Below are positions 1 through 64,000 of a stretch of DNA of 64,000 nucleotides, piece after piece. Source of the DNA: Pseudomonas sp. J452. Lineage in GTDB: Bacteria; Pseudomonadota; Gammaproteobacteria; Pseudomonadales; Pseudomonadaceae. The notes below the pieces were generated by a model. The model saw nothing but the letters and a program-made list of their open reading frames with translations. It had not been told where the DNA came from and searched no databases. The DNA is taken from positions 806,001-870,000 of the forward strand of contig NZ_CP088294.1 of NCBI RefSeq assembly GCF_024666525.1, read 5' to 3'. A program made the position numbers and the translations under genes. The first letter of the stretch is position 1; each line of letters begins with the position of its first letter.

Positions 1-1014
1 GTGCGAGCGCAGGTTGCCATGCGCCATTTCCGGCAGCAGGCTGATCTCCCAAGGGGCGGAGAGCAACGAGTAGGCATAATCGGAGATCAAGGTTTGCCCG
101 GCGATAGTCGGGTGTACGCTGTCGTTGAACAGCAGCTTGCTCGGATCGGGACTGGTGCCGTTGAGCCCGTAGACCGGGTTCTGGTTGCCGCCGCAGTCGT
201 CAAAGCAGGTGCTCAGCAGGGCCGTGCGGTCAGCCAGCAGTCCGTAGCGCGCCGGGTCGGCCAGGACTTCCGAGAGCATCAGGGGGACGTTAAGGGGAAT
301 GACCTCTGCATTGACCTGCGCGAGCTGAGTGACCAACTCGGTATTGAACTCTTGGGCCAGGTCCGAAACGAAACCCTGCAGACCAGAGCCAAAGTAATTC
401 GGCGTCAAGCCCACATCCGGCAGCAACCAGACCATGATGTACTTGCCACCGGCTTGCTGCAGCGCCTCAACGCTATCGACCAAGCGCCCAGCAGAGGCTT
501 GAGCCTGCTCAGGGTTGAGCACCTGAAACTGGAGGAAGTCATTGCCGCCACCGGTCAGGTAGTAAAGAGCATTGGGATCAGCACGGAAGCCGCGCTCAAC
601 CAGGTAACCATCACGCGAACGCGAATCCACGATGGAACCGCCCACGCCGGTAATGGAGTCCAAAATCTGATCGGTGCGATAGCCACCCACGGCCCAGTTA
701 TCGCCATCCGGCAGGCCCAGCGCCTGGTTCACCGGCGAGGTGGAGCCGCTCATGCTGCCGAGGCCCAGCTTGCCATTCAGAATCTGGGTGGCATTAAGGC
801 CGTACGACTCGCCACTGCCAGGCTGGTAGGTAGGGCCGGTACGGTTGGTGAAACGCTCAGTGGCACCCGCCGGGCCATCGGCGTCGGCGCGCTGCCCGGC
901 ATCGGCCAGGCTGTCGCCGAACACCACCATGGTCGAATAGGGGGATGCCTGCAGGGGAAGGGAAGCACTGGCAAGCAGGCAAGCCGCGGCCAGCGGAGTC
1001 AGAACGCGCTTCAT
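1..1014 (-). CDS. estA: Autotransporter GDSL esterase EstA, N-terminal part (cut by window edge)
   Basis: This is a lipolytic enzyme of the GDSL family, normally anchored in the outer membrane by a C-terminal beta-barrel and tied in Pseudomonas to rhamnolipid and motility phenotypes. The start at 1014 gives a signal peptide (MKRVLTPLAAACLLASAS, cleavage after LQA) followed at once by block I, VVFGDSLAD, with the nucleophilic Ser. NWAVGGYRTDQI, TGGGNDF and the catalytic Asp/His block DSVHPT follow, so the passenger domain is nearly complete. The barrel domain lies outside the window. The next genes on the same strand (DUF3999 and DUF2339) are the usual neighbours of estA in Pseudomonas. Confidence 0.93.
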   Translation of the reverse strand, partial: MKRVLTPLAAACLLASASLPLQASPYSTMVVFGDSLADAGQRADADGPAGATERFTNRTGPTYQPGSGESYGLNATQILNGKLGLGSMSGSTSPVNQALGLPDGDNWAVGGYRTDQILDSITGVGGSIVDSRSRDGYLVERGFRADPNALYYLTGGGNDFLQFQVLNPEQAQASAGRLVDSVEALQQAGGKYIMVWLLPDVGLTPNYFGSGLQGFVSDLAQEFNTELVTQLAQVNAEVIPLNVPLMLSEVLADPARYGLLADRTALLSTCFDDCGGNQNPVYGLNGTSPDPSKLLFNDSVHPTIAGQTLISDYAYSLLSAPWEISLLPEMAHGNLRSH

Positions 1015-1151
1015 CGAAATGTCCTTATGATTGTTATTGGACTGGGTGCTACTCGCCGACTCTAGCGTGATTCGTATCGCATTTCATCAAACTCTTGTTT
1101 GAACTTAGTGTCGCCCGACGGATCGTCACCGTTACCCGCATGATCGCCGCA

Positions 1152-2516
1152 TCATGCCCCGCTTTGTGGCTTGCGCAGCAGGCTGAAGGCCATTGCGCCG
1201 AGCAGCGCCACACCGGCCAGCAGCACCGCCCACAGGCCAATGCGCTTCCAGTCCGCCTGTGACTGTGCCTGTTGCGCAGCCGCCTCGACCGCCGCCGGCA
1301 CCTGTTGCGGCGCCGTCGCCACGCCCAGGCTGGAAAAACGCTCCGGCTCGTAACCGGGAATCAGCGTACTCATCGGCAAAGCCGCCGACTGCACGGCCGC
1401 TTTGCCGATGACGAGCTGATAAGGCGCCGAACCGCGGGCGAGAAACACCACCTGGGTGCTGCGCATCGCCACCTGCAACTGCGGCGCCTGTTTGCCCAGG
1501 CCACCACCGCGCTCATCGACCTGCAGGCGCAGTTGCTGCACCGGCGTGCCATACAGCTCGATCTCGTCCTGCCGCACCTCCTTGCCATTCTGCGGCAGGC
1601 GATAGAGCAGACCGCGAGCCAGCGGCTGCCACTCCAGCTTGCCATCGCGGCGACTGGACAGGCTTACCGGCGCCAGGGTGTTGGCCTGATCGAGGCTGAA
1701 CTTGACCCGCTGCAACGGCAGCGACAGCGGCAGCTCCCAGCTGTATTCGCCAGCCTTGCTGCTGCGTGCCGGCAACGGTGCGGACCAGACCAGCGGTGGC
1801 GCCGTATCGGCATTGTCGATACTGACCAGCTGCGCGGCCGTCAGGGCCGGCGCCTGCTGCGGAGCCAGCCAGAGCAGGCGCAGATAGCGCGCCTTATACC
1901 CCGGCAGCGCGACCTCGCGCTGGTCGATGCGCTCATTGGCGAAGCTCAGGCGGGCGATGCTGCCTTCACCCCAGCTTTCCCAGTGCTGCAGGTCGTCGCT
2001 GGCCTCGATGGAAAACCGCTGGAAGCCTTCGCTGTCGGCGCTCCAGTCCAGCAGCAGGCGGTGCAACGGCAGGTCCACGGCACTGGCGTCGAGCAACCAA
2101 CCGCGCAGGATTTGCTCGGCGGGTGCCGACGCTTCCGGTGCCACTTCGACCAGGGTGCCGCTGGTGCTGCGCTGCACGCGGATGGCCGGCGCGCCCGACG
2201 CCGCAGCATCGCCCATCAACGGGAACCATTTGACCGCCACCTGCTGGCGCTGCTCGGCGGCCTGCGCAGCACCGAGGGTCAGGGCATAGGCCAGGGCCTC
2301 GCCTTCGCCGTTGAATACGCGCAGGTCACGCAAGTCCGCATGGCGGGCGGCGAAATGCAGGGCCGGCGGCAGCTCCAGGCGATACCAGGGGCCTTCGCCA
2401 GCTAGTGTCAGAGGCACGCGGGTAGCGTAGTCCCCAGCCTGCTCACCCGCATTCGCCCAGGGCGCCAGGAGCAGCGCGGCCAGCAGCAACGGACGACACA
2501 ACCAGACTTTGCTCAT
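1152..2516 (-). CDS. DUF3999 family envelope protein
   Basis: A 454-residue protein of unknown function in the DUF3999 family. It has a signal peptide (cleavage near ANA-GE, residue 24), a large periplasmic region rich in beta-type sequence, and one C-terminal membrane helix (about residues 427-447) followed by a short basic tail. The start codon overlaps the stop of the DUF2339 gene upstream (ATGA), so the two are probably translationally coupled. DUF3999 and DUF2339 genes are usually found as a pair, which suggests a shared envelope role. The biochemical activity is unknown. Confidence 0.88.
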   Translation of the reverse strand: MSKVWLCRPLLLAALLLAPWANAGEQAGDYATRVPLTLAGEGPWYRLELPPALHFAARHADLRDLRVFNGEGEALAYALTLGAAQAAEQRQQVAVKWFPLMGDAAASGAPAIRVQRSTSGTLVEVAPEASAPAEQILRGWLLDASAVDLPLHRLLLDWSADSEGFQRFSIEASDDLQHWESWGEGSIARLSFANERIDQREVALPGYKARYLRLLWLAPQQAPALTAAQLVSIDNADTAPPLVWSAPLPARSSKAGEYSWELPLSLPLQRVKFSLDQANTLAPVSLSSRRDGKLEWQPLARGLLYRLPQNGKEVRQDEIELYGTPVQQLRLQVDERGGGLGKQAPQLQVAMRSTQVVFLARGSAPYQLVIGKAAVQSAALPMSTLIPGYEPERFSSLGVATAPQQVPAAVEAAAQQAQSQADWKRIGLWAVLLAGVALLGAMAFSLLRKPQSGA

Positions 2517-5500
2517 GCTTTCACCTGTGTGGATTCACCGTCCGCCTTGCGTGGCGGCAGCGGTGCGAAATAGCCGACGACCAGCAGCAACACGCCGACG
2601 CCGATAAAGGACACGATGCGCTCCAGGCCACCGCGGTTGCCCAGCTCGACGAAGAACAGCTTGGCCACCACCACGCCGATCAGCGCGGCCCCCACCAGCC
2701 ACAGCTCGCGCCGGCCGCGCAGGTGGCCGACGATCATCAGCGGCAGGGCGATCAGGGTCCAGACGATGGACAGGCCGGCCTGCACCAGCATTGAATCGAG
2801 CAGCAGATCGAGCTGATAGGGCACGCCGCCCCAGTGATGAGCGGCGCGAAACACCGTGGCGGTGAACAGGGCAAACAGCGAAACACCGGCCAGCAGCTGC
2901 GCCACCTGCTCCGTGCGCGCCGCTGCAACGCCCAGCTGCGGCAGCCCGCTACGCAACCACTGATACACCCCGAGCAGGCTGAACAGCAGGCCCAGCTCCA
3001 GCGGGTTGAGCAGCGGGATATAAGGCAGCGGCTCGGCGCCACCGTCACTGGCGATATTGGCCAGCCAGAACCAGCCGAGCATCAACGCGGTCAGCGGCGC
3101 GGCCGCCCACACCCGATATTCGCGCGTGTAAGCCGCCACCGGCCACGGCCATTGCCGCGGCGCCGCCATCAGCAGGAGGAAGGCGCTCGGCAGCAACGCC
3201 CAGCCCAGCCAGCGCCAGGCGTTGTACTGCTCGGACAACAGCATCAGCAGGTAACGCAGCTCCAGCGCCAGTACGCCGAGGATCAACCAGCAACCCAGTA
3301 CATGGGCGGCACTCAAGGCACCACTCGGCAACAGGCCCGCCAGGCGGCGCAGCGACAGTAGGTGCACGGCGAACAACAGCCCCCAAGCCAGCCAGCCGAA
3401 CTCCGCCGCTGGGTGATAGTTGCGCTCGCCGACCTGCAGCAGGATCACCGCAGCCACCGGCACCAGCAGCGTGCACAGCAGGGCCAGAGCGCGCCAGCGC
3501 AGACGCTCGGCCAGCAGCGCCCACAGCGCCACGCTGCCGGCGATGGCGAACAGCAACAACGTGCCCTGCAGCCCCGGCGCGACAAAGCGCACGATCTCCG
3601 CCGCCAGGGCCAGCGCCCACCAGCCCGCACCCCACACCAGCAACAGTTGCGACAAGCGCTGCAGGCTCAGGCTGCCCAGTTCACCGGCCTGCTGGCGCAG
3701 CAACACATGACGCAGGCGCCAGGCGCCAATCTGCGCGGCAATGGCCAGTACCAGCGGCGTCCAGAAACCGGCATGGGCCAGCGGACGCAATCCTTCGCTG
3801 GGCAGATAGCCGAGCAGCAGCGGGCTGGCCGCGAGGAAGGCAATGCCGCCAACCACCTGCAGCAGCAGGCCGAAGAAGAAACTGACGCGCAGCTGCAGGC
3901 GCAGGCTGAGCCAGATGATCAGCAGGCCAGTACCCGCCCACACCGCGCTGGCGCTGTGCCAGGGCAGCACGAACAGCACCGCCAGGTTGATGAACACCAG
4001 GCCGACCAGCATCACCAGGGACAACCCGCGCAGCAGGCCGCGATCGCTGCTGACCAACTTGTCGCGTGCCGCAATCAGCATGCCGGCCACCAGCGCCAGG
4101 CCGATCAGCGAGCAGACCAGCAGACCGCGCCAGCCGGAGTCGAGTACACCGCCCTGGCCCTGCTCCGCCCCCTGCAGCTTGCTGAGGAAGATCAGGCCAC
4201 CGAGCAGCTGTACGGCGAAGGCACTGAACAGGAAGGTCCGTGACTGCAGACGCAGGCCGACCCACAAGGTTGCCAGCCCGGCCAGGGCCCAGCTGATCGC
4301 GGTGCCCTCGGCGGCGAAACACAGTGGCGCGATCAGATAGAGGAACAGCAACCCGCCCACCGCCAGCAGCGGCAGACCACGGCGCTCCCAGGCCTTGCTG
4401 GCATCCAGCGGCGCCTGGCGCAGTTGCCAGAAGCTGAACAGCAGCGCCGCACCGAGCATCAACGCGCCCAATGGCGCACCCTCCAGCACCGTGGCGCTGG
4501 GCATGCTGAAGCTGAGCTCACCCAGGAACGCCAGCGCCGCGCCCAGTTGCAGCAGCAGGGCAAAGGCGCGGGCCAACGGCCGGCCTTGGCGCAGGCCGAG
4601 CCAGAAGATCCCCGCGCCTTCCACCGCCCAGGCGGCCGATGTCCAGCGTGCATCCAGGCCCAGCGGGATGGCCAGGCTGGCGAAGATCACGCCGAGGGCC
4701 AGGCAGGTTTCCACCAGCAACAGCGTCCGCCCCGGCGCGCGGCCACGGAGCACGCGGGCCAGCAGCAGATAGAACAGGCCCAGACCGAGGGCGCTGAAGG
4801 CGGCAGCAAACTCGATGTGCTGCACGATCGCGTACTGCAGGCCAAAACCCACCAGCGGCGTGCCGAACAGCACGCTGCCATCCACGTAATCGGCCTTGTC
4901 CCGCGCCCAGCGCAGCAGTTCGCCACGTTCCTGCGGCGCCGTCTCGGCCTCGCGCAACTTGCGCCGGGCAAACAGCAGGCCGATGGCCACGTACATCAGG
5001 AAGAACAGGATCAGGAACGGCTCGGTGCTCCACAGCAGTTCCGCCGTGTAAGAGCGCAGCCCCCAGGCGAAGCCGATACCAAAGGTGCCGAGGAAACCGA
5101 CCAGGTTGAGCAGGCGCCAGGCCTTGAACCAGGCGATGGCGAAGATGCCGCTGTTGAGCAGGATGAAGTAGGAAAACAGCGCCACATGGTTGCCGCTGCC
5201 GGTGGACGTCAGGATCGGTGCGGCGAAACCGCCCAGCGCCGCGGCCACCGCCAGGCCCAGGGCGTTCTGCGCCACCGCGAGGATCGCCGAAAATACGGTG
5301 ACCAACACCAGCAGGCCGAGGGCCATCTTCGGATCGAGCAGCGGGTGCAGGCGCATCGCCGCAAAAGTGGTCAGGTACAGCACGGCAACGCCGGTGCCCT
5401 GCAGGATCAGGCCATAGCTGCCGACCCGTTCGCGCAGCCACCAGCCCAGCCCGAGCAGGGCGATGGCACTGGCGGCGACGCCGGCATAACGCATCTCGAC

Positions 5501-6121
5501 CGGCACCACCATGCCTTCGGTGGCATAACGCAGAAGGAAGGCCAGGCCGAGAAACAGCAACACCACGCCAACCCGCAGCACGGTATTGCCACCGAACAGC
5601 CAGGCCTTGGCCAGACCGATGGCGCGCTCGATGGGCGATGGCTCACGGGGCTTTCGCGGAGCAGGTGGAGCGATGGGCTCTGCAGGGCGCGCCGGCTGGA
5701 TCGGTGCCGACTGCCAGCTGTCTGGCTGTTCACGGGATAGCGCCGACTCGCTGATCGGCTGCAGCTCCGGCAGCTCGAAGACCAGCTCGCTGTCCGGCTC
5801 GACCGGCGCCGGTGCAGACGCCGCCGGCAGCACCAGCTCTGGCACAACGGCAGCCGGTTCGGCAGGCACCGGTTGTTCGGGGGGTTGGCCGCCCTGCTCC
5901 AGCTTGAGCAAGCGCTCGTAGAGGGCGGTGGTGCCACGCTCGAAGCGCTCGGCAAAGCCCTTGAGCTCCTGGCGCAACTTGGCGTTCTCGCCTGCCAACT
6001 GGTGCAAGCGCAGGGCCTGCCCCAGCCCCAGCCCGATCAGGCCGCCAAGCAAGGCACTGGTAACCGATTCACCGACCAGTGCACCGAGCACCAGGCCGAC
6101 CAGCATGAAGATCCATTGCAT
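2513..6121 (-). CDS. DUF2339 family polytopic membrane protein
   Basis: A very large integral membrane protein of about 1202 residues. It starts with a membrane helix (MQWIFMLVGLVLGALVGES), then a short charged, possibly coiled-coil stretch (about 40-75) and a Pro/Ala/Glu-rich linker (about 80-175). The rest is a long run of hydrophobic segments, some 25-30 predicted helices, to near the end. I place the start at 6121 because the reading frame upstream of it is basic, non-family sequence and a GGGAAG element lies about 8 bases upstream of this ATG. The function is unknown. It overlaps the DUF3999 gene by four bases. Confidence 0.88.
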   Translation of the reverse strand: MQWIFMLVGLVLGALVGESVTSALLGGLIGLGLGQALRLHQLAGENAKLRQELKGFAERFERGTTALYERLLKLEQGGQPPEQPVPAEPAAVVPELVLPAASAPAPVEPDSELVFELPELQPISESALSREQPDSWQSAPIQPARPAEPIAPPAPRKPREPSPIERAIGLAKAWLFGGNTVLRVGVVLLFLGLAFLLRYATEGMVVPVEMRYAGVAASAIALLGLGWWLRERVGSYGLILQGTGVAVLYLTTFAAMRLHPLLDPKMALGLLVLVTVFSAILAVAQNALGLAVAAALGGFAAPILTSTGSGNHVALFSYFILLNSGIFAIAWFKAWRLLNLVGFLGTFGIGFAWGLRSYTAELLWSTEPFLILFFLMYVAIGLLFARRKLREAETAPQERGELLRWARDKADYVDGSVLFGTPLVGFGLQYAIVQHIEFAAAFSALGLGLFYLLLARVLRGRAPGRTLLLVETCLALGVIFASLAIPLGLDARWTSAAWAVEGAGIFWLGLRQGRPLARAFALLLQLGAALAFLGELSFSMPSATVLEGAPLGALMLGAALLFSFWQLRQAPLDASKAWERRGLPLLAVGGLLFLYLIAPLCFAAEGTAISWALAGLATLWVGLRLQSRTFLFSAFAVQLLGGLIFLSKLQGAEQGQGGVLDSGWRGLLVCSLIGLALVAGMLIAARDKLVSSDRGLLRGLSLVMLVGLVFINLAVLFVLPWHSASAVWAGTGLLIIWLSLRLQLRVSFFFGLLLQVVGGIAFLAASPLLLGYLPSEGLRPLAHAGFWTPLVLAIAAQIGAWRLRHVLLRQQAGELGSLSLQRLSQLLLVWGAGWWALALAAEIVRFVAPGLQGTLLLFAIAGSVALWALLAERLRWRALALLCTLLVPVAAVILLQVGERNYHPAAEFGWLAWGLLFAVHLLSLRRLAGLLPSGALSAAHVLGCWLILGVLALELRYLLMLLSEQYNAWRWLGWALLPSAFLLLMAAPRQWPWPVAAYTREYRVWAAAPLTALMLGWFWLANIASDGGAEPLPYIPLLNPLELGLLFSLLGVYQWLRSGLPQLGVAAARTEQVAQLLAGVSLFALFTATVFRAAHHWGGVPYQLDLLLDSMLVQAGLSIVWTLIALPLMIVGHLRGRRELWLVGAALIGVVVAKLFFVELGNRGGLERIVSFIGVGVLLLVVGYFAPLPPRKADGESTQVKA

Positions 6122-6265
6122 GCATTTGCTTCCCGAGCCGTTGAGGCGAAATCCTTTGCGCGCGGCAGCCAGCGCTGCACGTGCGACCGCGGATGGCCGA
6201 GTATATCGGCGCGCTCGCCTGACCATACAGAGACGATTGCCAACTGGGCCACAGGCACACATGCC

Positions 6266-6319
6266 TGTAGCGCGGGTGAACCCCGGAGACTGGCAACGCG
6301 GGTTTCACCCGCCCTACCC
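6266..6319. repeat. Degenerate REP palindrome (GCGGGTGAA type)
   Basis: An imperfect inverted repeat: GCGGGTGAACCCC near 6271 faces CGGGTTTCACCCGCCCTAC near 6299-6317. It is a worn version of the perfect palindrome at 59777-59820, so both belong to one repeat family. It lies between the DUF2339 gene and the insertion sequence. The 6122-6386 interval otherwise shows no coding potential. Confidence 0.7.
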
Positions 6320-6330
6320 GGCGCAATAAG

Positions 6331-6382
6331 GTAGCTCGAATGAAATCCGGGGGCCGGCGACTTTGCTCCCGGATTTCATCCG
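6331..6382. repeat. REP palindrome (GAAATCCGGG type) beside the IS
   Basis: The arms are ATGAAATCCGGG (about 6340-6351) and CCCGGATTTCAT (about 6368-6379), separated by a short loop. The palindrome ends about four bases before the first IS inverted repeat at 6387. IS110-family elements of Pseudomonas (for example ISPpu9/ISPpu10) are known to target REP sequences, so this is probably the insertion target. Confidence 0.8.
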
Positions 6383-6386
6383 TATA

Positions 6387-6656
6387 TGGACTCCTCCCGT
6401 TTTGCCAGTGATCTGCCCTGTTTTCGAACCTAGGTACGACTGCTTCCGTATATCCGGCTTCTGATGAGGTGTTGGCCTCGAGCCATGATGATTTCCGCTC
6501 ATGTGCGCCTGATCGGGCTAACGGCCTTGCGGTGCAGGGGGCCAATGGATGCTGCAGGCTTCACACATGCCGGTGCGACCGGTTCGTCATCAGTTCCTTC
6601 ACTGTGCAATCGAGTGGATCTTCTACGGTGCTGCTCCAGGTACGGCTCTTTGCTGC
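6387..6656 (-). ncRNA. Non-coding end of the IS1111-like element; candidate guide (seek/bridge) RNA region
   Basis: About 270 bases after the transposase stop show no convincing coding frame. In IS1111-group elements this end encodes the RNA that guides target choice. One internal stretch, TCCGTATAT at 6445-6453, exactly repeats the nine bases across the REP/element junction at 6379-6387, as expected if the RNA holds a target-matching loop. The placement is inferred from family knowledge. I cannot fold the RNA or define its ends here. Confidence 0.35.
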
Positions 6657-7656
6657 TCATCCAGGCTGATACGCTTCACCCTTGCTGAGAATCGCCCAGA
6701 TGATCCGGGCATTCTTGTTCGCCAAGACAACCGTGGCGATGTTCTTGTTGCGTCGGCACATCAGCGTGTTCAGCGCAGTCGCTGCGCTGATCCGTTTTCT
6801 CCTGGCAGTGCTTGAGCACTGAGCGGGCGCCATGGATCAGCAAGGTGCGCAGATAGCTGTCGCCGCGTTTGCTGATCGGCCCCAGGCGCTCCTTGCCGCC
6901 ACTGGAGTGTTGGCTGGGCACCAACTGTCGGCTGCTGCGAAACTGGCGCGCATCGCCGACGGCACTGACCACCGCCGTGGCGCTGATCGGGCCAAGGCCC
7001 TCGACTGCCATCAACCGCTTCACCCGCTCATCCTCGCGCGCCTGACACTGGATCAGTTTCTCCAGGCTCGCCAGTCGCTCGTCATGCCCTTGCCACTCCT
7101 CGTTCAAGCCCCTCAGCAGCTCACGCATCGGGCCAGGCAGGCCGTTATCCGGCGTATCGAGCGCTTGGCGCAGCAGCTCGCGGCCAGCGGCGAGGCCTGT
7201 ACGAGGTTCGACCAGGCCAAACTCGGCCAGCAGCCCACGGACTTCATTGACCAAGGCCGTACGGGAGCGAACCACCCGACTCCTGATCCGGTGCACCGAT
7301 TGACCGGCTTGTTGCCCAGCACTTTTGACCTCGACATAGCGCATGTTCGGACGGCTTCCGGCCTCGCAAATCGCCTCGGCAGCATTGGCGTCGTTCTTGC
7401 CGCTCTTTACATAGGGTTTGACGAACTGCGGGGCGATCAGGCGCACCTCACGCCCCAGCATCCGCAACTCGCGCGCCCAGTAATGGGCACTGCCACACGC
7501 CTCCATCACCACCAAGCAAGGTTCCAGCTGGCGGAAGAAATCCAGCATCTGGTGCCGCTTGAGTTGTTTGCGGCATTTCACCTGCTCGTGACTGTCGACC
7601 CCATGGACTTGGAAAACCTGCTTTGCCAGGTCAACACCGATTCGGCTAAGTTTCAT
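6657..7656 (-). pseudogene. IS110/IS1111-type transposase, frameshifted and internally deleted
   Basis: The start at 7656 follows a strong GGAGGAG ribosome site and gives the typical MKLSRIGVDLAKQVFQVHG N-terminus of the DEDD domain. Family motifs continue through LIAPQFVKPYVKSGKNDA, LIHGARSVLKHCQ and QHSSGGKERLG. Two lesions are visible. About six residues (usually AAWLGL-like) are missing between FRSSRQ and LVPSQHSSGG. After DQRSD the frame shifts: the family C-terminus (LNTLMCRRNKNIATVVLANK, then NARIIWAILSKGEAYQPG and a stop at 6657-6659) is read in another frame, consistent with loss of two bases near 6779. Reading without correction ends at 6676 in unrelated sequence. Confidence 0.9.
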
Positions 7657-7740
7657 GGCGACTCCTCCCTTCGTGACTGTTTGTTTTGACAACTTCAGTC
7701 TGGCGCCTAGACGCCGTAGGAGGGGGGAGTCCACAGACAC

Positions 7741-7768
7741 AAAAAAGCCCGCGATGCGGGCTTTTTCT
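7741..7768 (-). terminator. Rho-independent terminator of the DUF1329 gene
   Basis: A hairpin AAGCCCGC-GAT-GCGGGCTT flanked by A and T runs lies 13 bases after the stop of the gene at 7781. On the minus strand it ends in a T-rich tract. It also forms the boundary with the insertion sequence. Confidence 0.85.
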
Positions 7769-7780
7769 TGCGCGGTGGGA

Positions 7781-9124
7781 TCAGATCCCTTCGCGGCGCA
7801 GGGCCGACGCGGTGAAGTCGCCCTTGTTCAGCTTGACGTTGAAGTCATACATCGGCTCGTTGTTGTCGAGACCATCGACGAAATAACGGTCACCCTTGAA
7901 GTCATAGATGGTTTCCAGGGTGCTGCCGAACATCGGTACGTCGTAGTAGCTGATCGGATGGGCTTCCTGCAGGCCAACCAAGGCGCCGGTCTTGTCGTAG
8001 AGGTCGACGGCGAGGATCTGCCAGCTGTCTTCATCCAGGTAGAAGCGACGCTTGGCGTAAGGGTGGCTGTGGCCCTTGCGCAGATCGGCCTCGACCACCC
8101 AGACGCGGTGCAGCTCGTAGCGCAGCAGTTCGGGGTTGACGCTCTTGGCCTGGAGAATCTTTTCGTAGGGGATGCCTTTCTGGTGCACGGCATAGCTGTT
8201 GTACGGCATCAGCATTTCCTGCTTGCCGACCAGCTTCCACTCGTAGCGATCCGGTGCGCCATTGTAGGCGTCGACCACGTCGGCGGTGGCCATGCCGTTG
8301 GTGTCCGGCTGCATGGCCTCATAGGCCAGCATCGGCAGGCGACGTACGCGCCGCTCGCCACGGCTGAAGCGCCAGGCCTTGCGGATCGCCAGCACCTGGT
8401 CGAGGGTTTCCTGGACCACCAGCGAAGAGCCGGACAGCTTGCTCGGTGCGGTCACCACGTACTTGTAGAAGAACAGGGTGTTGTCCAGATCGGCTGGGGT
8501 GACCCCTTCACGGCCATAGATAAACAGAACGTCGCGGTCGCGCTTGAGCAGGGTGTAGTCACCGTTGGCCAGCACCGCCGCCTGATTGGTGATCATGCGG
8601 ATCTGGTCACCCCGGTAACGCATGATGTGGTTCCAGATGGCCTCGGTGCCATTCTGCGGGAACGGGAACGGGATGCCGGCAGCGGTGCCTTCGACCCCGT
8701 TGCCACCGGAAATCATGCTGGCATTGCTGGCGTTGTAGCGCGTGGCGTCGTAGATGCGCTGGGGCGCGGCGGCGCTGCGATGCGTCGGGTAGATGCTGAG
8801 GAAGTAGTCCGGATGCTTTTCCAGCAGCTTTTGGAAGCCCGGGGCCAGCTGGGCCTTGTATTGCGCCTGGTTGTTGGCGTCGACACGATAGAGCGGCTTA
8901 TCGGCCGCATAAGGATCGGGGTGGTGCATGCCCGGCTGATAGCTGGCCGGCGGAGTGCTCAGACCACCCTCCCAGGATGGGATGGTGCCGGCAGCGTTGC
9001 CGGCACGCTCGCCGCCCAACGGCATCAGGTCTTGTCCCAGGCGGGCAGCCTGGGCGGCATCAACGCGCGCCTGGGCAGGCAGCGCGGCGGCTGCCAACAG
9101 CAGAATTGCAATGGTTCTCAACAC
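7781..9124 (-). CDS. DUF1329 family exported protein
   Basis: A 447-residue protein with a clear signal peptide (MLRTIAILLLAAAALPAQA). DUF1329 proteins have an outer-membrane-lipoprotein-sorting (LolA-like) type fold and are common in Pseudomonas, often beside RND transporters or fatty acid/ester genes; their role is unproven. The family features visible are an N-terminal LMPLGGERAGNAAGTIPSWEGG-type segment, many conserved aromatic residues, and a C-terminal KGDRYFVDGLDNNEP stretch. No lipobox Cys is seen, so the product is probably periplasmic. It is monocistronic, with its own terminator. Confidence 0.85.
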   Translation of the reverse strand: MLRTIAILLLAAAALPAQARVDAAQAARLGQDLMPLGGERAGNAAGTIPSWEGGLSTPPASYQPGMHHPDPYAADKPLYRVDANNQAQYKAQLAPGFQKLLEKHPDYFLSIYPTHRSAAAPQRIYDATRYNASNASMISGGNGVEGTAAGIPFPFPQNGTEAIWNHIMRYRGDQIRMITNQAAVLANGDYTLLKRDRDVLFIYGREGVTPADLDNTLFFYKYVVTAPSKLSGSSLVVQETLDQVLAIRKAWRFSRGERRVRRLPMLAYEAMQPDTNGMATADVVDAYNGAPDRYEWKLVGKQEMLMPYNSYAVHQKGIPYEKILQAKSVNPELLRYELHRVWVVEADLRKGHSHPYAKRRFYLDEDSWQILAVDLYDKTGALVGLQEAHPISYYDVPMFGSTLETIYDFKGDRYFVDGLDNNEPMYDFNVKLNKGDFTASALRREGI

Positions 9125-9278
9125 AGCGATCTCCTCGCAGCACGCTACACGCGCTGCTGTTCTTTTTCTAAAGCCAGTGTAGGCCGCACTTGCAGATAGC
9201 TATCGGGGTGAGGTGCAACGCCGTCCTGGCGCCGGGTGGACCCGGTCGGTTTTACCCTGCTCCGCAGGGGCTGTTGAT

Positions 9279-9998
9279 TCAGTCTATACGCTGGAACTTG
9301 AGATCCCAGACACCATGACCGAGGCGTTCGCCACGGCGTTCGAACTTGGTCACCGGGCGCTCGCTCGGGCGCTCCACGCAGTGCCCATCGGCCGCCAGGT
9401 TGCGGTAGCCGGGAGCCACGTTCATTACTTCGAGCATGTGCTCGGCATACTGCTCCCAATCAGTCGCCATGTGCAGCACGCCACCGATCTTCAGTTTCTG
9501 CCGCACCAGTTCGGCGAAAGCCGGCTGGACGATGCGGCGCTTGTGATGACGCGATTTGTGCCAAGGGTCTGGAAAGAACAGTAGCAGGCGATCGAGGCTG
9601 GCATCGGCTACGCAATCGCGCAGCACTTCCAAAGCATCGCAGCTGTACACGCGAATGTTGCTCAGATTCTGCGTGAGCATGCCGTTGAGCAGCGCGCCAA
9701 CGCCCGGCTTGTGCACTTCCACGCCGATGAAGTCCTGCTCCGGCGCGGCAGCGGCCATCTCCAGGGTGGCATGGCCCATGCCGAAGCCGATTTCGAAGGT
9801 GCGCGGCGCGCTGCGGTCGAATACCTGGTCGAAATCGCGCAGGCCATCTTCCAGTTGCAGGCCGAATTTCGGCCAGCCCAGATCGAGGCCACGTTGCTGG
9901 CCTTCGGTCATGCGCCCGGAGCGCATGACGAAACTCTTGATCGCGCGGTGCGGGCGCTCGGCAGCGCCGTCTTCGACCGGCTCGACTACTTCACTCAT
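9279..9998 (-). CDS. trmB: tRNA (guanine-N7-)-methyltransferase
   Basis: TrmB methylates G46 of tRNA using S-adenosylmethionine. The 239-residue length is normal. The SAM-binding motif [10 protein letters not shown] (about residue 70) and the signature [15 protein letters not shown] (about 140-155) are intact, as is the C-terminal [17 protein letters not shown] segment. It lies just downstream of thiG on the same strand with a 27-base gap, so the two are probably co-transcribed. The 9125-9278 interval holds no gene. Confidence 0.96.
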
Positions 9999-10025
9999 GG
10001 GGTTCTCTTAGCCTGTTTAGGGGGC

Positions 10026-10817
10026 TTACTTGATCAGGCCATCCAGCGGCGACGACGCGCTGGCATACAGTTTCTTCGGCATGCGCCCGGCCAGGTAGGC
10101 CATGCGCCCGGCGATGATCGCGTGCTTCATCGCCTCGCCCATCAGGATCGGGTTCTGCGCGTGGGCGATGGCGCTGTTCATCAGCACCGCCTCGCAACCC
10201 AGTTCCATGGCGATGGTGGCGTCGGAAGCGGTGCCCACACCGGCATCCACCAGCACCGGCACCTTGGCCTCTTCGAGGATGATGCGCAGGTTGTAGGGAT
10301 TGCAGATGCCCAGACCGGTGCCGATCAGGCCGGCCAGCGGCATCACCGCGATGCAGCCCATGTCGGCCAGCTGGCGGGCAATGATCGGGTCGTCACTGGT
10401 GTACACCATTACGTCGAAACCTTCCTTGACCAGAACTTCGGCAGCCTTGAGGGTTTCGATCACATTGGGGAACAGGGTCTTCTGGTCGGCCAGCACTTCC
10501 AACTTGACCAGCTTGTGGCCGTCGAGCAGTTCGCGGGCCAGACGACAGGTGCGTACCGCCTCAACGGCGTCATAGCAGCCGGCGGTGTTGGGCAGAATGG
10601 TGTACTTGTCCGGCGAGATCACATCGAGCAGGTTCGGATCGCCGGGGTTCTGCCCGATATTGGTCCGGCGCACGGCCACGGTGACGATCTCGGCACCCGA
10701 CGCCTCGATGGCCAGACGGGTTTCTTCGAGGTCCTTGTACTTGCCGGTGCCCACCAGCAGGCGCGACGCATAGGTGCGCCCGGCCAGGGTGAAGGGTTTG
10801 TCGATGATGGCGCTCAT
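10026..10817 (-). CDS. thiG: Thiazole synthase ThiG
   Basis: ThiG makes the thiazole phosphate moiety of thiamine from 1-deoxy-D-xylulose-5-phosphate, dehydroglycine and ThiS-thiocarboxylate. The 263-residue protein has the TIM-barrel sequence with the Schiff-base Lys in [16 protein letters not shown], the phosphate-binding [13 protein letters not shown] segment, and the ending [17 protein letters not shown]. thiS lies immediately upstream (20-base gap), giving a thiS-thiG-trmB operon order. No TPP riboswitch is recognisable upstream of thiS. Confidence 0.97.
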
Positions 10818-10837
10818 GGCAACTCCTCGCGGGCGGA

Positions 10838-11038
10838 CTAGCCGCCGCCGATGGCGTGGACAACTTCCAGCTGGTCGCCGTCGCGCAGAACCGTGGTGGC
10901 GTGCTGGCTGCGCGGCACGATATCCAGATTGAGCTCGACCGCCACCCGCTTGCCGAGCGCATCCAGGCGTACGAGCAGGTCTGCGACGGTAACGCCGTCC
11001 GGCAGCTCGAAGGGTTCGCCGTTCAGTTGGATGTGCAT
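10838..11038 (-). CDS. thiS: Sulfur carrier protein ThiS
   Basis: A 66-residue ubiquitin-fold sulfur carrier that is thiocarboxylated at its C-terminal glycine and donates sulfur to ThiG. The sequence [15 protein letters not shown] ... VVHAIGGG ends in the required Gly-Gly. I chose the ATG at 11038 because it gives the standard family length; the same frame is open further upstream but reads as non-family sequence. The first gene of the thiS-thiG-trmB run. Confidence 0.95.
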
Positions 11039-11133
11039 GGCTGGGCAGTCAGAACATGAAAGGGTCGGCATTCTAGCCCGATCACGGGCAGCGACCAAGG
11101 TATATGGCCACCATTCATCTGCATGATAGTGGC

Positions 11134-11165
11134 CCTGAGTCGTAACTGTTCCAGCGCGACTCAGG
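11134..11165. other. Inverted repeat at the 3' end of the DUF423 gene
   Basis: CCTGAGTCG (11134-11142) and CGACTCAGG (11157-11165) form a perfect 9-bp stem over a 14-base loop that covers the DUF423 stop codon. There is no T tract, so it is at best a weak or Rho-assisted terminator, or an RNA-stabilising stem, ahead of thiS. Confidence 0.45.
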
Positions 11166-11532
11166 CCGCGCGCCAGGCCGCCAGCCCCAGACATAGCCAG
11201 CCGCCGAGAAAGGCCAACCCGCCCAGCGGCGTGATCATGCCGAGCTTGCCGATGCCGCTGAGGGTCAAGGCATACAGGCTGCCGGAGAACAGCAGGATGC
11301 CCAGGGCGAACAGGCTGCCTGCCGCCGTCAGCAGGCGGCCCGGTAGATGCGCGGCGAGCAAGGCCACGCCGAACAGTGCCAGGGCATGCACCAGTTGGTA
11401 GTGCACGCCGGTCTGGAACACCGCGAGGTACTCGGCACTCAAGCGCGCCTTGAGCCCGTGGGCGGCAAAAGCGCCCAGGCCAACCCCGGTGAAACCGGCG
11501 AAGGCCGCCAGCAACAGAAAGATGCGAAGCAT
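11161..11532 (-). CDS. DUF423 family inner-membrane protein
   Basis: A 123-residue protein with four predicted membrane helices, of the YgdD/DUF423 family, whose function is unknown. The family hallmark GAFAAHGLK near the N-terminus and [11 protein letters not shown] in the second helix are present. It is divergent from mtgA (70-base gap) and upstream of thiS on the same strand. Confidence 0.9.
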
Positions 11533-11564
11533 GAATCACTCCCGGACAGAGCCAATGTGGCCGC

Positions 11565-11570
11565 TATAAT
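11565..11570 (+). promoter_or_regulatory. Probable -10 box for mtgA
   Basis: A perfect TATAAT lies 33 bases before the mtgA start in the short divergent gap. No clear -35 box is seen at the standard distance, so the assignment is tentative. Confidence 0.4.
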
Positions 11571-11602
11571 GGCCTGCCCCCAGCCTTCGGCCAAGCCAGC
11601 TC

Positions 11603-12340
11603 ATGCTCCGTCGCCTATTTCGTCGCCTGTCCAAACTGCTGCTGTGGTTCGTCGTTGGCTCGGCGCTGCTGGTGCTCGCCCTGCGCTGGATCGACCCGCC
11701 GGGCACGGCATTGATGGTCGAACGCAAGATCGAGTCCTGGCTGGATGGCAAACCCATCGACCTGCAGCGCAGCTGGCGGGCCTGGCAGGAGCTGCCGGAC
11801 GACCTGAAGATCGCGGTGATCGCTGCCGAAGACCAGAAGTTCGCCGAGCACTGGGGCTTCGACCTCGCAGCCATTCAGCAAGCCATGGCGCACAACGGCA
11901 AAGGTGGCAATCTGCGCGGCGCCAGCACCATCAGCCAGCAGGTGGCGAAGAACCTGTTCCTCTGGTCCGGCCGCAGCTGGCCACGCAAAGCGCTGGAAGC
12001 CTGGTTCACCGGCCTGATCGAGCTGTTCTGGCCGAAACAGCGAATTCTCGAGGTGTACCTCAATAGCGTCGAGTGGGGCGACGGCGTGTTCGGCGCGGAA
12101 GCCGCGGCGCGCCACCACTTCGGCGTCGGCGCGCCCTACCTGTCGCGCCAGCAGGCCAGCCTGCTGGCCGCCGTACTGCCCAACCCGCGCGCCTGGAACC
12201 CCCGTCGACCCGGGCCGCATGTCAGCCGCCGGGCCAACTGGATCCGCAAGCAGAGCTACCAGCTGGGCGGCAGCCACTACCTCAACCAGATCGTCCGACC
12301 ACTGCCGGATTGGTGGCCACAGTGGTTGCCGCGCCCCTGA
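11603..12340 (+). CDS. mtgA: Monofunctional peptidoglycan glycosyltransferase MtgA
   Basis: MtgA polymerises lipid II into glycan strands at the inner membrane. The 245-residue protein has an N-terminal membrane helix (LLLWFVVGSALLVLALRWI) and then a GT51 domain with the catalytic-Glu motif AAEDQKFAEHWGFD and GASTISQQVAKNLFLW. It has no transpeptidase domain, which separates it from class A penicillin-binding proteins. Its 3' end overlaps the convergent lysoplasmalogenase gene by about 59 bases. Confidence 0.96.
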   Translation: MLRRLFRRLSKLLLWFVVGSALLVLALRWIDPPGTALMVERKIESWLDGKPIDLQRSWRAWQELPDDLKIAVIAAEDQKFAEHWGFDLAAIQQAMAHNGKGGNLRGASTISQQVAKNLFLWSGRSWPRKALEAWFTGLIELFWPKQRILEVYLNSVEWGDGVFGAEAAARHHFGVGAPYLSRQQASLLAAVLPNPRAWNPRRPGPHVSRRANWIRKQSYQLGGSHYLNQIVRPLPDWWPQWLPRP

Positions 12341-12967
12341 GCCGCAGCAGACCCCAGGCGATCAGGGCCTGGCCGGTGAAGTAACAGCTGACGATCACTG
12401 CCACCGCATAGGGGAACGGCTGGATGAACTTGTTCACCCCGATCAGCGAATCGGCGATGACGAACAGCATGGCGCCCAGCCACAGCGGCCCCGGCCGTTC
12501 CTCGACCCGCGCCGCACTCAATGCCATGGCCAGCAGGCAAGCGAAGTAGAAAGCTACCGGAATCTGCAGCGCGCCAGTTCCGGGCAGCATCCACAGGGTC
12601 ATGCCGATCGCATAGGCAATCACCGGCAGGCTCCACAACCAACGCCAAGAGCGCCCGCGCCCCAGCAGCAGAAAGCCGCCGACGAAAACCACTTGGTTGA
12701 CCAAGAAGGCCAGCAGCGCCTGGATAAACAGGCCATCCCGGTTGCCGTAATCGAGAAAAAGTCGCCCAGCGCGGCCGCCACGAAACCCGACCCCAGCCAG
12801 CGCCCGGCAGCACCCGGATGAGCCCGCCAGACCAGCCAGGCGAACAACAGCATCGGCAGCGGCTTGAGCAGCCAGCTCAACGGGTAGGGTTGCAACGGGA
12901 TCAGGGCGATGTACAGATAGCCGAGCAGCAGGGCGAGGAAATACGGCCAGCGAGAAGCGATGGGCAT
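12282..12967 (-). pseudogene. YhhN-family lysoplasmalogenase, apparent frameshift
   Basis: The YhhN (TMEM86) family are polytopic membrane proteins; eukaryotic and some bacterial members hydrolyse lysoplasmalogen. The N-terminal half (MPIASRWPYFLALLLGYLYI to AAALGDFF) and C-terminal half (FLVNQVVFVGGFLLLGRG to ATTVATNP) are both family-like but in different frames. The switch is at a five-T run near 12758: restoring one base gives GDFFLDYGNRDGLFIQALLA and a normal protein of about 228 residues. It may be a real lesion or a homopolymer sequencing error. It is convergent with mtgA. Confidence 0.8.
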
Positions 12968-13076
12968 GTCAGGCTCCGGTTTTTGTTATCTGCCGCGATC
13001 CTGCACCGCCCCGCCCGCCATCTCCAATCGCGACGCGCCAATCACCCCTGCCGCAGGCGTCAGAAAACCCAGGCAG

Positions 13077-13103
13077 AAAAAAGCCGCACCTGAGTGCGGC
13101 TTT
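13077..13103 (-). terminator. Rho-independent terminator of rpoH
   Basis: The stem GCCGCAC-CTGA-GTGCGGC, with A and T runs on its flanks, lies about 43 bases after the rpoH stop. On the minus strand it ends in a run of T. Confidence 0.85.
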
Positions 13104-13145
13104 GCGAGCTTTATTAGAACGTGCTCACGAGTTCGTGGACAGGTT

Positions 13146-14000
<855 letters not shown>

Positions 14001-14047
14001 GAAAAACCTCCAACTTTCAAAGCGGCCAGCAGTTTAGCACTGCGACC

Positions 14048-14074
14048 TACGACTGCAAGGGCCTGGAAAAGTTC
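14048..14074 (-). promoter_or_regulatory. Candidate extracytoplasmic-sigma (AlgU/RpoE-type) promoter of rpoH
   Basis: On the minus strand GAACTT (14069-14074) is followed after 16 bases by TCGTA (14048-14052), close to the AlgU/RpoE pattern GAACTT-N16-TCTGA. The -35 match is exact and the -10 is partial. An envelope-stress promoter for rpoH is known in E. coli and reported in P. aeruginosa. An ordinary sigma-70 start downstream is also possible. Confidence 0.5.
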
Positions 14075-14112
14075 CCTTACAGTCTTAAAATTACAATAAA
14101 AACAATGAGTTA

Positions 14113-15120
14113 CTATCTTGGCGCGAGCTCGCTCAGGTGTCGAGCGACGGCCAGCCAGGCGCCAATATAGCCCAACAGCACCGCGCCGAGCAGCAGCGAT
14201 AGCGCGTCATCGGTCGGCACCCCGGCCAGGGCGAAGTCGCTGCCATACAGGCCGGCCAGGCGCACCACCGCGGCATTCAGCCAGTCCAGACCGAAGGCCA
14301 GCACGGCCCAGGCCAGCAGGCCGGCGCCAACGCCATACAGCGCGCCCATATAGAGGAAGGGCCGGCGCACATAGCCATCGGTGCCACCGACCAGCTTGAT
14401 CACCTCGATCTCGCTGCGGCGGTTCTCGATATGCAGACGAATGGTATTGCCGATCACCAGCAGCAGGGCCAGCACCAGCAGCAAGGTCAGGCCGAAGACG
14501 AAGTGCTCGCCGAGCTTGAGGATCGCCGACAGGCGCTCGACCCACAGCAGGTCGAGCTGCGCCTGCTCCACTCCGGGCATTTCCGAGAGGTTCTGGCGTA
14601 GCGCTTCCAGGGTCGGCTTGTCGACTTCCTTGGGCGTCACCACCACCACGCCGGGCAGCGGATTGTCCGGCAGCTCGCGCAGGGCCTCGCCGAGGCCGGA
14701 CTGCTGCTGGAAGTCGGCCAGGGCCTGTTCGCGGCTGATCCACTCGGCACTGGCCACATCGCCCATGCCGGCGATCTCGTCGCGCAGCTGCTGGCCGGCG
14801 GCATCGCTGGTTTCCAGCTTGAGGTACAGGGAAATCTGCGCGGCACGCTGCCAGGAGCCGCCGAGGCGCTCGACGTTGTCCAGCAACAGCGACAGGCCCA
14901 TCGGCAGGGACAGGGCGATGGCCATCACCAGGCAAGTGAAGAAGCTGCCGATCGGCTGGCGGGCCAGACGGCGCAGGCTGTCGAGCAGGCTGCTGCGGTG
15001 GCTTTCCAACCAGGCGTGCAGCAGGGTTGCGAAATCCGGGCCGTGATCGACCGGTTTGTCGGCCTTGGCCTTGACCGCGCCGACCCGTTCTGCGGCCTTG
15101 GGGTTGCGTTGTTCGCTCAT
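14113..15120 (-). CDS. ftsX: Cell division protein FtsX
   Basis: FtsX is the membrane subunit of the FtsEX complex, which activates peptidoglycan hydrolases at the septum. The 335-residue protein has the expected layout: a long cytoplasmic N-terminus (about 50 residues), helix 1 (GSFFTCLVMAIALSLPMGLS), a large periplasmic loop carrying the EnvC-type partner site, and three C-terminal helices, the last LLLGAVLLGYIGAWLAVA. The start overlaps the ftsE stop by one base, so expression is coupled. Confidence 0.96.
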   Translation of the reverse strand: MSEQRNPKAAERVGAVKAKADKPVDHGPDFATLLHAWLESHRSSLLDSLRRLARQPIGSFFTCLVMAIALSLPMGLSLLLDNVERLGGSWQRAAQISLYLKLETSDAAGQQLRDEIAGMGDVASAEWISREQALADFQQQSGLGEALRELPDNPLPGVVVVTPKEVDKPTLEALRQNLSEMPGVEQAQLDLLWVERLSAILKLGEHFVFGLTLLLVLALLLVIGNTIRLHIENRRSEIEVIKLVGGTDGYVRRPFLYMGALYGVGAGLLAWAVLAFGLDWLNAAVVRLAGLYGSDFALAGVPTDDALSLLLGAVLLGYIGAWLAVARHLSELAPR

Positions 15121-15788
15121 CAGCTGGCCTCTCCGTCGCCGATCAGGCGGCCGCGTTGCAGGGTCAGCATGCGGTGGCGCATGCGCGCGATCAGCGACAG
15201 GTCGTGGCTGGCGATCAGCACCGTGGTGCCCAGGCGGTTGATGTCTTCGAACACGCCCATGATCTCAGCCGCCAGGCGCGGGTCGAGGTTACCGGTGGGT
15301 TCGTCCGCCAGCAGCAGGGCCGGGCGATGCACTACGGCGCGGGCGATGCCGACGCGCTGCTGCTGACCGGTGGACAGGTCGGCCGGCGACTGCTCGGCCT
15401 TGTCGCTCAGGCTGACGCGCTCCAGTGCCGCACCGACGCGCTTGCTGATTTCTTCCTTGGACAGGCCGAGGATCTGCAGCGGCAGGGCGACGTTGTTGAA
15501 TACGCTGCGGTCGAACAGCAGCTGGTGGTTCTGGAACACCACACCGATCTGCCGACGCAGAAAGGGGATCTGCGCATTGGTGATGGTCGACAAGTCCTGT
15601 CCGGCCAGCAGCAGCTTGCCAGTAGTTGGCCGCTCCATCGCCAGCAGCAGGCGCAGCAGGGTCGACTTGCCGGCGCCGGAGTGGCCGGTAACGAAGAGGA
15701 ACTCGCCCCGGCGCACGCGGAAACTCAGTTCGTGCAACCCGACATGGCCATTGGGATACCGCTTGCCGACCTGCTCAAAGCGAATCAT
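15120..15788 (-). CDS. ftsE: Cell division ATP-binding protein FtsE
   Basis: FtsE is the ABC-type ATPase of FtsEX. All motifs are intact in 222 residues: Walker A GHSGAGKSTLL, signature LSTGQQQRVGIAR, Walker B LLLADEPTGNLD, and the switch His in IASHDLSL. It overlaps ftsY upstream by four bases and ftsX downstream by one. Confidence 0.97.
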   Translation of the reverse strand: MIRFEQVGKRYPNGHVGLHELSFRVRRGEFLFVTGHSGAGKSTLLRLLLAMERPTTGKLLLAGQDLSTITNAQIPFLRRQIGVVFQNHQLLFDRSVFNNVALPLQILGLSKEEISKRVGAALERVSLSDKAEQSPADLSTGQQQRVGIARAVVHRPALLLADEPTGNLDPRLAAEIMGVFEDINRLGTTVLIASHDLSLIARMRHRMLTLQRGRLIGDGEAS

Positions 15789-17428
15789 GCGCGCTCCTTC
15801 TCCGCAAACAGGGCCTGGACGAAGTCCTGCGCGACGAAGGTGCGCAGGTCGTCGATGCCTTCACCGACGCCGATATAGCGGATCGGCAGGCCGAACTGCT
15901 TGGCCAGGGCGAAGATCACCCCGCCCTTGGCGGTGCCGTCCAGCTTGGTCAGGGCCAGGCCGGTGAGCGGCACAGTCTGATGGAACTGCTTGGTCTGGTT
16001 GATGGCGTTCTGCCCGGTGCCGGCGTCCAGCACCAGCAGCACTTCGTGCGGCGCCGTGTCGTCCAGCTTGCCGATCACCCGACCTACCTTCTTCAGCTCT
16101 TCCATCAGATTGTCTTTGGTGTGCAGGCGCCCGGCAGTGTCGGCGATCAGCACGTCGATGCCACGGGCCTTGGCCGCCTGCACCGCGTCGAAGATCACCG
16201 AGGCGGAGTCGGCGCCAGTGTGCTGGGCGATCACCGCGATCTGGTTACGCTCGCCCCACACCTGCAGCTGCTCGACCGCAGCGGCGCGGAAGGTGTCGCC
16301 GGCGGCGAGCATGACCTTCTTGCCCTCACCCTGCAGCTTCTTGGCCAGTTTGCCGATGGTGGTGGTCTTGCCGACGCCATTCACGCCGACCACCAGGATC
16401 ACGTAGGGCTGCTTGCTGCTGTCGACCAGCAGCGGCTTCTCCACCGGCGCCAGCAGGCCGGCCAGCTCTTCCTGCAGCGCCTTGTACAGCGCATCGCTGT
16501 CAGCCAGTTCCTTGCGTGCTACGCGCTTGGTCAGGCTCTGCACGATGGCGGTGGTCGCTTCGACGCCGACATCGGCCATCAGCAGGCGGGTTTCCAGCTC
16601 GTCGAGCAGGTCGTCGTCGATCGCCTTCTTGCCGAGGAACAGGCTGGCCATGCCCTCGCCGAGGCTGGCGCTGGTCTTCGACAGACCTTCCTTGAGCCGG
16701 GCGAACCAGCCGCCCTGGTTGTCACCGGGTTTGTTCTGTTCCAGCTGCGGCGCCGGCTCGGGCTCGACCGGCAGAACGACTTCAGCCACCGGTTCATGCA
16801 CCGCATGGGTGACTTCGGCGCCGGCATTGATACGGAAGCGGGAGAAGGCCGGTTTGGCTGGTTCGCCGGGGGCCGGTGCAGCGGCGGCGGCGGCGGCGGC
16901 GACGGCGACGGCGACGGCGACTGGCGTGGAGACTGGTGCAACAGGCGCTGCAGTAGCAACACTCGGCTCAGACACAATACTGGCCGGCACTTCGGTAACC
17001 GGCGCGGGGACAGCTTCGACAGGCGCAGGCGCTGCAACGGGCTCAAACCGGGGAATGACGGACGGCAGTTCGACAGGAGCCACTGGCGGCACAGCGGCGA
17101 CTTCCACCGCTACCGGTGCGGCAACAGGCTCGACGAGCGGCGCGGCCACCGGCGACTCGACGGCAGCGACGGCAACCGGCGCTGCAGTGGCCTCGGCCGG
17201 CACCGGCGGAGCGACAGGCTCGACGACAGGCGCAGTCGCTGCATTCGTCACGTCGACGGGCACAGCAGGCGCCGTAGTCTCCGGCGTAGTTGCACTGGGC
17301 GCCGCCGGCGTCAGTTCATCCTGCGGCTTCTTGCGCAGCCAGCCGAACAGTGATTTCTTTTCCCCGGCCTCGGCCGGAGCCTTGCCAGCCGGGGCTGGCG
17401 ACTGCTTGTCGTCGTTGGAACCAAACAT
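15785..17428 (-). CDS. ftsY: Signal recognition particle receptor FtsY
   Basis: FtsY is the SRP receptor GTPase that delivers nascent membrane proteins to the translocon. The ATG at 17428 ([15 protein letters not shown]) is chosen because the upstream extension of the frame is not family sequence. The C-terminal NG domain (about 300 residues) has G1 [23 protein letters not shown], and [10 protein letters not shown]. The N-terminal region is about 200 residues of Val/Ala/Pro-rich, low-complexity sequence, including a codon-repeat tract around 16880-16921. It is the first gene of ftsY-ftsE-ftsX and is divergent from the M16 peptidase genes. Confidence 0.96.
16880..16921. repeat. In-frame triplet/hexamer microsatellite in ftsY
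   Basis: About seven GCG triplets run into GACGGC repeats, encoding alternating Ala-Val and then poly-Ala in the disordered N-terminal region of FtsY. Units are multiples of three, so slippage would change linker length without breaking the frame. Confidence 0.75.
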
Positions 17429-17566
17429 GGGTCGTTTGTATCTCAAATGAGCCGCGCAACAGGCTGCAACAGCCGCTGCGCCGCCCCGGAAAAGGATGGG
17501 GTATCCTAGCACCTCTTCGCCCGCCGGCGGTACGACCGCCCGGGCTGTCTGACAGGTCCCAAATCA

Positions 17567-18934
17567 ATGAATCGACTCGCCCGCCGCTGCGCCGGCCTGC
17601 TATTGACAGTCTTGTGCGCGCCACTGGCCCTGCACGCCGCCGAAAGCCAGCCGACCCACGAATTCAAACTGGCCAACGGCCTCAAGGTCATCGTCCGCGA
17701 GGATCACCGCGCCCCCGTGGTGGTCTCCCAGCTCTGGTACAAGGTCGGCTCCAGCTACGAAACGCCCGGCCAGACCGGCCTGTCACACGCCCTCGAACAC
17801 ATGATGTTCAAGGGCAGCCGCAAGCTCGACCCCGGCGAGGCCTCGCGCATCCTGCGTGAGCTCGGCGCCGAGGAAAACGCCTTCACCAGTGACGACTACA
17901 CCGCCTACTACCAGGTGCTGTCGCGTGATCGCCTGGCCGTGGCCTTCGAGCTGGAGGCCGACCGCCTGGCCAGCCTCAAGCTGCCGGCCGACGAGTTCGC
18001 CCGCGAGATCGAGGTGATCAAGGAAGAGCGCCGCCTGCGCACCGACGACAAACCCAGCGCCCTCGCCTACGAGCGTTTCAAGGCCATGGCCTACCCCGCC
18101 AGCGGCTACCACACGCCGACCATCGGCTGGATGGCCGACCTCGAACGCATGAGCGTCGAGGAGCTGCGCGCCTGGTACCAGGCCTGGTACGTGCCGAATA
18201 ACGCCACCCTGGTGGTGGTCGGCGATGTCGGCAAGGACGAGGTGCAACAGCTGGCCGAACACTACTTCGGCGCCATCCCCCAGCGCCCCGTGCCGGCGGC
18301 CAAGGCCCCGCGCGAGCTGGCCGAGCCCGGCGAACGCCGCATCAAGCTGCACGTAAAAACCCAGCTGCCGAGCCTGCTCTACGCGTTCAACGTGCCCGGC
18401 CTGGCCACCGCCAAGGACGTGCGCGAAGTGCACGCCCTGCGCCTGATCAGCGCCCTGCTCGACGGCGGCTACAGCGGCCGCCTGCCGACCCGCCTGGAGC
18501 GCGGCGAGGAGCTGGTCTCCGGCGCGTCGTCCTGGTACGACGCCTTCGCCCGTGGCGACAGCCTGTTCATCCTCAGCGCCACCCCCAACGTGCAGAAGAG
18601 CAAGACCCTGGAGCAGGTGGAAGCCGGCCTGTGGCGCCAGCTCGATGACCTCAAGCACAACCCGCCGAGCGCCGAGGAACTGCAGCGGGTACGCGCCCAG
18701 GTGATCGCCGGACTGGTCTACGAGCGCGACTCGATCACCAGCCAGGCCACCACCATCGGCGAACTGGAAACCGTCGGCCTGTCCTGGAGCCTGATGGACC
18801 AGGATCTTGCCGCCCTGGAAGCGGTGACCGCCGCCGACATCCAGAAGGCCGCGCAAACCTACTTCACCCGCAGCCGCCTGAGCGTGGCCCATGTACTGCC
18901 CGAGCAAGCCGCCATTGAAGGAGCCCAGCCATGA
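17567..18934 (+). CDS. M16 family zinc metallopeptidase (catalytic subunit)
   Basis: A 455-residue pitrilysin-family peptidase with a signal peptide (cleavage near LHA-AE, residue 24), so periplasmic. The inverted zinc motif HxxEH is present as HALEHMMFKG at about residue 76, with the downstream Glu expected near EELRTD-type sequence (VIKEERRLRTDD). The next gene encodes a second M16 protein without the zinc motif, overlapping by four bases. Together they resemble a processing-peptidase alpha/beta pair. The substrate is not known. Confidence 0.92.
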   Translation: MNRLARRCAGLLLTVLCAPLALHAAESQPTHEFKLANGLKVIVREDHRAPVVVSQLWYKVGSSYETPGQTGLSHALEHMMFKGSRKLDPGEASRILRELGAEENAFTSDDYTAYYQVLSRDRLAVAFELEADRLASLKLPADEFAREIEVIKEERRLRTDDKPSALAYERFKAMAYPASGYHTPTIGWMADLERMSVEELRAWYQAWYVPNNATLVVVGDVGKDEVQQLAEHYFGAIPQRPVPAAKAPRELAEPGERRIKLHVKTQLPSLLYAFNVPGLATAKDVREVHALRLISALLDGGYSGRLPTRLERGEELVSGASSWYDAFARGDSLFILSATPNVQKSKTLEQVEAGLWRQLDDLKHNPPSAEELQRVRAQVIAGLVYERDSITSQATTIGELETVGLSWSLMDQDLAALEAVTAADIQKAAQTYFTRSRLSVAHVLPEQAAIEGAQP

Positions 18935-20406
18935 GTGAACGCAACGCTATGCGTTATGCCATCGTCGGTCTCGTCACCCTGCTGCTGGTCGGCCTGCTGA
19001 TCTTCATTGCCAGCCGCACTGCCCAGGCGCCCGCAACGGTTGCCGAAAGCGCCCAGCTGGAATCCCTCGCCCGCCTCGACGGCCAGGCCCTTAGCCGGCG
19101 CCAGCTGGAGATCCAGACCTGGCAGACCGCCGAAGGCGCCAAGGTGCTGTTCGTCGAGGCGCGCCAGCTGCCGATGTTCGACCTGCGCCTGACCTTCGCC
19201 GCCGGCAGTAGCCAGGACAACGGCGTACCCGGTTTGGCCGCGCTGACCAACGGCATGCTCAACGAGGGCATACCAGGCAAGGACGTCACCGCTATCGCCG
19301 AAGGCTTCGAGAGCCTGGGCGCCCAGTTCGGCAACGGCGCCTTCCGCGACATGGCCATCGCCAGCCTGCGCAGCCTGAGCGCAAAAGAGCAGCGCGAGCC
19401 GGCGCTCAAACTGTTCGAGCAGGTGATCGGCCAGCCGACCTTCCCCGAGGACTCGCTGGCGCGGATCAAGAACCAGCTGCTGGCCGGCTTCGAGTACCAG
19501 AAGCAGAACCCGGGCAAGCTCGCCGGCCTGCAACTGTTCGAGCGCCTGTACGGCAGCCATCCCTACGCCCACCCGAGCGAAGGCACCGAGCAGTCCGTCC
19601 CGAGCATCAGCACCGCCCAGCTGCGCGCCTTCCACCAGCAGGCCTACGCCGCCGGCAACGTGGTGATCGCCCTGGTCGGCGACCTTTCCCGCAGCGAAGC
19701 CGAGGCCATGGCCGCCGAGGTCTCCGCAGCCCTGCCGAAGGGCCCGGCGCTGGCCAAGATCGCCCAGCCCGAGACGCCCAAGCCCGGCCTCAGCCATATC
19801 GAGTTCCCGTCGCAGCAGACCCACCTGATGATCGCCCAGCTGGGCATCGACCGCCGTGAGCCAGACTACGCGGCGCTGACCCTGGGCAACCAGATCCTCG
19901 GTGGCGGCGGCTTCGGCACCCGGCTGATGGAGGAAGTGCGCGAGAAGCGCGGGCTGACCTACGGCGTGTATTCCGGCTTCAGCGCCATGCAGGCGCGCGG
20001 GCCGTTCATGATCAACCTGCAGACCCGTGCCGAGCTGAGCGCCGGCACCCTCAAGCTGGTGCAGGACTTGCTCAGCGACTACCTGGCCAGCGGCCCGACG
20101 CAGAAGGAACTGGACGACGCCAAACGCGAAATGGCCGGCAGCTTCCCGCTGTCCACCGCGAGCAACGCCGATATCGTCGGCCAACTCGGCGCCATGGGTT
20201 TCTACGGCCTGCCGCTGACCTACCTGGAAGACTTTATGGCCGAAGTCCAGGCGCTGAGCGTGGAGCAGGTGAAAACCGCCATGGCCAAGCACCTCGACCC
20301 GCAGGCCCTGGTGATCGTCACCGCCGGCCCGACCGTGGCGCAGAAAGACCTGCCGCCGCCCACCGACAAACCTGCCGCGCCACCCGCTGGCATTCCGGAG
20401 CACTGA
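18931..20406 (+). CDS. M16 family peptidase-like protein (non-catalytic partner)
   Basis: A 491-residue protein with an N-terminal membrane helix or signal anchor (YAIVGLVTLLLVGLLIFIAS) and two M16-fold halves. The position of HxxEH is occupied by AALTNGMLNEG, so it cannot bind zinc in the usual way. The Arg/Tyr substrate-contact motif RGLTYGVYSGF of M16 partners is present near residue 350. It overlaps the catalytic gene upstream (ATGA) and rsmD downstream by one base, indicating an operon. Confidence 0.92.
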   Translation: MSERNAMRYAIVGLVTLLLVGLLIFIASRTAQAPATVAESAQLESLARLDGQALSRRQLEIQTWQTAEGAKVLFVEARQLPMFDLRLTFAAGSSQDNGVPGLAALTNGMLNEGIPGKDVTAIAEGFESLGAQFGNGAFRDMAIASLRSLSAKEQREPALKLFEQVIGQPTFPEDSLARIKNQLLAGFEYQKQNPGKLAGLQLFERLYGSHPYAHPSEGTEQSVPSISTAQLRAFHQQAYAAGNVVIALVGDLSRSEAEAMAAEVSAALPKGPALAKIAQPETPKPGLSHIEFPSQQTHLMIAQLGIDRREPDYAALTLGNQILGGGGFGTRLMEEVREKRGLTYGVYSGFSAMQARGPFMINLQTRAELSAGTLKLVQDLLSDYLASGPTQKELDDAKREMAGSFPLSTASNADIVGQLGAMGFYGLPLTYLEDFMAEVQALSVEQVKTAMAKHLDPQALVIVTAGPTVAQKDLPPPTDKPAAPPAGIPEH

Positions 20407-20993
20407 TGCGCAAGCCCAGCCCCAAACACGAAGACACCGGCAGCGGCCAACTGCGCATCATTGGCGGCGAGTGGCGCAGCCGCCAGTTCAGCTTCCCCAT
20501 GGCTCACGGCCTGCGTCCGACACCGAACCGGGTGCGCGAAACGCTGTTCAACTGGCTGGCGCCCTATGTCGCCGGCGCCCATGTGCTGGACTGCTTCACC
20601 GGCAGCGGCGCGCTGTACCTGGAGGCCCTGTCGCGCGGCGCCAGCAGCGCCCTGGCCCTGGACAGCAATCACAGCGCCATCGCCAGCCTGCGCCAGACCT
20701 TGACTACGCTGAAATGCAGCAACGGCCAGCTGCTGCAGACCAACGCCCTGCTGCACCTGGAGAACCAGCCAGCCACGCCCTACGACCTGGTCTTCCTCGA
20801 CCCACCGTTCGGCCAAAACCTGCTGGAACCGGCCTGCACCCTGCTGGAAGCGAAAGGCTGGCTGGCCAAGGACGCCTGGGTCTACACCGAAAGCGAAGCG
20901 GCGCCCTCGACCCTGGCCCTGCCCGGTAACTGGCGCCTGCACCGCGAACAGAAGGCCGGCCAGGTGTATTACGCGCTGTGGCAACGTGGCTGA
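20406..20993 (+). CDS. rsmD: 16S rRNA (guanine966-N2)-methyltransferase RsmD
   Basis: RsmD methylates G966 of 16S rRNA in the assembling 30S subunit. The 195-residue protein shows GEWRSRQF and RPTPNRVRETLFNWL at the N-terminus, the SAM-binding site LDCFTGSGALYLEAL, and the N6/N2-methylase tetrapeptide in DLVFLDPPFG. Its start codon overlaps the stop of the M16 gene (TGATG). Confidence 0.96.
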   Translation: MRKPSPKHEDTGSGQLRIIGGEWRSRQFSFPMAHGLRPTPNRVRETLFNWLAPYVAGAHVLDCFTGSGALYLEALSRGASSALALDSNHSAIASLRQTLTTLKCSNGQLLQTNALLHLENQPATPYDLVFLDPPFGQNLLEPACTLLEAKGWLAKDAWVYTESEAAPSTLALPGNWRLHREQKAGQVYYALWQRG

Positions 20994-20994
20994 C

Positions 20995-21231
20995 ATGGCG
21001 GAAAAGTCCAGCGCAGTGAAGGACTTCATTTACGGCAACCTGCCCTACCTGCTGGTCGCTTCGCTGGCGCTGATACTGCTGCTTGCCGAGAAGGAGATCG
21101 CCTTTGGCATCTCCCGCCGAGTCATGGAACCATCGCGAGGCCTGGTGCTGGGCCTGACGGAGCAGCGGATGATCGCCGCGCTGCTTCTCGTGTTTGCGGT
21201 CCGCAAGATATGGCTCAACACCCGCCGCTGA
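20995..21231 (+). CDS. Small membrane protein of unknown function
   Basis: A 78-residue protein starting one base after the rsmD stop, with two hydrophobic segments (NLPYLLVASLALILLLAE and MIAALLLVFAVRKIWL) joined by a polar loop. A GTG nine bases further upstream is in frame, but the ATG at 20995 fits the coupled arrangement better. I do not recognise the family. The position suggests co-expression with the M16/rsmD genes. Confidence 0.7.
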   Translation: MAEKSSAVKDFIYGNLPYLLVASLALILLLAEKEIAFGISRRVMEPSRGLVLGLTEQRMIAALLLVFAVRKIWLNTRR

Positions 21232-21312
21232 GTATTCATTCGCCCGGCCAATGGTGCTTCTGTTTTACCTCGCCACGCTCTAGCCTGACGCTTTAGGCCC
21301 GCATAACCGCCG

Positions 21313-22308
21313 ATGAACAACAACTTCCAACCCGCCTGGTGCTTAGGCAACCCGCACCTGCAGACCCTCTGGGGCTCGCTGTGCCGCCACGCGCCGCAAC
21401 TGCAGCGCCAGCGCGAACGCCTGTGGCTGGATGACGGCGACTTCCTTGACCTCGACTGGCATGGCCCGCACGAAGCCGGTGTACCGCTGGTACTGGTGCT
21501 GCACGGCCTGACCGGTTCCTCCAGCTCGCACTATGTGCTCGGCCTGCAACAGCAGCTGGCGGCCCAGGGCTGGGCCAGCGTGGCGCTGAACTGGCGCGGC
21601 TGCTCGGGCGAACCGAACCTGCTGCCACGCGGCTACCACTCCGGTGTCAGCGAAGACGTGGCGCGGGTGATTCAGCACCTGCAGGCCCAGCGCCCCCTGG
21701 CGCCGCTGTATGCGGTGGGCTATTCGCTGGGCGGCAATGTGCTGCTCAAGTACCTCGGCGAAAGTGGCGAAGACTCTGGCCTGCAGGGCGCCGTGGCGGT
21801 TTCCGTGCCCTTTCGCCTGGACCACTGCGCCGAGCGCATCGACCGCGGCTTTTCCAAGGTCTACCAGGCGCACTTCATGCGCGCCCTGGTCGCCTATGTG
21901 CGCGACAAGCAGCAGCGTTTCGTCGATGAAGGCCACCACGAGCGCCTGGCCGCGCTGGAGGCCCTGGGCCCGCTGGATGGCATGCGCACCTTCTGGGACT
22001 TCGACGGCCGCTTCACCGCCCCACTGCACGGTTACGCCGATGCCGACGACTACTACCGGCGCGCCTCCAGCCGCTACTACCTGGATCGCATCCGCAGCCG
22101 CACGCTGATCATCCAGTCCAGCGACGACCCCTTCGTCTTCCCCCACAGCGTGCCACACGCCCACGAGCTGTCGAGCAGCACCCAGCTGGAGCTGCATGCC
22201 CGCGGCGGCCATGTCGGCTTTATCGGCGGCTCGCTGCGCCAACCCGATTACTACCTGGAGCGGCGCATTCCCCGCTGGCTGGCCGGCCGCAACCAGACAG
22301 GCGCCTGA
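21313..22308 (+). CDS. YheT-family alpha/beta hydrolase
   Basis: A 331-residue protein of the YheT/AbhD-type hydrolase family. Family marks are PAWCLGNPHLQTLWGSL at the N-terminus, LVLHGLTGSSSSHYVLGL (oxyanion region) and the nucleophile elbow YAVGYSLGGNVLLKYLGE. The Asp (SSDDPFVFP) and His (GGHVGFIGG) of the triad are both present. The substrate is unknown; esterase activity on small acyl esters is plausible. It is the last gene before the sugar-nucleotide module. Confidence 0.9.
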   Translation: MNNNFQPAWCLGNPHLQTLWGSLCRHAPQLQRQRERLWLDDGDFLDLDWHGPHEAGVPLVLVLHGLTGSSSSHYVLGLQQQLAAQGWASVALNWRGCSGEPNLLPRGYHSGVSEDVARVIQHLQAQRPLAPLYAVGYSLGGNVLLKYLGESGEDSGLQGAVAVSVPFRLDHCAERIDRGFSKVYQAHFMRALVAYVRDKQQRFVDEGHHERLAALEALGPLDGMRTFWDFDGRFTAPLHGYADADDYYRRASSRYYLDRIRSRTLIIQSSDDPFVFPHSVPHAHELSSSTQLELHARGGHVGFIGGSLRQPDYYLERRIPRWLAGRNQTGA

Positions 22309-22348
22309 CTCACCCGCTACACCCGCCAGAACGCAGAAGGATGCGTCC

Positions 22349-23287
22349 CTAGCCGCGGGCCAGCACCTGCTGGAAATAGCGGATGGTTTCCTGCAGTCCC
22401 TCCTCGAGGGCAACGCTGGGCTGCCAGTTCAAGCGCTCCCGCGCCAGACTGATATCGGGCTGACGCTGGCGCGGATCATCCTCGGGCAGCGGCATGAACG
22501 ACAAGCGCGAGGCGGAGCCGCACAGGCCGATGATGGTCTCGGCTATATCGGCAATGCTGTATTCGACCGGATTACCCAGGTTCACCGGGCCGGGGAAATC
22601 GGCCGGGCTGTCCATCATCGCGACCACGCCCTCGACCAGGTCGGAAACAAAGCAGAACGAGCGGGTCTGGGCGCCGTCACCGTAAATCGTTATATCTTCA
22701 CCGCGCAGCGCCTGAACAATGAAGTTACTCACCACCCGACCATCGTGCAGCTGCATACCCGGCCCATAAGTATTGAATATGCGCACCACTTTTATATCCA
22801 GTGCGTGCTGCCGGTAATAATCGAAGAATAAAGTTTCCGCACAACGCTTGCCTTCGTCGTAACAACTTCGGATACCGATCGGATTAACCCGCCCCCAATA
22901 ACTTTCCGTTTGCGGATGACACTCCGGATCGCCATACACTTCCGATGTCGAGGCCTGCAGAATTCTGGCCCCGGTGCGTTTGGCCAGGCCCAGCATGTTT
23001 ATCGCCCCATGCACACTGGTCTTGGTTGTTTGCACCGGATCGCGCTGATAGTGTATCGGCGAAGCCGGGCAGGCAAAGTTGAAGATGCGATCCACCTCCA
23101 CATACAGCGGAAAGGTCACGTCATGGCGCATTGCTTCAAATCGGGGATTGGCCAGCAAATCGTGAATATTCTGCCGACTGCCAGTGAAGTAATTGTCCAC
23201 CGAGAGCACTTCATGGCCGTCCGCCAACAAACGCCGGCACAAATGCGAACCGATGAATCCCGCACCACCTGTCACCAGAACTCGCAT
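22349..23287 (-). CDS. UDP-glucuronate decarboxylase (UDP-xylose synthase), extended SDR
   Basis: The product should convert UDP-glucuronate to UDP-xylose with NAD. The 312-residue sequence has the Rossmann motif [14 protein letters not shown], the [16 protein letters not shown] segment, the catalytic YxxxK as YDEGK, and [20 protein letters not shown], which are typical of UXS rather than general epimerases. I prefer the ATG at 23287, six bases after AGGA, over the one at 23293. The start codon is only 19 bases from that of the divergent glycosyltransferase. The 5' half is visibly more A+T-rich than the flanking genes. Confidence 0.9.
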
Positions 23288-23306
23288 ATTCATTCCTGAG
23301 AAATTT

Positions 23307-24218
23307 ATGTATCCAATCGCCTTCGTGACCACCTGCAAAGGCCGCCTGCATCATATAAAGCAGACATTACCGACGCTTGTTGCACAATCACCAACGGAGA
23401 TAATTCTGGTGGATTATGGCTGCCCTGACAACACGGGTGATTGGGTCGAAGAAAACTTCCCAAGCGTTAAAGTTATACGCATCAATGATGATCCCGGCTT
23501 TTGCCTGCCGCGTGCGCGCAATATAGGCGCTGCTAATTCTTCTGCCGCCTGGCTGTGTTTTATCGATGCCGATATAAAAATAAAAGCGGGCTGGCTGGCC
23601 TGGATGCAGGAAAACCTGCAGAGCCATCATTTCTACCGCGCCAGCCGCGAGAACGGCAAACAACTACAGGAAATAGCCGGCACCTTTATCTGCACACGCG
23701 AAGACTTCAATGCCATTGGCGGCTATGACGAAGCATTCCGCGGCTGGGGCGGCGAAGACATTGACCTCTACGCCAGACTGTCCCTGCAGAGCCAGGCGAA
23801 AGCCGACTATTACCCACACGCGTTTGTTGAGCCGATCAATCACGCCGACGCTGAGCGCACCACCTTTCACGCCATCAAGAACATCCAGATCCAGAGCCTG
23901 ATCAACAGCTGCTATGTAAAAGCCAAGACCCACCTGTTGCTCAATGGCGTGCGCGATATCCCGTTTGCCACCCGCCAGTCCATGCTGAGCACCATCAGTG
24001 AACAGCTGAAACAGCACAAGACGCGGCCCCGGACCTTTGTCATCCGATTGCAAACAGACAACCTCAGCATGCTCGACGGACAACGGCGCAACCTGTCGAT
24101 CGAGATTGCCAAGCGCCGCCGATACGCCCTGTTCGGCGCCAGGAAAACCTGCGTGCGGATCCTGCCTGCAACGTCGAGGGGCTTTCTGACCGGTCTGTTG
24201 GGACGGTTGCGTGACTGA
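23307..24218 (+). CDS. Family 2 (GT-A fold) glycosyltransferase
   Basis: A 303-residue glycosyltransferase. Visible are the N-terminal nucleotide-binding strand [14 protein letters not shown], an acidic motif CFIDADIKI (DxD-type metal site), and a second conserved block [20 protein letters not shown], typical of the C-terminal acceptor half of galactosyltransferase-like GT2/GT7 proteins. There is no membrane helix. The donor is not shown by the sequence; UDP-xylose or UDP-glucuronate are plausible from the flanking genes. Base composition is low in G+C: 23521-23580 has 26 G or C in 60. Confidence 0.85.
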
Positions 24219-24230
24219 GGTGCGTGCCTG

Positions 24231-25397
24231 ATGAAGATTGCTATTGCCGGTCTCGGTTACGTCGGCCTGTCCAACGCCGTATTGCTCGCCCAGCAGCATG
24301 AAGTGGTTGCCCTGGATATCGACGCACGCAAGGTCGCGATGCTCAACCGCCGGGAGTCACCGATTGCCGACGCCGAGCTGGAGCGCTACCTGCGCGACAA
24401 ACCGCTCAACTTCCGCGCCACCCTGGACAAGCAGGACGCCTATACCGGGGCAGATTACGTGGTCATCGCCACCCCATCGGACTACGACCCGCAGACTGGC
24501 TGTTTCAACACCCAGTCCATCGAAACGGTGATCGACGATGTCATGGCCATCAACCCGGACGCGGTCATGGTCATCAAGTCGACGGTGCCGGTGGGCTACA
24601 CCCTGAAAACCAGCCAGCGCCTGGGCTGCGACCAGCTCATTTTCGCGCCGGAGTTTCTCCGCGAAGGGCGCGCCCTGCATGACACCCTGCACCCGTCACG
24701 CATCGTGGTTGGCGAGCGCTCCAGCCGCGCCCAGGTGTTCGCCGACCTGCTGCAACAGGGCGCCATCACCCAGGGCGTGCCGGTTCTGCTGACCGACGCC
24801 ACGGAAGCCGAGGCCATCAAGCTGTTCGCCAATGCCTACCTGGCCATGCGCGTTTCCTACTTCAACGAGCTGGACACCTATGCCGCCACCCATGGCCTGG
24901 ATAGCCGGCAGATCATCGAGGGCGTCGGCCTCGATCCACGCATCGGCAACCACTACAACAACCCGTCCTTTGGCTATGGCGGCTACTGCCTGCCGAAGGA
25001 CACCAAGCAGCTGCTAGCGAACTACCGCGACATCCCGCAGAACCTGATCCACGCGATTGTCGAGTCGAACAGCACGCGCAAGGCGTTCATCACCGAAGAC
25101 ATCCTCAAGCGCCAGCCACGCACCGTCGGCGTATTCCGCCTGATCATGAAAAGTGGCTCGGACAACTTCCGCGACTCCAGCATCCAGTGCGTCATGCAAC
25201 GCCTGAAGAGCAGAGGCATCGAGATCCTCATCTACGAACCGACGCTGGAGCAGGCCGAGTACGAGGGTTCATTGGTCATCCATGATCTCGAGCAGTTCAA
25301 GCGCGAGGCCGACGTCATTCTCAGCAATCGCATGAGCGCGGCCCTGCAGGATATTGCCGAGAAGGTCTATACCCGCGATCTGTTTGGCTGCGACTAG
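24231..25397 (+). CDS. ugd: UDP-glucose 6-dehydrogenase
   Basis: Ugd oxidises UDP-glucose twice to UDP-glucuronate with NAD. The 388-residue form is the short bacterial type. The N-terminal [15 protein letters not shown] nucleotide site, the substrate-loop [16 protein letters not shown], and the catalytic Cys in [16 protein letters not shown] are all present. It starts 12 bases after the glycosyltransferase, so the two form an operon. Its product is the substrate of the divergent decarboxylase. Confidence 0.95.
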
Positions 25398-25399
25398 CC

Positions 25400-25420
25400 G
25401 GCTTGCCTGACCGGCAAGCC
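25400..25420. terminator. Hairpin between convergent ugd and tetR genes
   Basis: GGCTTGCC (25400-25407) faces GGCAAGCC (25413-25420) over a 5-base loop in the 23-base gap between two convergent genes. No long T tract follows, so terminator function is only likely. Confidence 0.4.
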
Positions 25421-26086
25421 TCAGCTCCCCAGTACCTGCTCCAGCGGTACATGCAGGCGCTGCAGCAGGGCGGTCACCGCCGGGCGCGCGGCCGGGCTGA
25501 CGTGGCCGCTTTCCAGCGCCAGCACCTGGTAGATGCCACGCCGCATCAGCTCTTCGCTGAGGTCGCCAGGGTTGCTGCGGATCGAGCAGAGGAAGCGCAC
25601 CCAGGAGGTGAGGATGATCCAGCTGTTGAAGGTCAGCGCCTCGACCTGCTGGTCATTCATTTCCAGGATGCCGCTTTCGACGAAGCCCTGGTACACCGAG
25701 GTGGCGCTGGCCATGGAGCGGCGGGCGAACTCCCGGTAGCGCGCGGCCAGCTCGGGGTCGGTTTCCAGCAGGTGTTCCAGGTCGCGATGGAGGAAGCGGT
25801 AGTGCCACATCGCCGCCAGCAGCGCTTCCAGGTAGAAGGTTTTGTCCTCCACCGTCAGCGCGCGCCCGTCGGGGCGGCGCAGGAACATGTCGACGCGGCT
25901 TTCGTATTGGGCGAACAGCTCGGCGATGATCGCCTGCTTGTTGCGGAAGTGGTAATACAGGTTGCCCGGCGAAATCCCCAGGTGCGCGGCGAGGTGATTG
26001 GTGGTCACGCTGCGCTCACCCTGGGCGTTGAACAGCTCCAGGCTGGCTTCGATGATGCGCTCGCGGGTTTTGTTCTTCGGGGCCAT
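25421..26086 (-). CDS. TetR/AcrR-family transcriptional regulator
   Basis: A 221-residue repressor-type protein. The N-terminal helix-turn-helix reads TRERIIEASLELFN then TTNHLAAHLGISPGNLYYHF, and the rest is a helical ligand-binding domain. The chosen ATG (MAPKNKTRERI) begins just before the DNA-binding domain; an upstream in-frame ATG at 26137 would add 17 residues of non-family sequence. It is divergent from the aldehyde dehydrogenase gene, with a palindrome inside that gene's promoter. It is therefore the likely repressor of the 26.2-30.3 kb operon, and the inducer may be an aldehyde, alcohol or acyl compound. Confidence 0.9.
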   Translation of the reverse strand: MAPKNKTRERIIEASLELFNAQGERSVTTNHLAAHLGISPGNLYYHFRNKQAIIAELFAQYESRVDMFLRRPDGRALTVEDKTFYLEALLAAMWHYRFLHRDLEHLLETDPELAARYREFARRSMASATSVYQGFVESGILEMNDQQVEALTFNSWIILTSWVRFLCSIRSNPGDLSEELMRRGIYQVLALESGHVSPAARPAVTALLQRLHVPLEQVLGS

Positions 26087-26160
26087 GGCTCGGTTCGACA
26101 GGCGGAAAGAAACTAAAAGTACAGGGCTGCGACTCATCTGACGACCGGGCAGCAGACTAT

Positions 26161-26189
26161 TTGACACTTTAGAGCAATTACTCTAGAAA
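26161..26189 (+). promoter_or_regulatory. Sigma-70 promoter of the aldehyde dehydrogenase operon
   Basis: TTGACA (26161-26166), a 17-base spacer and TAGAAA (26184-26189) form a good sigma-70 promoter about 40 bases before the start at 26230. The spacer carries the palindrome listed separately. Confidence 0.6.
26169..26186. promoter_or_regulatory. Candidate TetR-family operator
   Basis: TAGAG-CAATTA-CTCTA is a perfect 5-bp inverted repeat (26170-26174 and 26181-26185), extended by imperfect flanks. It sits between the -35 and -10 boxes, where a bound repressor would block RNA polymerase. The divergent tetR gene is the obvious candidate regulator. Confidence 0.5.
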
Positions 26190-26229
26190 TGGCATCTGTC
26201 TTTTCACTCCACCTCGTGAGGATGCCGTC

Positions 26230-27660
26230 ATGGTTGCCGATATCGCCTACCTTCAGCAGAGCCAGCAACAGATCAACCAGCTGGAACCCCTGCTGGGCGC
26301 CCAGCGCGCCGCCTATCGCAGCAACCCGATGCCCGCCGCCGAGCAGCGCCGGGCCTGGCTCAAGGCCCTGCGTGCGCTGATCCTCAGCGAACAGCAGGCG
26401 CTGATCGATGCCGTCTCCACTGATTTCAGCAATCGTGCGGCCAACGAAACCCTGCTGGCCGAGATCATGCCCAGCCTGCACGGCATCGACTACGCCAGCA
26501 AACGCCTGGGCAAGTGGATGAAGCCGTCGCGGCGCAGCGTTGGCGTGGCCTTCCAGCCGGCCAGCGCCAAGGTGGTGTATCAGCCGCTGGGCGTGGTCGG
26601 CGTGATCGTGCCGTGGAACTACCCGCTGTACTTGGCCTTCGGCCCGCTGATCGGCGCCCTCGCCGCCGGCAACCGGGTGATGATCAAGATGAGCGAGTCG
26701 ACGCCGGCCACCTCGCAGCTGGTCAAGGACCTGCTGGCCAAGGTGTTCCCCGCCGACCTGGTCAGCGTGGTGCTGGGTGAGGCCGACGTCGGCCAGGCGT
26801 TCTCCCGCCTGCCTTTCGACCACCTGGTGTTCACCGGTGCGACCAGCATCGGCAAGCACGTGATGCGCGCCGCCGCCGACAACCTGGTACCGGTGACCCT
26901 GGAGCTGGGCGGCAAGTCGCCGGCCATCGTCAGTGCCGACGTACCGTTGGCCGACGCCGCCGAGCGCATCGCCTTCGGCAAGACCATGAACGCCGGGCAG
27001 ACCTGCGTGGCGCCGGACTACGTGCTGGTACCGCAGGAGCGCGTGGAAGGCTTTATCGCCGCCTACCGCAGCGTGGTGCAGCGCTTCTACCCGACGCTGG
27101 CGAACAACCCGGACTACACCGCGATCATCAACGAGCGCCAGCTGAGCCGCCTCAAGGGCTATGTCAGCGATGCCGAAAGCAAGGGCGCGCAGGTAATCCC
27201 GCTGCTCGGCGACGACCAGGGCCGGCGCATGAGCCACAGCCTGGTGCTGAATGTCAGCGACGACATGAAGCTGATGCAGGACGAGATCTTCGGCCCGCTG
27301 CTGCCGATCGTGTCCTACCAGCGCATCGAGGACGCCTTCGCCTACATCAACGATCGCCCGCGCCCGCTGGCGCTGTACTACTTCGGCTACGACAAGGCCG
27401 AGCAGCAACGCGTGCTGCACGAAACCCACTCCGGTGGCGTGTGCCTCAACGACACCCTGCTGCATGTGGCCCAGGACGACATGCCGTTCGGTGGCATCGG
27501 CCCCTCCGGCATGGGCCACTACCACGGCCACGAAGGTTTCCTCACCTTCAGCAAGGCCAAGGGCGTGTTCATCAAGCAGCGCTTCAACGCCGCCAAGTTC
27601 ATCTACCCTCCCTATGGCACCGGCATCCAGAAGCTGATCCACAAACTGTTCGTGCGCTAA
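26230..27660 (+). CDS. Aldehyde dehydrogenase, coniferyl-aldehyde-dehydrogenase type
   Basis: A 476-residue NAD(P)-dependent aldehyde dehydrogenase. The cofactor and active-site motifs are VIVPWNYPLYLAFGPLIGAL, FTGATSIGKHVM, the general base in LELGGKSPAIV, and the catalytic Cys in NAGQTCVAPDYVLVP. The short length and C-terminal YPPYGTGIQKLIHKLF resemble coniferyl aldehyde dehydrogenases (CalB) and long-chain fatty aldehyde dehydrogenases; the real substrate is unknown. It is the first gene of an operon with a Tat lipoprotein and a GMC oxidoreductase. The GAGG ribosome site lies 7 bases upstream. Confidence 0.93.
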   Translation: MVADIAYLQQSQQQINQLEPLLGAQRAAYRSNPMPAAEQRRAWLKALRALILSEQQALIDAVSTDFSNRAANETLLAEIMPSLHGIDYASKRLGKWMKPSRRSVGVAFQPASAKVVYQPLGVVGVIVPWNYPLYLAFGPLIGALAAGNRVMIKMSESTPATSQLVKDLLAKVFPADLVSVVLGEADVGQAFSRLPFDHLVFTGATSIGKHVMRAAADNLVPVTLELGGKSPAIVSADVPLADAAERIAFGKTMNAGQTCVAPDYVLVPQERVEGFIAAYRSVVQRFYPTLANNPDYTAIINERQLSRLKGYVSDAESKGAQVIPLLGDDQGRRMSHSLVLNVSDDMKLMQDEIFGPLLPIVSYQRIEDAFAYINDRPRPLALYYFGYDKAEQQRVLHETHSGGVCLNDTLLHVAQDDMPFGGIGPSGMGHYHGHEGFLTFSKAKGVFIKQRFNAAKFIYPPYGTGIQKLIHKLFVR

Positions 27661-27681
27661 GCCAGCGGGGTGAAAACAACA

Positions 27682-28233
27682 ATGAACGACACCGCTCTCG
27701 CCGCGCCGCAGCTGTCGCGCCGCGGCCTGCTCAAGATTGGCCTGTTCGGCACGGCCTTCCTCGCCACGGCCGGCGTCAGCGCCACCCTCAGCGGCTGCTC
27801 GGCCAGCGTGCCGGCCAGTGGCTTTCAGGTGCTGCGTCTGACCGACATGCCGTTCCTGCGCGCCCTGATCCCGGTGGTGCTGGAGGGCGCGGTGCCCGCC
27901 GACGGCATGCCAGCCGCTATCGAAGGCACCTTGCGCAGCATCGACCTGAGTCTCAACTACCTGTCGCCGGAACTGCTCAAGCTGACCGTGCAGCTGTTCG
28001 ACGTGCAGGCCATGGCGGTTACCCGCGGCCCGCTGACCGGCATCTGGGGCAGCTGGGAAAATGCCAGCGCGGCGGATATCCGCCACTTCCTCGAGCGCTG
28101 GCAGAACAGCTCGCTGGAGCTGCTGCGCATGGGCCACGTCTCCCTGCTGCAACTGGTGCAGATGGCCTGGTACTCGCGCCCCGAATCCTGGGGCCATTGC
28201 GGCTATCCCGGCCCGCCGCCGTACGCCCTGTAA
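27682..28233 (+). CDS. Tat-exported lipoprotein-like small subunit
   Basis: A 183-residue protein with a twin-arginine signal (LSRRGLLKIGLFGTAFLATA) followed by LSGC, a possible lipobox. The mature part has no recognised domain but is helical, and is placed like the small Tat subunits that accompany some FAD-dependent GMC dehydrogenases. I chose the ATG at 27682, since the in-frame GTG at 27670 sits on the ribosome-binding site. It lies 21 bases after the aldehyde dehydrogenase and 33 before the oxidoreductase. It may carry its GMC partner across the membrane, as the partner has no signal peptide. Confidence 0.85.
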   Translation: MNDTALAAPQLSRRGLLKIGLFGTAFLATAGVSATLSGCSASVPASGFQVLRLTDMPFLRALIPVVLEGAVPADGMPAAIEGTLRSIDLSLNYLSPELLKLTVQLFDVQAMAVTRGPLTGIWGSWENASAADIRHFLERWQNSSLELLRMGHVSLLQLVQMAWYSRPESWGHCGYPGPPPYAL

Positions 28234-28266
28234 GCCAGCGCACGCCCTAATAACAAGAGAATCGAC

Positions 28267-29859
28267 ATGCCCGTACCTGACATTTTCCGTGAAGGCCTGG
28301 CCAAAGGCTGGGTCACCTACGACGGCTCACGCCTGGAAAAAGACCTGCTGCTGGAAGCCGACGTGGCCATCGTCGGCAGCGGCGCGGGCGGCGGCACCAC
28401 CGCCGAAATCCTCAGCGCCGCCGGGTTCAAGGTGCTGCTGATCGAGGAAGGCCCGCTGAAGACCAGCAGCGACTTCAAGATGCAGGAGGCCGACGCCTAC
28501 CCGCAGCTGTACCAGGAAGGCATCGGCCGCATGAGCAAGGATGGCGCCATCACCATCATGCAGGGCCGCGCGGTGGGCGGTACTACTCTGGTCAACTGGA
28601 CCTCCAGCTTCCGCACCCCGGAGCCGACCCTGCAGCACTGGGCCGAGGCGCACAACGTCAAGGGCCATAGCGCAGAAGAGATGGCGCCCTGGTTCGCGCA
28701 GATGGAGCAGCGCCTGGGCGTCGCGCCCTGGGCCATGCCGCCGAACGCCAACAACGCGGTGATCAGCGCCGGCTGCGACAAGCTCGGCTACGGCTGGAAG
28801 ATCATCCCGCGCAACGTGCGCGGCTGCTGGAACCTCGGCTATTGCGGCATGGGCTGCCCGGTCAACGCCAAGCAGTCGATGCTGGTCACCACCATCCCGG
28901 CAACCCTGGACAAGGGTGGCAGCCTGCTTTACCTGGCCCGCGCCGAACGCCTGCTGCTGGACGGCGAGCGCGTCGCCGGCCTGGAATGCTTAGGAATGGA
29001 CGAGCGCAGCGTGGCCCCCAATGGCCGTCGCATCATGGTCAAGGCGCGCCACTATGTACTGGCCGGCGGCGGCATCAACACCCCCGCCCTGCTGCTGCGC
29101 TCGCAGGCCCCGGACCCACATGAGCGCGCAGGCAAGCGCACCTTCCTGCATGTGGTGAACTTCTCCGCGGCGCAGTTCGAACAGGTCATCAACCCCTTCT
29201 ACGGCGCCCCGCAATCAGTGTACTCCGACCACTTCCAGTGGACGGACGGCGCCACCGGGCACATGTCCTACAAGCTCGAAGTGCCACCGCTGCAGCCGGC
29301 GCTTACCGCCACCATGCTCGGCCGCTTCGGCGTCGACAACGCCCTGCGCATGGAGCAGCTGCCGCACACCAACGTGATGCTGGCGCTGATGCGCGACGGC
29401 TTCCACCCGGACAGCGCCGAAGGCACGGTGGAGCTGCGCGGCGACGGCACGCCGGTGCTCGACTACCGCATGACCGACTATACCTGGGACGGTATTCGCC
29501 GGGCCTTCCACAGCATGGCCGAGATCCAGTTCGCCGCCGGCGCCAAGGCCGTGCTGCCGCTGCACGCCGATGCTGACTATGTGAAGAGTCTGGGCGAAGC
29601 CAAGGCCCTGATCGACCGCCTCGACCTGGCCCTGTTCCGCACTCGCCTGGGCAGTGCCCACGTGATGGGCGGCTGCGCCATGGGTGAAGACCCGCGCATG
29701 GCGGTTACCGACAGCCTGGGCCGGCATCACCAGCTGGAAAACCTGTCGATCCACGACGGTTCGCTGTTCCCCACCAGCATCGGCGCCAACCCGCAGCTGT
29801 CGATCTATGGCCTTACCGCCAAGCTCGCCACGCGGCTGGCTGAACGCCTCAAGGCCTGA
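28267..29859 (+). CDS. GMC-family FAD-dependent alcohol oxidoreductase
   Basis: A 530-residue glucose-methanol-choline oxidoreductase. The FAD-binding motif VAIVGSGAGGGTTAEILSAA (about residue 35), the signature GRAVGGTTLVNWTSSFR, and the C-terminal catalytic block (AHVMGGCAMG, then GANPQLSIYGLTAKLA with the conserved Asn) are all present. There is no signal peptide of its own. With the aldehyde dehydrogenase two genes upstream, the pair could oxidise an alcohol to an acid through an aldehyde. Confidence 0.93.
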   Translation: MPVPDIFREGLAKGWVTYDGSRLEKDLLLEADVAIVGSGAGGGTTAEILSAAGFKVLLIEEGPLKTSSDFKMQEADAYPQLYQEGIGRMSKDGAITIMQGRAVGGTTLVNWTSSFRTPEPTLQHWAEAHNVKGHSAEEMAPWFAQMEQRLGVAPWAMPPNANNAVISAGCDKLGYGWKIIPRNVRGCWNLGYCGMGCPVNAKQSMLVTTIPATLDKGGSLLYLARAERLLLDGERVAGLECLGMDERSVAPNGRRIMVKARHYVLAGGGINTPALLLRSQAPDPHERAGKRTFLHVVNFSAAQFEQVINPFYGAPQSVYSDHFQWTDGATGHMSYKLEVPPLQPALTATMLGRFGVDNALRMEQLPHTNVMLALMRDGFHPDSAEGTVELRGDGTPVLDYRMTDYTWDGIRRAFHSMAEIQFAAGAKAVLPLHADADYVKSLGEAKALIDRLDLALFRTRLGSAHVMGGCAMGEDPRMAVTDSLGRHHQLENLSIHDGSLFPTSIGANPQLSIYGLTAKLATRLAERLKA

Positions 29860-29869
29860 GACAACGGTC

Positions 29870-30809
<940 letters not shown>

Positions 30810-30818
30810 GCCAGCACG

Positions 30819-30847
30819 GCGCGGAGCGGCCACAGGTCGCTCCGCGC
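30819..30847. terminator. Strong G+C hairpin after coaD
   Basis: GCGCGGAGCG (30819-30828) and CGCTCCGCGC (30838-30847) form a perfect 10-bp stem nine bases after coaD. There is no T tract, so it may be a Rho-assisted terminator or a 3'-end stabiliser. Confidence 0.5.
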
Positions 30848-30894
30848 ATGGCGTACCTCCCGCCAATCCGGCACAATTCCCCATCAATTGTTAA

Positions 30895-31182
<288 letters not shown>

Positions 31183-31197
31183 TTGATCGACGTTAAG

Positions 31198-31335
31198 CTG
31201 CTGCGCTCGGCCATACTGCGTTGCAACGCAGTAACTGCCGCAGGCTGGTCAAGCCGGCTCGGAATGCTCATTTACACTAGTAAACTCCGCTTCCTCGCCG
31301 ACTTTCGCCTTGTCTGACCTTCGCTCGCCACGCTT
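31198..31335 (+). repeat. Structured intergenic repeat, copy 1 (upstream of ggt)
   Basis: It contains the core AATGCTCATTTACACTAG followed by TAAACTCCGC, where TTTAC pairs with GTAAA over ACTA, then GCCTTGTCTGACCTTCGC. The same core with other paired bases occurs at 57888-58007 and 60933-61050. It ends 16 bases before the ggt start. Confidence 0.7.
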
Positions 31336-31351
31336 AACGACGACCAATCGC

Positions 31352-33025
31352 ATGTTTAAGAACCTCTTTATCGCAGCTCTGGTCTCCCTGGTCTGCGCTC
31401 TACAAGTCCAGGCCACCACCGCACCGCAACAGGCCGCCGTCGCCACTGCCCACCCAGCTGCCACCGTCGCCGGCCTGGAAACCCTGGCCCTGGGCGGCAA
31501 TGCCTTCGATGCCGCCGTGGCCATCAGCGCTGCGCTGGCGGTGGTCGAACCCTACGGCTCGGGCCTGGGCGGTGGCGGTTTCTTCCTCCTGCGCCAGGCC
31601 GGCGAGCAGCCGACCTATCGCTTCTTGGATGCCCGCGAGCGCGCCCCACTGGCCGCCCACCCCGATCTCTACCGACGCGACGGCCAGGTGCAGCGCGAAC
31701 TGTCGCTCAACGGCGCGCTGGCCGCCGCCATTCCAGGGCTACCCGCAGCGCTGGTGGTGCTGGCGGAGCGCTACGGCAAGCTGCCTCTGCGCGATTCGCT
31801 GGCACCGGCCATCCGCCTGGCCCGCGACGGGGTCGGCATCGACCGAGTCTATCGCGAGCGTGCCGAGTGGCGCCTGCAGGCCCTGCAGGCCGACGCAGAG
31901 AGTGCGCGGATCTTTCTTGAGCAGGGGCGAATCCCCGCCGAATTCGGCCTGCTGCGCCAGGCGGACCTGGTGCGAACCCTGGAGCGCCTGGCCCGTGACG
32001 GCCATGCCGGCTTCTACGCTGGAGAAACCGCCGAGAAACTGGTCGCCGCGGTCCGCGCTGCCGGCGGCATCTGGAGTGCCCGCGATCTGGCCAAGTACCG
32101 GGTCGTCGAGCGCCTGCCACTGCGCTATCCACTGGCTGACGGCCGCGAACTGATCAGCGCGCCACCACCCTCAGCCGGTGGCGTAGCCCTGGCGCAGAGC
32201 CTGGCCATGCTGCAGCAGCTGCCATGGCGCAAGGCCGGCGAGATCCAGCGCAGTCATTATGTGGTCGAGGTATTGCGCCGCGCCTATCGCGACCGCAGCC
32301 AGCTTGGCGACCCCGACTTCGTGCACAACCCACTGCCCCAGCTGCTGGCTCCCGACTACCTGCAGCGCCTGGCCAAAGGCATCGAGCTGCAGAACGCCAC
32401 GCCCAGCAGCAGCCTGCCGCCAGCGCCGAGCTGGCGCGAAGGCGACCACACCACCCATTTCAACGTACTGGATCGCGACGGCAATGCGGTGGCCGCCACC
32501 CTGTCGATCAACCTGCCATTTGGCGCTGCCTTCACCGTGCCCGGCACCGGCATCCTGCTCAACAACGAGATGGACGACTTTGCCGCCGACCCGCAAGGCA
32601 GCAACACCTACGGCCTTAGCGGCAGCCAGGCCAACGTCGTGGCCGCCGGCAAGCGCCCTCTGTCGAGCATGAGCCCGACCTTCATCGAGAGCGCGGACGA
32701 ACTGGCGGCCTTCGGTACACCAGGCGGCAGCCGCATCCCCAGCATGGTGCTGCTGGCCATCCTCGATTACCTGGACGAGCGCCCGGTGAGCGAGTGGCCG
32801 GCCAGCCCACGCTACCACCACCAGTTCCAGCCGGATGTCATCGAGCACGAGCCGGACGCCTTCAGCGCCAGCCAGCTGCGTACCCTGGAAATGCGCGGCT
32901 ACCAGCTGAAGAAGCTCGAGCGCCGCTACGGCAACCAGCAGGTGCTGCTGTGGCACAAGACCGACGGCCAGGTCGAAGCGGCCAGCGACCCACGCGGCAT
33001 TGGCCAGGCACAGTTGTGGAAATAA
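31352..33025 (+). CDS. ggt: Gamma-glutamyltransferase
   Basis: This periplasmic Ntn-hydrolase cleaves the gamma-glutamyl bond of glutathione and related compounds. The ATG at 31352 gives a signal peptide (MFKNLFIAALVSLVCALQVQA). The autocatalytic processing site is at about residue 367, in GDHTTHFNVLDRDGNAVA, where the first Thr becomes the N-terminal nucleophile of the small subunit. The substrate motifs PGTGILLNNEMDDF and LSSMSPTF (as PLSSMSPTFI) and GTPGGSRIP are intact. At 557 residues it is of normal length. A bidirectional terminator follows. Confidence 0.95.
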   Translation: MFKNLFIAALVSLVCALQVQATTAPQQAAVATAHPAATVAGLETLALGGNAFDAAVAISAALAVVEPYGSGLGGGGFFLLRQAGEQPTYRFLDARERAPLAAHPDLYRRDGQVQRELSLNGALAAAIPGLPAALVVLAERYGKLPLRDSLAPAIRLARDGVGIDRVYRERAEWRLQALQADAESARIFLEQGRIPAEFGLLRQADLVRTLERLARDGHAGFYAGETAEKLVAAVRAAGGIWSARDLAKYRVVERLPLRYPLADGRELISAPPPSAGGVALAQSLAMLQQLPWRKAGEIQRSHYVVEVLRRAYRDRSQLGDPDFVHNPLPQLLAPDYLQRLAKGIELQNATPSSSLPPAPSWREGDHTTHFNVLDRDGNAVAATLSINLPFGAAFTVPGTGILLNNEMDDFAADPQGSNTYGLSGSQANVVAAGKRPLSSMSPTFIESADELAAFGTPGGSRIPSMVLLAILDYLDERPVSEWPASPRYHHQFQPDVIEHEPDAFSASQLRTLEMRGYQLKKLERRYGNQQVLLWHKTDGQVEAASDPRGIGQAQLWK

Positions 33026-33037
33026 ACGCGCAGCCAC

Positions 33038-33067
33038 AAAAAAGCCGGTCGAATGACCGGCTTTTTT
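33038..33067. terminator. Bidirectional Rho-independent terminator
   Basis: AAAAAAGCCGGTC-GAAT-GACCGGCTTTTTT lies between the convergent ggt and 33085-33423 genes and can stop transcription from both sides. Confidence 0.9.
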
Positions 33068-33084
33068 CTGCAGCGTGAGAAGGA

Positions 33085-33423
33085 TCAGTCCTTCTTGTAA
33101 CCGCTTTCGGTGCAACCCAGGCAACGCACGAAAGCCGCCATGCCCGGCTCGACCACCAGCGCCTGGCCAGCTTCGCCGACATTGCCACCAGCCGCGGTGA
33201 ACGGCAGGCTGACCAGAAACAGGCCGGCACCGATCACGGTGGCGCCGATCAGCAGCGGACGGGCGACGAGCAGGTCACCGGCCATGGCATAGCCTTTGGG
33301 TGCTTCGAGGGTGTAGGTCGGGTCACCGCTGGTATTCTGCTGGACCACTTCCGCCTGGGCCGGCAGTGCCAGCAGGCCAGTGGTCAAAGCCAACACAGCG
33401 GCGGAGGTGCGAAACAGATTCAT
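33085..33423 (-). CDS. Conserved exported/membrane protein of unknown function
   Basis: A 112-residue protein with a signal peptide (cleavage near AQA-EV, residue 24) and one further hydrophobic segment ([19 protein letters not shown]), ending in a Cys pair ([10 protein letters not shown]). I do not recognise a characterised family. Some Pseudomonas homologues carry a transporter-like label that the sequence does not support. It has a good sigma-70 promoter of its own and a shared terminator, so it is monocistronic. Confidence 0.82.
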
Positions 33424-33467
33424 GATTGCGGTCCTTCATTATGTAGTTATGCAGAACGATGCTGGTA

Positions 33468-33495
33468 ACTATAACAGCGCTTACGCAAATGTCAG
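33468..33495 (-). promoter_or_regulatory. Sigma-70 promoter of the 33085-33423 gene
   Basis: On the minus strand CTGACA (33490-33495), a 16-base spacer and TATAGT (33468-33473), each five of six to consensus, lie 45 bases before the start codon. Confidence 0.55.
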
Positions 33496-33506
33496 CGTGA
33501 ACGCCG

Positions 33507-34088
33507 TCAATCGCCGTGGAATGCGTATTCCGGCTTTTTCGGTTCATAGGGACGGAAAAAGGCCAACAAGGCTTTGATATCCGCCTCGGCATCGCCGGTC
33601 GGCTGAAACGGCGCGCCGATCACCACCCGCCGATTACGATAGTCCAGCGCACCGGGAACGATGGGAACGCCAGCACCGCAAGCGATATGGTAGAAGCCCA
33701 TGCGCCAGCGCTCCACTTTCTTGCGCGTGCCTTCCGGCGACAGCACTAGGATGAACTCGCGGTTGTCGCGAAAGCTCTGGATCGCCTGCTCGACCATGTT
33801 CAGGCGCAGATGACGCAGGATCGGGATGCCGCCCCAGGCTTTCAACAGCCCGCTGAAGGGCCAGATAAAGATGCTGTGCTTGCCGAACCAGCGCGCATTC
33901 AGGCGCAGGACGAACTTCACGGCGATGAAGATCACGAAATCCCAGTTCGAGGTGTGATGCGCACCAATCACCACGAACTTGTCCAACGCCGGCATCTGCC
34001 CTTCGATACGCCAGCCCATCAGCTTCAACACACTACGCCCCAGCCACTCCGCGAACGGATTGGCCGGCAGATAATTGCCGTCCATCAT
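33507..34088 (-). CDS. Lysophospholipid acyltransferase (PlsC-like)
   Basis: A 193-residue acyltransferase of the PlsC/LPLAT superfamily. The catalytic HX4D motif is HHTSNWD near residue 44, and the phosphate-binding block is LSPEGTRKKVERW near 118. It is shorter than typical PlsC and lacks the N-terminal membrane helices. The acyl acceptor is uncertain, and 1-acyl-glycerol-3-phosphate is only the default guess. AGGA lies five bases before the start. The mutM stop lies 60 bases upstream. Confidence 0.85.
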   Translation of the reverse strand: MMDGNYLPANPFAEWLGRSVLKLMGWRIEGQMPALDKFVVIGAHHTSNWDFVIFIAVKFVLRLNARWFGKHSIFIWPFSGLLKAWGGIPILRHLRLNMVEQAIQSFRDNREFILVLSPEGTRKKVERWRMGFYHIACGAGVPIVPGALDYRNRRVVIGAPFQPTGDAEADIKALLAFFRPYEPKKPEYAFHGD

Positions 34089-34148
34089 GTTTCCTACTGC
34101 TTGTTCTTATTCTGAGTATGGCGCCTGCCAAGAGAGGGGGAGAGCCAT

Positions 34149-34961
34149 CTAGCGCTGGCATTTCGGGCAATAGACGCTGGCCCGCTGACCCAGCTTGACC
34201 TCGCGCAACGTGCTGCCGCAGGCCTTGCAGAACTCGCCGCCACGCCCGTAGACGAACAGCTCCTGCTGGAAATAGCCTGGCTGGCCATCGCCACCGACGA
34301 AGTCGCGCAGGGTGGTGCCGCCACGCTCGATGGCATGGGCGAGGATGCGTTTGATCTCTTCGGCCAGCTTCACATAGCGCGCCCGGGAAAGCGTCCCGGC
34401 CTCGCGGCGCGGGTCGATGCCGGCGGCGAACAGCGCCTCGCTGGCGTAGATATTGCCGACCCCCACCACCACCGCGTTATCCATGATGAACGGCTTGACC
34501 GCCATCGAACGGCCGCGTGACAGCTGGTACAGACGTTCGCCATCGAACAGCCCGGTCAGCGGTTCCGGGCCCAGCTTGCGCAGCAGTTCATGGTTGAGCG
34601 GGTCGCTGCTCCAGAGCAACGCGCCGAAGCGCCGCGGGTCGGTGTAGCGCAGCGCCAGGCCCGACTCCAGTTCGATATCGACATGCTCGTGCTTGGCCGC
34701 CGGCGTGCCCACCGGCACCAGGCGCAGGCTGCCGGACATGCCCAGGTGGCCGATCAGGGTGCCGCTCTCGGCCTGGATCAGCAGGTACTTGGCACGCCGC
34801 TCGACGCACTCGATGCGCTGCCCGGACAGGCGCACATCGAGGTCTTCGGGGATCGGCCAGCGCAGCCGACGCTCGCGCACGACCACGCGGCTGACGCGCT
34901 GCCCCTCGAGAAAGGGCGCGATACCGCGGCGGGTAGTTTCGACTTCAGGGAGTTCAGGCAT
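34149..34961 (-). CDS. mutM: Formamidopyrimidine-DNA glycosylase MutM (Fpg)
   Basis: MutM removes 8-oxoguanine and formamidopyrimidines and cleaves the abasic site. The 270-residue protein begins with the catalytic N-terminal Pro in [14 protein letters not shown]. It contains [17 protein letters not shown] (helix-two-turn-helix) and ends in the zinc finger [25 protein letters not shown] with four Cys. Confidence 0.97.
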
Positions 34962-35028
34962 GACGAACGACGGATACTGCAGAGAGAGGCAGCCACCTTA
35001 GCAGGAAGCTGCCGACGAACGAACCGGC

Positions 35029-35895
35029 TCAGCAGGCGCCCAGGTCGTGGATGCTTTCCTTGAGGGTCTGGAAGTCGTACTCGGTGAGGCCGACATACTC
35101 CAGCACCTGCTGCTGGATACTGTTCCACTCGTGGTCTTCTTCCTGATTGCCCAGCACCCGGTAGCTGCCACAGATATGCTCGGCCATCTTGAGGATGGCC
35201 ATCAGGGTCTTCAGCTGGGCATCGCGACCGGTGTCGTCCTCGAAGAACGACAGCGCGTTGTGGTGATTGGCAATTGCCTCACACAGGTGCAACGGCAGGT
35301 TCCACGACTTGGCGGTGAAGTAGCCCACCACCGCGTGATTGGTGTTGAGCAGGCGATTCTCGGTATCGACCACACGCCGCTCGCTGCTGGCATTGAAGTA
35401 CGCCTCCTCCAGCACCGTCATGTAATCCGGAAAACGCTTGAGCATCAGCGGAATGCCGCAATTGTGGAACAGGCCGAGGGTATAGGCCTCGTCCGGCGCC
35501 TGGTAGCCAATGCGTTTGGCCAGGGTAAGGCAGGTCATCGCCACGTCCTGGGCGGTATCCCAGAAGCGGTTGAGGGTGACGATGGTCTCGTCGCTCATCT
35601 CGCCCTTGATCGACTGGGCATTGATCAGGTTGATCACCGAGTTGCAGCCGAGCAGGTTGACCGCCTGCTGGATCGAGGCAATGCGGTTGGCCAGGCCGAA
35701 GAACGGCGAGTTGACGATTTTCAGCAGCGCGCCGGACAGACCCGGGTCCTGGCTGATCAACCGGGCGATAGTCTTCAGATCCGGATTGGGCAGGAACTGC
35801 TCCATCTGCAGGTCGACCATGATCTGCGGCTGCGGCGGCACGCTGATGCCCTGCAGTACTTGCTGGATCTGTTCGGCGGAAAGGTCTTGGGCCAT
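35029..35895 (-). CDS. HDOD-domain signalling protein
   Basis: A 288-residue protein that is almost entirely one HDOD domain (about residues 20-225): LISQDPGLSGALLKIVNSPFF, then RIASIQQAVNLLGCNSVINL. The domain is related to HD hydrolases but usually lacks the metal-binding HD pair; such proteins act in signalling, motility or c-di-GMP-linked regulation. No GGDEF, EAL or receiver domain is attached. I chose the ATG at 35895 because upstream sequence is not family-like. It is divergent from rlmI. Confidence 0.88.
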   Translation of the reverse strand: MAQDLSAEQIQQVLQGISVPPQPQIMVDLQMEQFLPNPDLKTIARLISQDPGLSGALLKIVNSPFFGLANRIASIQQAVNLLGCNSVINLINAQSIKGEMSDETIVTLNRFWDTAQDVAMTCLTLAKRIGYQAPDEAYTLGLFHNCGIPLMLKRFPDYMTVLEEAYFNASSERRVVDTENRLLNTNHAVVGYFTAKSWNLPLHLCEAIANHHNALSFFEDDTGRDAQLKTLMAILKMAEHICGSYRVLGNQEEDHEWNSIQQQVLEYVGLTEYDFQTLKESIHDLGAC

Positions 35896-36104
35896 GAGCG
35901 GGCAACTGAAATGAGAAAGTCGCCACAGTTTAGCCAAAGCATTCCCGACTCCACAGCCAACTTTTGTAGGAGTTTTGCTGCCAGGCCGCAAACGGCTGGC
36001 GCCAGCGGGTTTTGCCCGAACGGGCGCCGACCAGTGGTCGCACATGCACTCTTTTTCATTGCCCGCGACTGCCATCGCTGCAGCCGCCAGGAACCCTCTG
36101 CGGC

Positions 36105-36110
36105 TATAAT
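36105..36110 (+). promoter_or_regulatory. Probable -10 box for rlmI
   Basis: A perfect TATAAT in GGCTATAATTCCGC lies 28 bases before the rlmI start codon. The -35 is not clear. Confidence 0.4.
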
Positions 36111-36137
36111 TCCGCTCTTTTTCGCGGAGTACCCCCG

Positions 36138-37334
36138 ATGTCCCTGCCCAGCCTGCGCCTCAAAGCCAATGCCGATCGTCGCCTGCGCGCCGGCCATCTG
36201 TGGGTCTACAGCAACGAGATTGACGTCGCCGCCACCCCGCTGACCGGCTTCCAGGCCGGTGACCAGGCCATCCTCGAAGCCGCCGGCGGCAAGGCCCTGG
36301 GCATCGTCGCGATGAGCCCGAACAACCTGATCTGCGCCCGCCTGCTGTCGCGCGACGTCAAGCACATCCTCGACAAGTCGCTACTGGTGCACCGCCTCAA
36401 CGTCTGCCTGTCGCTGCGCGATCGCCTGTTCGACCAGCCCTTCTACCGCCTGGTGTACGGCGACTCCGACCTGCTGCCGGGCCTGGTGGTCGACCGTTTC
36501 GGCGACTACCTGGTGGTGCAGCTGGCCTCCGCCACCATGGAACACCACAAGCACGACCTGATCGAAGCCCTGGTACAGGTACTCAAGCCGCGCGGCATCC
36601 TGTTCAAGAACGACTCCAAGGCGCGCGATGCCGAAGGCCTGCCGCGCTACGTCGACGCCGTATTCGGCCAGGTGCCGGAGTGGGTCGCCCTGGAAGAGAA
36701 CGGCGTGAAGTTCGAAGCCCCGGTGATTGCCGGACAGAAGACCGGCTGGTTCTACGACCACCGCATGAACCGCGCGCGCCTAGCGCCCTACGTCAAGGGC
36801 AAGCGCGTGCTCGACCTGTTCAGCTACATCGGTGGCTGGGGCGTGCAGGCGGCGGCGTTCGGCGCCAGCGAAGTGTTCTGCGTGGACGCCTCGGCCTTCG
36901 CCCTCGACGGCGTCGAGCGCAATGCCGCGCTGAACGGCGTGGCCGAGAAGCTCACCTGTGTCGAAGGTGACGTGTTCGAGGCGCTCAAGGAACTGAAAGC
37001 CGCCGAAGAGCGCTTCGACGTGGTCATCTGCGACCCGCCCGCCTTCATCAAGCGCAAGAAAGACATCAAGAACGGCGAGGCCGCCTACCGCCGCCTCAAC
37101 GAAACTGCCATGCGCCTGCTCGGCAAGGACGGCATCCTGGTCAGCGCCAGCTGCTCCATGCACCTGGAAGAGGACCACCTGCAAAACATCCTGCTGACCA
37201 GCGCCCGCCACCTGGACCGCAATATCCAGCTGCTCGAACGCGGCAGCCAGGGCCCGGATCACCCGGTACACCCGGCCATCGCCGAAACCCGCTACATCAA
37301 GAGCCTGACCTGCCGCCTGCTGCCCAACAGCTGA
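36138..37334 (+). CDS. rlmI: 23S rRNA (cytosine1962-C5)-methyltransferase RlmI
   Basis: RlmI methylates C1962 of 23S rRNA. The 398-residue protein has an N-terminal PUA-like domain (LRAGHLWVYSNEID), a linker, and a SAM-dependent methyltransferase domain with TGWFYDHRMNR, LDLFSYIGGWGVQAA, and the motif CDPPAFIKRKKDIKNG. The start at 36138 follows GCGGAG. The 37335-37570 interval downstream contains no gene and leads into ilvD. Confidence 0.93.
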   Translation: MSLPSLRLKANADRRLRAGHLWVYSNEIDVAATPLTGFQAGDQAILEAAGGKALGIVAMSPNNLICARLLSRDVKHILDKSLLVHRLNVCLSLRDRLFDQPFYRLVYGDSDLLPGLVVDRFGDYLVVQLASATMEHHKHDLIEALVQVLKPRGILFKNDSKARDAEGLPRYVDAVFGQVPEWVALEENGVKFEAPVIAGQKTGWFYDHRMNRARLAPYVKGKRVLDLFSYIGGWGVQAAAFGASEVFCVDASAFALDGVERNAALNGVAEKLTCVEGDVFEALKELKAAEERFDVVICDPPAFIKRKKDIKNGEAAYRRLNETAMRLLGKDGILVSASCSMHLEEDHLQNILLTSARHLDRNIQLLERGSQGPDHPVHPAIAETRYIKSLTCRLLPNS

Positions 37335-37570
37335 TCGCGACACGCCCCACTACCCGCCCGACCGTCAGCCTTTCCCCGGCAGGCACGGGCGGCGTAGAAT
37401 CGGTTCATCTCTCGCCAACCATCCCCGGCGGGCCAGTGAGCCCAGGCCCTGCAAGCGGCGACCCCGCTTCGCCAGACGGCCCCTCCGAACGCACGGCCAC
37501 CTGCCGTTTGCATCCGGTTCAGCGCACGCTCACCCTACGAAGATAACCCTGACCAGCCCCAGGAACCGTC

Positions 37571-39418
37571 ATGCCTGACTATCGCTCGAAGACCTCCACC
37601 CACGGCCGCAACATGGCCGGCGCCCGCGCCCTGTGGCGCGCCACCGGGATGAAGGACGAAGACTTCAAGAAACCGATCATCGCCATCGCCAACTCCTTCA
37701 CCCAGTTCGTGCCCGGCCACGTGCACCTGAAGGACCTCGGCCAACTGGTCGCCCGCGAGATCGAGAAGGCCGGCGGCGTGGCTAAAGAGTTCAACACCAT
37801 CGCGGTCGACGATGGCATCGCCATGGGTCACGACGGCATGCTCTATTCGCTGCCGAGCCGCGAGATCATCGCCGACGCCGTGGAATACATGGTCAACGCC
37901 CACTGCGCCGACGCCATCGTCTGCATCTCCAACTGCGACAAGATCACCCCCGGCATGCTGATGGCGGCCCTGCGCCTGAACATCCCGGTGATCTTCGTCT
38001 CCGGCGGGCCGATGGAAGCCGGCAAGACCAAGCTGGCCAGCCACGGCCTGGACCTGGTCGATGCCATGGTCATCGCCGCCGACTCCACTGCCTCCGACGA
38101 GAAGGTCGCCGAGTACGAGCGCAGCGCCTGCCCGACCTGCGGCAGCTGCTCCGGCATGTTCACCGCCAACTCGATGAACTGCCTGACCGAAGCCCTGGGC
38201 CTGGCCCTGCCGGGCAACGGTTCGACCCTGGCCACCCACAGCGACCGCGAGCAGCTGTTCCTGCAGGCCGGCCGCACCATCGTCGAGCTGTGCAAGCGCT
38301 ACTACGGCGACAACGACGAGTCGGTACTGCCGCGCAACATCGCCAACTTCAAGGCGTTCGAGAACGCCATGATGCTGGACATCGCCATGGGCGGCTCGAC
38401 CAACACCATCCTGCACCTGCTGGCCGCCGCCCAGGAGGCCGAGATCGATTTCGACCTGCGCGATATCGACCGCCTGTCCCGCGTCGTACCGCAGCTGTGC
38501 AAGGTGGCGCCGAACATCCAGAAGTACCACATGGAAGACGTACACCGCGCTGGCGGCATCTTCTCCATCCTCGGCTCGCTGGCCCGTGGCGGCCTGCTGC
38601 ACACCGACCTGCCGACCGTGCACAGCAAATCCATGGCCGAAGCCATCGCTAAATGGGACATCACCCAGACCGACGATGAAGCCGTGCACCACTTCTTCAA
38701 AGCAGGCCCGGCAGGCATCCCGACGCAGACCGCGTTCAGCCAGTCGACCCGTTGGGACACCCTGGATGACGACCGTGAAAACGGCTGCATCCGCAGCTTC
38801 GAGCACGCCTATTCGAAAGAAGGCGGCCTGGCCGTGCTGTACGGCAACATCGCCCTCGACGGCTGCGTGGTAAAAACCGCCGGCGTGGATGAATCCATCC
38901 ATGTATTCGAAGGCAGCGCGAAGATCTACGAGAGCCAGGACAGCGCCGTGCGCGGCATCCTCGCCGACGAAGTGAAGGAAGGCGATATCGTCATCATCCG
39001 CTACGAAGGCCCGAAAGGCGGCCCGGGCATGCAGGAAATGCTCTACCCGACTTCCTACCTGAAATCCAAGGGCCTGGGCAAAGCCTGCGCCCTGCTCACC
39101 GACGGCCGCTTCTCCGGCGGCACCTCGGGCCTGTCGATCGGCCACGCCTCGCCGGAAGCAGCAGCTGGTGGCGCCATCGGTCTGGTGCGCGAAGGCGACA
39201 AGATCCTGATCAACATCCACGAGCGCACCATCAACCTGCTGGTCAGCGACGAGGAAATCTCCCATCGCCGCCACGAGCAGGACAAGAAGGGCTGGAAGCC
39301 GGTGGAACAGCGTCCGCGCAAAGTCACCACCGCACTCAAGGCCTACGCCCTGCTCGCCACCAGCGCCGACAAGGGCGCGGTGCGCGACAAGGCGCTGCTG
39401 GAAAAGCTGGTGCAGTAA
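37571..39418 (+). CDS. ilvD: Dihydroxy-acid dehydratase IlvD
   Basis: IlvD dehydrates 2,3-dihydroxy-isovalerate and -methylvalerate to the 2-keto acids in valine, leucine and isoleucine synthesis. The 615-residue protein has the Fe-S Cys residues in [11 protein letters not shown] and [17 protein letters not shown], and the C-terminal [20 protein letters not shown]. It is a single-gene unit with a strong terminator behind it. Confidence 0.97.
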
Positions 39419-39435
39419 GCCGCGTCCGGCACGAC

Positions 39436-39465
39436 GAAAAAGCCCGGCAACCGCCGGGCTTTTTC
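39436..39465 (+). terminator. Rho-independent terminator of ilvD
   Basis: GAAAAAGCCCGGC-AACC-GCCGGGCTTTTTC, 18 bases after the ilvD stop, followed by further T. Confidence 0.9.
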
Positions 39466-39494
39466 TTTGCTACACCCTGTTCTTGGCTAACCAC

Positions 39495-39562
39495 TGTAGG
39501 AGCCAGCTTGCTGGCGATCGCTTTGTACCGGGCACGGATCGCCAGCCAAGCTGGCTCCTACA
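39495..39562. repeat. REP-type inverted repeat (TGTAGGAGCCAGC type)
   Basis: TGTAGGAGCCAGCTTGCTGG at 39495 faces its near-complement ending GCTGGCTCCTACA at 39562, across a loop of about 20 bases. A second copy is at 52164-52227. It lies between ilvD and the phosphodiesterase gene. Confidence 0.85.
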
Positions 39563-39581
39563 AGAACACGCAGGAACCTCT

Positions 39582-40037
39582 ATGAAGATCGGCCTGATCT
39601 CCGACACCCACGGCCTGCTGCGCCCCGAGGCCCTGGCGGCTTTGCAGGGCTGCGAGCAGCTGATCCATGCCGGCGATATCGGCAAGCCGGAGATTCTCGA
39701 GGCCCTGCGCGAACTGGCGCCGCTGACCGTGGTGCGCGGCAACAACGATAAGGACGATGCCTGGGCCGCCGCCATTCCCGGCAGCGCCGTGCTGCGCAGC
39801 GCTGGTGTGGGCATCTACGTCAGCCATGAGCTGGCCGATGTGCCGGAGCCATTGCCCGCCGATATCCAGGTGGTGGTCACCGGACACTCGCACAAGCCGC
39901 TGATCGCGGAGCGCGACGGCGTGCTCTATATCAATCCGGGCAGTGCCGGGCCACGGCGCTTCAAGCTGCCGATCAGCGTCGGCCTGCTGCATCTCGACGC
40001 TGGCGCGGTGCGCGGCGAGCTGATCGAACTGGGCTGA
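39582..40037 (+). CDS. YfcE/MJ0936-family metallophosphodiesterase
   Basis: A 151-residue calcineurin-like phosphoesterase. All metal motifs are present: ISDTHG (D-x-H), HAGDIG (GD), VRGNND (GN[H/D]) and VTGHSH-KP (GHxH). Small YfcE-type enzymes hydrolyse phosphodiesters such as bis-pNPP in vitro; the natural substrate is unknown. The start at 39582 follows CAGGAA. Confidence 0.92.
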   Translation: MKIGLISDTHGLLRPEALAALQGCEQLIHAGDIGKPEILEALRELAPLTVVRGNNDKDDAWAAAIPGSAVLRSAGVGIYVSHELADVPEPLPADIQVVVTGHSHKPLIAERDGVLYINPGSAGPRRFKLPISVGLLHLDAGAVRGELIELG

Positions 40038-40685
40038 TCAGCTCACGCCCATATAGCGGTCGGCGCGGTGATTGATCGCCAGCACCATGTTCAGCGCCAC
40101 CGCGCCAAGCACCGAGAGGGCGACCTTGTCCGGCGCCACGACGAAGATCGAGGCCAGTACGATGGCCGCATCGACGCCCATCTGCACCGCGCCGGCGCGC
40201 AGGCCGAAGCGTTCCTGGAGGAACAGCGCGAGGATGTTCACCCCGCCCAGGCTGGCGCGGTGGCGAAACAGCATCAGCAGGCCCAGGCCCATGGCGAAAC
40301 CACCGAAGACGGCGGCGTAGAGCTGGTTCAGCTCGGCGAACACCACCCAGCGCGGCGTCAGCTCGGCGAGCAGCGACACCAGCGCCACGGCGCAGGCGGT
40401 GCGCAGGGTGAACTGCCAGCCCATGCGCCACAGCGCCAGGGCATAGAACGGCAGGTTGAGCAGGAAGAACACCAGGCCGAACGGCCAGCCGGCCAGGTAC
40501 TTGAGCAGAAAGGCCAGGCCCACCGTGCCGCCGGTGAGCAGCCCGGCATGGCTGTAGAAAGCGATGCCCAGGGCGACCATGGCGGTGCCGAACAGCAGCG
40601 CCAGGGCATCTTCCCAGAGCGGATGGCGGACGAAGATCTCGGCGACCTGTTCGGTGTCCGCGTGATCCGGAATGTGCTCAGTCAT
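40038..40685 (-). CDS. YitT-family membrane protein
   Basis: A 215-residue membrane protein with about five to six helices of the YitT (DUF161) type. It has an N-terminal cytoplasmic stretch, then LFGTAMVALGIAFYSHAGLLTGGTVGLAFLL, a characteristic first-helix pair with Gly-rich turn. It lacks the C-terminal DUF2179 domain of the longer relatives. The role is unknown. It is convergent with the phosphodiesterase gene; the two abut. Confidence 0.88.
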   Translation of the reverse strand: MTEHIPDHADTEQVAEIFVRHPLWEDALALLFGTAMVALGIAFYSHAGLLTGGTVGLAFLLKYLAGWPFGLVFFLLNLPFYALALWRMGWQFTLRTACAVALVSLLAELTPRWVVFAELNQLYAAVFGGFAMGLGLLMLFRHRASLGGVNILALFLQERFGLRAGAVQMGVDAAIVLASIFVVAPDKVALSVLGAVALNMVLAINHRADRYMGVS

Positions 40686-40771
40686 GGGGTAACCTCGGCG
40701 CCCAGCGTACCGGCACCAGCATAGGACGGCGCCCCCGCTGGGGGGCGACGCAAATCAGTAAACGGGTGGAG

Positions 40772-41284
40772 TCAGCGGCGCTGCCAGGTCTCGAAGCAGT
40801 GCGCCGGCGCCGGCTCGACGGCCGCCTGCGGCTCGCGCTCGATGCAGTCCCAGGCAGCTTCGTCGTAGGACGGGAACCAGGCATCGCCGTCCGGCTGCAG
40901 CGCCACGCGGGTCAGGTACAGGCGCTCGGCCTGCGCCAGGCCCTGTTCGTAGAGCTGCGCGCCGCCAATCAGCATGAGTTCGTCGACACCTTGTTCGCGC
41001 GCCCACTGATCGGCGCGGACAATGGCAGCGTCCAGCGACGCGAAGACTTCTGCACCTTCCAGCACCAGCCCGGCTTGGCGGCTGACCACCAGGTTGAGCC
41101 GGCCGGGCAGCGGGCGACCCAGCGAGTCCCAGGTCTTGCGGCCCATGATGATCGGCTTGCCAAGGGTCTTGGCCTTGAAGTGTTTGAGGTCCGCCGGCAG
41201 GTGCCAGGGCAGTTGGTTGTCGCGGCCGATCACGCGGTTGTCGGCGAGGGCGGCGATCAGGCAAAGGGGCAGGGTCGTTTTCAT
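40772..41284 (-). CDS. folA: Dihydrofolate reductase
   Basis: FolA reduces dihydrofolate to tetrahydrofolate with NADPH. The 170-residue protein shows CLIAALADNRVIGRDNQLPW, then HLPADLKHFKAKTLGKPIIM and GRKTWDSLGRPLPGR, and MLIGGAQLYEQGL. The acidic substrate residue is the Asp in LPADLKHF. thyA, which supplies its substrate, lies about 4.3 kb away. I chose the ATG at 41284 for the family N-terminus. Confidence 0.96.
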   Translation of the reverse strand: MKTTLPLCLIAALADNRVIGRDNQLPWHLPADLKHFKAKTLGKPIIMGRKTWDSLGRPLPGRLNLVVSRQAGLVLEGAEVFASLDAAIVRADQWAREQGVDELMLIGGAQLYEQGLAQAERLYLTRVALQPDGDAWFPSYDEAAWDCIEREPQAAVEPAPAHCFETWQRR

Positions 41285-41327
41285 CCGCGCAGGATAACGG
41301 CTCGCCCGGCCCGAATGAAGCGCCGCC

Positions 41328-42509
41328 TCACGCCGGACCACCCGGCCGCTTGCTTACCAGCCGGTTGCGCCCCTGTTCCTTGGCCAGGTACAGCGCCACA
41401 TCGGCCAGGCGCAGGGCATCTTCCAGGCTCTGGTGCGGTTGCGGCAGCAGATAGGCCAGGCCGATGCTGATGGTCACCACCCCTGCCGCCTCCGACTGCG
41501 CATGGGGCAGGCCCAGCGCCTCGATCTCGCTGCGGATACCTTCGAGGATCGACATGACCTGCGTTTCCTCGATGCCGTACCAGAGGCCGACGAACTCCTC
41601 GCCGCCGTAGCGCGCCGTCATCTCCAGCGGGCGCCGCGCCTGCTGGCCGATCACCTGGGCCACCGCACGCAACGCCTCGTCGCCAGCGGCGTGGCCATAG
41701 TGATCGTTGTAACGTTTGAAGTAGTCGACATCCATCATCACCAGGGCCAGCGACTGCCGCTCACGCTGGGCCTGGCGCCAGCTGCGTTCGGCCCGCTCGC
41801 TGAAGGCGCGGCGATTGAGCAGGCCGGTGAGGAAATCCTTCTCCGCCAGGTCCTGCAGCAGGCCCTGGGCGAGGAAGTTCTGCCGGCTGGCGTATTCGAG
41901 GAAGTAGCAGCCGAAGCAGCCGATCAGGTTGGCGCTGGCGAGAAATACCACGTTGTACAGCAGCTGCTCGGCGGGCAGGCCGCTAAGCACCTCCACCAGC
42001 AGATAGGCGCAGAAGGTCAGCCAGCCGCATAGCGCGGCGGTGACGAAACGCAACCCAGTAAGGAAGTAGAAGAACACCGTGACCAGGATGATGCCCTCGT
42101 AGGGCAGCGGGAAGTCATGGGCGCGAGCGATCCAGATGATCCCGGCCACACCCAGTCCGCCGGCCAGCGCCGCAACGGCGCCGATCATCTGCAGATAGGG
42201 ACGCAAGTGCCGCTGGTAGGTGGCCAACCAGGCAAGCAGCAGCGTCGGCACAATCACGCCGAGGCGTATGGCCAGGGTCCGGTTGCGCACGCTCTCGGGC
42301 AGGCTGACGGCATCTACCACCACGAACAGCAGCATCATCAGCATTGCCACCAGCAGCGACCCGCGCATGCGCACCAGAAACGCGGTGATGTGGTAGCGGC
42401 CGAAGGCCTGCTCCAACTCATCGTCAAAACTGAGCAAGCGGAAACCGGCGCGGTGCTGGCGCAGGTAGGGAGAATCCTGGTTGACCAAGTCCAGGTTGGG
42501 CAACTTCAT
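41328..42509 (-). CDS. Membrane-bound GGDEF diguanylate cyclase
   Basis: A 393-residue protein with about six membrane helices (residues 45-210) and a C-terminal GGDEF domain. The active-site motif is RYGGEEF, the start of the domain is DFLTGLLNRRAF, and the metal Asp is in MMDVDYFKRYNDHYGH; these are the features of an active cyclase making c-di-GMP. No RxxD inhibitory site is obvious just upstream of GGEEF. The membrane part has no named sensor domain. It lies divergent from the DUF2868 gene. Confidence 0.93.
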   Translation of the reverse strand: MKLPNLDLVNQDSPYLRQHRAGFRLLSFDDELEQAFGRYHITAFLVRMRGSLLVAMLMMLLFVVVDAVSLPESVRNRTLAIRLGVIVPTLLLAWLATYQRHLRPYLQMIGAVAALAGGLGVAGIIWIARAHDFPLPYEGIILVTVFFYFLTGLRFVTAALCGWLTFCAYLLVEVLSGLPAEQLLYNVVFLASANLIGCFGCYFLEYASRQNFLAQGLLQDLAEKDFLTGLLNRRAFSERAERSWRQAQRERQSLALVMMDVDYFKRYNDHYGHAAGDEALRAVAQVIGQQARRPLEMTARYGGEEFVGLWYGIEETQVMSILEGIRSEIEALGLPHAQSEAAGVVTISIGLAYLLPQPHQSLEDALRLADVALYLAKEQGRNRLVSKRPGGPA

Positions 42510-42637
42510 GGGCGCATGCTCTTCTAGTTCTTTTGCCCTCAGCCTAGTCTGCCCGCCGCGCATGCCACAAGCCCGGCTTGCCCAGCTGTGGCGCGCAGGG
42601 GTTATCCTTCAGTTTCGACTCGTCAACGGAATGCTGC

Positions 42638-44023
42638 GTGACACACACCCCACTCAAGCGCCTGCAACGCCTCTGGCTGTGCGAAACCCTGCGCCTGCGC
42701 GAAGAGCATGCCGGCCCGCTGGAGGACGGCGAAGCCAACCGCCTGGCCCGCCAGAGCGGCAGCGACCTGGCCAGCCGCATCGAGGCCCGCGCGCTGTTCC
42801 TCGCCCAGCGTGACGGTCAGTTGCAGGCCCAGCAGCACTGGCTGCAAGGCGCGCGTCTGGCCCTCGGCCTGCTGCTGGTACTGGCCTTGCTCAGCGGGGC
42901 CGGCCTGGCCCTGGCCGCACTGGGCGATGGCAGCCGCCCGGTGAATGTGTTCTGGGCTCTGGGCAGCCTGCTCGGCCTGCACCTGCTTCTGCTGCTCGGC
43001 TGGGCCCTCGGCCTGCTGCTGGCCGGCGACCACAGCGCCGGCCTCGGCCGCCTGTGGCTGTGGCTCAGCGAAAAACTGGCGCGCGATGCCAGCGCCGCCC
43101 AGCTCGGCCCGGCCCTGGTGTTGCTGCTGCAACGCCGCCGGCTCAACCGCTGGCTGCTCGGCCTGCTGGTACACGGCCTGTGGCTGGTGGCGCTGCTCAG
43201 TGCCGGGCTGATGCTGCTGATCCTGCTCAGCACCCGCCGCTATGGCTTCGTCTGGGAAACCACCCTGCTCGGCAGCGATACCTTCGTCGCCCTGACCCAG
43301 CTTCTCGGCAGCCTGCCCGCGCTGCTCGGTTTCCCCGTGCCGGATGCCGAAACCATCCGTGCCAGTGGCGACAACGCCCTGACCAGTGAAGCCGCGCGGC
43401 ATGCCTGGGCCGGCTGGCTGCTCGGCGTGCTGCTGGTGTTTGGCATTCTGCCGCGCGCGGTGCTCCTGCTGCTGTGCCTGTGGCGTTGGCAACACGGCAG
43501 CGCGCGCCTCGCGCTCGACCTCAACCTACCCGGCTACCGCCTGCTCGGCGAACGCCTGCAACCGACCAGCGAACGCCTCGGCGTGCTGGATGCCGCGCCA
43601 GCGCAGCTGACTGAGGCCCACGCTGGCAGCACGCGCCTGGACAGCAGCGGCGCTGTGCTGGTGGCCATCGAGCTGGACCCGCAACGCCCCTGGCCGCCGG
43701 CCCTGCCCAAGAGCCTCGCCGATGCCGGCGTGCTGGACAGCCGCGAGCAGCGCCAGCAGCTGCTCGACCAGCTCGGCCGCTTCCCGCCGGCACGCCTGGC
43801 CATCGCCCTCGACCCGCGCCGCTCGCCGGACCGCGGCACCCTGGCGCTGCTCGGCGAGCTGGCACGCACGGCCGCCGCCACGCGCATCTGGCTGCTGCAG
43901 CCGCCTCCTGGCGAAGCCCTCGACAGCCAGCGCCTGGGTGACTGGCATAGCGCGCTGCAGCGCCTGAACTTGCCGTTTGCCGACAGCGCACCGCTGGCCT
44001 GGCTGGAGAGCGGCCATGACTGA
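42638..44023 (+). CDS. DUF2868 family membrane protein
   Basis: A protein of about 461 residues with an N-terminal cytoplasmic helix region (LQRLWLCETLRLREEHAG), several membrane helices (about residues 75-290), and a cytoplasmic C-terminal domain. I propose the GTG at 42638 (VTHTPLKRLQRLW), preceded by ACGGA; the frame is open further upstream without family sequence. DUF2868 genes normally lie directly before a DUF3482 GTPase gene, as here, though the pair is separated by repeats. The function is unknown. Confidence 0.85.
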   Translation: MTHTPLKRLQRLWLCETLRLREEHAGPLEDGEANRLARQSGSDLASRIEARALFLAQRDGQLQAQQHWLQGARLALGLLLVLALLSGAGLALAALGDGSRPVNVFWALGSLLGLHLLLLLGWALGLLLAGDHSAGLGRLWLWLSEKLARDASAAQLGPALVLLLQRRRLNRWLLGLLVHGLWLVALLSAGLMLLILLSTRRYGFVWETTLLGSDTFVALTQLLGSLPALLGFPVPDAETIRASGDNALTSEAARHAWAGWLLGVLLVFGILPRAVLLLLCLWRWQHGSARLALDLNLPGYRLLGERLQPTSERLGVLDAAPAQLTEAHAGSTRLDSSGAVLVAIELDPQRPWPPALPKSLADAGVLDSREQRQQLLDQLGRFPPARLAIALDPRRSPDRGTLALLGELARTAAATRIWLLQPPPGEALDSQRLGDWHSALQRLNLPFADSAPLAWLESGHD

Positions 44024-44027
44024 TCCC

Positions 44028-44085
44028 GTAGCCCGGATGCAATCCGGGAAGCAGGCAGCTCCGCCCCGGATTGCATCCGGGCTAC
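44028..44085. repeat. REP palindrome pair (GGATGCAATCC type)
   Basis: GTAGCCCGGATGCAATCCGG at 44028 faces its complement ending at 44085. The right 21 bases are identical to 53973-53993. It lies between the DUF2868 and DUF3482 genes. Confidence 0.85.
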
Positions 44086-44094
44086 GGCCTGACG

Positions 44095-44207
44095 GCCCCC
44101 TCTCCCCAACCCTCTCCCATAAATGGGCGAGGGGGCAGTCCATGCAGGCTGCGACAGGCTCGAGTCACCCCTCTCCCGTTTACGGGAGAGGGGCCGGGGG
44201 AGAGGGC
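44095..44207. repeat. CCCTCTCCC-type intergenic inverted repeat
   Basis: Two smaller hairpins (CTCTCCC-ATAAATG-GGCGAGGG near 44111 and CTCTCCCGTTTACGGGAGAG near 44171) sit inside a larger inverted repeat of GGCCCCCTCTCCCC-like ends. This C/T-rich family is widespread in proteobacterial intergenic DNA. Confidence 0.75.
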
Positions 44208-44212
44208 CGTAC

Positions 44213-45580
44213 ATGACCAAGCCACTCAAACTGGCCGTGGTCGGCCACACCAATGTCGGCAAGACCTCGCTGCTGCGCACCCTGACCCGCGACGTCGGCT
44301 TCGGCGAGGTCTCCCATCGCCCCAGCACCACCCGCCATGTCGAAGGTGCGCGCCTGTCGGTGGCCGGCGAAGCGCTGCTGGAGCTGTACGACACCCCCGG
44401 ACTGGAAGACGCCATCGCCCTGCTCGACTACCTGGAACGCCTGCAGCGCCCCGGTGAGCGCCTGGATGGCCCGGCACGGCTGACGCGCTTTCTCGACAGC
44501 AGCGAGGCGCGCCAGCGCTTCGAGCAGGAGGCCAAGGTGCTGCGCCAGCTGCTGGCCTGCGATGCCGGGCTGTACGTGATCGACGTTCGCGAGCCGGTGC
44601 TGGCCAAGTACAAGGACGAGCTGGCCGTATTGGCCGGCGCCGGCAAGCCGCTGCTACCGGTGCTCAACTTCAGCGCCAGCACCCAGCAGCGCGAGCCGCA
44701 GTGGCGCGAAGCGCTGGCCCGCCTCGGCCTGCATGCGCTGGTGTGTTTCGACACGGTGGCACCGCCGCTGGATGGCGAACAGCGCCTGTACGAGAGCCTG
44801 GCCCTGCTGCTGGAACGCTCGCGCCCGCAACTGCAGCGGCTGATCGACGACCATGCGGCGCAAGCCGCCGCCCGCCACCAGGCTGGCGCGCGGCTGATCG
44901 CTGAACTGCTGCTGGATTGCGCCGCCTGCCGGCGCAGCGTGGCCCATCAGACGACTATCGAGCAGGGCGAGATCGGCGCCCTGCACCAGGCCATCCGCCA
45001 GCGCGAGCAGGCCTGCGTCGACGCGCTGCTGCGCCTGTATGCCTTCCGCACCGAGGATGCCCGTGCCGGCGACCTGCCGTTGCTGGACGGGCGCTGGGGC
45101 GACGACCTGTTCAACCCGGAGACCCTGCGCCAGCTCGGCGTGAATATTGGTGGCGGCATGGCCGCCGGTGCAGCCGCCGGCGCCGGCATCGACCTGCTGG
45201 TCGGCGGCCTTACCCTCGGCGCCGCGGCGCTGCTTGGCGCACTGGCCGGCGGCGGCCTGCAGACCGCGCGCAACTATGGCAAACGCCTGCTCGGCAAACT
45301 CAAGGGCCAGCGCGAACTGACGGTGGATGACGGCGTGCTGCGCCTGCTCGCCCTGCGCCAGCGCCAGCTGCTGGCCGCTCTGGATGCCCGCGGCCATGCG
45401 GCAACCACGGCGATCCAGCTGGCCCCGCCGCAGGACAAGAGCTGGCGCGAAGGCCAGTTGCCCGAGGCCCTGCGCAAGGCCCGCGCGCATCCCGAATGGT
45501 CGTCGCTGAATCCCGGCGCGCGCCTGGAGCAGGCCGAACGCCAGGCGCAGGTCACGCAGCTGGCGGCAGAGCTGACGTAG
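44213..45580 (+). CDS. DUF3482 family GTPase
   Basis: A 455-residue protein with an N-terminal Era/YihA-like GTPase domain and a C-terminal DUF3482 region. The G1 loop is VVGHTNVGKTSLLRTL, G3 is LYDTPGLED, and VLNFSAS lies near the usual G4/G5 area. A Gly/Ala-rich hydrophobic stretch (about residues 315-360, GGGMAAGAAAGAGIDLLVGG) suggests membrane insertion. The start at 44213 follows GGGGGAGAGGG, part of the preceding repeat. It partners the DUF2868 protein; function unknown. Confidence 0.88.
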   Translation: MTKPLKLAVVGHTNVGKTSLLRTLTRDVGFGEVSHRPSTTRHVEGARLSVAGEALLELYDTPGLEDAIALLDYLERLQRPGERLDGPARLTRFLDSSEARQRFEQEAKVLRQLLACDAGLYVIDVREPVLAKYKDELAVLAGAGKPLLPVLNFSASTQQREPQWREALARLGLHALVCFDTVAPPLDGEQRLYESLALLLERSRPQLQRLIDDHAAQAAARHQAGARLIAELLLDCAACRRSVAHQTTIEQGEIGALHQAIRQREQACVDALLRLYAFRTEDARAGDLPLLDGRWGDDLFNPETLRQLGVNIGGGMAAGAAAGAGIDLLVGGLTLGAAALLGALAGGGLQTARNYGKRLLGKLKGQRELTVDDGVLRLLALRQRQLLAALDARGHAATTAIQLAPPQDKSWREGQLPEALRKARAHPEWSSLNPGARLEQAERQAQVTQLAAELT

Positions 45581-45594
45581 CCCGTCGCGACGCC

Positions 45595-46389
45595 TTAAAC
45601 GGCGACTGGCGCAGCGATATGTGGGTGGGCCTGGTAGTTCTGCAGCTCGAAGTCCTCGAACTTGAAGGCGAAGATATCCTTCACCGCCGGGTTGAGCTTC
45701 ATCACCGGCAACGGCAGCGGCTCGCGGCTCAGCTGCAGGTCGGTCTGCTCGATGTGGTTGGCATACAGGTGGCAGTCGCCGCCGGTCCAGACGAAGTCGC
45801 CAGGCTGCAGGTCGCAGACCTGGGCGATCATCATCGTCAGCAGGGCGTAGCTGGCGATATTGAATGGCACGCCGAGGAAGATATCCGCCGAGCGCTGGTA
45901 CAGCTGGCAGCTCAGCTTGCCGTCGGCCACATAGAACTGGAACAGCGCGTGGCACGGCGGCAGGGCCATCTGCTCGACCAGCGCCGGGTTCCAGGCCGAG
46001 ACGATCAGGCGGCGCGAGTCCGGGTTCGTCTTGATCATCTCGATCAGCTTGCTGATCTGGTCGATCGACTCACCATTCGGCGCCGGCCAGCTGCGCCACT
46101 GGTAGCCATAGACCGGGCCGAGGTCGCCGTTCTCGTCGGCCCACTCGTCCCAGATGCGCACGCCGTTGTCCTTCAGGTACTGGATGTTGGTGTCGCCCTG
46201 GAGGAACCACAGCAGCTCGTGAATGATCGATTTCAGGTGGCACTTCTTGGTGGTCACCAGCGGGAAGCCATCGGCCAGGTTGAAGCGCATCTGGTGGGCG
46301 AAGAGGCTGTAGGTGCCGGTGCCGGTGCGGTCACTCTTGAAGGTGCCGGTCTCGCGCACCAGGCGCATCAGGTCGAGGTACTGTTTCAT
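45595..46389 (-). CDS. thyA: Thymidylate synthase
   Basis: ThyA methylates dUMP to dTMP using methylene-tetrahydrofolate. At 264 residues it is the E. coli-type length. Motifs: [14 protein letters not shown], the catalytic Cys in [12 protein letters not shown], and [20 protein letters not shown]. The start at 46389 overlaps the lgt stop by four bases, the usual lgt-thyA coupling. Confidence 0.97.
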
Positions 46390-47189
46390 TGCGCGGCTCC
46401 CAGGGCGGCTTGGCGCTTGTAGGCGTAGGCGATCAGACCGAGGCCGCCGAGGATCATCGGCAGGCAGAGGATCTGGCCCATGGTCAGCCAGCCACCGGCC
46501 AGGTAGCCGAGCTGGACATCCGGCACGCGGACGAACTCGACGATAAAGCGGAAGATGCCGTAGCACACGGCGAACATACCGGACACGGCCATGGTCGGGC
46601 GCGGCTTGCGCGAGTAGAACCAGAGGATGGCGAACAGCGCGAGGCCTTCGAGGGCGAACTGGTACAGCTGCGAAGGGTGACGCGCCAGCTGCTGCGGGTC
46701 GGTGGGGAAGACCATCGCCCAGGGCAGGTCGGTGGCCTTGCCCCACAGCTCGGCGTTGATGAAGTTGCCGATGCGCCCGGCACCCAGGCCGATCGGCACC
46801 AGCGGGGCGATGAAGTCCATCAGCTGGAAGAAGCTTTTGTCATTGCGCCGGCCGAACCACCAGGTGGCCAGCATCACGCCGAGCAGGCCGCCGTGGAAGG
46901 ACATGCCACCCTCCCACACGCGGAGGATCTTCAGCGGCTCGGCGATATAGGCGGCGAAGTCGTAGAACAGCACATAGCCCAGGCGCCCGCCGAGGATCAC
47001 ACCCATGGCCACCCAGAACACTAGGTCGGAGAGTTTCTCCTTGCTCCAGCTCGCGTCGAAACCGGCCAGCCGGCGCGAGGCCAGCAGCCAGGCGCCACCG
47101 ATGCCTATCAGGTACATCAGGCCGTACCAGTGGATCTTGATCAGGCCCAGGTCGAGGGCAACCGGGTCTATCTGCGGGTAAGGCAGCAT
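46386..47189 (-). CDS. lgt: Phosphatidylglycerol-prolipoprotein diacylglyceryl transferase Lgt
   Basis: Lgt transfers diacylglycerol to the lipobox Cys of prolipoproteins in the inner membrane. The 267-residue protein has seven membrane helices and the signature [20 protein letters not shown], with the conserved HGGLLG motif ([11 protein letters not shown]). It overlaps thyA downstream and starts 10 bases after the TauE/SafE gene. Confidence 0.97.
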
Positions 47190-47199
47190 TCAAAACTCC

Positions 47200-47982
47200 T
47201 TAGATCAGGAAATTCACGCCCACGCATAACAGCAGCAGGGCGAACAGACGCTTGAGCAGGCGCGGCGACAGTTTATGCGCCAGGCGCGCGCCGAAGCGGG
47301 CGAAAAACATGCTGGTGATGGCGATACCGGCCATGGCCGGCAGGTAGACGAAACCCAGGCTCCACTGTGGCAAGCCCGGCTCGCTCCAGCCGATCAGCAT
47401 GAAGCTCAACGCACTGGCCGCCGCAATGGGCAGACCGCAGGCCGACGAGGTGGCCACCGCCTGCTGCATCGGCACGCTGCGCCAGGTGAGGAACGGCACG
47501 GTCAGCGAACCGCCGCCGATGCCGAAAATCGCCGAAGCCCAGCCGATCACCCCGCCGGCAGCCGTCAATCCAGCCTTGCCTGGGACCGTGCGACTGGCCT
47601 TGGGTTTCAACTCCAGGCCCATCTGGATAGCGATGACGATGGCGAATACGCCGATGATCTTCTGCAGCAGCGGGCCCTGGATGGCCGCTGCGGTCAGCGC
47701 GCCAAAGCCAGCACCGAGGAGGATGCCGAGGGTCATCCAGGTGAACACCGGCCACAGCACTGCGCCCTTGCGCTGGTGCTCCAGCACCGAATTGATCGAA
47801 GTGAAGATGATGGTAGCCAGCGAGGTGCCGACGGCCAGGTGGGTCAGCACGCTCGGGTCGATGCCCTGAGCGGTGAAACTGAATACCAGCACCGGCACGA
47901 TGATGATGCCGCCACCGACGCCGAACAGCCCGGCCAGCACGCCGGCCGCCGCGCCCAGCAGCATATAGAGCAGGAATTCCAT
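47200..47982 (-). CDS. TauE/SafE-family membrane transporter
   Basis: A 260-residue protein with about eight membrane helices, of the TauE/SafE (DUF81) family of anion exporters, often linked to sulfite or sulfoacetate. It shows the two family repeats beginning GAAAGVLAGLFGVGGGIIIVP and WASAIFGIGGGSLTVPFLTW. The substrate cannot be told from sequence. It is upstream of lgt-thyA on the same strand. Confidence 0.9.
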   Translation of the reverse strand: MEFLLYMLLGAAAGVLAGLFGVGGGIIIVPVLVFSFTAQGIDPSVLTHLAVGTSLATIIFTSINSVLEHQRKGAVLWPVFTWMTLGILLGAGFGALTAAAIQGPLLQKIIGVFAIVIAIQMGLELKPKASRTVPGKAGLTAAGGVIGWASAIFGIGGGSLTVPFLTWRSVPMQQAVATSSACGLPIAAASALSFMLIGWSEPGLPQWSLGFVYLPAMAGIAITSMFFARFGARLAHKLSPRLLKRLFALLLLCVGVNFLI

Positions 47983-48093
47983 CAATACCCCCGAAAACCA
48001 AGCGGCATGGTAACGGATGCGCCCCGCCCCCTCCAGCCGAGGCGATGGATGCCCGCCGCTACACTGATAGACTCCGGGCACAAGGAGAAGCCC

Positions 48094-48846
48094 ATGTGCC
48101 TGATCGTTTTCGCCTGGCGCCCCGGCCACGCCCAGCCACTGGTGCTGGCGGCCAACCGCGACGAATTCTACAACCGTGCGAGCCTGGCCCTCGGCGAGTG
48201 GCCAGATGCGCCCGGCCTGTACGCCGGGCGCGACCTGCAGGCCGGTGGCACCTGGCTGGGGGTGAGCGCCGATGGTCGCTTCGCCGCCCTGACCAATATC
48301 CGCGACCCGCGCCAGGCCAAGGGCCCGCGCTCGCGCGGGGAGCTGCCGGTGGACTTCCTGCGCGGCACGCTGGACGCCGAGCACTACCTGGCCGAGCTGA
48401 GCGAGCGCCTGGAGCAGTACAGCGGCTTCAACCTGCTACTGGGCAACCGCGACGCGCTGTACTACTTCAACTCCGAGGAAGGCCAGACGCGGCGTCTGCA
48501 AGCCGGCCTCTACGGCCTGTCCAATGCCGAGCTGGATACGCCCTGGCCAAAGGTCGTGCGTGCCAGCGCCGGCCTCGCCGGCTGCCTGGATGATCCGCAA
48601 CCGCAGCGCCTGCTGGAATTGCTCAGCGATCCACGCCAGCCGCCGCGGGTGCTGCTGCCGGATACGGGTATTGGCGTGGACTGGGAGCTGCTGCTGTCGA
48701 GCATCTTTATCGTCGGCCCCGGCTACGGCACCTGTGCCAGCAGCGCGCTGCTACTCAACGCCGACGGCAGTCTGCGCCTGGTGGAGCGGCGCTTCGATAG
48801 CGCCGGCCAGGCCTGCGGCGATGCCGAGGTATGCCTACCGGCCTAG
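48094..48846 (+). CDS. NRDE (TANGO2-type) family protein
   Basis: A 250-residue protein of the NRDE family, named after the motif seen here in ANRDEFYNR after the invariant MCLIVFAW N-terminus. Family members are soluble with an Ntn-hydrolase-like fold; the vertebrate homologue is TANGO2. In bacteria the role is unknown, with haem handling proposed. CAAGGAG lies just before the start. Its 3' end overlaps the convergent chemoreceptor gene by four bases. Confidence 0.9.
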
Positions 48847-50381
48847 GCCGGCTGCAATCCCCAGCTGCCCTGGTAGCGCTCAGCCGACGGCGCCTCGCCG
48901 CGTGGCCCGGCACGACTGACGCTGAACTCGCCGCACAGGGCGCCGAGATTGCTCGCCAGGCTTTCCAGCAGCTGGCTGTCTTCCGCCACTTCGGCAGCAC
49001 CAAGGGCAGTGCTGCCGGCAATCGCCCGCGCGCTATCGATCAGCCGCGCCACCTCGTCGACAGCCGCCAGCTGTTCGCGGGTGGACAGGCCGATCGACTT
49101 GATCGCCTCGATCGAGCAATGCACCCGATCCAGCAGCCGCACCGTCTGTTCGGTGTGCTCGACGCAGCGGGCCACCTCCTGATGGCTGTGCTGCATGGCC
49201 GCCACCGAACGCTCGGCCCCCGCCTGCAGCGACTCGATCATGCCCTGGATCTCACCAGTGGCTTGCTGGGTACGTTGAGCCAGCTGGCGCACCTCATCGG
49301 CCACCACGGCAAAGCCGCGCCCATGCTCACCGGCACGCGCCGCCTCGATGGCCGCGTTCAGCGCGAGCAGGTTGGTCTGCTCGGCGACCGCACGGATCAC
49401 TTCCAGCACCCGGCCGATCTGCTGGGTATCGGCGGCCAGGGCGAGAATCACCGCGCCGCTGCTTTCCATGTCCTGGGCCAGGGCACGGATGCCGGCCTGG
49501 GTCTCGGCAATTGCCTTGACCCCCGCGCAGGCATCGCCGTCGGCCTGGCGCGCCGTGGCCGCCGCGTCCTCGGCTCCGGCCGAGACACGCCCCACAGCCA
49601 CGGACAACTGCTCGATGGCCCCGCCCATCTGCTGCGACACCGTGAGCAGGGTCTCCGCCCCCTGGCTCAGCTGCGCGGTGGAATGGCTCAGGTGGCTGCT
49701 GGTGCCATGCAGCTCATCGCCGGCTGTCACCACCCGGCTGACCAAGCGATCGAGCAGCTCGAGAAAGCGGTTGAAGCGCTGCGCCAGGGGATCGGCCGAG
49801 GCGCTGCGGTAAGCCAGGTCGATGGCCTGACCATCGCGCAGCAGGTGTACCGAGGTGCGCTGCAGATCCTCGCCGGCCGCGGCCTGGCGCGCCCCGTGCA
49901 GTGCCAGCACCAGCAGCACCAAGGTCTCGGCCACCACGTAGGCGGCATGAATGAAGATCACCGGCCAGCCGCTATCCGCCGCCACCAGGCGAATCAGCTC
50001 GCCCTGCTGCTGGGCCACGAAGAAACCCAGGTGGTGGGCGGCGATCACCGCGGCGGCCAGGAGTATCGGCAGCCAATCCCGGTAATAGAGCAGGAAGGCG
50101 AGCAGGACGAAGATGCCGAAGTGCATTTCGATCAGGCCATGGCTCTGCTGGATGTGCAGCGCCGACAGCACCATGAAGGCCACGCCCATCAGGCAGCGGT
50201 ACAGGCGCGAGCCGCCGACCAGGAAGTACAGCACGCTCATGCTCAGCAACGTGCCGCCAGCGACGATCAGGGCCATGACCCAGGTCGCATGCCAGAAGGC
50301 CAGGCCGAACGCATACAGGGTCAGGCCCGCCAGTACGGCGAGCATCAGGCGATCGGCCTGCTGATAGAAACTGGTGTGCAT
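48843..50381 (-). CDS. Methyl-accepting chemotaxis protein with membrane-embedded N-terminus
   Basis: A 512-residue chemoreceptor. The C-terminal signalling hairpin is intact ([20 protein letters not shown], then [20 protein letters not shown]). Instead of two helices around a periplasmic sensor, the N-terminus (residues 10-165) is about six hydrophobic segments with short loops. No PAS, Cache or clear HAMP domain is seen; a short helical linker (about 165-215) joins it to the signalling part. It may sense within the membrane or through a partner. No che genes are nearby. Confidence 0.92.
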
Positions 50382-50512
50382 GGCATCCCTCCCGTGTAGA
50401 CATCCCTATGACGGCAAAATAGTGGCCATCAGAGTAGTAGCAGCTGCAGGGTGGCTCGCCAGGAATCTGGTCCGTCAGTCAGCGCCGATCGTCGGACAAA
50501 TTGGCCGAACGA

Positions 50513-51094
50513 CTAGCGCTCCGTCTCGGGCGGCCAGTCGCAGAAACAGCCCACCGCCAGGTTGCTGTCGGCGCGCACCGGACGACCGGCGCTGAGGGCC
50601 TCGAGGATCGGTTCGATAAAGCTGTTGCTCGAGGTGCATTGCGCCCCTTCGCTGTAGGGACCGAAATAGGCCAGCCGGCCCTGCTGGTCCCAGATCGCCA
50701 CCGCCGGGCTGGCCGGCAACTGCTCGCTGCCAGCCAGGGCCGCGAGCGACTGCAAGGCGCGCAGGTCCTCCGGCAGCTGACCCTGGCTGCCGGCCTTCTG
50801 CAGCACATAGAACTGCACCCCGCGCGGCACATAGGTCTGCAGCAGCTCGGCGAGGTGCTGCTGGTTGCCGACATTGCACGGGCAGGCCGGGCCCCAGAAA
50901 TGCACCACGCGGATCGCCCCGGGCCCGGCCAGTTCGGCCGGCAGACGCAGGGCCGCGCCGGAGAACAGCTCGGTGCGCTCATCGAACGGGCGGATATAAC
51001 GCGCCTCGAACCACCAGAACGCGGCCAGCATGGCGCCCAGCCAGACGATGGCGAGCAGGCTGGCAAGCAGGACTTTCAGGCGTGAGGCAGGCAT
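50513..51094 (-). CDS. Membrane-anchored thioredoxin-like protein (DUF6436 type)
   Basis: A 193-residue protein with an N-terminal membrane anchor (VLLASLLAIVWLGAMLAAFWW) and a periplasmic thioredoxin-like domain. The active-site region reads VVHFWGPACPCNVGNQQHL, a CPC rather than CxxC pair. A later block (SPAVAIWDQQGRLAYFGPYS) is typical of the fold, and the tail has a third Cys pair (VGCFCDW). The ATG at 51094 is chosen because it directly precedes the anchor. It may act as a thiol reductase or thiol-based metal site; the partner is unknown. Confidence 0.82.
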   Translation of the reverse strand: MPASRLKVLLASLLAIVWLGAMLAAFWWFEARYIRPFDERTELFSGAALRLPAELAGPGAIRVVHFWGPACPCNVGNQQHLAELLQTYVPRGVQFYVLQKAGSQGQLPEDLRALQSLAALAGSEQLPASPAVAIWDQQGRLAYFGPYSEGAQCTSSNSFIEPILEALSAGRPVRADSNLAVGCFCDWPPETER

Positions 51095-51185
51095 GGGCGA
51101 ACTTCGCAGGTGGGGCGCATAGCTTGCCACGCCACGCCGTACAGCTGAATATCAACGACCACCCCGCCGAACGCGCACAGAATCG

Positions 51186-52151
51186 ATGACCAGCATGCCA
51201 AGCCCCACCTCAGAGCACTTCCAGGCCGAACGCCTGCGCAGCCACCTGCGACCCTTGGCCGCAGCATCGCAGCCGCTGAGTGCCGAGGAACAGGCCTACC
51301 AGCGTTATTACGGTCTCGACCTGGCCAGTAGCCGTACGGGGGTGCGCAGCCAGCTGGGTTGTTTCGAACTGGACGGCCTGCGTATCGTCACCCAGCTCTG
51401 GCTGCCCGCCGAGCCACAGGCCACGCTGGTGCTGCTGCACGGCTACTACGACCACATGGGTCTGTACCGGCATGTGATCGACTGGGCGCTGAGCCTGAAC
51501 CTCGCCGTACTGGCATGCGACCTGCCCGGGCACGGGCTGTCCGCCGGGCCACGCGCCAGCATCGACGACTTCGCCACCTACCAGCACACCCTGCTTGGTC
51601 TGCTCGACCAGGCCGCCAGCCTCGACCTGCCGCAACCCTGGCACCTCTGCGGGCAAAGCACCGGCGGCGGCATCCTGCTCGACTACCTGCTCAACGGCAC
51701 ACCGCAACCACAACCCGGCGCCACCATCCTGCTGGCGCCACTGGTGCGGCCGCGCGCCTGGGGTCTGTCCAAGCTCAGCTACCACCTGCTCAGCCCGTTC
51801 AAGTCGGCCATTCCGCGACGTTTCTCGGACAATTCCAGCGACAGCGACTTCCTGCACTTCGTCGAGCACCGCGACCCGCTGCAGCCACGCACTCTGCCGA
51901 CGGCCTGGGTCGGCGCCCTGGCCAAGTGGATTCCGCGCATCGAGTCGGCACCGCGCAGCACCCAGCGCCCGCTGATCGTGCAGGGCGAGAGCGACATGAC
52001 GGTGGACTGGCAACACAACCTGGACGTGCTGCAGGACAAATTCGACCAGCCGGAGATCCTGCGCCTGTCGGGCGCGCGGCATCACCTGGTCAACGAAAGC
52101 GAAGCGCTGCGCCGGCAGTACTTCGCTTTTCTCGGCGAAAGGCTGCGCTAA
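51186..52151 (+). CDS. Alpha/beta hydrolase (monoglyceride-lipase-like, Hydrolase_4)
   Basis: A 321-residue hydrolase. The strand-turn LVLLHGYYDHMGLYRHVIDW and CDLPGHGLS match serine aminopeptidase/monoacylglycerol lipase relatives (Hydrolase_4). The nucleophile elbow is LCGQSTGGGILLDYL. The Asp is near QGESDMTVDW, and the His is in GARHHLVNES. There is no signal peptide. It may act on lysophospholipids or monoacylglycerols. Confidence 0.88.
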   Translation: MTSMPSPTSEHFQAERLRSHLRPLAAASQPLSAEEQAYQRYYGLDLASSRTGVRSQLGCFELDGLRIVTQLWLPAEPQATLVLLHGYYDHMGLYRHVIDWALSLNLAVLACDLPGHGLSAGPRASIDDFATYQHTLLGLLDQAASLDLPQPWHLCGQSTGGGILLDYLLNGTPQPQPGATILLAPLVRPRAWGLSKLSYHLLSPFKSAIPRRFSDNSSDSDFLHFVEHRDPLQPRTLPTAWVGALAKWIPRIESAPRSTQRPLIVQGESDMTVDWQHNLDVLQDKFDQPEILRLSGARHHLVNESEALRRQYFAFLGERLR

Positions 52152-52163
52152 AGATCCGATACT

Positions 52164-52227
52164 TGTAGGAGCCAGCTTGCTGGCGATTCCTGGCGTGAAG
52201 CGCATCGCCAGCAAGCTGGCTCCTACA
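52164..52227. repeat. REP-type inverted repeat (TGTAGGAGCCAGC type), second copy
   Basis: TGTAGGAGCCAGCTTGCTGG faces CCAGCAAGCTGGCTCCTACA over a loop of about 24 bases. It lies between the convergent hydrolase and 52238-53005 genes and could act as a terminator for both. It shares both arms with 39495-39562. Confidence 0.88.
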
Positions 52228-52237
52228 AAAAATGCGT

Positions 52238-53005
52238 TCAGATGCCCTGCTGCGCCGGCTGCAGTTCAGCACCACTCTGCCCTACCGCCAACCCGGCCCG
52301 CAGGGCAGCCAGGGCCGCCTGGTAATAGGCCTGGCCTTCTGCGGACTGGGCGAAACCGACGAACTCATCCAGCTCCGGATCGGACAGCTCGCGGTAGACA
52401 TGCAGCAGGGTGTTATCCAGATCGGCGCCGATCTGCTGCATCAGCTGTTCACGCTGGCTGCTGACCAGCGCCTCGGCCTGGCCGCCACCGAACAGGCCGG
52501 GCAGCATCTGGCTGAGGCTGTCGGCCGCCACGCCGGCCAGGGCCAGGCTGACTTCGGCACCGGCCTCCTTGGCCGGCAGGGCCTGGGCCAGGTGACGGAT
52601 CAGCAGGCGACGGGTGGCGCTGGCCTCGCTGGGCGGCAGGCCGTTGGCGTGGGCGGCCAGTTGGTCGCGGCGGGTGGCCAGGGTCTCGGCGGCGATCACC
52701 TTGCGCCCCAGCGGCGATTCGAAGAACTGCAACGCCGGCTGCGGATTGGCCAGCTGCATGCGCAGGGCGGCCTGGGCGCGCTGATCCATGGCCTGTGGTT
52801 CGAAGCGCCGATTGCTGTTGTCGACCAGCGCCTGGTACACCGCCGGCGGCAGGGTATCGCGGTAACGTAGTTGCGCCGCCGCCAGGGCATCACTGAAATG
52901 CGCGCGCTGCTCCGGCCAGCCACCAGCCTGGTACAGGCGGGCATGCTCATCGGCAAGGGAAGTCAGGCTGCACAGCAGCAATACGAAGGCGAACACGACA
53001 CGCAT
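52238..53005 (-). CDS. Exported protein, DUF2059-like
   Basis: A 255-residue protein with a signal peptide (MRVVFAFVLLLCSLTSLA-DE) and otherwise helical sequence. The C-terminal block LSDPELDEFVGFAQSAEGQAYYQAALAAL resembles the DUF2059 pattern, in which a helix pair ends in a SxxGxxxxxA motif; an equivalent motif occurs earlier as FFESPLGRKVIAAE. The function is unknown. The MITE-like element begins 15 bases upstream of its start and may hold or displace its promoter. Confidence 0.75.
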   Translation of the reverse strand: MRVVFAFVLLLCSLTSLADEHARLYQAGGWPEQRAHFSDALAAAQLRYRDTLPPAVYQALVDNSNRRFEPQAMDQRAQAALRMQLANPQPALQFFESPLGRKVIAAETLATRRDQLAAHANGLPPSEASATRRLLIRHLAQALPAKEAGAEVSLALAGVAADSLSQMLPGLFGGGQAEALVSSQREQLMQQIGADLDNTLLHVYRELSDPELDEFVGFAQSAEGQAYYQAALAALRAGLAVGQSGAELQPAQQGI

Positions 53006-53020
53006 GGGGGGCTCCTAGTA

Positions 53021-53284
53021 GGGTCTGTTGACGTTTTGCCGCGGGACGCGTTGCTGCGCTAAATGGCGCCAGGCAAGGCGCGGGACGCAGGCAATGGTTA
53101 TTCCCTTGCCAAGTCCCGCAACGCCGCATGGCGCCATTTGACGCGCAACCCGAAGGGACGGGCCGGTTTTTGCGCGGCGCGTCGTTACTCGTCGCTCATT
53201 TGGAATAACCAAACCTCACTCCTCGCGCCTAGCCCCGCGCAAAAACCGGCTCCGTCGCGGCCGTGGCAAAACGCCAACAGACCC
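53021..53284. mobile_element. MITE-like non-coding element with terminal inverted repeats
   Basis: A 264-bp element. The left end GGGTCTGTTGACGTTTTGCC and the complement of the right end, GGGTCTGTTGGCGTTTTGCC, match at 19 of 20 bases. TA flanks both sides (53019-53020 and 53285-53286), as expected for a target duplication. Inside are two further stems: AAATGGCGCC/GGCGCCATTT and CCGGTTTTTGCGCGG/CCGCGCAAAAACCGG. There is no open frame of note. It fills most of the gap between the DUF2059-like gene and the oxygenase gene. TA duplication suggests mobilisation by an IS630/Tc1-like or IS427-like transposase, which is inference. Confidence 0.72.
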
Positions 53285-53356
53285 TAAGCGCCGTCATTTT
53301 CCGGGGTGACGGCAAGCTTGTCGAGGCGCGACAGCAGCGCTGATAGAATCGCCGGC

Positions 53357-53965
53357 ATGCCTACCGACCTCGATGTACAGCTGCTGCCCTCGATCATTGA
53401 CGACCTCGCCCGCCAGGGTTGGTCGCGGCAGACCGCCGTCCTGCCAAACTCTCTGACCCGCGAACTGGCCGATGAGTGCCGTAGCCGTGGACAAAACGGC
53501 GCACTGAACCCGGCGGGCGTCGGCCGCGGTAGCGCCCTGGCGGTGCGCGAGGGCATCCGCGGTGACCAGATCCAGTGGCTGGAAGCCGGCCAGCAGCCGG
53601 CCTGTGATCGCTACTTGGCAGCCATGGACGAGCTGCGCCAGGCGCTCAACCAGGCCTTCTTCCTCGGTCTGGCCGACTACGAGAGCCACTTCGCCCTGTA
53701 CCCGCCGGGCGCCTTCTACCAGAAGCATCTGGATCGTTTCCACGACGACGACCGCCGCACCCTGTCGGCGGTGTTCTACCTGAATGACGACTGGCAGCCC
53801 GAGCAGGGCGGCGCCCTGCGCATCTATCCGGCGGACGGTACCGCGCTCGACCTGCTGCCCGAGGCCGGCAGCCTGGTGCTGTTCATGTCTGCCGAGCTGC
53901 CCCACGAAGTCCTGCCCGCCAGCCGTGAGCGCCTGTCGCTGACCGGCTGGTTCCGCCGCCGATAA
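53357..53965 (+). CDS. 2-oxoglutarate/Fe(II)-dependent oxygenase (prolyl-4-hydroxylase-like)
   Basis: A 202-residue enzyme of the P4Hc superfamily. The iron ligands are visible as the H-x-D pair in YQKHLDRFHDDDRR and the distal His in ELPHEVLPASRERLSLTGWF, where the Arg binds 2-oxoglutarate. The core AVFYLNDDWQPEQGGALRIY is typical. The start at 53357 is the first ATG of the conserved region. The substrate may be a protein proline or arginine, or a small molecule, and is not determined. Confidence 0.9.
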   Translation: MPTDLDVQLLPSIIDDLARQGWSRQTAVLPNSLTRELADECRSRGQNGALNPAGVGRGSALAVREGIRGDQIQWLEAGQQPACDRYLAAMDELRQALNQAFFLGLADYESHFALYPPGAFYQKHLDRFHDDDRRTLSAVFYLNDDWQPEQGGALRIYPADGTALDLLPEAGSLVLFMSAELPHEVLPASRERLSLTGWFRRR

Positions 53966-53972
53966 ACATCCT

Positions 53973-53993
53973 CCCGGATTGCATCCGGGCTAC
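53973..53993. repeat. REP half-unit (GGATTGCATCC type)
   Basis: CCCGGAT-TGC-ATCCGGG in the 48-base gap between the oxygenase and DUF523 genes; identical to the right part of the repeat at 44028-44085. Confidence 0.8.
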
Positions 53994-54013
53994 GGGAGCC
54001 AGAGGAGGTGCCT

Positions 54014-54511
54014 GTGGAAAAACTGCTGGTCAGCCGCTGCCTGCTCGGCCACAAGGTGCGCTACGACGGTGGCGCCCACGGCCCGTTCGACCTGCTGCAG
54101 CGCTGGCAGGAGGAAGGCCGCATCGTCGCCCTGTGCCCGGAAGTGGCCGGCGGCCTGCCGACTCCGCGACCGCCGGCAGAGATCCCCGGAGGCCAGGGCG
54201 CCCAGGTGCTCGACGGCAGCCAACCGGTGCTGACCAACCTGGGCGAAGACGTTACTGCAGCCTTCGTCGCCGGCGCCGAGATCGCCCTGCAGCTGGTCCG
54301 CCAGCATGGCCTGCGGGTCGCCGTGCTTAAGGCGCGCAGCCCGTCCTGTGGCAACACGCACAACTACGACGGCAGCTTCAGCGGCACGCTGGTCGACGGC
54401 GAAGGCGTCACCGCCGCCCTGCTGCGCCGCGCCGGGGTCAGGGTGTTCAATGAAAGCCAACTGGCCGAGGCGGCTGCCGAGCTGACACGCCTGGAGCGGC
54501 ACGACGGCTGA
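54014..54511 (+). CDS. DUF523 family protein
   Basis: A 165-residue protein with the DUF523 Cys motifs SRCLLGHKVRYDGG, ALCPEVAGGLPTPRPPAEI and KARSPSCGNTHNYDG. The conserved Cys residues suggest metal or Fe-S binding; the family is linked to 2-thiouracil desulfurase (TudS) activity. I prefer the GTG at 54014 to that at 54008 because AGAGGAG ends at 54007, giving a six-base spacing. Confidence 0.88.
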   Translation: MEKLLVSRCLLGHKVRYDGGAHGPFDLLQRWQEEGRIVALCPEVAGGLPTPRPPAEIPGGQGAQVLDGSQPVLTNLGEDVTAAFVAGAEIALQLVRQHGLRVAVLKARSPSCGNTHNYDGSFSGTLVDGEGVTAALLRRAGVRVFNESQLAEAAAELTRLERHDG

Positions 54512-54573
54512 CCGGGCAGAACCCGCCGCATCGCCTAAGGTCAGTGCTGGACACCCGCAAAAGGAGCATCCGC

Positions 54574-55014
54574 ATGAATCCTTCCCTGCGCACCCTGGGC
54601 CTTGCCGCCCTGCTTTGCGCCAGCCCCCTGCCGACCCTGAGCGCAGCAGAAGCGCCGCAACTGCCAGCGCCCGATGGCGCCCAGGTGTACTTCATCGAGC
54701 CGGCCGATGGCGCTACCGTCGGCCAGACCTTCACCGTCAAGTTCGGCCTCAAGGGCATGGGCGTGGCCCCGGCCGGCGTCGACTTCCCGGCCACCGGCCA
54801 TCACCACCTGCTGGTGGATGTCAGCAGCATGCCTCTACTGGACAGCGCACTGCCGATGAGCGAGCAGATCCGCCACTTCGGCAAGGGTCAGACCGAGACC
54901 GAGCTCACCTTACCGCCCGGCCAGCACAGCCTGCGCCTGCTGTTTGCCGACAAGAACCACGTACCCTTCGATCCGCCGGTGATATCCGAGCCGATCAGCA
55001 TTACCGTGGAGTAA
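54574..55014 (+). CDS. DUF4399 family exported protein
   Basis: A 146-residue protein with a signal peptide (cleavage near LSA-AE, residue 24) and one DUF4399 domain: VYFIEPADGATV, then FGLKGMGVAPAGVDFPATGH and HHLLVD, where a cluster of His (TGHHHLLVD) might bind metal. The end PPGQHSLRLLFADKNHVPF is typical. AAAAGGAGC lies before the ATG. It is monocistronic with a terminator. The function is unknown. Confidence 0.9.
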   Translation: MNPSLRTLGLAALLCASPLPTLSAAEAPQLPAPDGAQVYFIEPADGATVGQTFTVKFGLKGMGVAPAGVDFPATGHHHLLVDVSSMPLLDSALPMSEQIRHFGKGQTETELTLPPGQHSLRLLFADKNHVPFDPPVISEPISITVE

Positions 55015-55027
55015 GCGGACGGAAACG

Positions 55028-55056
55028 AAAAAAGGGAGGCCGAAGCCTCCCTTTTT
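55028..55056. terminator. Bidirectional Rho-independent terminator
   Basis: AAAAAAGGGAGGC-CGAA-GCCTCCCTTTTT, between the convergent DUF4399 and serA genes. Confidence 0.9.
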
Positions 55057-55073
55057 CTTGCAACGCACGACGC

Positions 55074-56303
55074 TTAGAAGAGCACGCGGCTGCGGATGGT
55101 GCCGGTGACGTGCTGCAGCTTTTCCAGGGCCAGGTCGGAGTAGTCGGCGTCGACGTCGATCACCACGTAGCCGACCTTCTCGTTGGTCTGCAGGAACTGG
55201 CCGGAGATGTTGATGCCGTTGTCGGCGAACACCTTGTTGATTTCGCTCATCACGCCCGGCACGTTCTCGTGGATGTGCAGCAGGCGATGCTTGCCAGGGT
55301 GAGCCGGCAAGGCCACTTCCGGGAAGTTGACGGACGAAACCGAAGTACCGTTGTCGCTGTACTTGACCAGCTTCTCGGCCACTTCCAGACCAATGTTGGC
55401 CTGCGCTTCGGCAGTCGAACCACCGATGTGCGGGGTGAGGATCACGCGATCCAGGCCACGCAGCGGGCTTTCGAACTCTTCGTCGTTGGACTTCGGCTCG
55501 ACCGGGAATACGTCGATGGCGGCGCCGATCAGGTGCTCGTCCTTGATCGCCTCAGCCAGCGCTTCCAGCACCACCACGGTGCCACGGGCGGCGTTGATCA
55601 GGATGCCGCCCTTCTTCATGGCGCGGATTTCCTTCTCGCCGATCATCCACTGAGTGGAAGCCAGCTCCGGCACATGCAGGGAAACGATGTCGGCCATGCC
55701 CAGCAGCTCGTGCAGGTTGCCGACCTGAGTGGCGTTGCCCAGCGGCAGCTTGGTCACGGTGTCATAGAAGAACACCTGCATGCCGAGTGCTTCGGCGAGT
55801 ACCGAGAGCTGGGTGCCGATCGAGCCGTAACCGACGATACCCAGCTTCTTGCCGCGGATTTCGAAGGAGTTGGCCGCCGACTTGATCCAGCCACCACGGT
55901 GGCAGGAGGCGTTCTTCTCGGGGATGCCGCGCAGCAGCAGGATGGCCTGGGCCAGCACCAGCTCGGCGACCGAGCGGGTGTTGGAGAACGGTGCGTTGAA
56001 TACGGCAATGCCGCGCTCGCGGGCCGCGTTCAGGTCGACCTGGTTGGTGCCGATGCAGAAGCAACCGACGGCGACCAGGCGCTTGGCGCAGTCGAACACC
56101 TCGGCGGTCAGCTGGGTGCGCGAGCGGATGCCGATGAAGTGGGCGTCGGCGATCTTTTCTTTCAGCTCGTCGTCGGACAACGCGCCTTTGAGGTACTCGA
56201 TGTTGCTGTAGCCGGCGGCCTTCAGGGTGTCGACGGCATTCTGGTGCACGCCTTCCAGCAGAAGGAACTTGATCTTGCTCTTGTCGAGAGAGGTCTTGCT
56301 CAT
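55074..56303 (-). CDS. serA: D-3-phosphoglycerate dehydrogenase SerA
   Basis: SerA oxidises 3-phosphoglycerate in the first step of serine synthesis, and can reduce 2-oxoglutarate to D-2-hydroxyglutarate. At 409 residues it is the E. coli type, with the NAD motif LGIVGYGSIGTQLSVLAEAL, the catalytic Arg/Glu/His blocks (NAARGTVV, AIDVFPVEP, LTPHIGGSTAEAQ) and a C-terminal ACT domain (LLHIHENVPGVMSEINKVF) for serine feedback. The ATG at 56303 gives MSKTSLDKSKIKFLLLEGVH. It is divergent from the flavoprotein at 56491. Confidence 0.96.
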   Translation of the reverse strand: MSKTSLDKSKIKFLLLEGVHQNAVDTLKAAGYSNIEYLKGALSDDELKEKIADAHFIGIRSRTQLTAEVFDCAKRLVAVGCFCIGTNQVDLNAARERGIAVFNAPFSNTRSVAELVLAQAILLLRGIPEKNASCHRGGWIKSAANSFEIRGKKLGIVGYGSIGTQLSVLAEALGMQVFFYDTVTKLPLGNATQVGNLHELLGMADIVSLHVPELASTQWMIGEKEIRAMKKGGILINAARGTVVVLEALAEAIKDEHLIGAAIDVFPVEPKSNDEEFESPLRGLDRVILTPHIGGSTAEAQANIGLEVAEKLVKYSDNGTSVSSVNFPEVALPAHPGKHRLLHIHENVPGVMSEINKVFADNGINISGQFLQTNEKVGYVVIDVDADYSDLALEKLQHVTGTIRSRVLF

Positions 56304-56342
56304 CGGAGTACCTGTTGTCCCACGAATAGTGTCAGGAGAAGC

Positions 56343-56360
56343 GTCAGCAGCGTTGCTGAC
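56343..56360. promoter_or_regulatory. Inverted repeat upstream of serA
   Basis: GTCAGCA-GCGT-TGCTGAC lies 40 bases upstream of the serA start in the divergent gap. It is a candidate operator or leader stem; no regulator is assigned. Confidence 0.4.
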
Positions 56361-56400
56361 CGGGCCCGCAGATCGGCGCGGGGGCACGATTCACGGGGGG

Positions 56401-56416
56401 CGTATGCTAGCATACG
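56401..56416. promoter_or_regulatory. Perfect palindrome between serA and the D-2-hydroxyglutarate dehydrogenase gene
   Basis: CGTATGCTAGCATACG is a perfect 16-bp palindrome, extended by GGGG/CCCC flanks with one unmatched base. It contains TATGCT on both strands, which could also serve as -10 boxes for divergent transcription. It is a plausible binding site for a dimeric regulator of this gene pair. Confidence 0.5.
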
Positions 56417-56490
56417 AGCCCCGCGAAACACCCACCCCTGGCCGATGAAGCGTGCTCAGGGTGACCATGAATTGTTTGAGAGTTCCCCAG

Positions 56491-57885
56491 ATGACCAATC
56501 CTGCCCTGATTGAAGCGCTGAAGACCCTGGTCGAGCCCGGCAAGGTGCTTACCGACGCCGACTCCCTCAATGCCTACGGCAAGGACTGGACCAAACATTT
56601 CGCCCCGGCACCCAGCGCCATCGTGTTCCCCAAGACCACCGAGCAGGTGCAGGCCATCGTCCGCTGGGCCAACGAGCACAAGGTCGCCCTGGTCCCGTCG
56701 GGCGGCCGCACCGGCCTGTCCGCTGCCGCCGTAGCGGCCAATGGCGAAGTGGTAGTGGCCTTCGACTACATGAACCAGATCGTCGATTTCAACGAATTCG
56801 ACCGCACCGTGGTCTGCCAGCCGGGCGTGGTGACCAAGCAACTGCAGCTGTTCGCCGAGGACAAGGGCCTGTACTACCCGGTGGACTTCGCCTCCGCCGG
56901 TTCCAGCCAACTTGGCGGCAATATCGGCACCAATGCCGGCGGGATCAAGGTCATTCGCTACGGCATGACCCGCAACTGGGTGGCCGGCCTGAAAGTCGTC
57001 ACCGGCACCGGCGAACTGCTCGAGCTGAACCGCGACCTGATCAAGAACGCCACCGGCTACGACATGCGCCAGCTGTTTATCGGCGCCGAGGGTACGCTCG
57101 GATTTGTCGTCGAAGCCACCATGCGCCTGGAACGCGCGCCGAAGAACCTCACCGCGATGGTCCTCGGCACCCCGGACTTCGACTCGATCATGCCGGTGCT
57201 GCACGCCTTCCAGAACAAGCTCGACCTGACCGCCTTCGAATTCTTCTCGGACAAGGCCCTGGCCAAGATCATGGCCCGCGGTGACGTGCCGCCGGCGTTC
57301 GACACCGATTGCCCGTTCTATGCCCTGCTGGAATTCGAAGCCAGCACCGAGGAAGTCGCCGAGCAGGCCCTGGCCACCTTCGAGCATTGCGTCGAGCAGG
57401 GTTGGGTGCTGGACGGCGTGATGAGCCAGAGCGAGCAGCAGCTGCAGAACCTGTGGAAGCTGCGCGAGTACATCTCCGAGACCATCAGCCACTGGACGCC
57501 GTACAAGAACGACATCTCGGTCACCGTCGGCAAAGTCCCGGCCTTCCTCCACGATATCGACCGTATCGTCGGGGAAAACTACCCGGACTTCGAAGTGATC
57601 TGGTTCGGCCATATCGGCGACGGCAACCTGCACCTGAACATCCTCAAGCCGGAGAGCCTGTCCAAGGACGAGTTCTTCGCCAAGTGCGCCATCGTCAACA
57701 AGTGGGTATTCGAGACCGTGCAGAAGTACAACGGCTCGATCAGCGCCGAACACGGCGTCGGCATGACCAAGCGCGACTACCTGCACTACAGCCGTTCGGA
57801 AGCCGAGATCGGCTACATGAAGGCGATCAAGGCGGTGTTTGATCCGAACGGGATCATGAACCCCGGCAAAATCTTCCCCGTCTGA
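56491..57885 (+). CDS. FAD-binding oxidoreductase, D-2-hydroxyglutarate dehydrogenase type
   Basis: A 464-residue flavoprotein with an N-terminal FAD_binding_4 domain (VPSGGRTGLSAAAVAANGEVVVAFDYMN; SSQLGGNIGTNAGGIKVIRYG) and a C-terminal FAD-oxidase domain ending GHIGDGNLHLNI and EHGVGMTKRDYL. D-2-hydroxyglutarate dehydrogenase encoded beside serA was shown in Pseudomonas to remove the D-2-hydroxyglutarate made by SerA, and that linkage is seen here. D-lactate dehydrogenase activity is the alternative. The ATG at 56491 gives the usual length. Confidence 0.9.
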   Translation: MTNPALIEALKTLVEPGKVLTDADSLNAYGKDWTKHFAPAPSAIVFPKTTEQVQAIVRWANEHKVALVPSGGRTGLSAAAVAANGEVVVAFDYMNQIVDFNEFDRTVVCQPGVVTKQLQLFAEDKGLYYPVDFASAGSSQLGGNIGTNAGGIKVIRYGMTRNWVAGLKVVTGTGELLELNRDLIKNATGYDMRQLFIGAEGTLGFVVEATMRLERAPKNLTAMVLGTPDFDSIMPVLHAFQNKLDLTAFEFFSDKALAKIMARGDVPPAFDTDCPFYALLEFEASTEEVAEQALATFEHCVEQGWVLDGVMSQSEQQLQNLWKLREYISETISHWTPYKNDISVTVGKVPAFLHDIDRIVGENYPDFEVIWFGHIGDGNLHLNILKPESLSKDEFFAKCAIVNKWVFETVQKYNGSISAEHGVGMTKRDYLHYSRSEAEIGYMKAIKAVFDPNGIMNPGKIFPV

Positions 57886-57887
57886 AG

Positions 57888-58007
57888 CTACTGCGGGCTA
57901 CGCGCGCCATGCTGCGTTGGCGAAGCCGGGAAAAATGCTCATTGGCACTAGCCAACTCCGCTTTTTCCCGACTCCGCCGCCTTGCCTGACCTTCGCTCGT
58001 GACGCTT
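57888..58007 (+). repeat. Structured intergenic repeat, copy 2 (upstream of the FAH-family gene)
   Basis: The core AATGCTCATTGGCACTAG followed by CCAACTCCGC has TTGGC pairing with GCCAA over ACTA, inside an outer stem CGGGAAAAA/TTTTTCCCG. It then reads CGCCTTGCCTGACCTTCGC. It ends 28 bases before the start at 58036. Confidence 0.75.
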
Positions 58008-58035
58008 CATAAGCATTTGATTCGGAGAAAAGCGG

Positions 58036-58701
58036 ATGAGCTACCAGCACCAGTACACCGATGGCACGCCGATCCACTTCCCGCTGGGCAAGGTGGTCTG
58101 CGTCGGGCGCAACTACGCCGAGCATGCTGCCGAGCTGAACAACCCGATCCCGAGCGAGCCGCTGCTGTTCATCAAGCCGGGCAGCTGCACGGTGGCGCTG
58201 AACGACAGCTTCGCCATTCCGCAGGATCGCGGCGTGGTGCACTACGAGGCGGAAATCGCCGTGCTGATCGGCAAGCCGCTGTCGAAGAAACCCTCGGTAG
58301 AAGAAGTGCGCGACGCCATTTCCGGCTTCGCCCCGGCACTGGACCTGACCCTGCGCGACGTGCAGGCCAAGCTCAAGGAAAAGGGCCTGCCGTGGGAGCT
58401 GGCCAAGTCCTTCGACGGCGCCTATGTGCTGGCGCCGTTCGTTGCCGGTGACGCCTACCCGGATCTAGCCGATATCGGCATCCGCCTGTCGATCAATGGC
58501 GAGCTGCGCCAGGACGGCAACAGCAGCGCCATGCTCAACCCGATCATCGGCCTGATCCAGCACATCGCCGGGCATTTCAGCCTGCAGCCGGGTGACGTGA
58601 TCTCCACTGGCACCCCCGCCGGCGTCGGCCCGTTGGCCAGCGGCAACCAGCTGGAAATAGCCCTGGGTGGGCACGCCGCCTTCAGTACGCGGGTACTCTG
58701 A
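58036..58701 (+). CDS. Fumarylacetoacetate hydrolase family protein
   Basis: A 221-residue FAH-superfamily enzyme of the short (FAHD1/YcgM) type. Motifs: VVCVGRNYAEHAAELNNPIP, the metal-binding Glu in VHYEAEIAVLIGKPL, and QPGDVISTGTPAGVGPL. Members act as oxaloacetate decarboxylases or acylpyruvate hydrolases; which one applies cannot be told here. CGGAGAAAAG lies before the ATG. Confidence 0.92.
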   Translation: MSYQHQYTDGTPIHFPLGKVVCVGRNYAEHAAELNNPIPSEPLLFIKPGSCTVALNDSFAIPQDRGVVHYEAEIAVLIGKPLSKKPSVEEVRDAISGFAPALDLTLRDVQAKLKEKGLPWELAKSFDGAYVLAPFVAGDAYPDLADIGIRLSINGELRQDGNSSAMLNPIIGLIQHIAGHFSLQPGDVISTGTPAGVGPLASGNQLEIALGGHAAFSTRVL

Positions 58702-58827
58702 AACCACGCACCGGTCTTGCCGGTGCAGCCAGGTGTAGGCGTACTGGCACGACTTTCACCTGCGCTTCACAGAACTTTCATCGCCACCGCGTAGTCTCAG
58801 GGGCTCGATCCAGTCGAGCAGCCCCCG

Positions 58828-59754
58828 ATGCAGTCCCTCGCCCTTCCCCGCCGCCCCTGGCTGTCACTGGCCCTGGCCGGCAGCCTGGCCGCCACCGTTG
58901 CCGCCATCAATTTCCTGCACTGGGATGACCGCACCCTGCTCTGGCTCAAGGAGCACAACCTGCCCAGCGCCGAGCGCGCCGCCAGCATCTGGCTGCCCGG
59001 CTACCGCGCCACCCTGCAGGGCAAGGCACTGGCCGGCCTGGAAGCCGGAGAAACCTCGGACCTGGCCTACAACCCGGTCACCGGCACCCTGTTCACCGTT
59101 ACCGGCAAGCAACCTACCCTGGTGGAGATCAGCCGCGAGGGCGAGGTGCTGCGACGCATCACCCTGAAGGGTTTTGCCAACCCAGAAGGCGTGGCAGTGC
59201 TGGAAAACGGCAACGTCGCGGTGATCGACGAGCGCCGGCGCAACCTGTCGATCTTCGAACTGAACCCGCTGACCCGCGAACTCGACCTGGCCGACGGCAA
59301 GCCGTTCGACCTCGGCTACCCGGACGCCGGCAACAAGGGCTTCGAAGGGATCGCCTGGGACCCGACCCAGCAGCGCCTGCTGCTGGGCAAGGAGCGCAAC
59401 CCGATTGCCATGTTCAGCCTGGCCAGCAACGGCAAGCAGCTGCTGTCCTCGGTCCTGCAACTACTGCCCGACCATGGCCTGGACATGCGCAACCTTTCGG
59501 CCCTTAGCGTCGACCCGCAGACCGGGCACATCCTGGCGCTGTCGGCGCAGTCCAACCTGTTGCTGGAGCTGGACGAGCACGGCCAGGCACTCAGCTTCAT
59601 CAGCCTGCTGGGCGGTATGAACGGCCTGGACCAGCGCATCCCGCGCGCCGAAGGGGTAGCCATGGACCAGGACGGCACCATCTATATGGTCAGTGAGCCG
59701 AACCTGTTCTATGTGTTCAACAAGGATGGCCAAGCCAAGGCCGACAAGGGCTAA
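58828..59754 (+). CDS. SdiA-regulated-domain beta-propeller protein
   Basis: A 308-residue protein with an N-terminal membrane helix (LSLALAGSLAATVAAINFL) and a periplasmic SdiA-regulated (PF06977-type) domain of propeller-like repeats: DLAYNPVTGTLFTVTGKQPT, LVEISREGEVLRRI, then NPEGVAVLENGNVAVIDERR. The recurring pattern of x-LVEI-x-G suits an NHL/YjiK propeller. The substrate or partner is unknown. It is a single gene followed by a perfect palindrome. Confidence 0.88.
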   Translation: MQSLALPRRPWLSLALAGSLAATVAAINFLHWDDRTLLWLKEHNLPSAERAASIWLPGYRATLQGKALAGLEAGETSDLAYNPVTGTLFTVTGKQPTLVEISREGEVLRRITLKGFANPEGVAVLENGNVAVIDERRRNLSIFELNPLTRELDLADGKPFDLGYPDAGNKGFEGIAWDPTQQRLLLGKERNPIAMFSLASNGKQLLSSVLQLLPDHGLDMRNLSALSVDPQTGHILALSAQSNLLLELDEHGQALSFISLLGGMNGLDQRIPRAEGVAMDQDGTIYMVSEPNLFYVFNKDGQAKADKG

Positions 59755-59776
59755 GCCACGCCGCGCTGCCGGATTA

Positions 59777-59820
59777 GCCGTAGGGCGGGTGAAACCCGCG
59801 GGTTTCACCCGCCCTACGGC
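59777..59820. repeat. Perfect 44-bp REP palindrome
   Basis: GCCGTAGGGCGGGTGAAACC continues to CG at the centre, and the second half is its exact complement, ending at 59820. It lies between two convergent genes and could end transcription from both. A degenerate relative is at 6266-6319. Confidence 0.9.
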
Positions 59821-59846
59821 GTGACCTCAACGGGTCACTGGGTCGG

Positions 59847-60884
<1,038 letters not shown>

Positions 60885-60932
60885 AAGAGGCTCCCCGGAC
60901 TCGCAAGGGTCCGTTCTGTGGTGGGGATTTCG

Positions 60933-61050
60933 AGAGCGTCGCGAGCGCAGCTCAGGCAAGGCGGCGGGGGCGGGGAAAAGCGCAGTTGGCAACTGCCAAT
61001 GAGCACTTTTCCCGTCACCGCCAACGCCGCATGAGCCAGCGCAGCAGCTA
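60933..61050 (-). repeat. Structured intergenic repeat, copy 3 (upstream of aphB)
   Basis: Read on the minus strand it has AGTGCTCATTGGCAGTTG followed by CCAACTGCGC, with TTGGC pairing with GCCAA over AGTT and an outer CGGGAAAAG/CTTTTCCCCG stem. It then reads GCCGCCTTGCCTGAGCTGCG. It ends 48 bases before the aphB start, in the same orientation as that gene. Confidence 0.7.
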
Positions 61051-61055
61051 TCGGC

Positions 61056-62099
61056 TTACTTCTTCAGCTTGGTCCACACCTTGCTGCGCAGGCTCAGCGC
61101 CTTCGGCGAGCAGAGCTGGAAGGAGCGTAGGCGGTCGAGCTTGTCGGCCGGGGTATTGATCGCCGGATCATCGAACAGCGCCTTGTCCATGAACTTCTCG
61201 GCGCCGGCCACGGCGTTGTTGTACTTGGCGAAGTTGGAGGCGGCGGCGATGTTCTCTGGCTGCATCATCCAGTTGATGAACACATGGGCCTCGGCGACGT
61301 TGGTGGCGCCCTTGGGAATCACGAAATTGTCGATGAAGGTGGCGATGCCTTCCTTCGGGTAGACGTAGGTCAGGCTGGCGCGCTGCTCCTTGGCGCGGTG
61401 GAAGGCACCGTTCCATTGCTGGTGCATGGCCACTTCGCCGGCGGCCATGCGCTCGATGGTGCCATCGCTGTTGTACATGGCCAGCATGGGTTTCTGCTTG
61501 AGCAGCAGCTCCATCACCTTCTTCACGTCTTCGGGGTTCTCGGTGCAGCGGTCGACGCCCAGGTAGAAGGCCGCCGGCGGAAACAGGTCGTCCATCGAGT
61601 TGAGCGCCACCACTTTGCCCTTCAGCTCGGCCGGCGGCTCGAAGAACGGCCCCCAGCTTTCGTCGAGCTTGCCGCCCGGCACCTGGGCGCTGTCGTAGCT
61701 GTAGCCGGTGGTGCCCCACAGGTACGGCACGCTGTAGTCATGGGCCGGGTCGAAGTCGAGCTTCTGGAAGGTCGGCGCCAGGTTCGCCAGGTTGGGCAGC
61801 TTGCTCTTGTCGAACTTCTGCAGCAGGTCTTCCTGCACCATGATCTGGATGAAGCTGTCCGACGGCACCACCACGTCGTAGTTGCCACCGCCGGCCTTGA
61901 GCTTGGCCAGCAGGGTTTCGTTGGAGTCGTAGGCGTCGAGAGTGGCCTTGATGCCGGTGTCGGCCTCGAACTTCTTCAGCAGCTCCGGCGGGTAGTAGTC
62001 CGACCAGTTGGCGAAGTTCAGCGTGCCGGCGGCCTGGGCGGCGCCGGACAGGCCCATGGCGAACACAACGGAAAGCGCGAGCGGGGTGCGACGGATCAT
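61056..62099 (-). CDS. Polyamine ABC transporter substrate-binding protein (PotF/SpuD-like)
   Basis: A 347-residue periplasmic binding protein with a signal peptide (cleavage near AQA-AG, residue 24). The family marks are LNFANWSDYYPPELLKKFE, YDVVVPSDSFIQIMVQ, and VPYLWGTTGYSYD; the conserved acidic and aromatic residues bind the polyamine. The start at 62099 follows AAGGAGC. It lies downstream of the two permease genes and upstream of the deacetylase, which suggests an acetylated or free diamine as ligand. Confidence 0.92.
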   Translation of the reverse strand: MIRRTPLALSVVFAMGLSGAAQAAGTLNFANWSDYYPPELLKKFEADTGIKATLDAYDSNETLLAKLKAGGGNYDVVVPSDSFIQIMVQEDLLQKFDKSKLPNLANLAPTFQKLDFDPAHDYSVPYLWGTTGYSYDSAQVPGGKLDESWGPFFEPPAELKGKVVALNSMDDLFPPAAFYLGVDRCTENPEDVKKVMELLLKQKPMLAMYNSDGTIERMAAGEVAMHQQWNGAFHRAKEQRASLTYVYPKEGIATFIDNFVIPKGATNVAEAHVFINWMMQPENIAAASNFAKYNNAVAGAEKFMDKALFDDPAINTPADKLDRLRSFQLCSPKALSLRSKVWTKLKK

Positions 62100-62128
62100 T
62101 CTTGTTGCTCCTTGCGACAGTTGTGGGC

Positions 62129-62917
62129 TCAGCGCTTGCGCTGGCCGATGTAGTACGACAGTGCGACGAAAAGAATGGAAAGCACGAGCATGATCGAAGA
62201 AATCGCATTGATCTTCGGCGATATGCCCATGCGAATGGAGCTGAAGATGTACACCGGCAGGGTGGTCGAGCCGGCCCCGGCGACGAAGTAGGTGATGACG
62301 AAGTCGTCCATCGAAATGATGAAGGCCAGCATCGCCCCGGAGAGGATGCCCGGCAGCAGCAGCGGGAAGCTGACCCGCCAGAACACCCGCCACGGCGAGG
62401 CGTACAGGTCGGCGGCAGCCTCCAGCAGCTGCGGATTCATGCCCTGCAGGCGAGCGCGGATCGGCAGATAGGCGAACGGCGTGCAGAACACCACATGGGC
62501 GATGAGGATGGTCAGCAGTGACAGCTTGAGGCCGATAAAGGCGAAGAACATCAGGATCGCCACGGCACAGACGATATCCGGCACCAGCAACGGCAGGCCG
62601 AGTACCCCATGGATCACGCCCTGGCCGCGAAAGCGCCGGCCGTGCATGCCCAGCGCCGCCAGGGTCGCCAGGCTGGTGGAGATCAGCGTGGCGCAGGTCG
62701 CGACGATCAGCGAGTTCTTCGCCGCGCGGAGGATTTCCGCATCCGCCGCCACCACGCCGTACCACTTCAGGCTGAAACCCTGCCACAGGGTGGCCGACTG
62801 ACCGGCGTTGAAGCTCAGCAGCACCAGCACGATGATCGGGATATACAGGAAGGCGAAGAACACCCAGGCGGCCGGCCGCACACCGCTGAAGCGCCACAGC
62901 GGACCCTGCAGGTTCAT
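62129..62917 (-). CDS. Polyamine ABC transporter permease (PotI-like)
   Basis: A 262-residue inner-membrane permease with six helices. The coupling-helix EAA motif is LLEAAADLYASPWRVFWRVSFPLLLP. PotI type is chosen because it is the second permease, next to the binding protein. Its start overlaps the stop of the first permease gene by four bases. Confidence 0.93.
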   Translation of the reverse strand: MNLQGPLWRFSGVRPAAWVFFAFLYIPIIVLVLLSFNAGQSATLWQGFSLKWYGVVAADAEILRAAKNSLIVATCATLISTSLATLAALGMHGRRFRGQGVIHGVLGLPLLVPDIVCAVAILMFFAFIGLKLSLLTILIAHVVFCTPFAYLPIRARLQGMNPQLLEAAADLYASPWRVFWRVSFPLLLPGILSGAMLAFIISMDDFVITYFVAGAGSTTLPVYIFSSIRMGISPKINAISSIMLVLSILFVALSYYIGQRKR

Positions 62918-63822
62918 GCGCGCACCTCCCCGCCACGCTGGCGCAAGCCGTTGAACAGCAGGGCCAGCAGCACCAGGCTGAACAGGGCGAAGGCCAGCGC
63001 CGAACCCAGCGGCCAGTTGTGTCCGGATCCGAACTGCAGCTGGATCAGGTTGCCGATCATCAGCGCCTTACCGCCACCGAGCAGCTCGGGAATGATGTAG
63101 TTGCCCAGCGCCGGGATGAACACCAGGGTGGCGCCGGCCAGCATGCCCGGCAGGGCCAGCGGCAGGATCACCCGCCTGAGCGCCTGCCAACGGTTGGCAC
63201 CCAGGTCGAAGGCGGCTTCCACCAGGCGCCAGTCGAGCTTCTCCAGGCTGGTGTAGATCGGCAGCACCATGAACGGCAGGAAGGTGTAGAGCAGGCCGAT
63301 CATCACCGCCACATCGCTGTACAGCAGGCTGACCGTGCCTTCCGGGATACCGAAGAAACCGAGCAGGCCATCCACCAGGCCGCCGTTGCGCAGCAGCAGG
63401 ATCCAGGCGTAGACGCGCACCAGCAGGTTGGTCCAGAACGGCACGGTGACCAGGAACAGCAGCAGGTTGCGCTTCTTCTCGCTCTGCAGCGCCAGGTACA
63501 ACGCGGTGGGAAAACCGATCAGCAGGCAACCCAGGGTGGTGGTCACGGCCAGCCAGAAGGAGCGCTGGAAGATGCCCAGGTAATCGGTGTTGAACACCAG
63601 GCTGTCGTCGAAGTCGCGCTCGTAGAGGAAGTTGACGTAGGCGTCGACCGAATACTGCCCCCACTTCACCCCGCCGTAGTCGCCGGACTGCAGGAACGAC
63701 ACCAGCAGCATGATCGCCAGCGGCGCGACCAGGAACACCGCCAGCACCAGCATGCTCGGGCTGATCAGCCCCAACCGACGCAGCAGTTGGCGGCGATCAG
63801 CCAGTTCGCGCGGGGTACTCAT
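62914..63822 (-). CDS. Polyamine ABC transporter permease (PotH-like)
   Basis: A 302-residue inner-membrane permease. It begins with a cytoplasmic stretch, then LISPSMLVLAVFLVAPLAIM, a large first periplasmic loop (YVNFLYERDFDDS), and five further helices. The EAA motif is LVEAAFDLGANRWQALRRVI. The start overlaps the stop of the ATPase gene upstream by four bases. Confidence 0.93.
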   Translation of the reverse strand: MSTPRELADRRQLLRRLGLISPSMLVLAVFLVAPLAIMLLVSFLQSGDYGGVKWGQYSVDAYVNFLYERDFDDSLVFNTDYLGIFQRSFWLAVTTTLGCLLIGFPTALYLALQSEKKRNLLLFLVTVPFWTNLLVRVYAWILLLRNGGLVDGLLGFFGIPEGTVSLLYSDVAVMIGLLYTFLPFMVLPIYTSLEKLDWRLVEAAFDLGANRWQALRRVILPLALPGMLAGATLVFIPALGNYIIPELLGGGKALMIGNLIQLQFGSGHNWPLGSALAFALFSLVLLALLFNGLRQRGGEVRA

Positions 63823-64000
63823 TCGACCAGCACCCGCACCGCGGCGGCCGGCACATCAAGGCGCACCTGGGCGCCACGCGCCAGGCTCTGCAGGGCCCCG
63901 CCGCGGTTCTGCTGGCGCACGCGGAAGCCTGACTGGCCGGCGACCTTGAGCAGGTACAGGGTGTCGGTGCCGATATACACCACCTCCTCCACCTCGGCGG
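63819..64000 (-). CDS. Polyamine ABC transporter ATP-binding protein (PotA/PotG-like), C-terminal end
   Basis: Only the last 59 or so codons are in the window. They read VEEVVYIGTDTLYLLKV, then GFRVRQQNRGG and RLDVPAAAVRVLVE before a TGA at 63819-63821, a typical TOBE_2 regulatory domain of PotA/PotG-type ATPases. The nucleotide-binding domain lies beyond 64000. It overlaps the first permease gene by four bases. Confidence 0.88.
   Translation of the reverse strand, partial: AEVEEVVYIGTDTLYLLKVAGQSGFRVRQQNRGGALQSLARGAQVRLDVPAAAVRVLVE

Follow-up and report, generated by a model that had tools for sequence, protein, structure and literature searches.

IS1111-type insertion sequences with a seekRNA, among them the REP-targeting ISPa11, have a DEDD transposase and 13-bp subterminal repeats with extensions of 7 bp on the left and 3 bp on the right (Siddiquee et al. 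2024, PMC11187229). Their RNA comes from the non-coding region downstream of tnp, with the top-strand match placed before the bottom-strand match and a long form of 145–170 nt. ISEc11 moves with a seekRNA of 82 nt, which is said to hold the target matches, and how seekRNA and protein bind the IS1111 ends is stated as unknown in that paper (PMC11187229). The bridge RNA of IS110/IS1111 has a target loop and a donor loop, in each of which a left and a right guide lie around a core; for many IS1111, a multiloop was predicted to contain donor nucleotides (Durrant et al. 2024, PMC11208160). For IS621, of the IS110 group, the name handshake guides was given to guide bases that encounter the non-cognate DNA once the strands have been exchanged (Hiraizumi et al. 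2024, PMC11208158). In Pseudomonas putida, the IS110-type elements ISPpu9 and ISPpu10 lie in REPs and have a sense RNA downstream of tnp; the small RNA of these systems, Ssr9, is ~180 nt (PMC1525189, PMC8450116). Insertion into REPs by ISPa11, ISPpu9 and ISPpu10 is thus already known (PMC1525189). All these sources are cited to the extent of their accessible text.

A degraded element of this kind occupies positions 6383–7733 of the window, the whole stretch of 64,000 nucleotides that was analysed (Table 1). Its IS1111-type identity, proposed in an earlier note on this DNA, was confirmed by Pfam matches above cut-off in the minus-strand transposase (PF01548 and PF02371) and by the subterminal repeats. 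The REP as target was supported on one side, where the right end of the element adjoins the REP palindrome; the distance to the inverted repeat, given earlier with fair accuracy as about four bases, is three, the subterminal repeat beginning at 6386. ISPpu9 and ISPpu10, unlike this element, were reported without clear terminal inverted repeats (PMC1525189, PMC8450116, accessible text). The non-coding DNA is 273 nt long downstream of tnp and 77 nt upstream. Relatives with a full-length transposase are found on the plasmids pSTY (VLB120) and pTTS12 (S12), with 79.5% DNA identity (protein WP_019436603.1), and more occur in other genomes.

Table 1. Positions in the window of the element, of its neighbouring sequences and of the parts of its RNA.
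Feature	Position	Strand	Basis or remark
REP palindrome	6337..6382		arms 6337-6354 and 6365-6382, 18 nt, 89% complementary
REP palindrome whose end is the right target flank of the element, CGGATGAAATCC on the minus strand	6337..6382	-	
Junction 9-mer ATATA/CGGA	6379..6387	-	element end 6387-6383, target 6382-6379
Right terminal extension, 3 bp, ATA	6383..6385	-	also from the flanks of the VLB120 copy (L039)
Right subterminal inverted repeat	6386..6398	-	
Bridge/seekRNA (predicted)	6436..6613	-	covariance model R1; compensatory changes
Stem P1, 3' strand	6437..6443	-	
Proposed handshake bases GG, target +1 and +2	6446..6447	-	
Core base C of the donor-loop guide	6448..6448	-	same as the first left-end base in 63 of 67
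Donor loop, second guide ATATA, as right end	6449..6453	-	66 of 67 elements carry their right extension here
Donor loop, first guide	6487..6494	-	complements the left extension in relatives; TCAT alone kept here
Target loop, second guide TAGCC (6516-6520) and core C	6515..6520	-	
Target loop, first guide GCATCC	6547..6552	-	complements the right target GGATGC
Stem P1, 5' strand	6606..6612	-	
Broken DEDD transposase gene	6657..7656	-	Pfam PF01548, PF02371; tblastn with the VLB120 protein
Left subterminal repeat, one base short	7722..7733	-	
Terminator-like hairpin now adjoining the broken left end	7742..7766		inverted repeat with a run of T

The VLB120 copy (L039) shows what the window copy has lost. 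It has identical subterminal repeats (13 of 13) and fits extensions of 7 bp on the left and 3 bp on the right; its flanks, GTAGCC and CGGATGCAATCC, rejoin to the REP sequence GTAGCCCGGATGCAATCC, and its core is C, the first base of the left end and of the right target alike. In the window the subterminal repeats agree over 12 bp with one mismatch, and the 3-bp right extension is present. The right half of the REP adjoins the element, and the 7-bp left extension has been lost together with the left REP half; VLB120 and some other relatives lie in REP-like flanks. A tblastn alignment with the VLB120 protein shows a frameshift near 6780 in the transposase, a deletion of six residues and Ala where NDxxDA has its last Asp. 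With a broken transposase and no left end, this copy is not expected to transpose on its own. Of 38 genomes searched with the right flank, the best four relatives (L106–L109) lacked the left flank within the stretch examined, and no uninterrupted site was found among them. Extension lengths of 8 and 5 bp had also been considered, and were discarded after the repeat had been defined as 13 bp long.

The element is the sole full-length match in the 4.86-Mb genome. Its REP type, GTAGCCCGGATGNAATCCG, occurs at 217 genomic places with at most one mismatch, and TAGCCCGGATGC, the 12-mer spelled by the target guides of the window RNA, has 173 exact genomic copies. A further palindrome, belonging to a different REP type (GTAGCGCGGGTGAACCCCG ... 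CGGGTTTCACCCGCCCTAC), lies at 6267–6317, just before the REP that holds the element. Short right-end remnants, a subterminal repeat with ATATA still joined to REPs, were seen in three other genomes (L024, L037, L038).

Covariance model R1 was built from 21 other elements; the window and the group nearest to it were left out, and none of the 21 transposases exceeds 55% identity to the VLB120 protein. The earlier note had proposed an RNA on the minus strand of this non-coding end and a covariance search that might have placed none; the search was run and placed an RNA of 178 nt there, with all 178 model positions matched, at 100 bits and E = 2e-25, and no further match in the window up to E = 10. 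Rfam 15 at gathering thresholds had no match in the window. Since the RNAalifold consensus of 33 RNAs was weak, the structure was named by hand, as a closing stem, a stem toward the target loop and a donor-loop hairpin, and then tested on the 21 elements. The cells were paired in 86.2% (67.6% in shuffled alignments), both-sided changes were seen in 111 cells (40.9 when shuffled), and the covariation score was 0.464 (0.164 when shuffled), a value reached in none of 500 shuffles. The donor-loop hairpin is weak, with 65% and 50% of cells paired, and the number of additional pair types in A2 did not rise above the shuffles, 375 of 500 being as high. The RNA of the VLB120 copy scored 93.9 bits with R1. 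The term fossil in the earlier note is apt for the element, with its broken transposase and lost left end, but not visibly for the RNA (100 bits against 93.9); judged from its sequence, the RNA gene of the dead element looks whole. The RNA family is widespread: R1 gave 53 matches in 52 of 69 chosen loci, and at E ≤ 1e-5 it hit 72 of the 369 genomes scanned in the class and 68 of the 299 scanned in the phylum, with up to 9 matches per genome.

The observation that had drawn attention to this end, nine bases of the junction between element and REP recurring inside the element, proved exact. TCCGTATAT is present at 6379–6387 and at 6445–6453, within the predicted RNA, and at no third site in the window; the mean number expected from 100 shuffles is 0.03, and two copies appeared in none of them. 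With the flanking bases the match extends over 16 nt at 81% (6372–6387 and 6438–6453). Of 5000 dinucleotide shuffles, 13 repeated a junction-spanning 9-mer inside 6400–6660 when the same strand was considered, and 19 when either strand was. In the first alignment of non-coding ends, ATATACGG stood at the place of the internal copy in all four sequences (the window, L039, L011 and L012, the last two being identical there), so the internal copy is conserved and is not a local accident.

The relation of the RNA to the ends and targets was determined on a larger set. Each of 100 chosen sources gave one RNA; 69 had both ends assigned by way of inverted repeats, with search ranges set from the position of the RNA and without use of the guide letters. 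The counts cover 67 of them, leaving out the 31 without an end pair (the window included) and two with too little flank (L094, L125). For a smaller set, automatic repeat detection gave false pairs at several loci (e.g. L042, L010, L070, L041, L098, L076); 37 elements were kept there once a repeat filter had been applied and eight duplicate rows removed by hand. In the window's own DNA two of the four guides can be compared, its left end being gone.

In 66 of 67 elements the 3-bp right extension recurs in the second donor-loop guide; among the 23 with an extension other than ATA this holds for 22. The core base of this guide is the same as the left-end base in 63 of 67 cases, and the same as the target base in only 58 of 67; the latter count speaks against the explanation given below. 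The other guides were compared by the summed longest match, with relatedness uncorrected throughout: 433 for the first target-loop guide and the complement of the right target (212 when permuted), 359 for the second target-loop guide and the left target with core (201), and 328 for the first donor-loop guide and the complement of the left extension (254). None of the three sums was reached in 2000 permutations. As in IS1111 seekRNA (PMC11187229, accessible text), the complement of the top strand stands 5' of the complement of the bottom strand, and the RNA belongs to the non-coding region downstream of tnp. Sequence and covariation together point to two distinct loops, one for the target and one for the donor, in each of which both strands around the core are matched, as in the bridge RNA (PMC11208160, accessible text). 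The accessible text on seekRNA (PMC11187229), by comparison, gives target matches only; here a donor loop and bases past the core are put forward as well. A further difference is that the window copy is broken.

The RNA, its structure from compensatory change, the guide–DNA matches and the covariation were computed; from these we infer that the guides do pair, in which order they do so, and how this serves strand exchange. In the explanation that we hold to be probably correct, a dead IS1111-type element lies in a REP, and the second guide of the donor loop of its RNA is the 9-mer ATATA-C-GG(A), spanning end, core and target. The element would have inserted into the REP at GTAGCC^CGGATG, and its right non-coding end would encode a bridge/seekRNA of ~178 nt that forms two loops, one for the target and one for the donor; the internal 9-mer would be the second guide of the donor loop (5'-ATATA-C-GG(A)-3'). 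ATATA would pair with the bottom strand of the right end of the element, C would be the one-base core common to element and target, and GG would match the first two target bases past the core. Like the handshake guides of IS621, the guide would stay paired through strand exchange, with the donor end and core before and with the incoming target strand after, which would make it by nature a copy of the junction between right end and target. A guide spanning strand exchange must resemble the product junction, so that on this evidence the internal copy is there by function.

Past the core, the guide tends to agree with the target. In the 67 elements the guide matched the target at +1 in 60 (permuted mean 44.4; reached in 0 of 20000 permutations) and, more modestly, at +2 in 29 (21.0, p = 0.018). 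No excess over permutation was found in these elements at +3 (20 against 18.0, p = 0.33) or at +4 (9 against 17.8, below expectation); the match of the A at 6445 to the +3 base of the target in the window accordingly has no statistical support. When each 70%-identity cluster was represented by one element with a matching core (n = 33), which removes the relatedness of the elements only partly, the counts were 29 at +1 (18.5 expected) and 15 at +2 (9.0, p = 0.013), with no excess at +3 (10 against 8.4, p = 0.32) or +4 (5 against 7.9). When the target was slid along, the matches at +1 and +2 fell from 76 to 22–46 of 116.

These numbers also bear on the best-surviving alternative, in which the donor-loop guide is ATATAC only; GGA would then be a fixed part of the RNA, or be paired internally with the first target guide, and its match to the REP would follow from this alone. 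The lack of a match at +3 or +4 suits it, and so does the composition of the targets, many of which start with C-GG or T-G; the raw matches are inflated by this, as the permuted mean of 44.4 of 67 illustrates. Pairing inside the RNA predicts the same covariation, from which the handshake signal could indeed stem. Among 20 discordant cases, 6 follow the other guide and 3 follow neither, but 11 follow the DNA; moreover, the excess at +1 and +2 over permutation persists when the clusters are reduced to one element each. We consider the ATATAC-only guide unlikely, while leaving it an appreciable share. In the target loop, plain identity at +1 was found in only 28 of 64, a result that speaks against the proposal; G stands there in 10 of 10 with a left-end G, and 32 others would be G-T wobbles. 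Mirror-image handshake guides in IS1111 are supported by covariation for the donor loop; the target loop, with its weaker signal, may or may not have one.

The earlier note had suggested that the internal copy represents the target-recognition loop. It was right in that the copy is part of an RNA guide, and the last bases of the copy do match the REP flank; the guide, however, would be that of the donor loop (right end and core), and the target guides are further 5', in another loop, where they covary with both target flanks. ATATA tracks the right extension, also in the 22 of 23 cases mentioned above, and is retained in a group with unchanged ends and new targets (L011, L096, L097, L074). A target-recognition loop at this place is therefore very improbable. 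Least credible of all is a nine-base coincidence, which the earlier note had kept in mind: some shuffles do yield such a match (13 of 5000, as above) and other features could equally have caught the eye, but the copy is conserved at one position of the RNA and covaries with the ends over 67 elements.

Relatives were expected in the earlier note to share the REP-type junction and a matching loop. Relatives of the same group proved to lie at other junctions as well, and the RNA had changed with the junction in L096, where both read ATATACGCA; in L097, L075 and L073 of this group RNA and junction agree only in part, which counts against the donor-loop guide through the junction. So does ISEc11, since an element that moves with an 82-nt seekRNA may not need a donor loop (PMC11187229, accessible text).

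Two further loci were noted. The same genome holds a second IS1111-type element (L003/L118) with a transposase 39.5% identical to that of VLB120; its RNA lies at C1:2175584-2175754 on the plus strand (45 bits with R1), and the guide, ATATACGCAT, repeats the element's own junction over 10 bases. The right flank, CGCATTGTTAGGC, resembles an integron attC site. At L010 (G270:C122, ~1501; P. indoloxydans L042) the transposase is 99.7% identical to that of VLB120, and the REP end ...CATCCG directly abuts an internal site of the RNA gene, so that the right end and the donor loop are missing. R1 has no match at L010, and another contig of the same genome (L065) carries a full RNA; the arrangement may be a truncation or an assembly effect.

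IS621, too, has a second guide in which two bases next to the core agree with the non-cognate DNA, as seen by covariation. That guide pairs with the top strand, whereas the one described here is proposed to pair with the bottom strand, so that left and right are mirrored (PMC11208158, accessible text). A sequence search of the PDB returned IS621 and ISCro4 as the only relatives. The literature searched, with subscription papers and preprints outside its reach, gave no account of handshake guides in IS1111, and the word "handshake" is absent from the accessible text of PMC11187229. We lean, by a modest degree, toward the wider view that IS1111-type RNAs carry handshake guides mirrored with respect to IS621, that each RNA stores short copies of both product junctions, that IS110 and IS1111 share a reflected logic of strand exchange, and that the IS1111 donor loop works. 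If this is true, the second guide of the donor loop would read right end, core and target (+1, +2), and that of the target loop left target, core and left end; the short-seekRNA result would leave such a working donor loop unexplained.

The reading proposed for this RNA is unexpected. The covariation over 67 elements bears on how IS1111 elements recognize their own ends: it indicates that the donor loop is under selection, gives the register of this loop and its core base, and singles out two bases for tests of a role in strand exchange. A number of ISfinder entries are reported to have incorrect element boundaries (PMC11187229, accessible text), and the rule that one guide of the RNA repeats the element end and the core could help to fix them.
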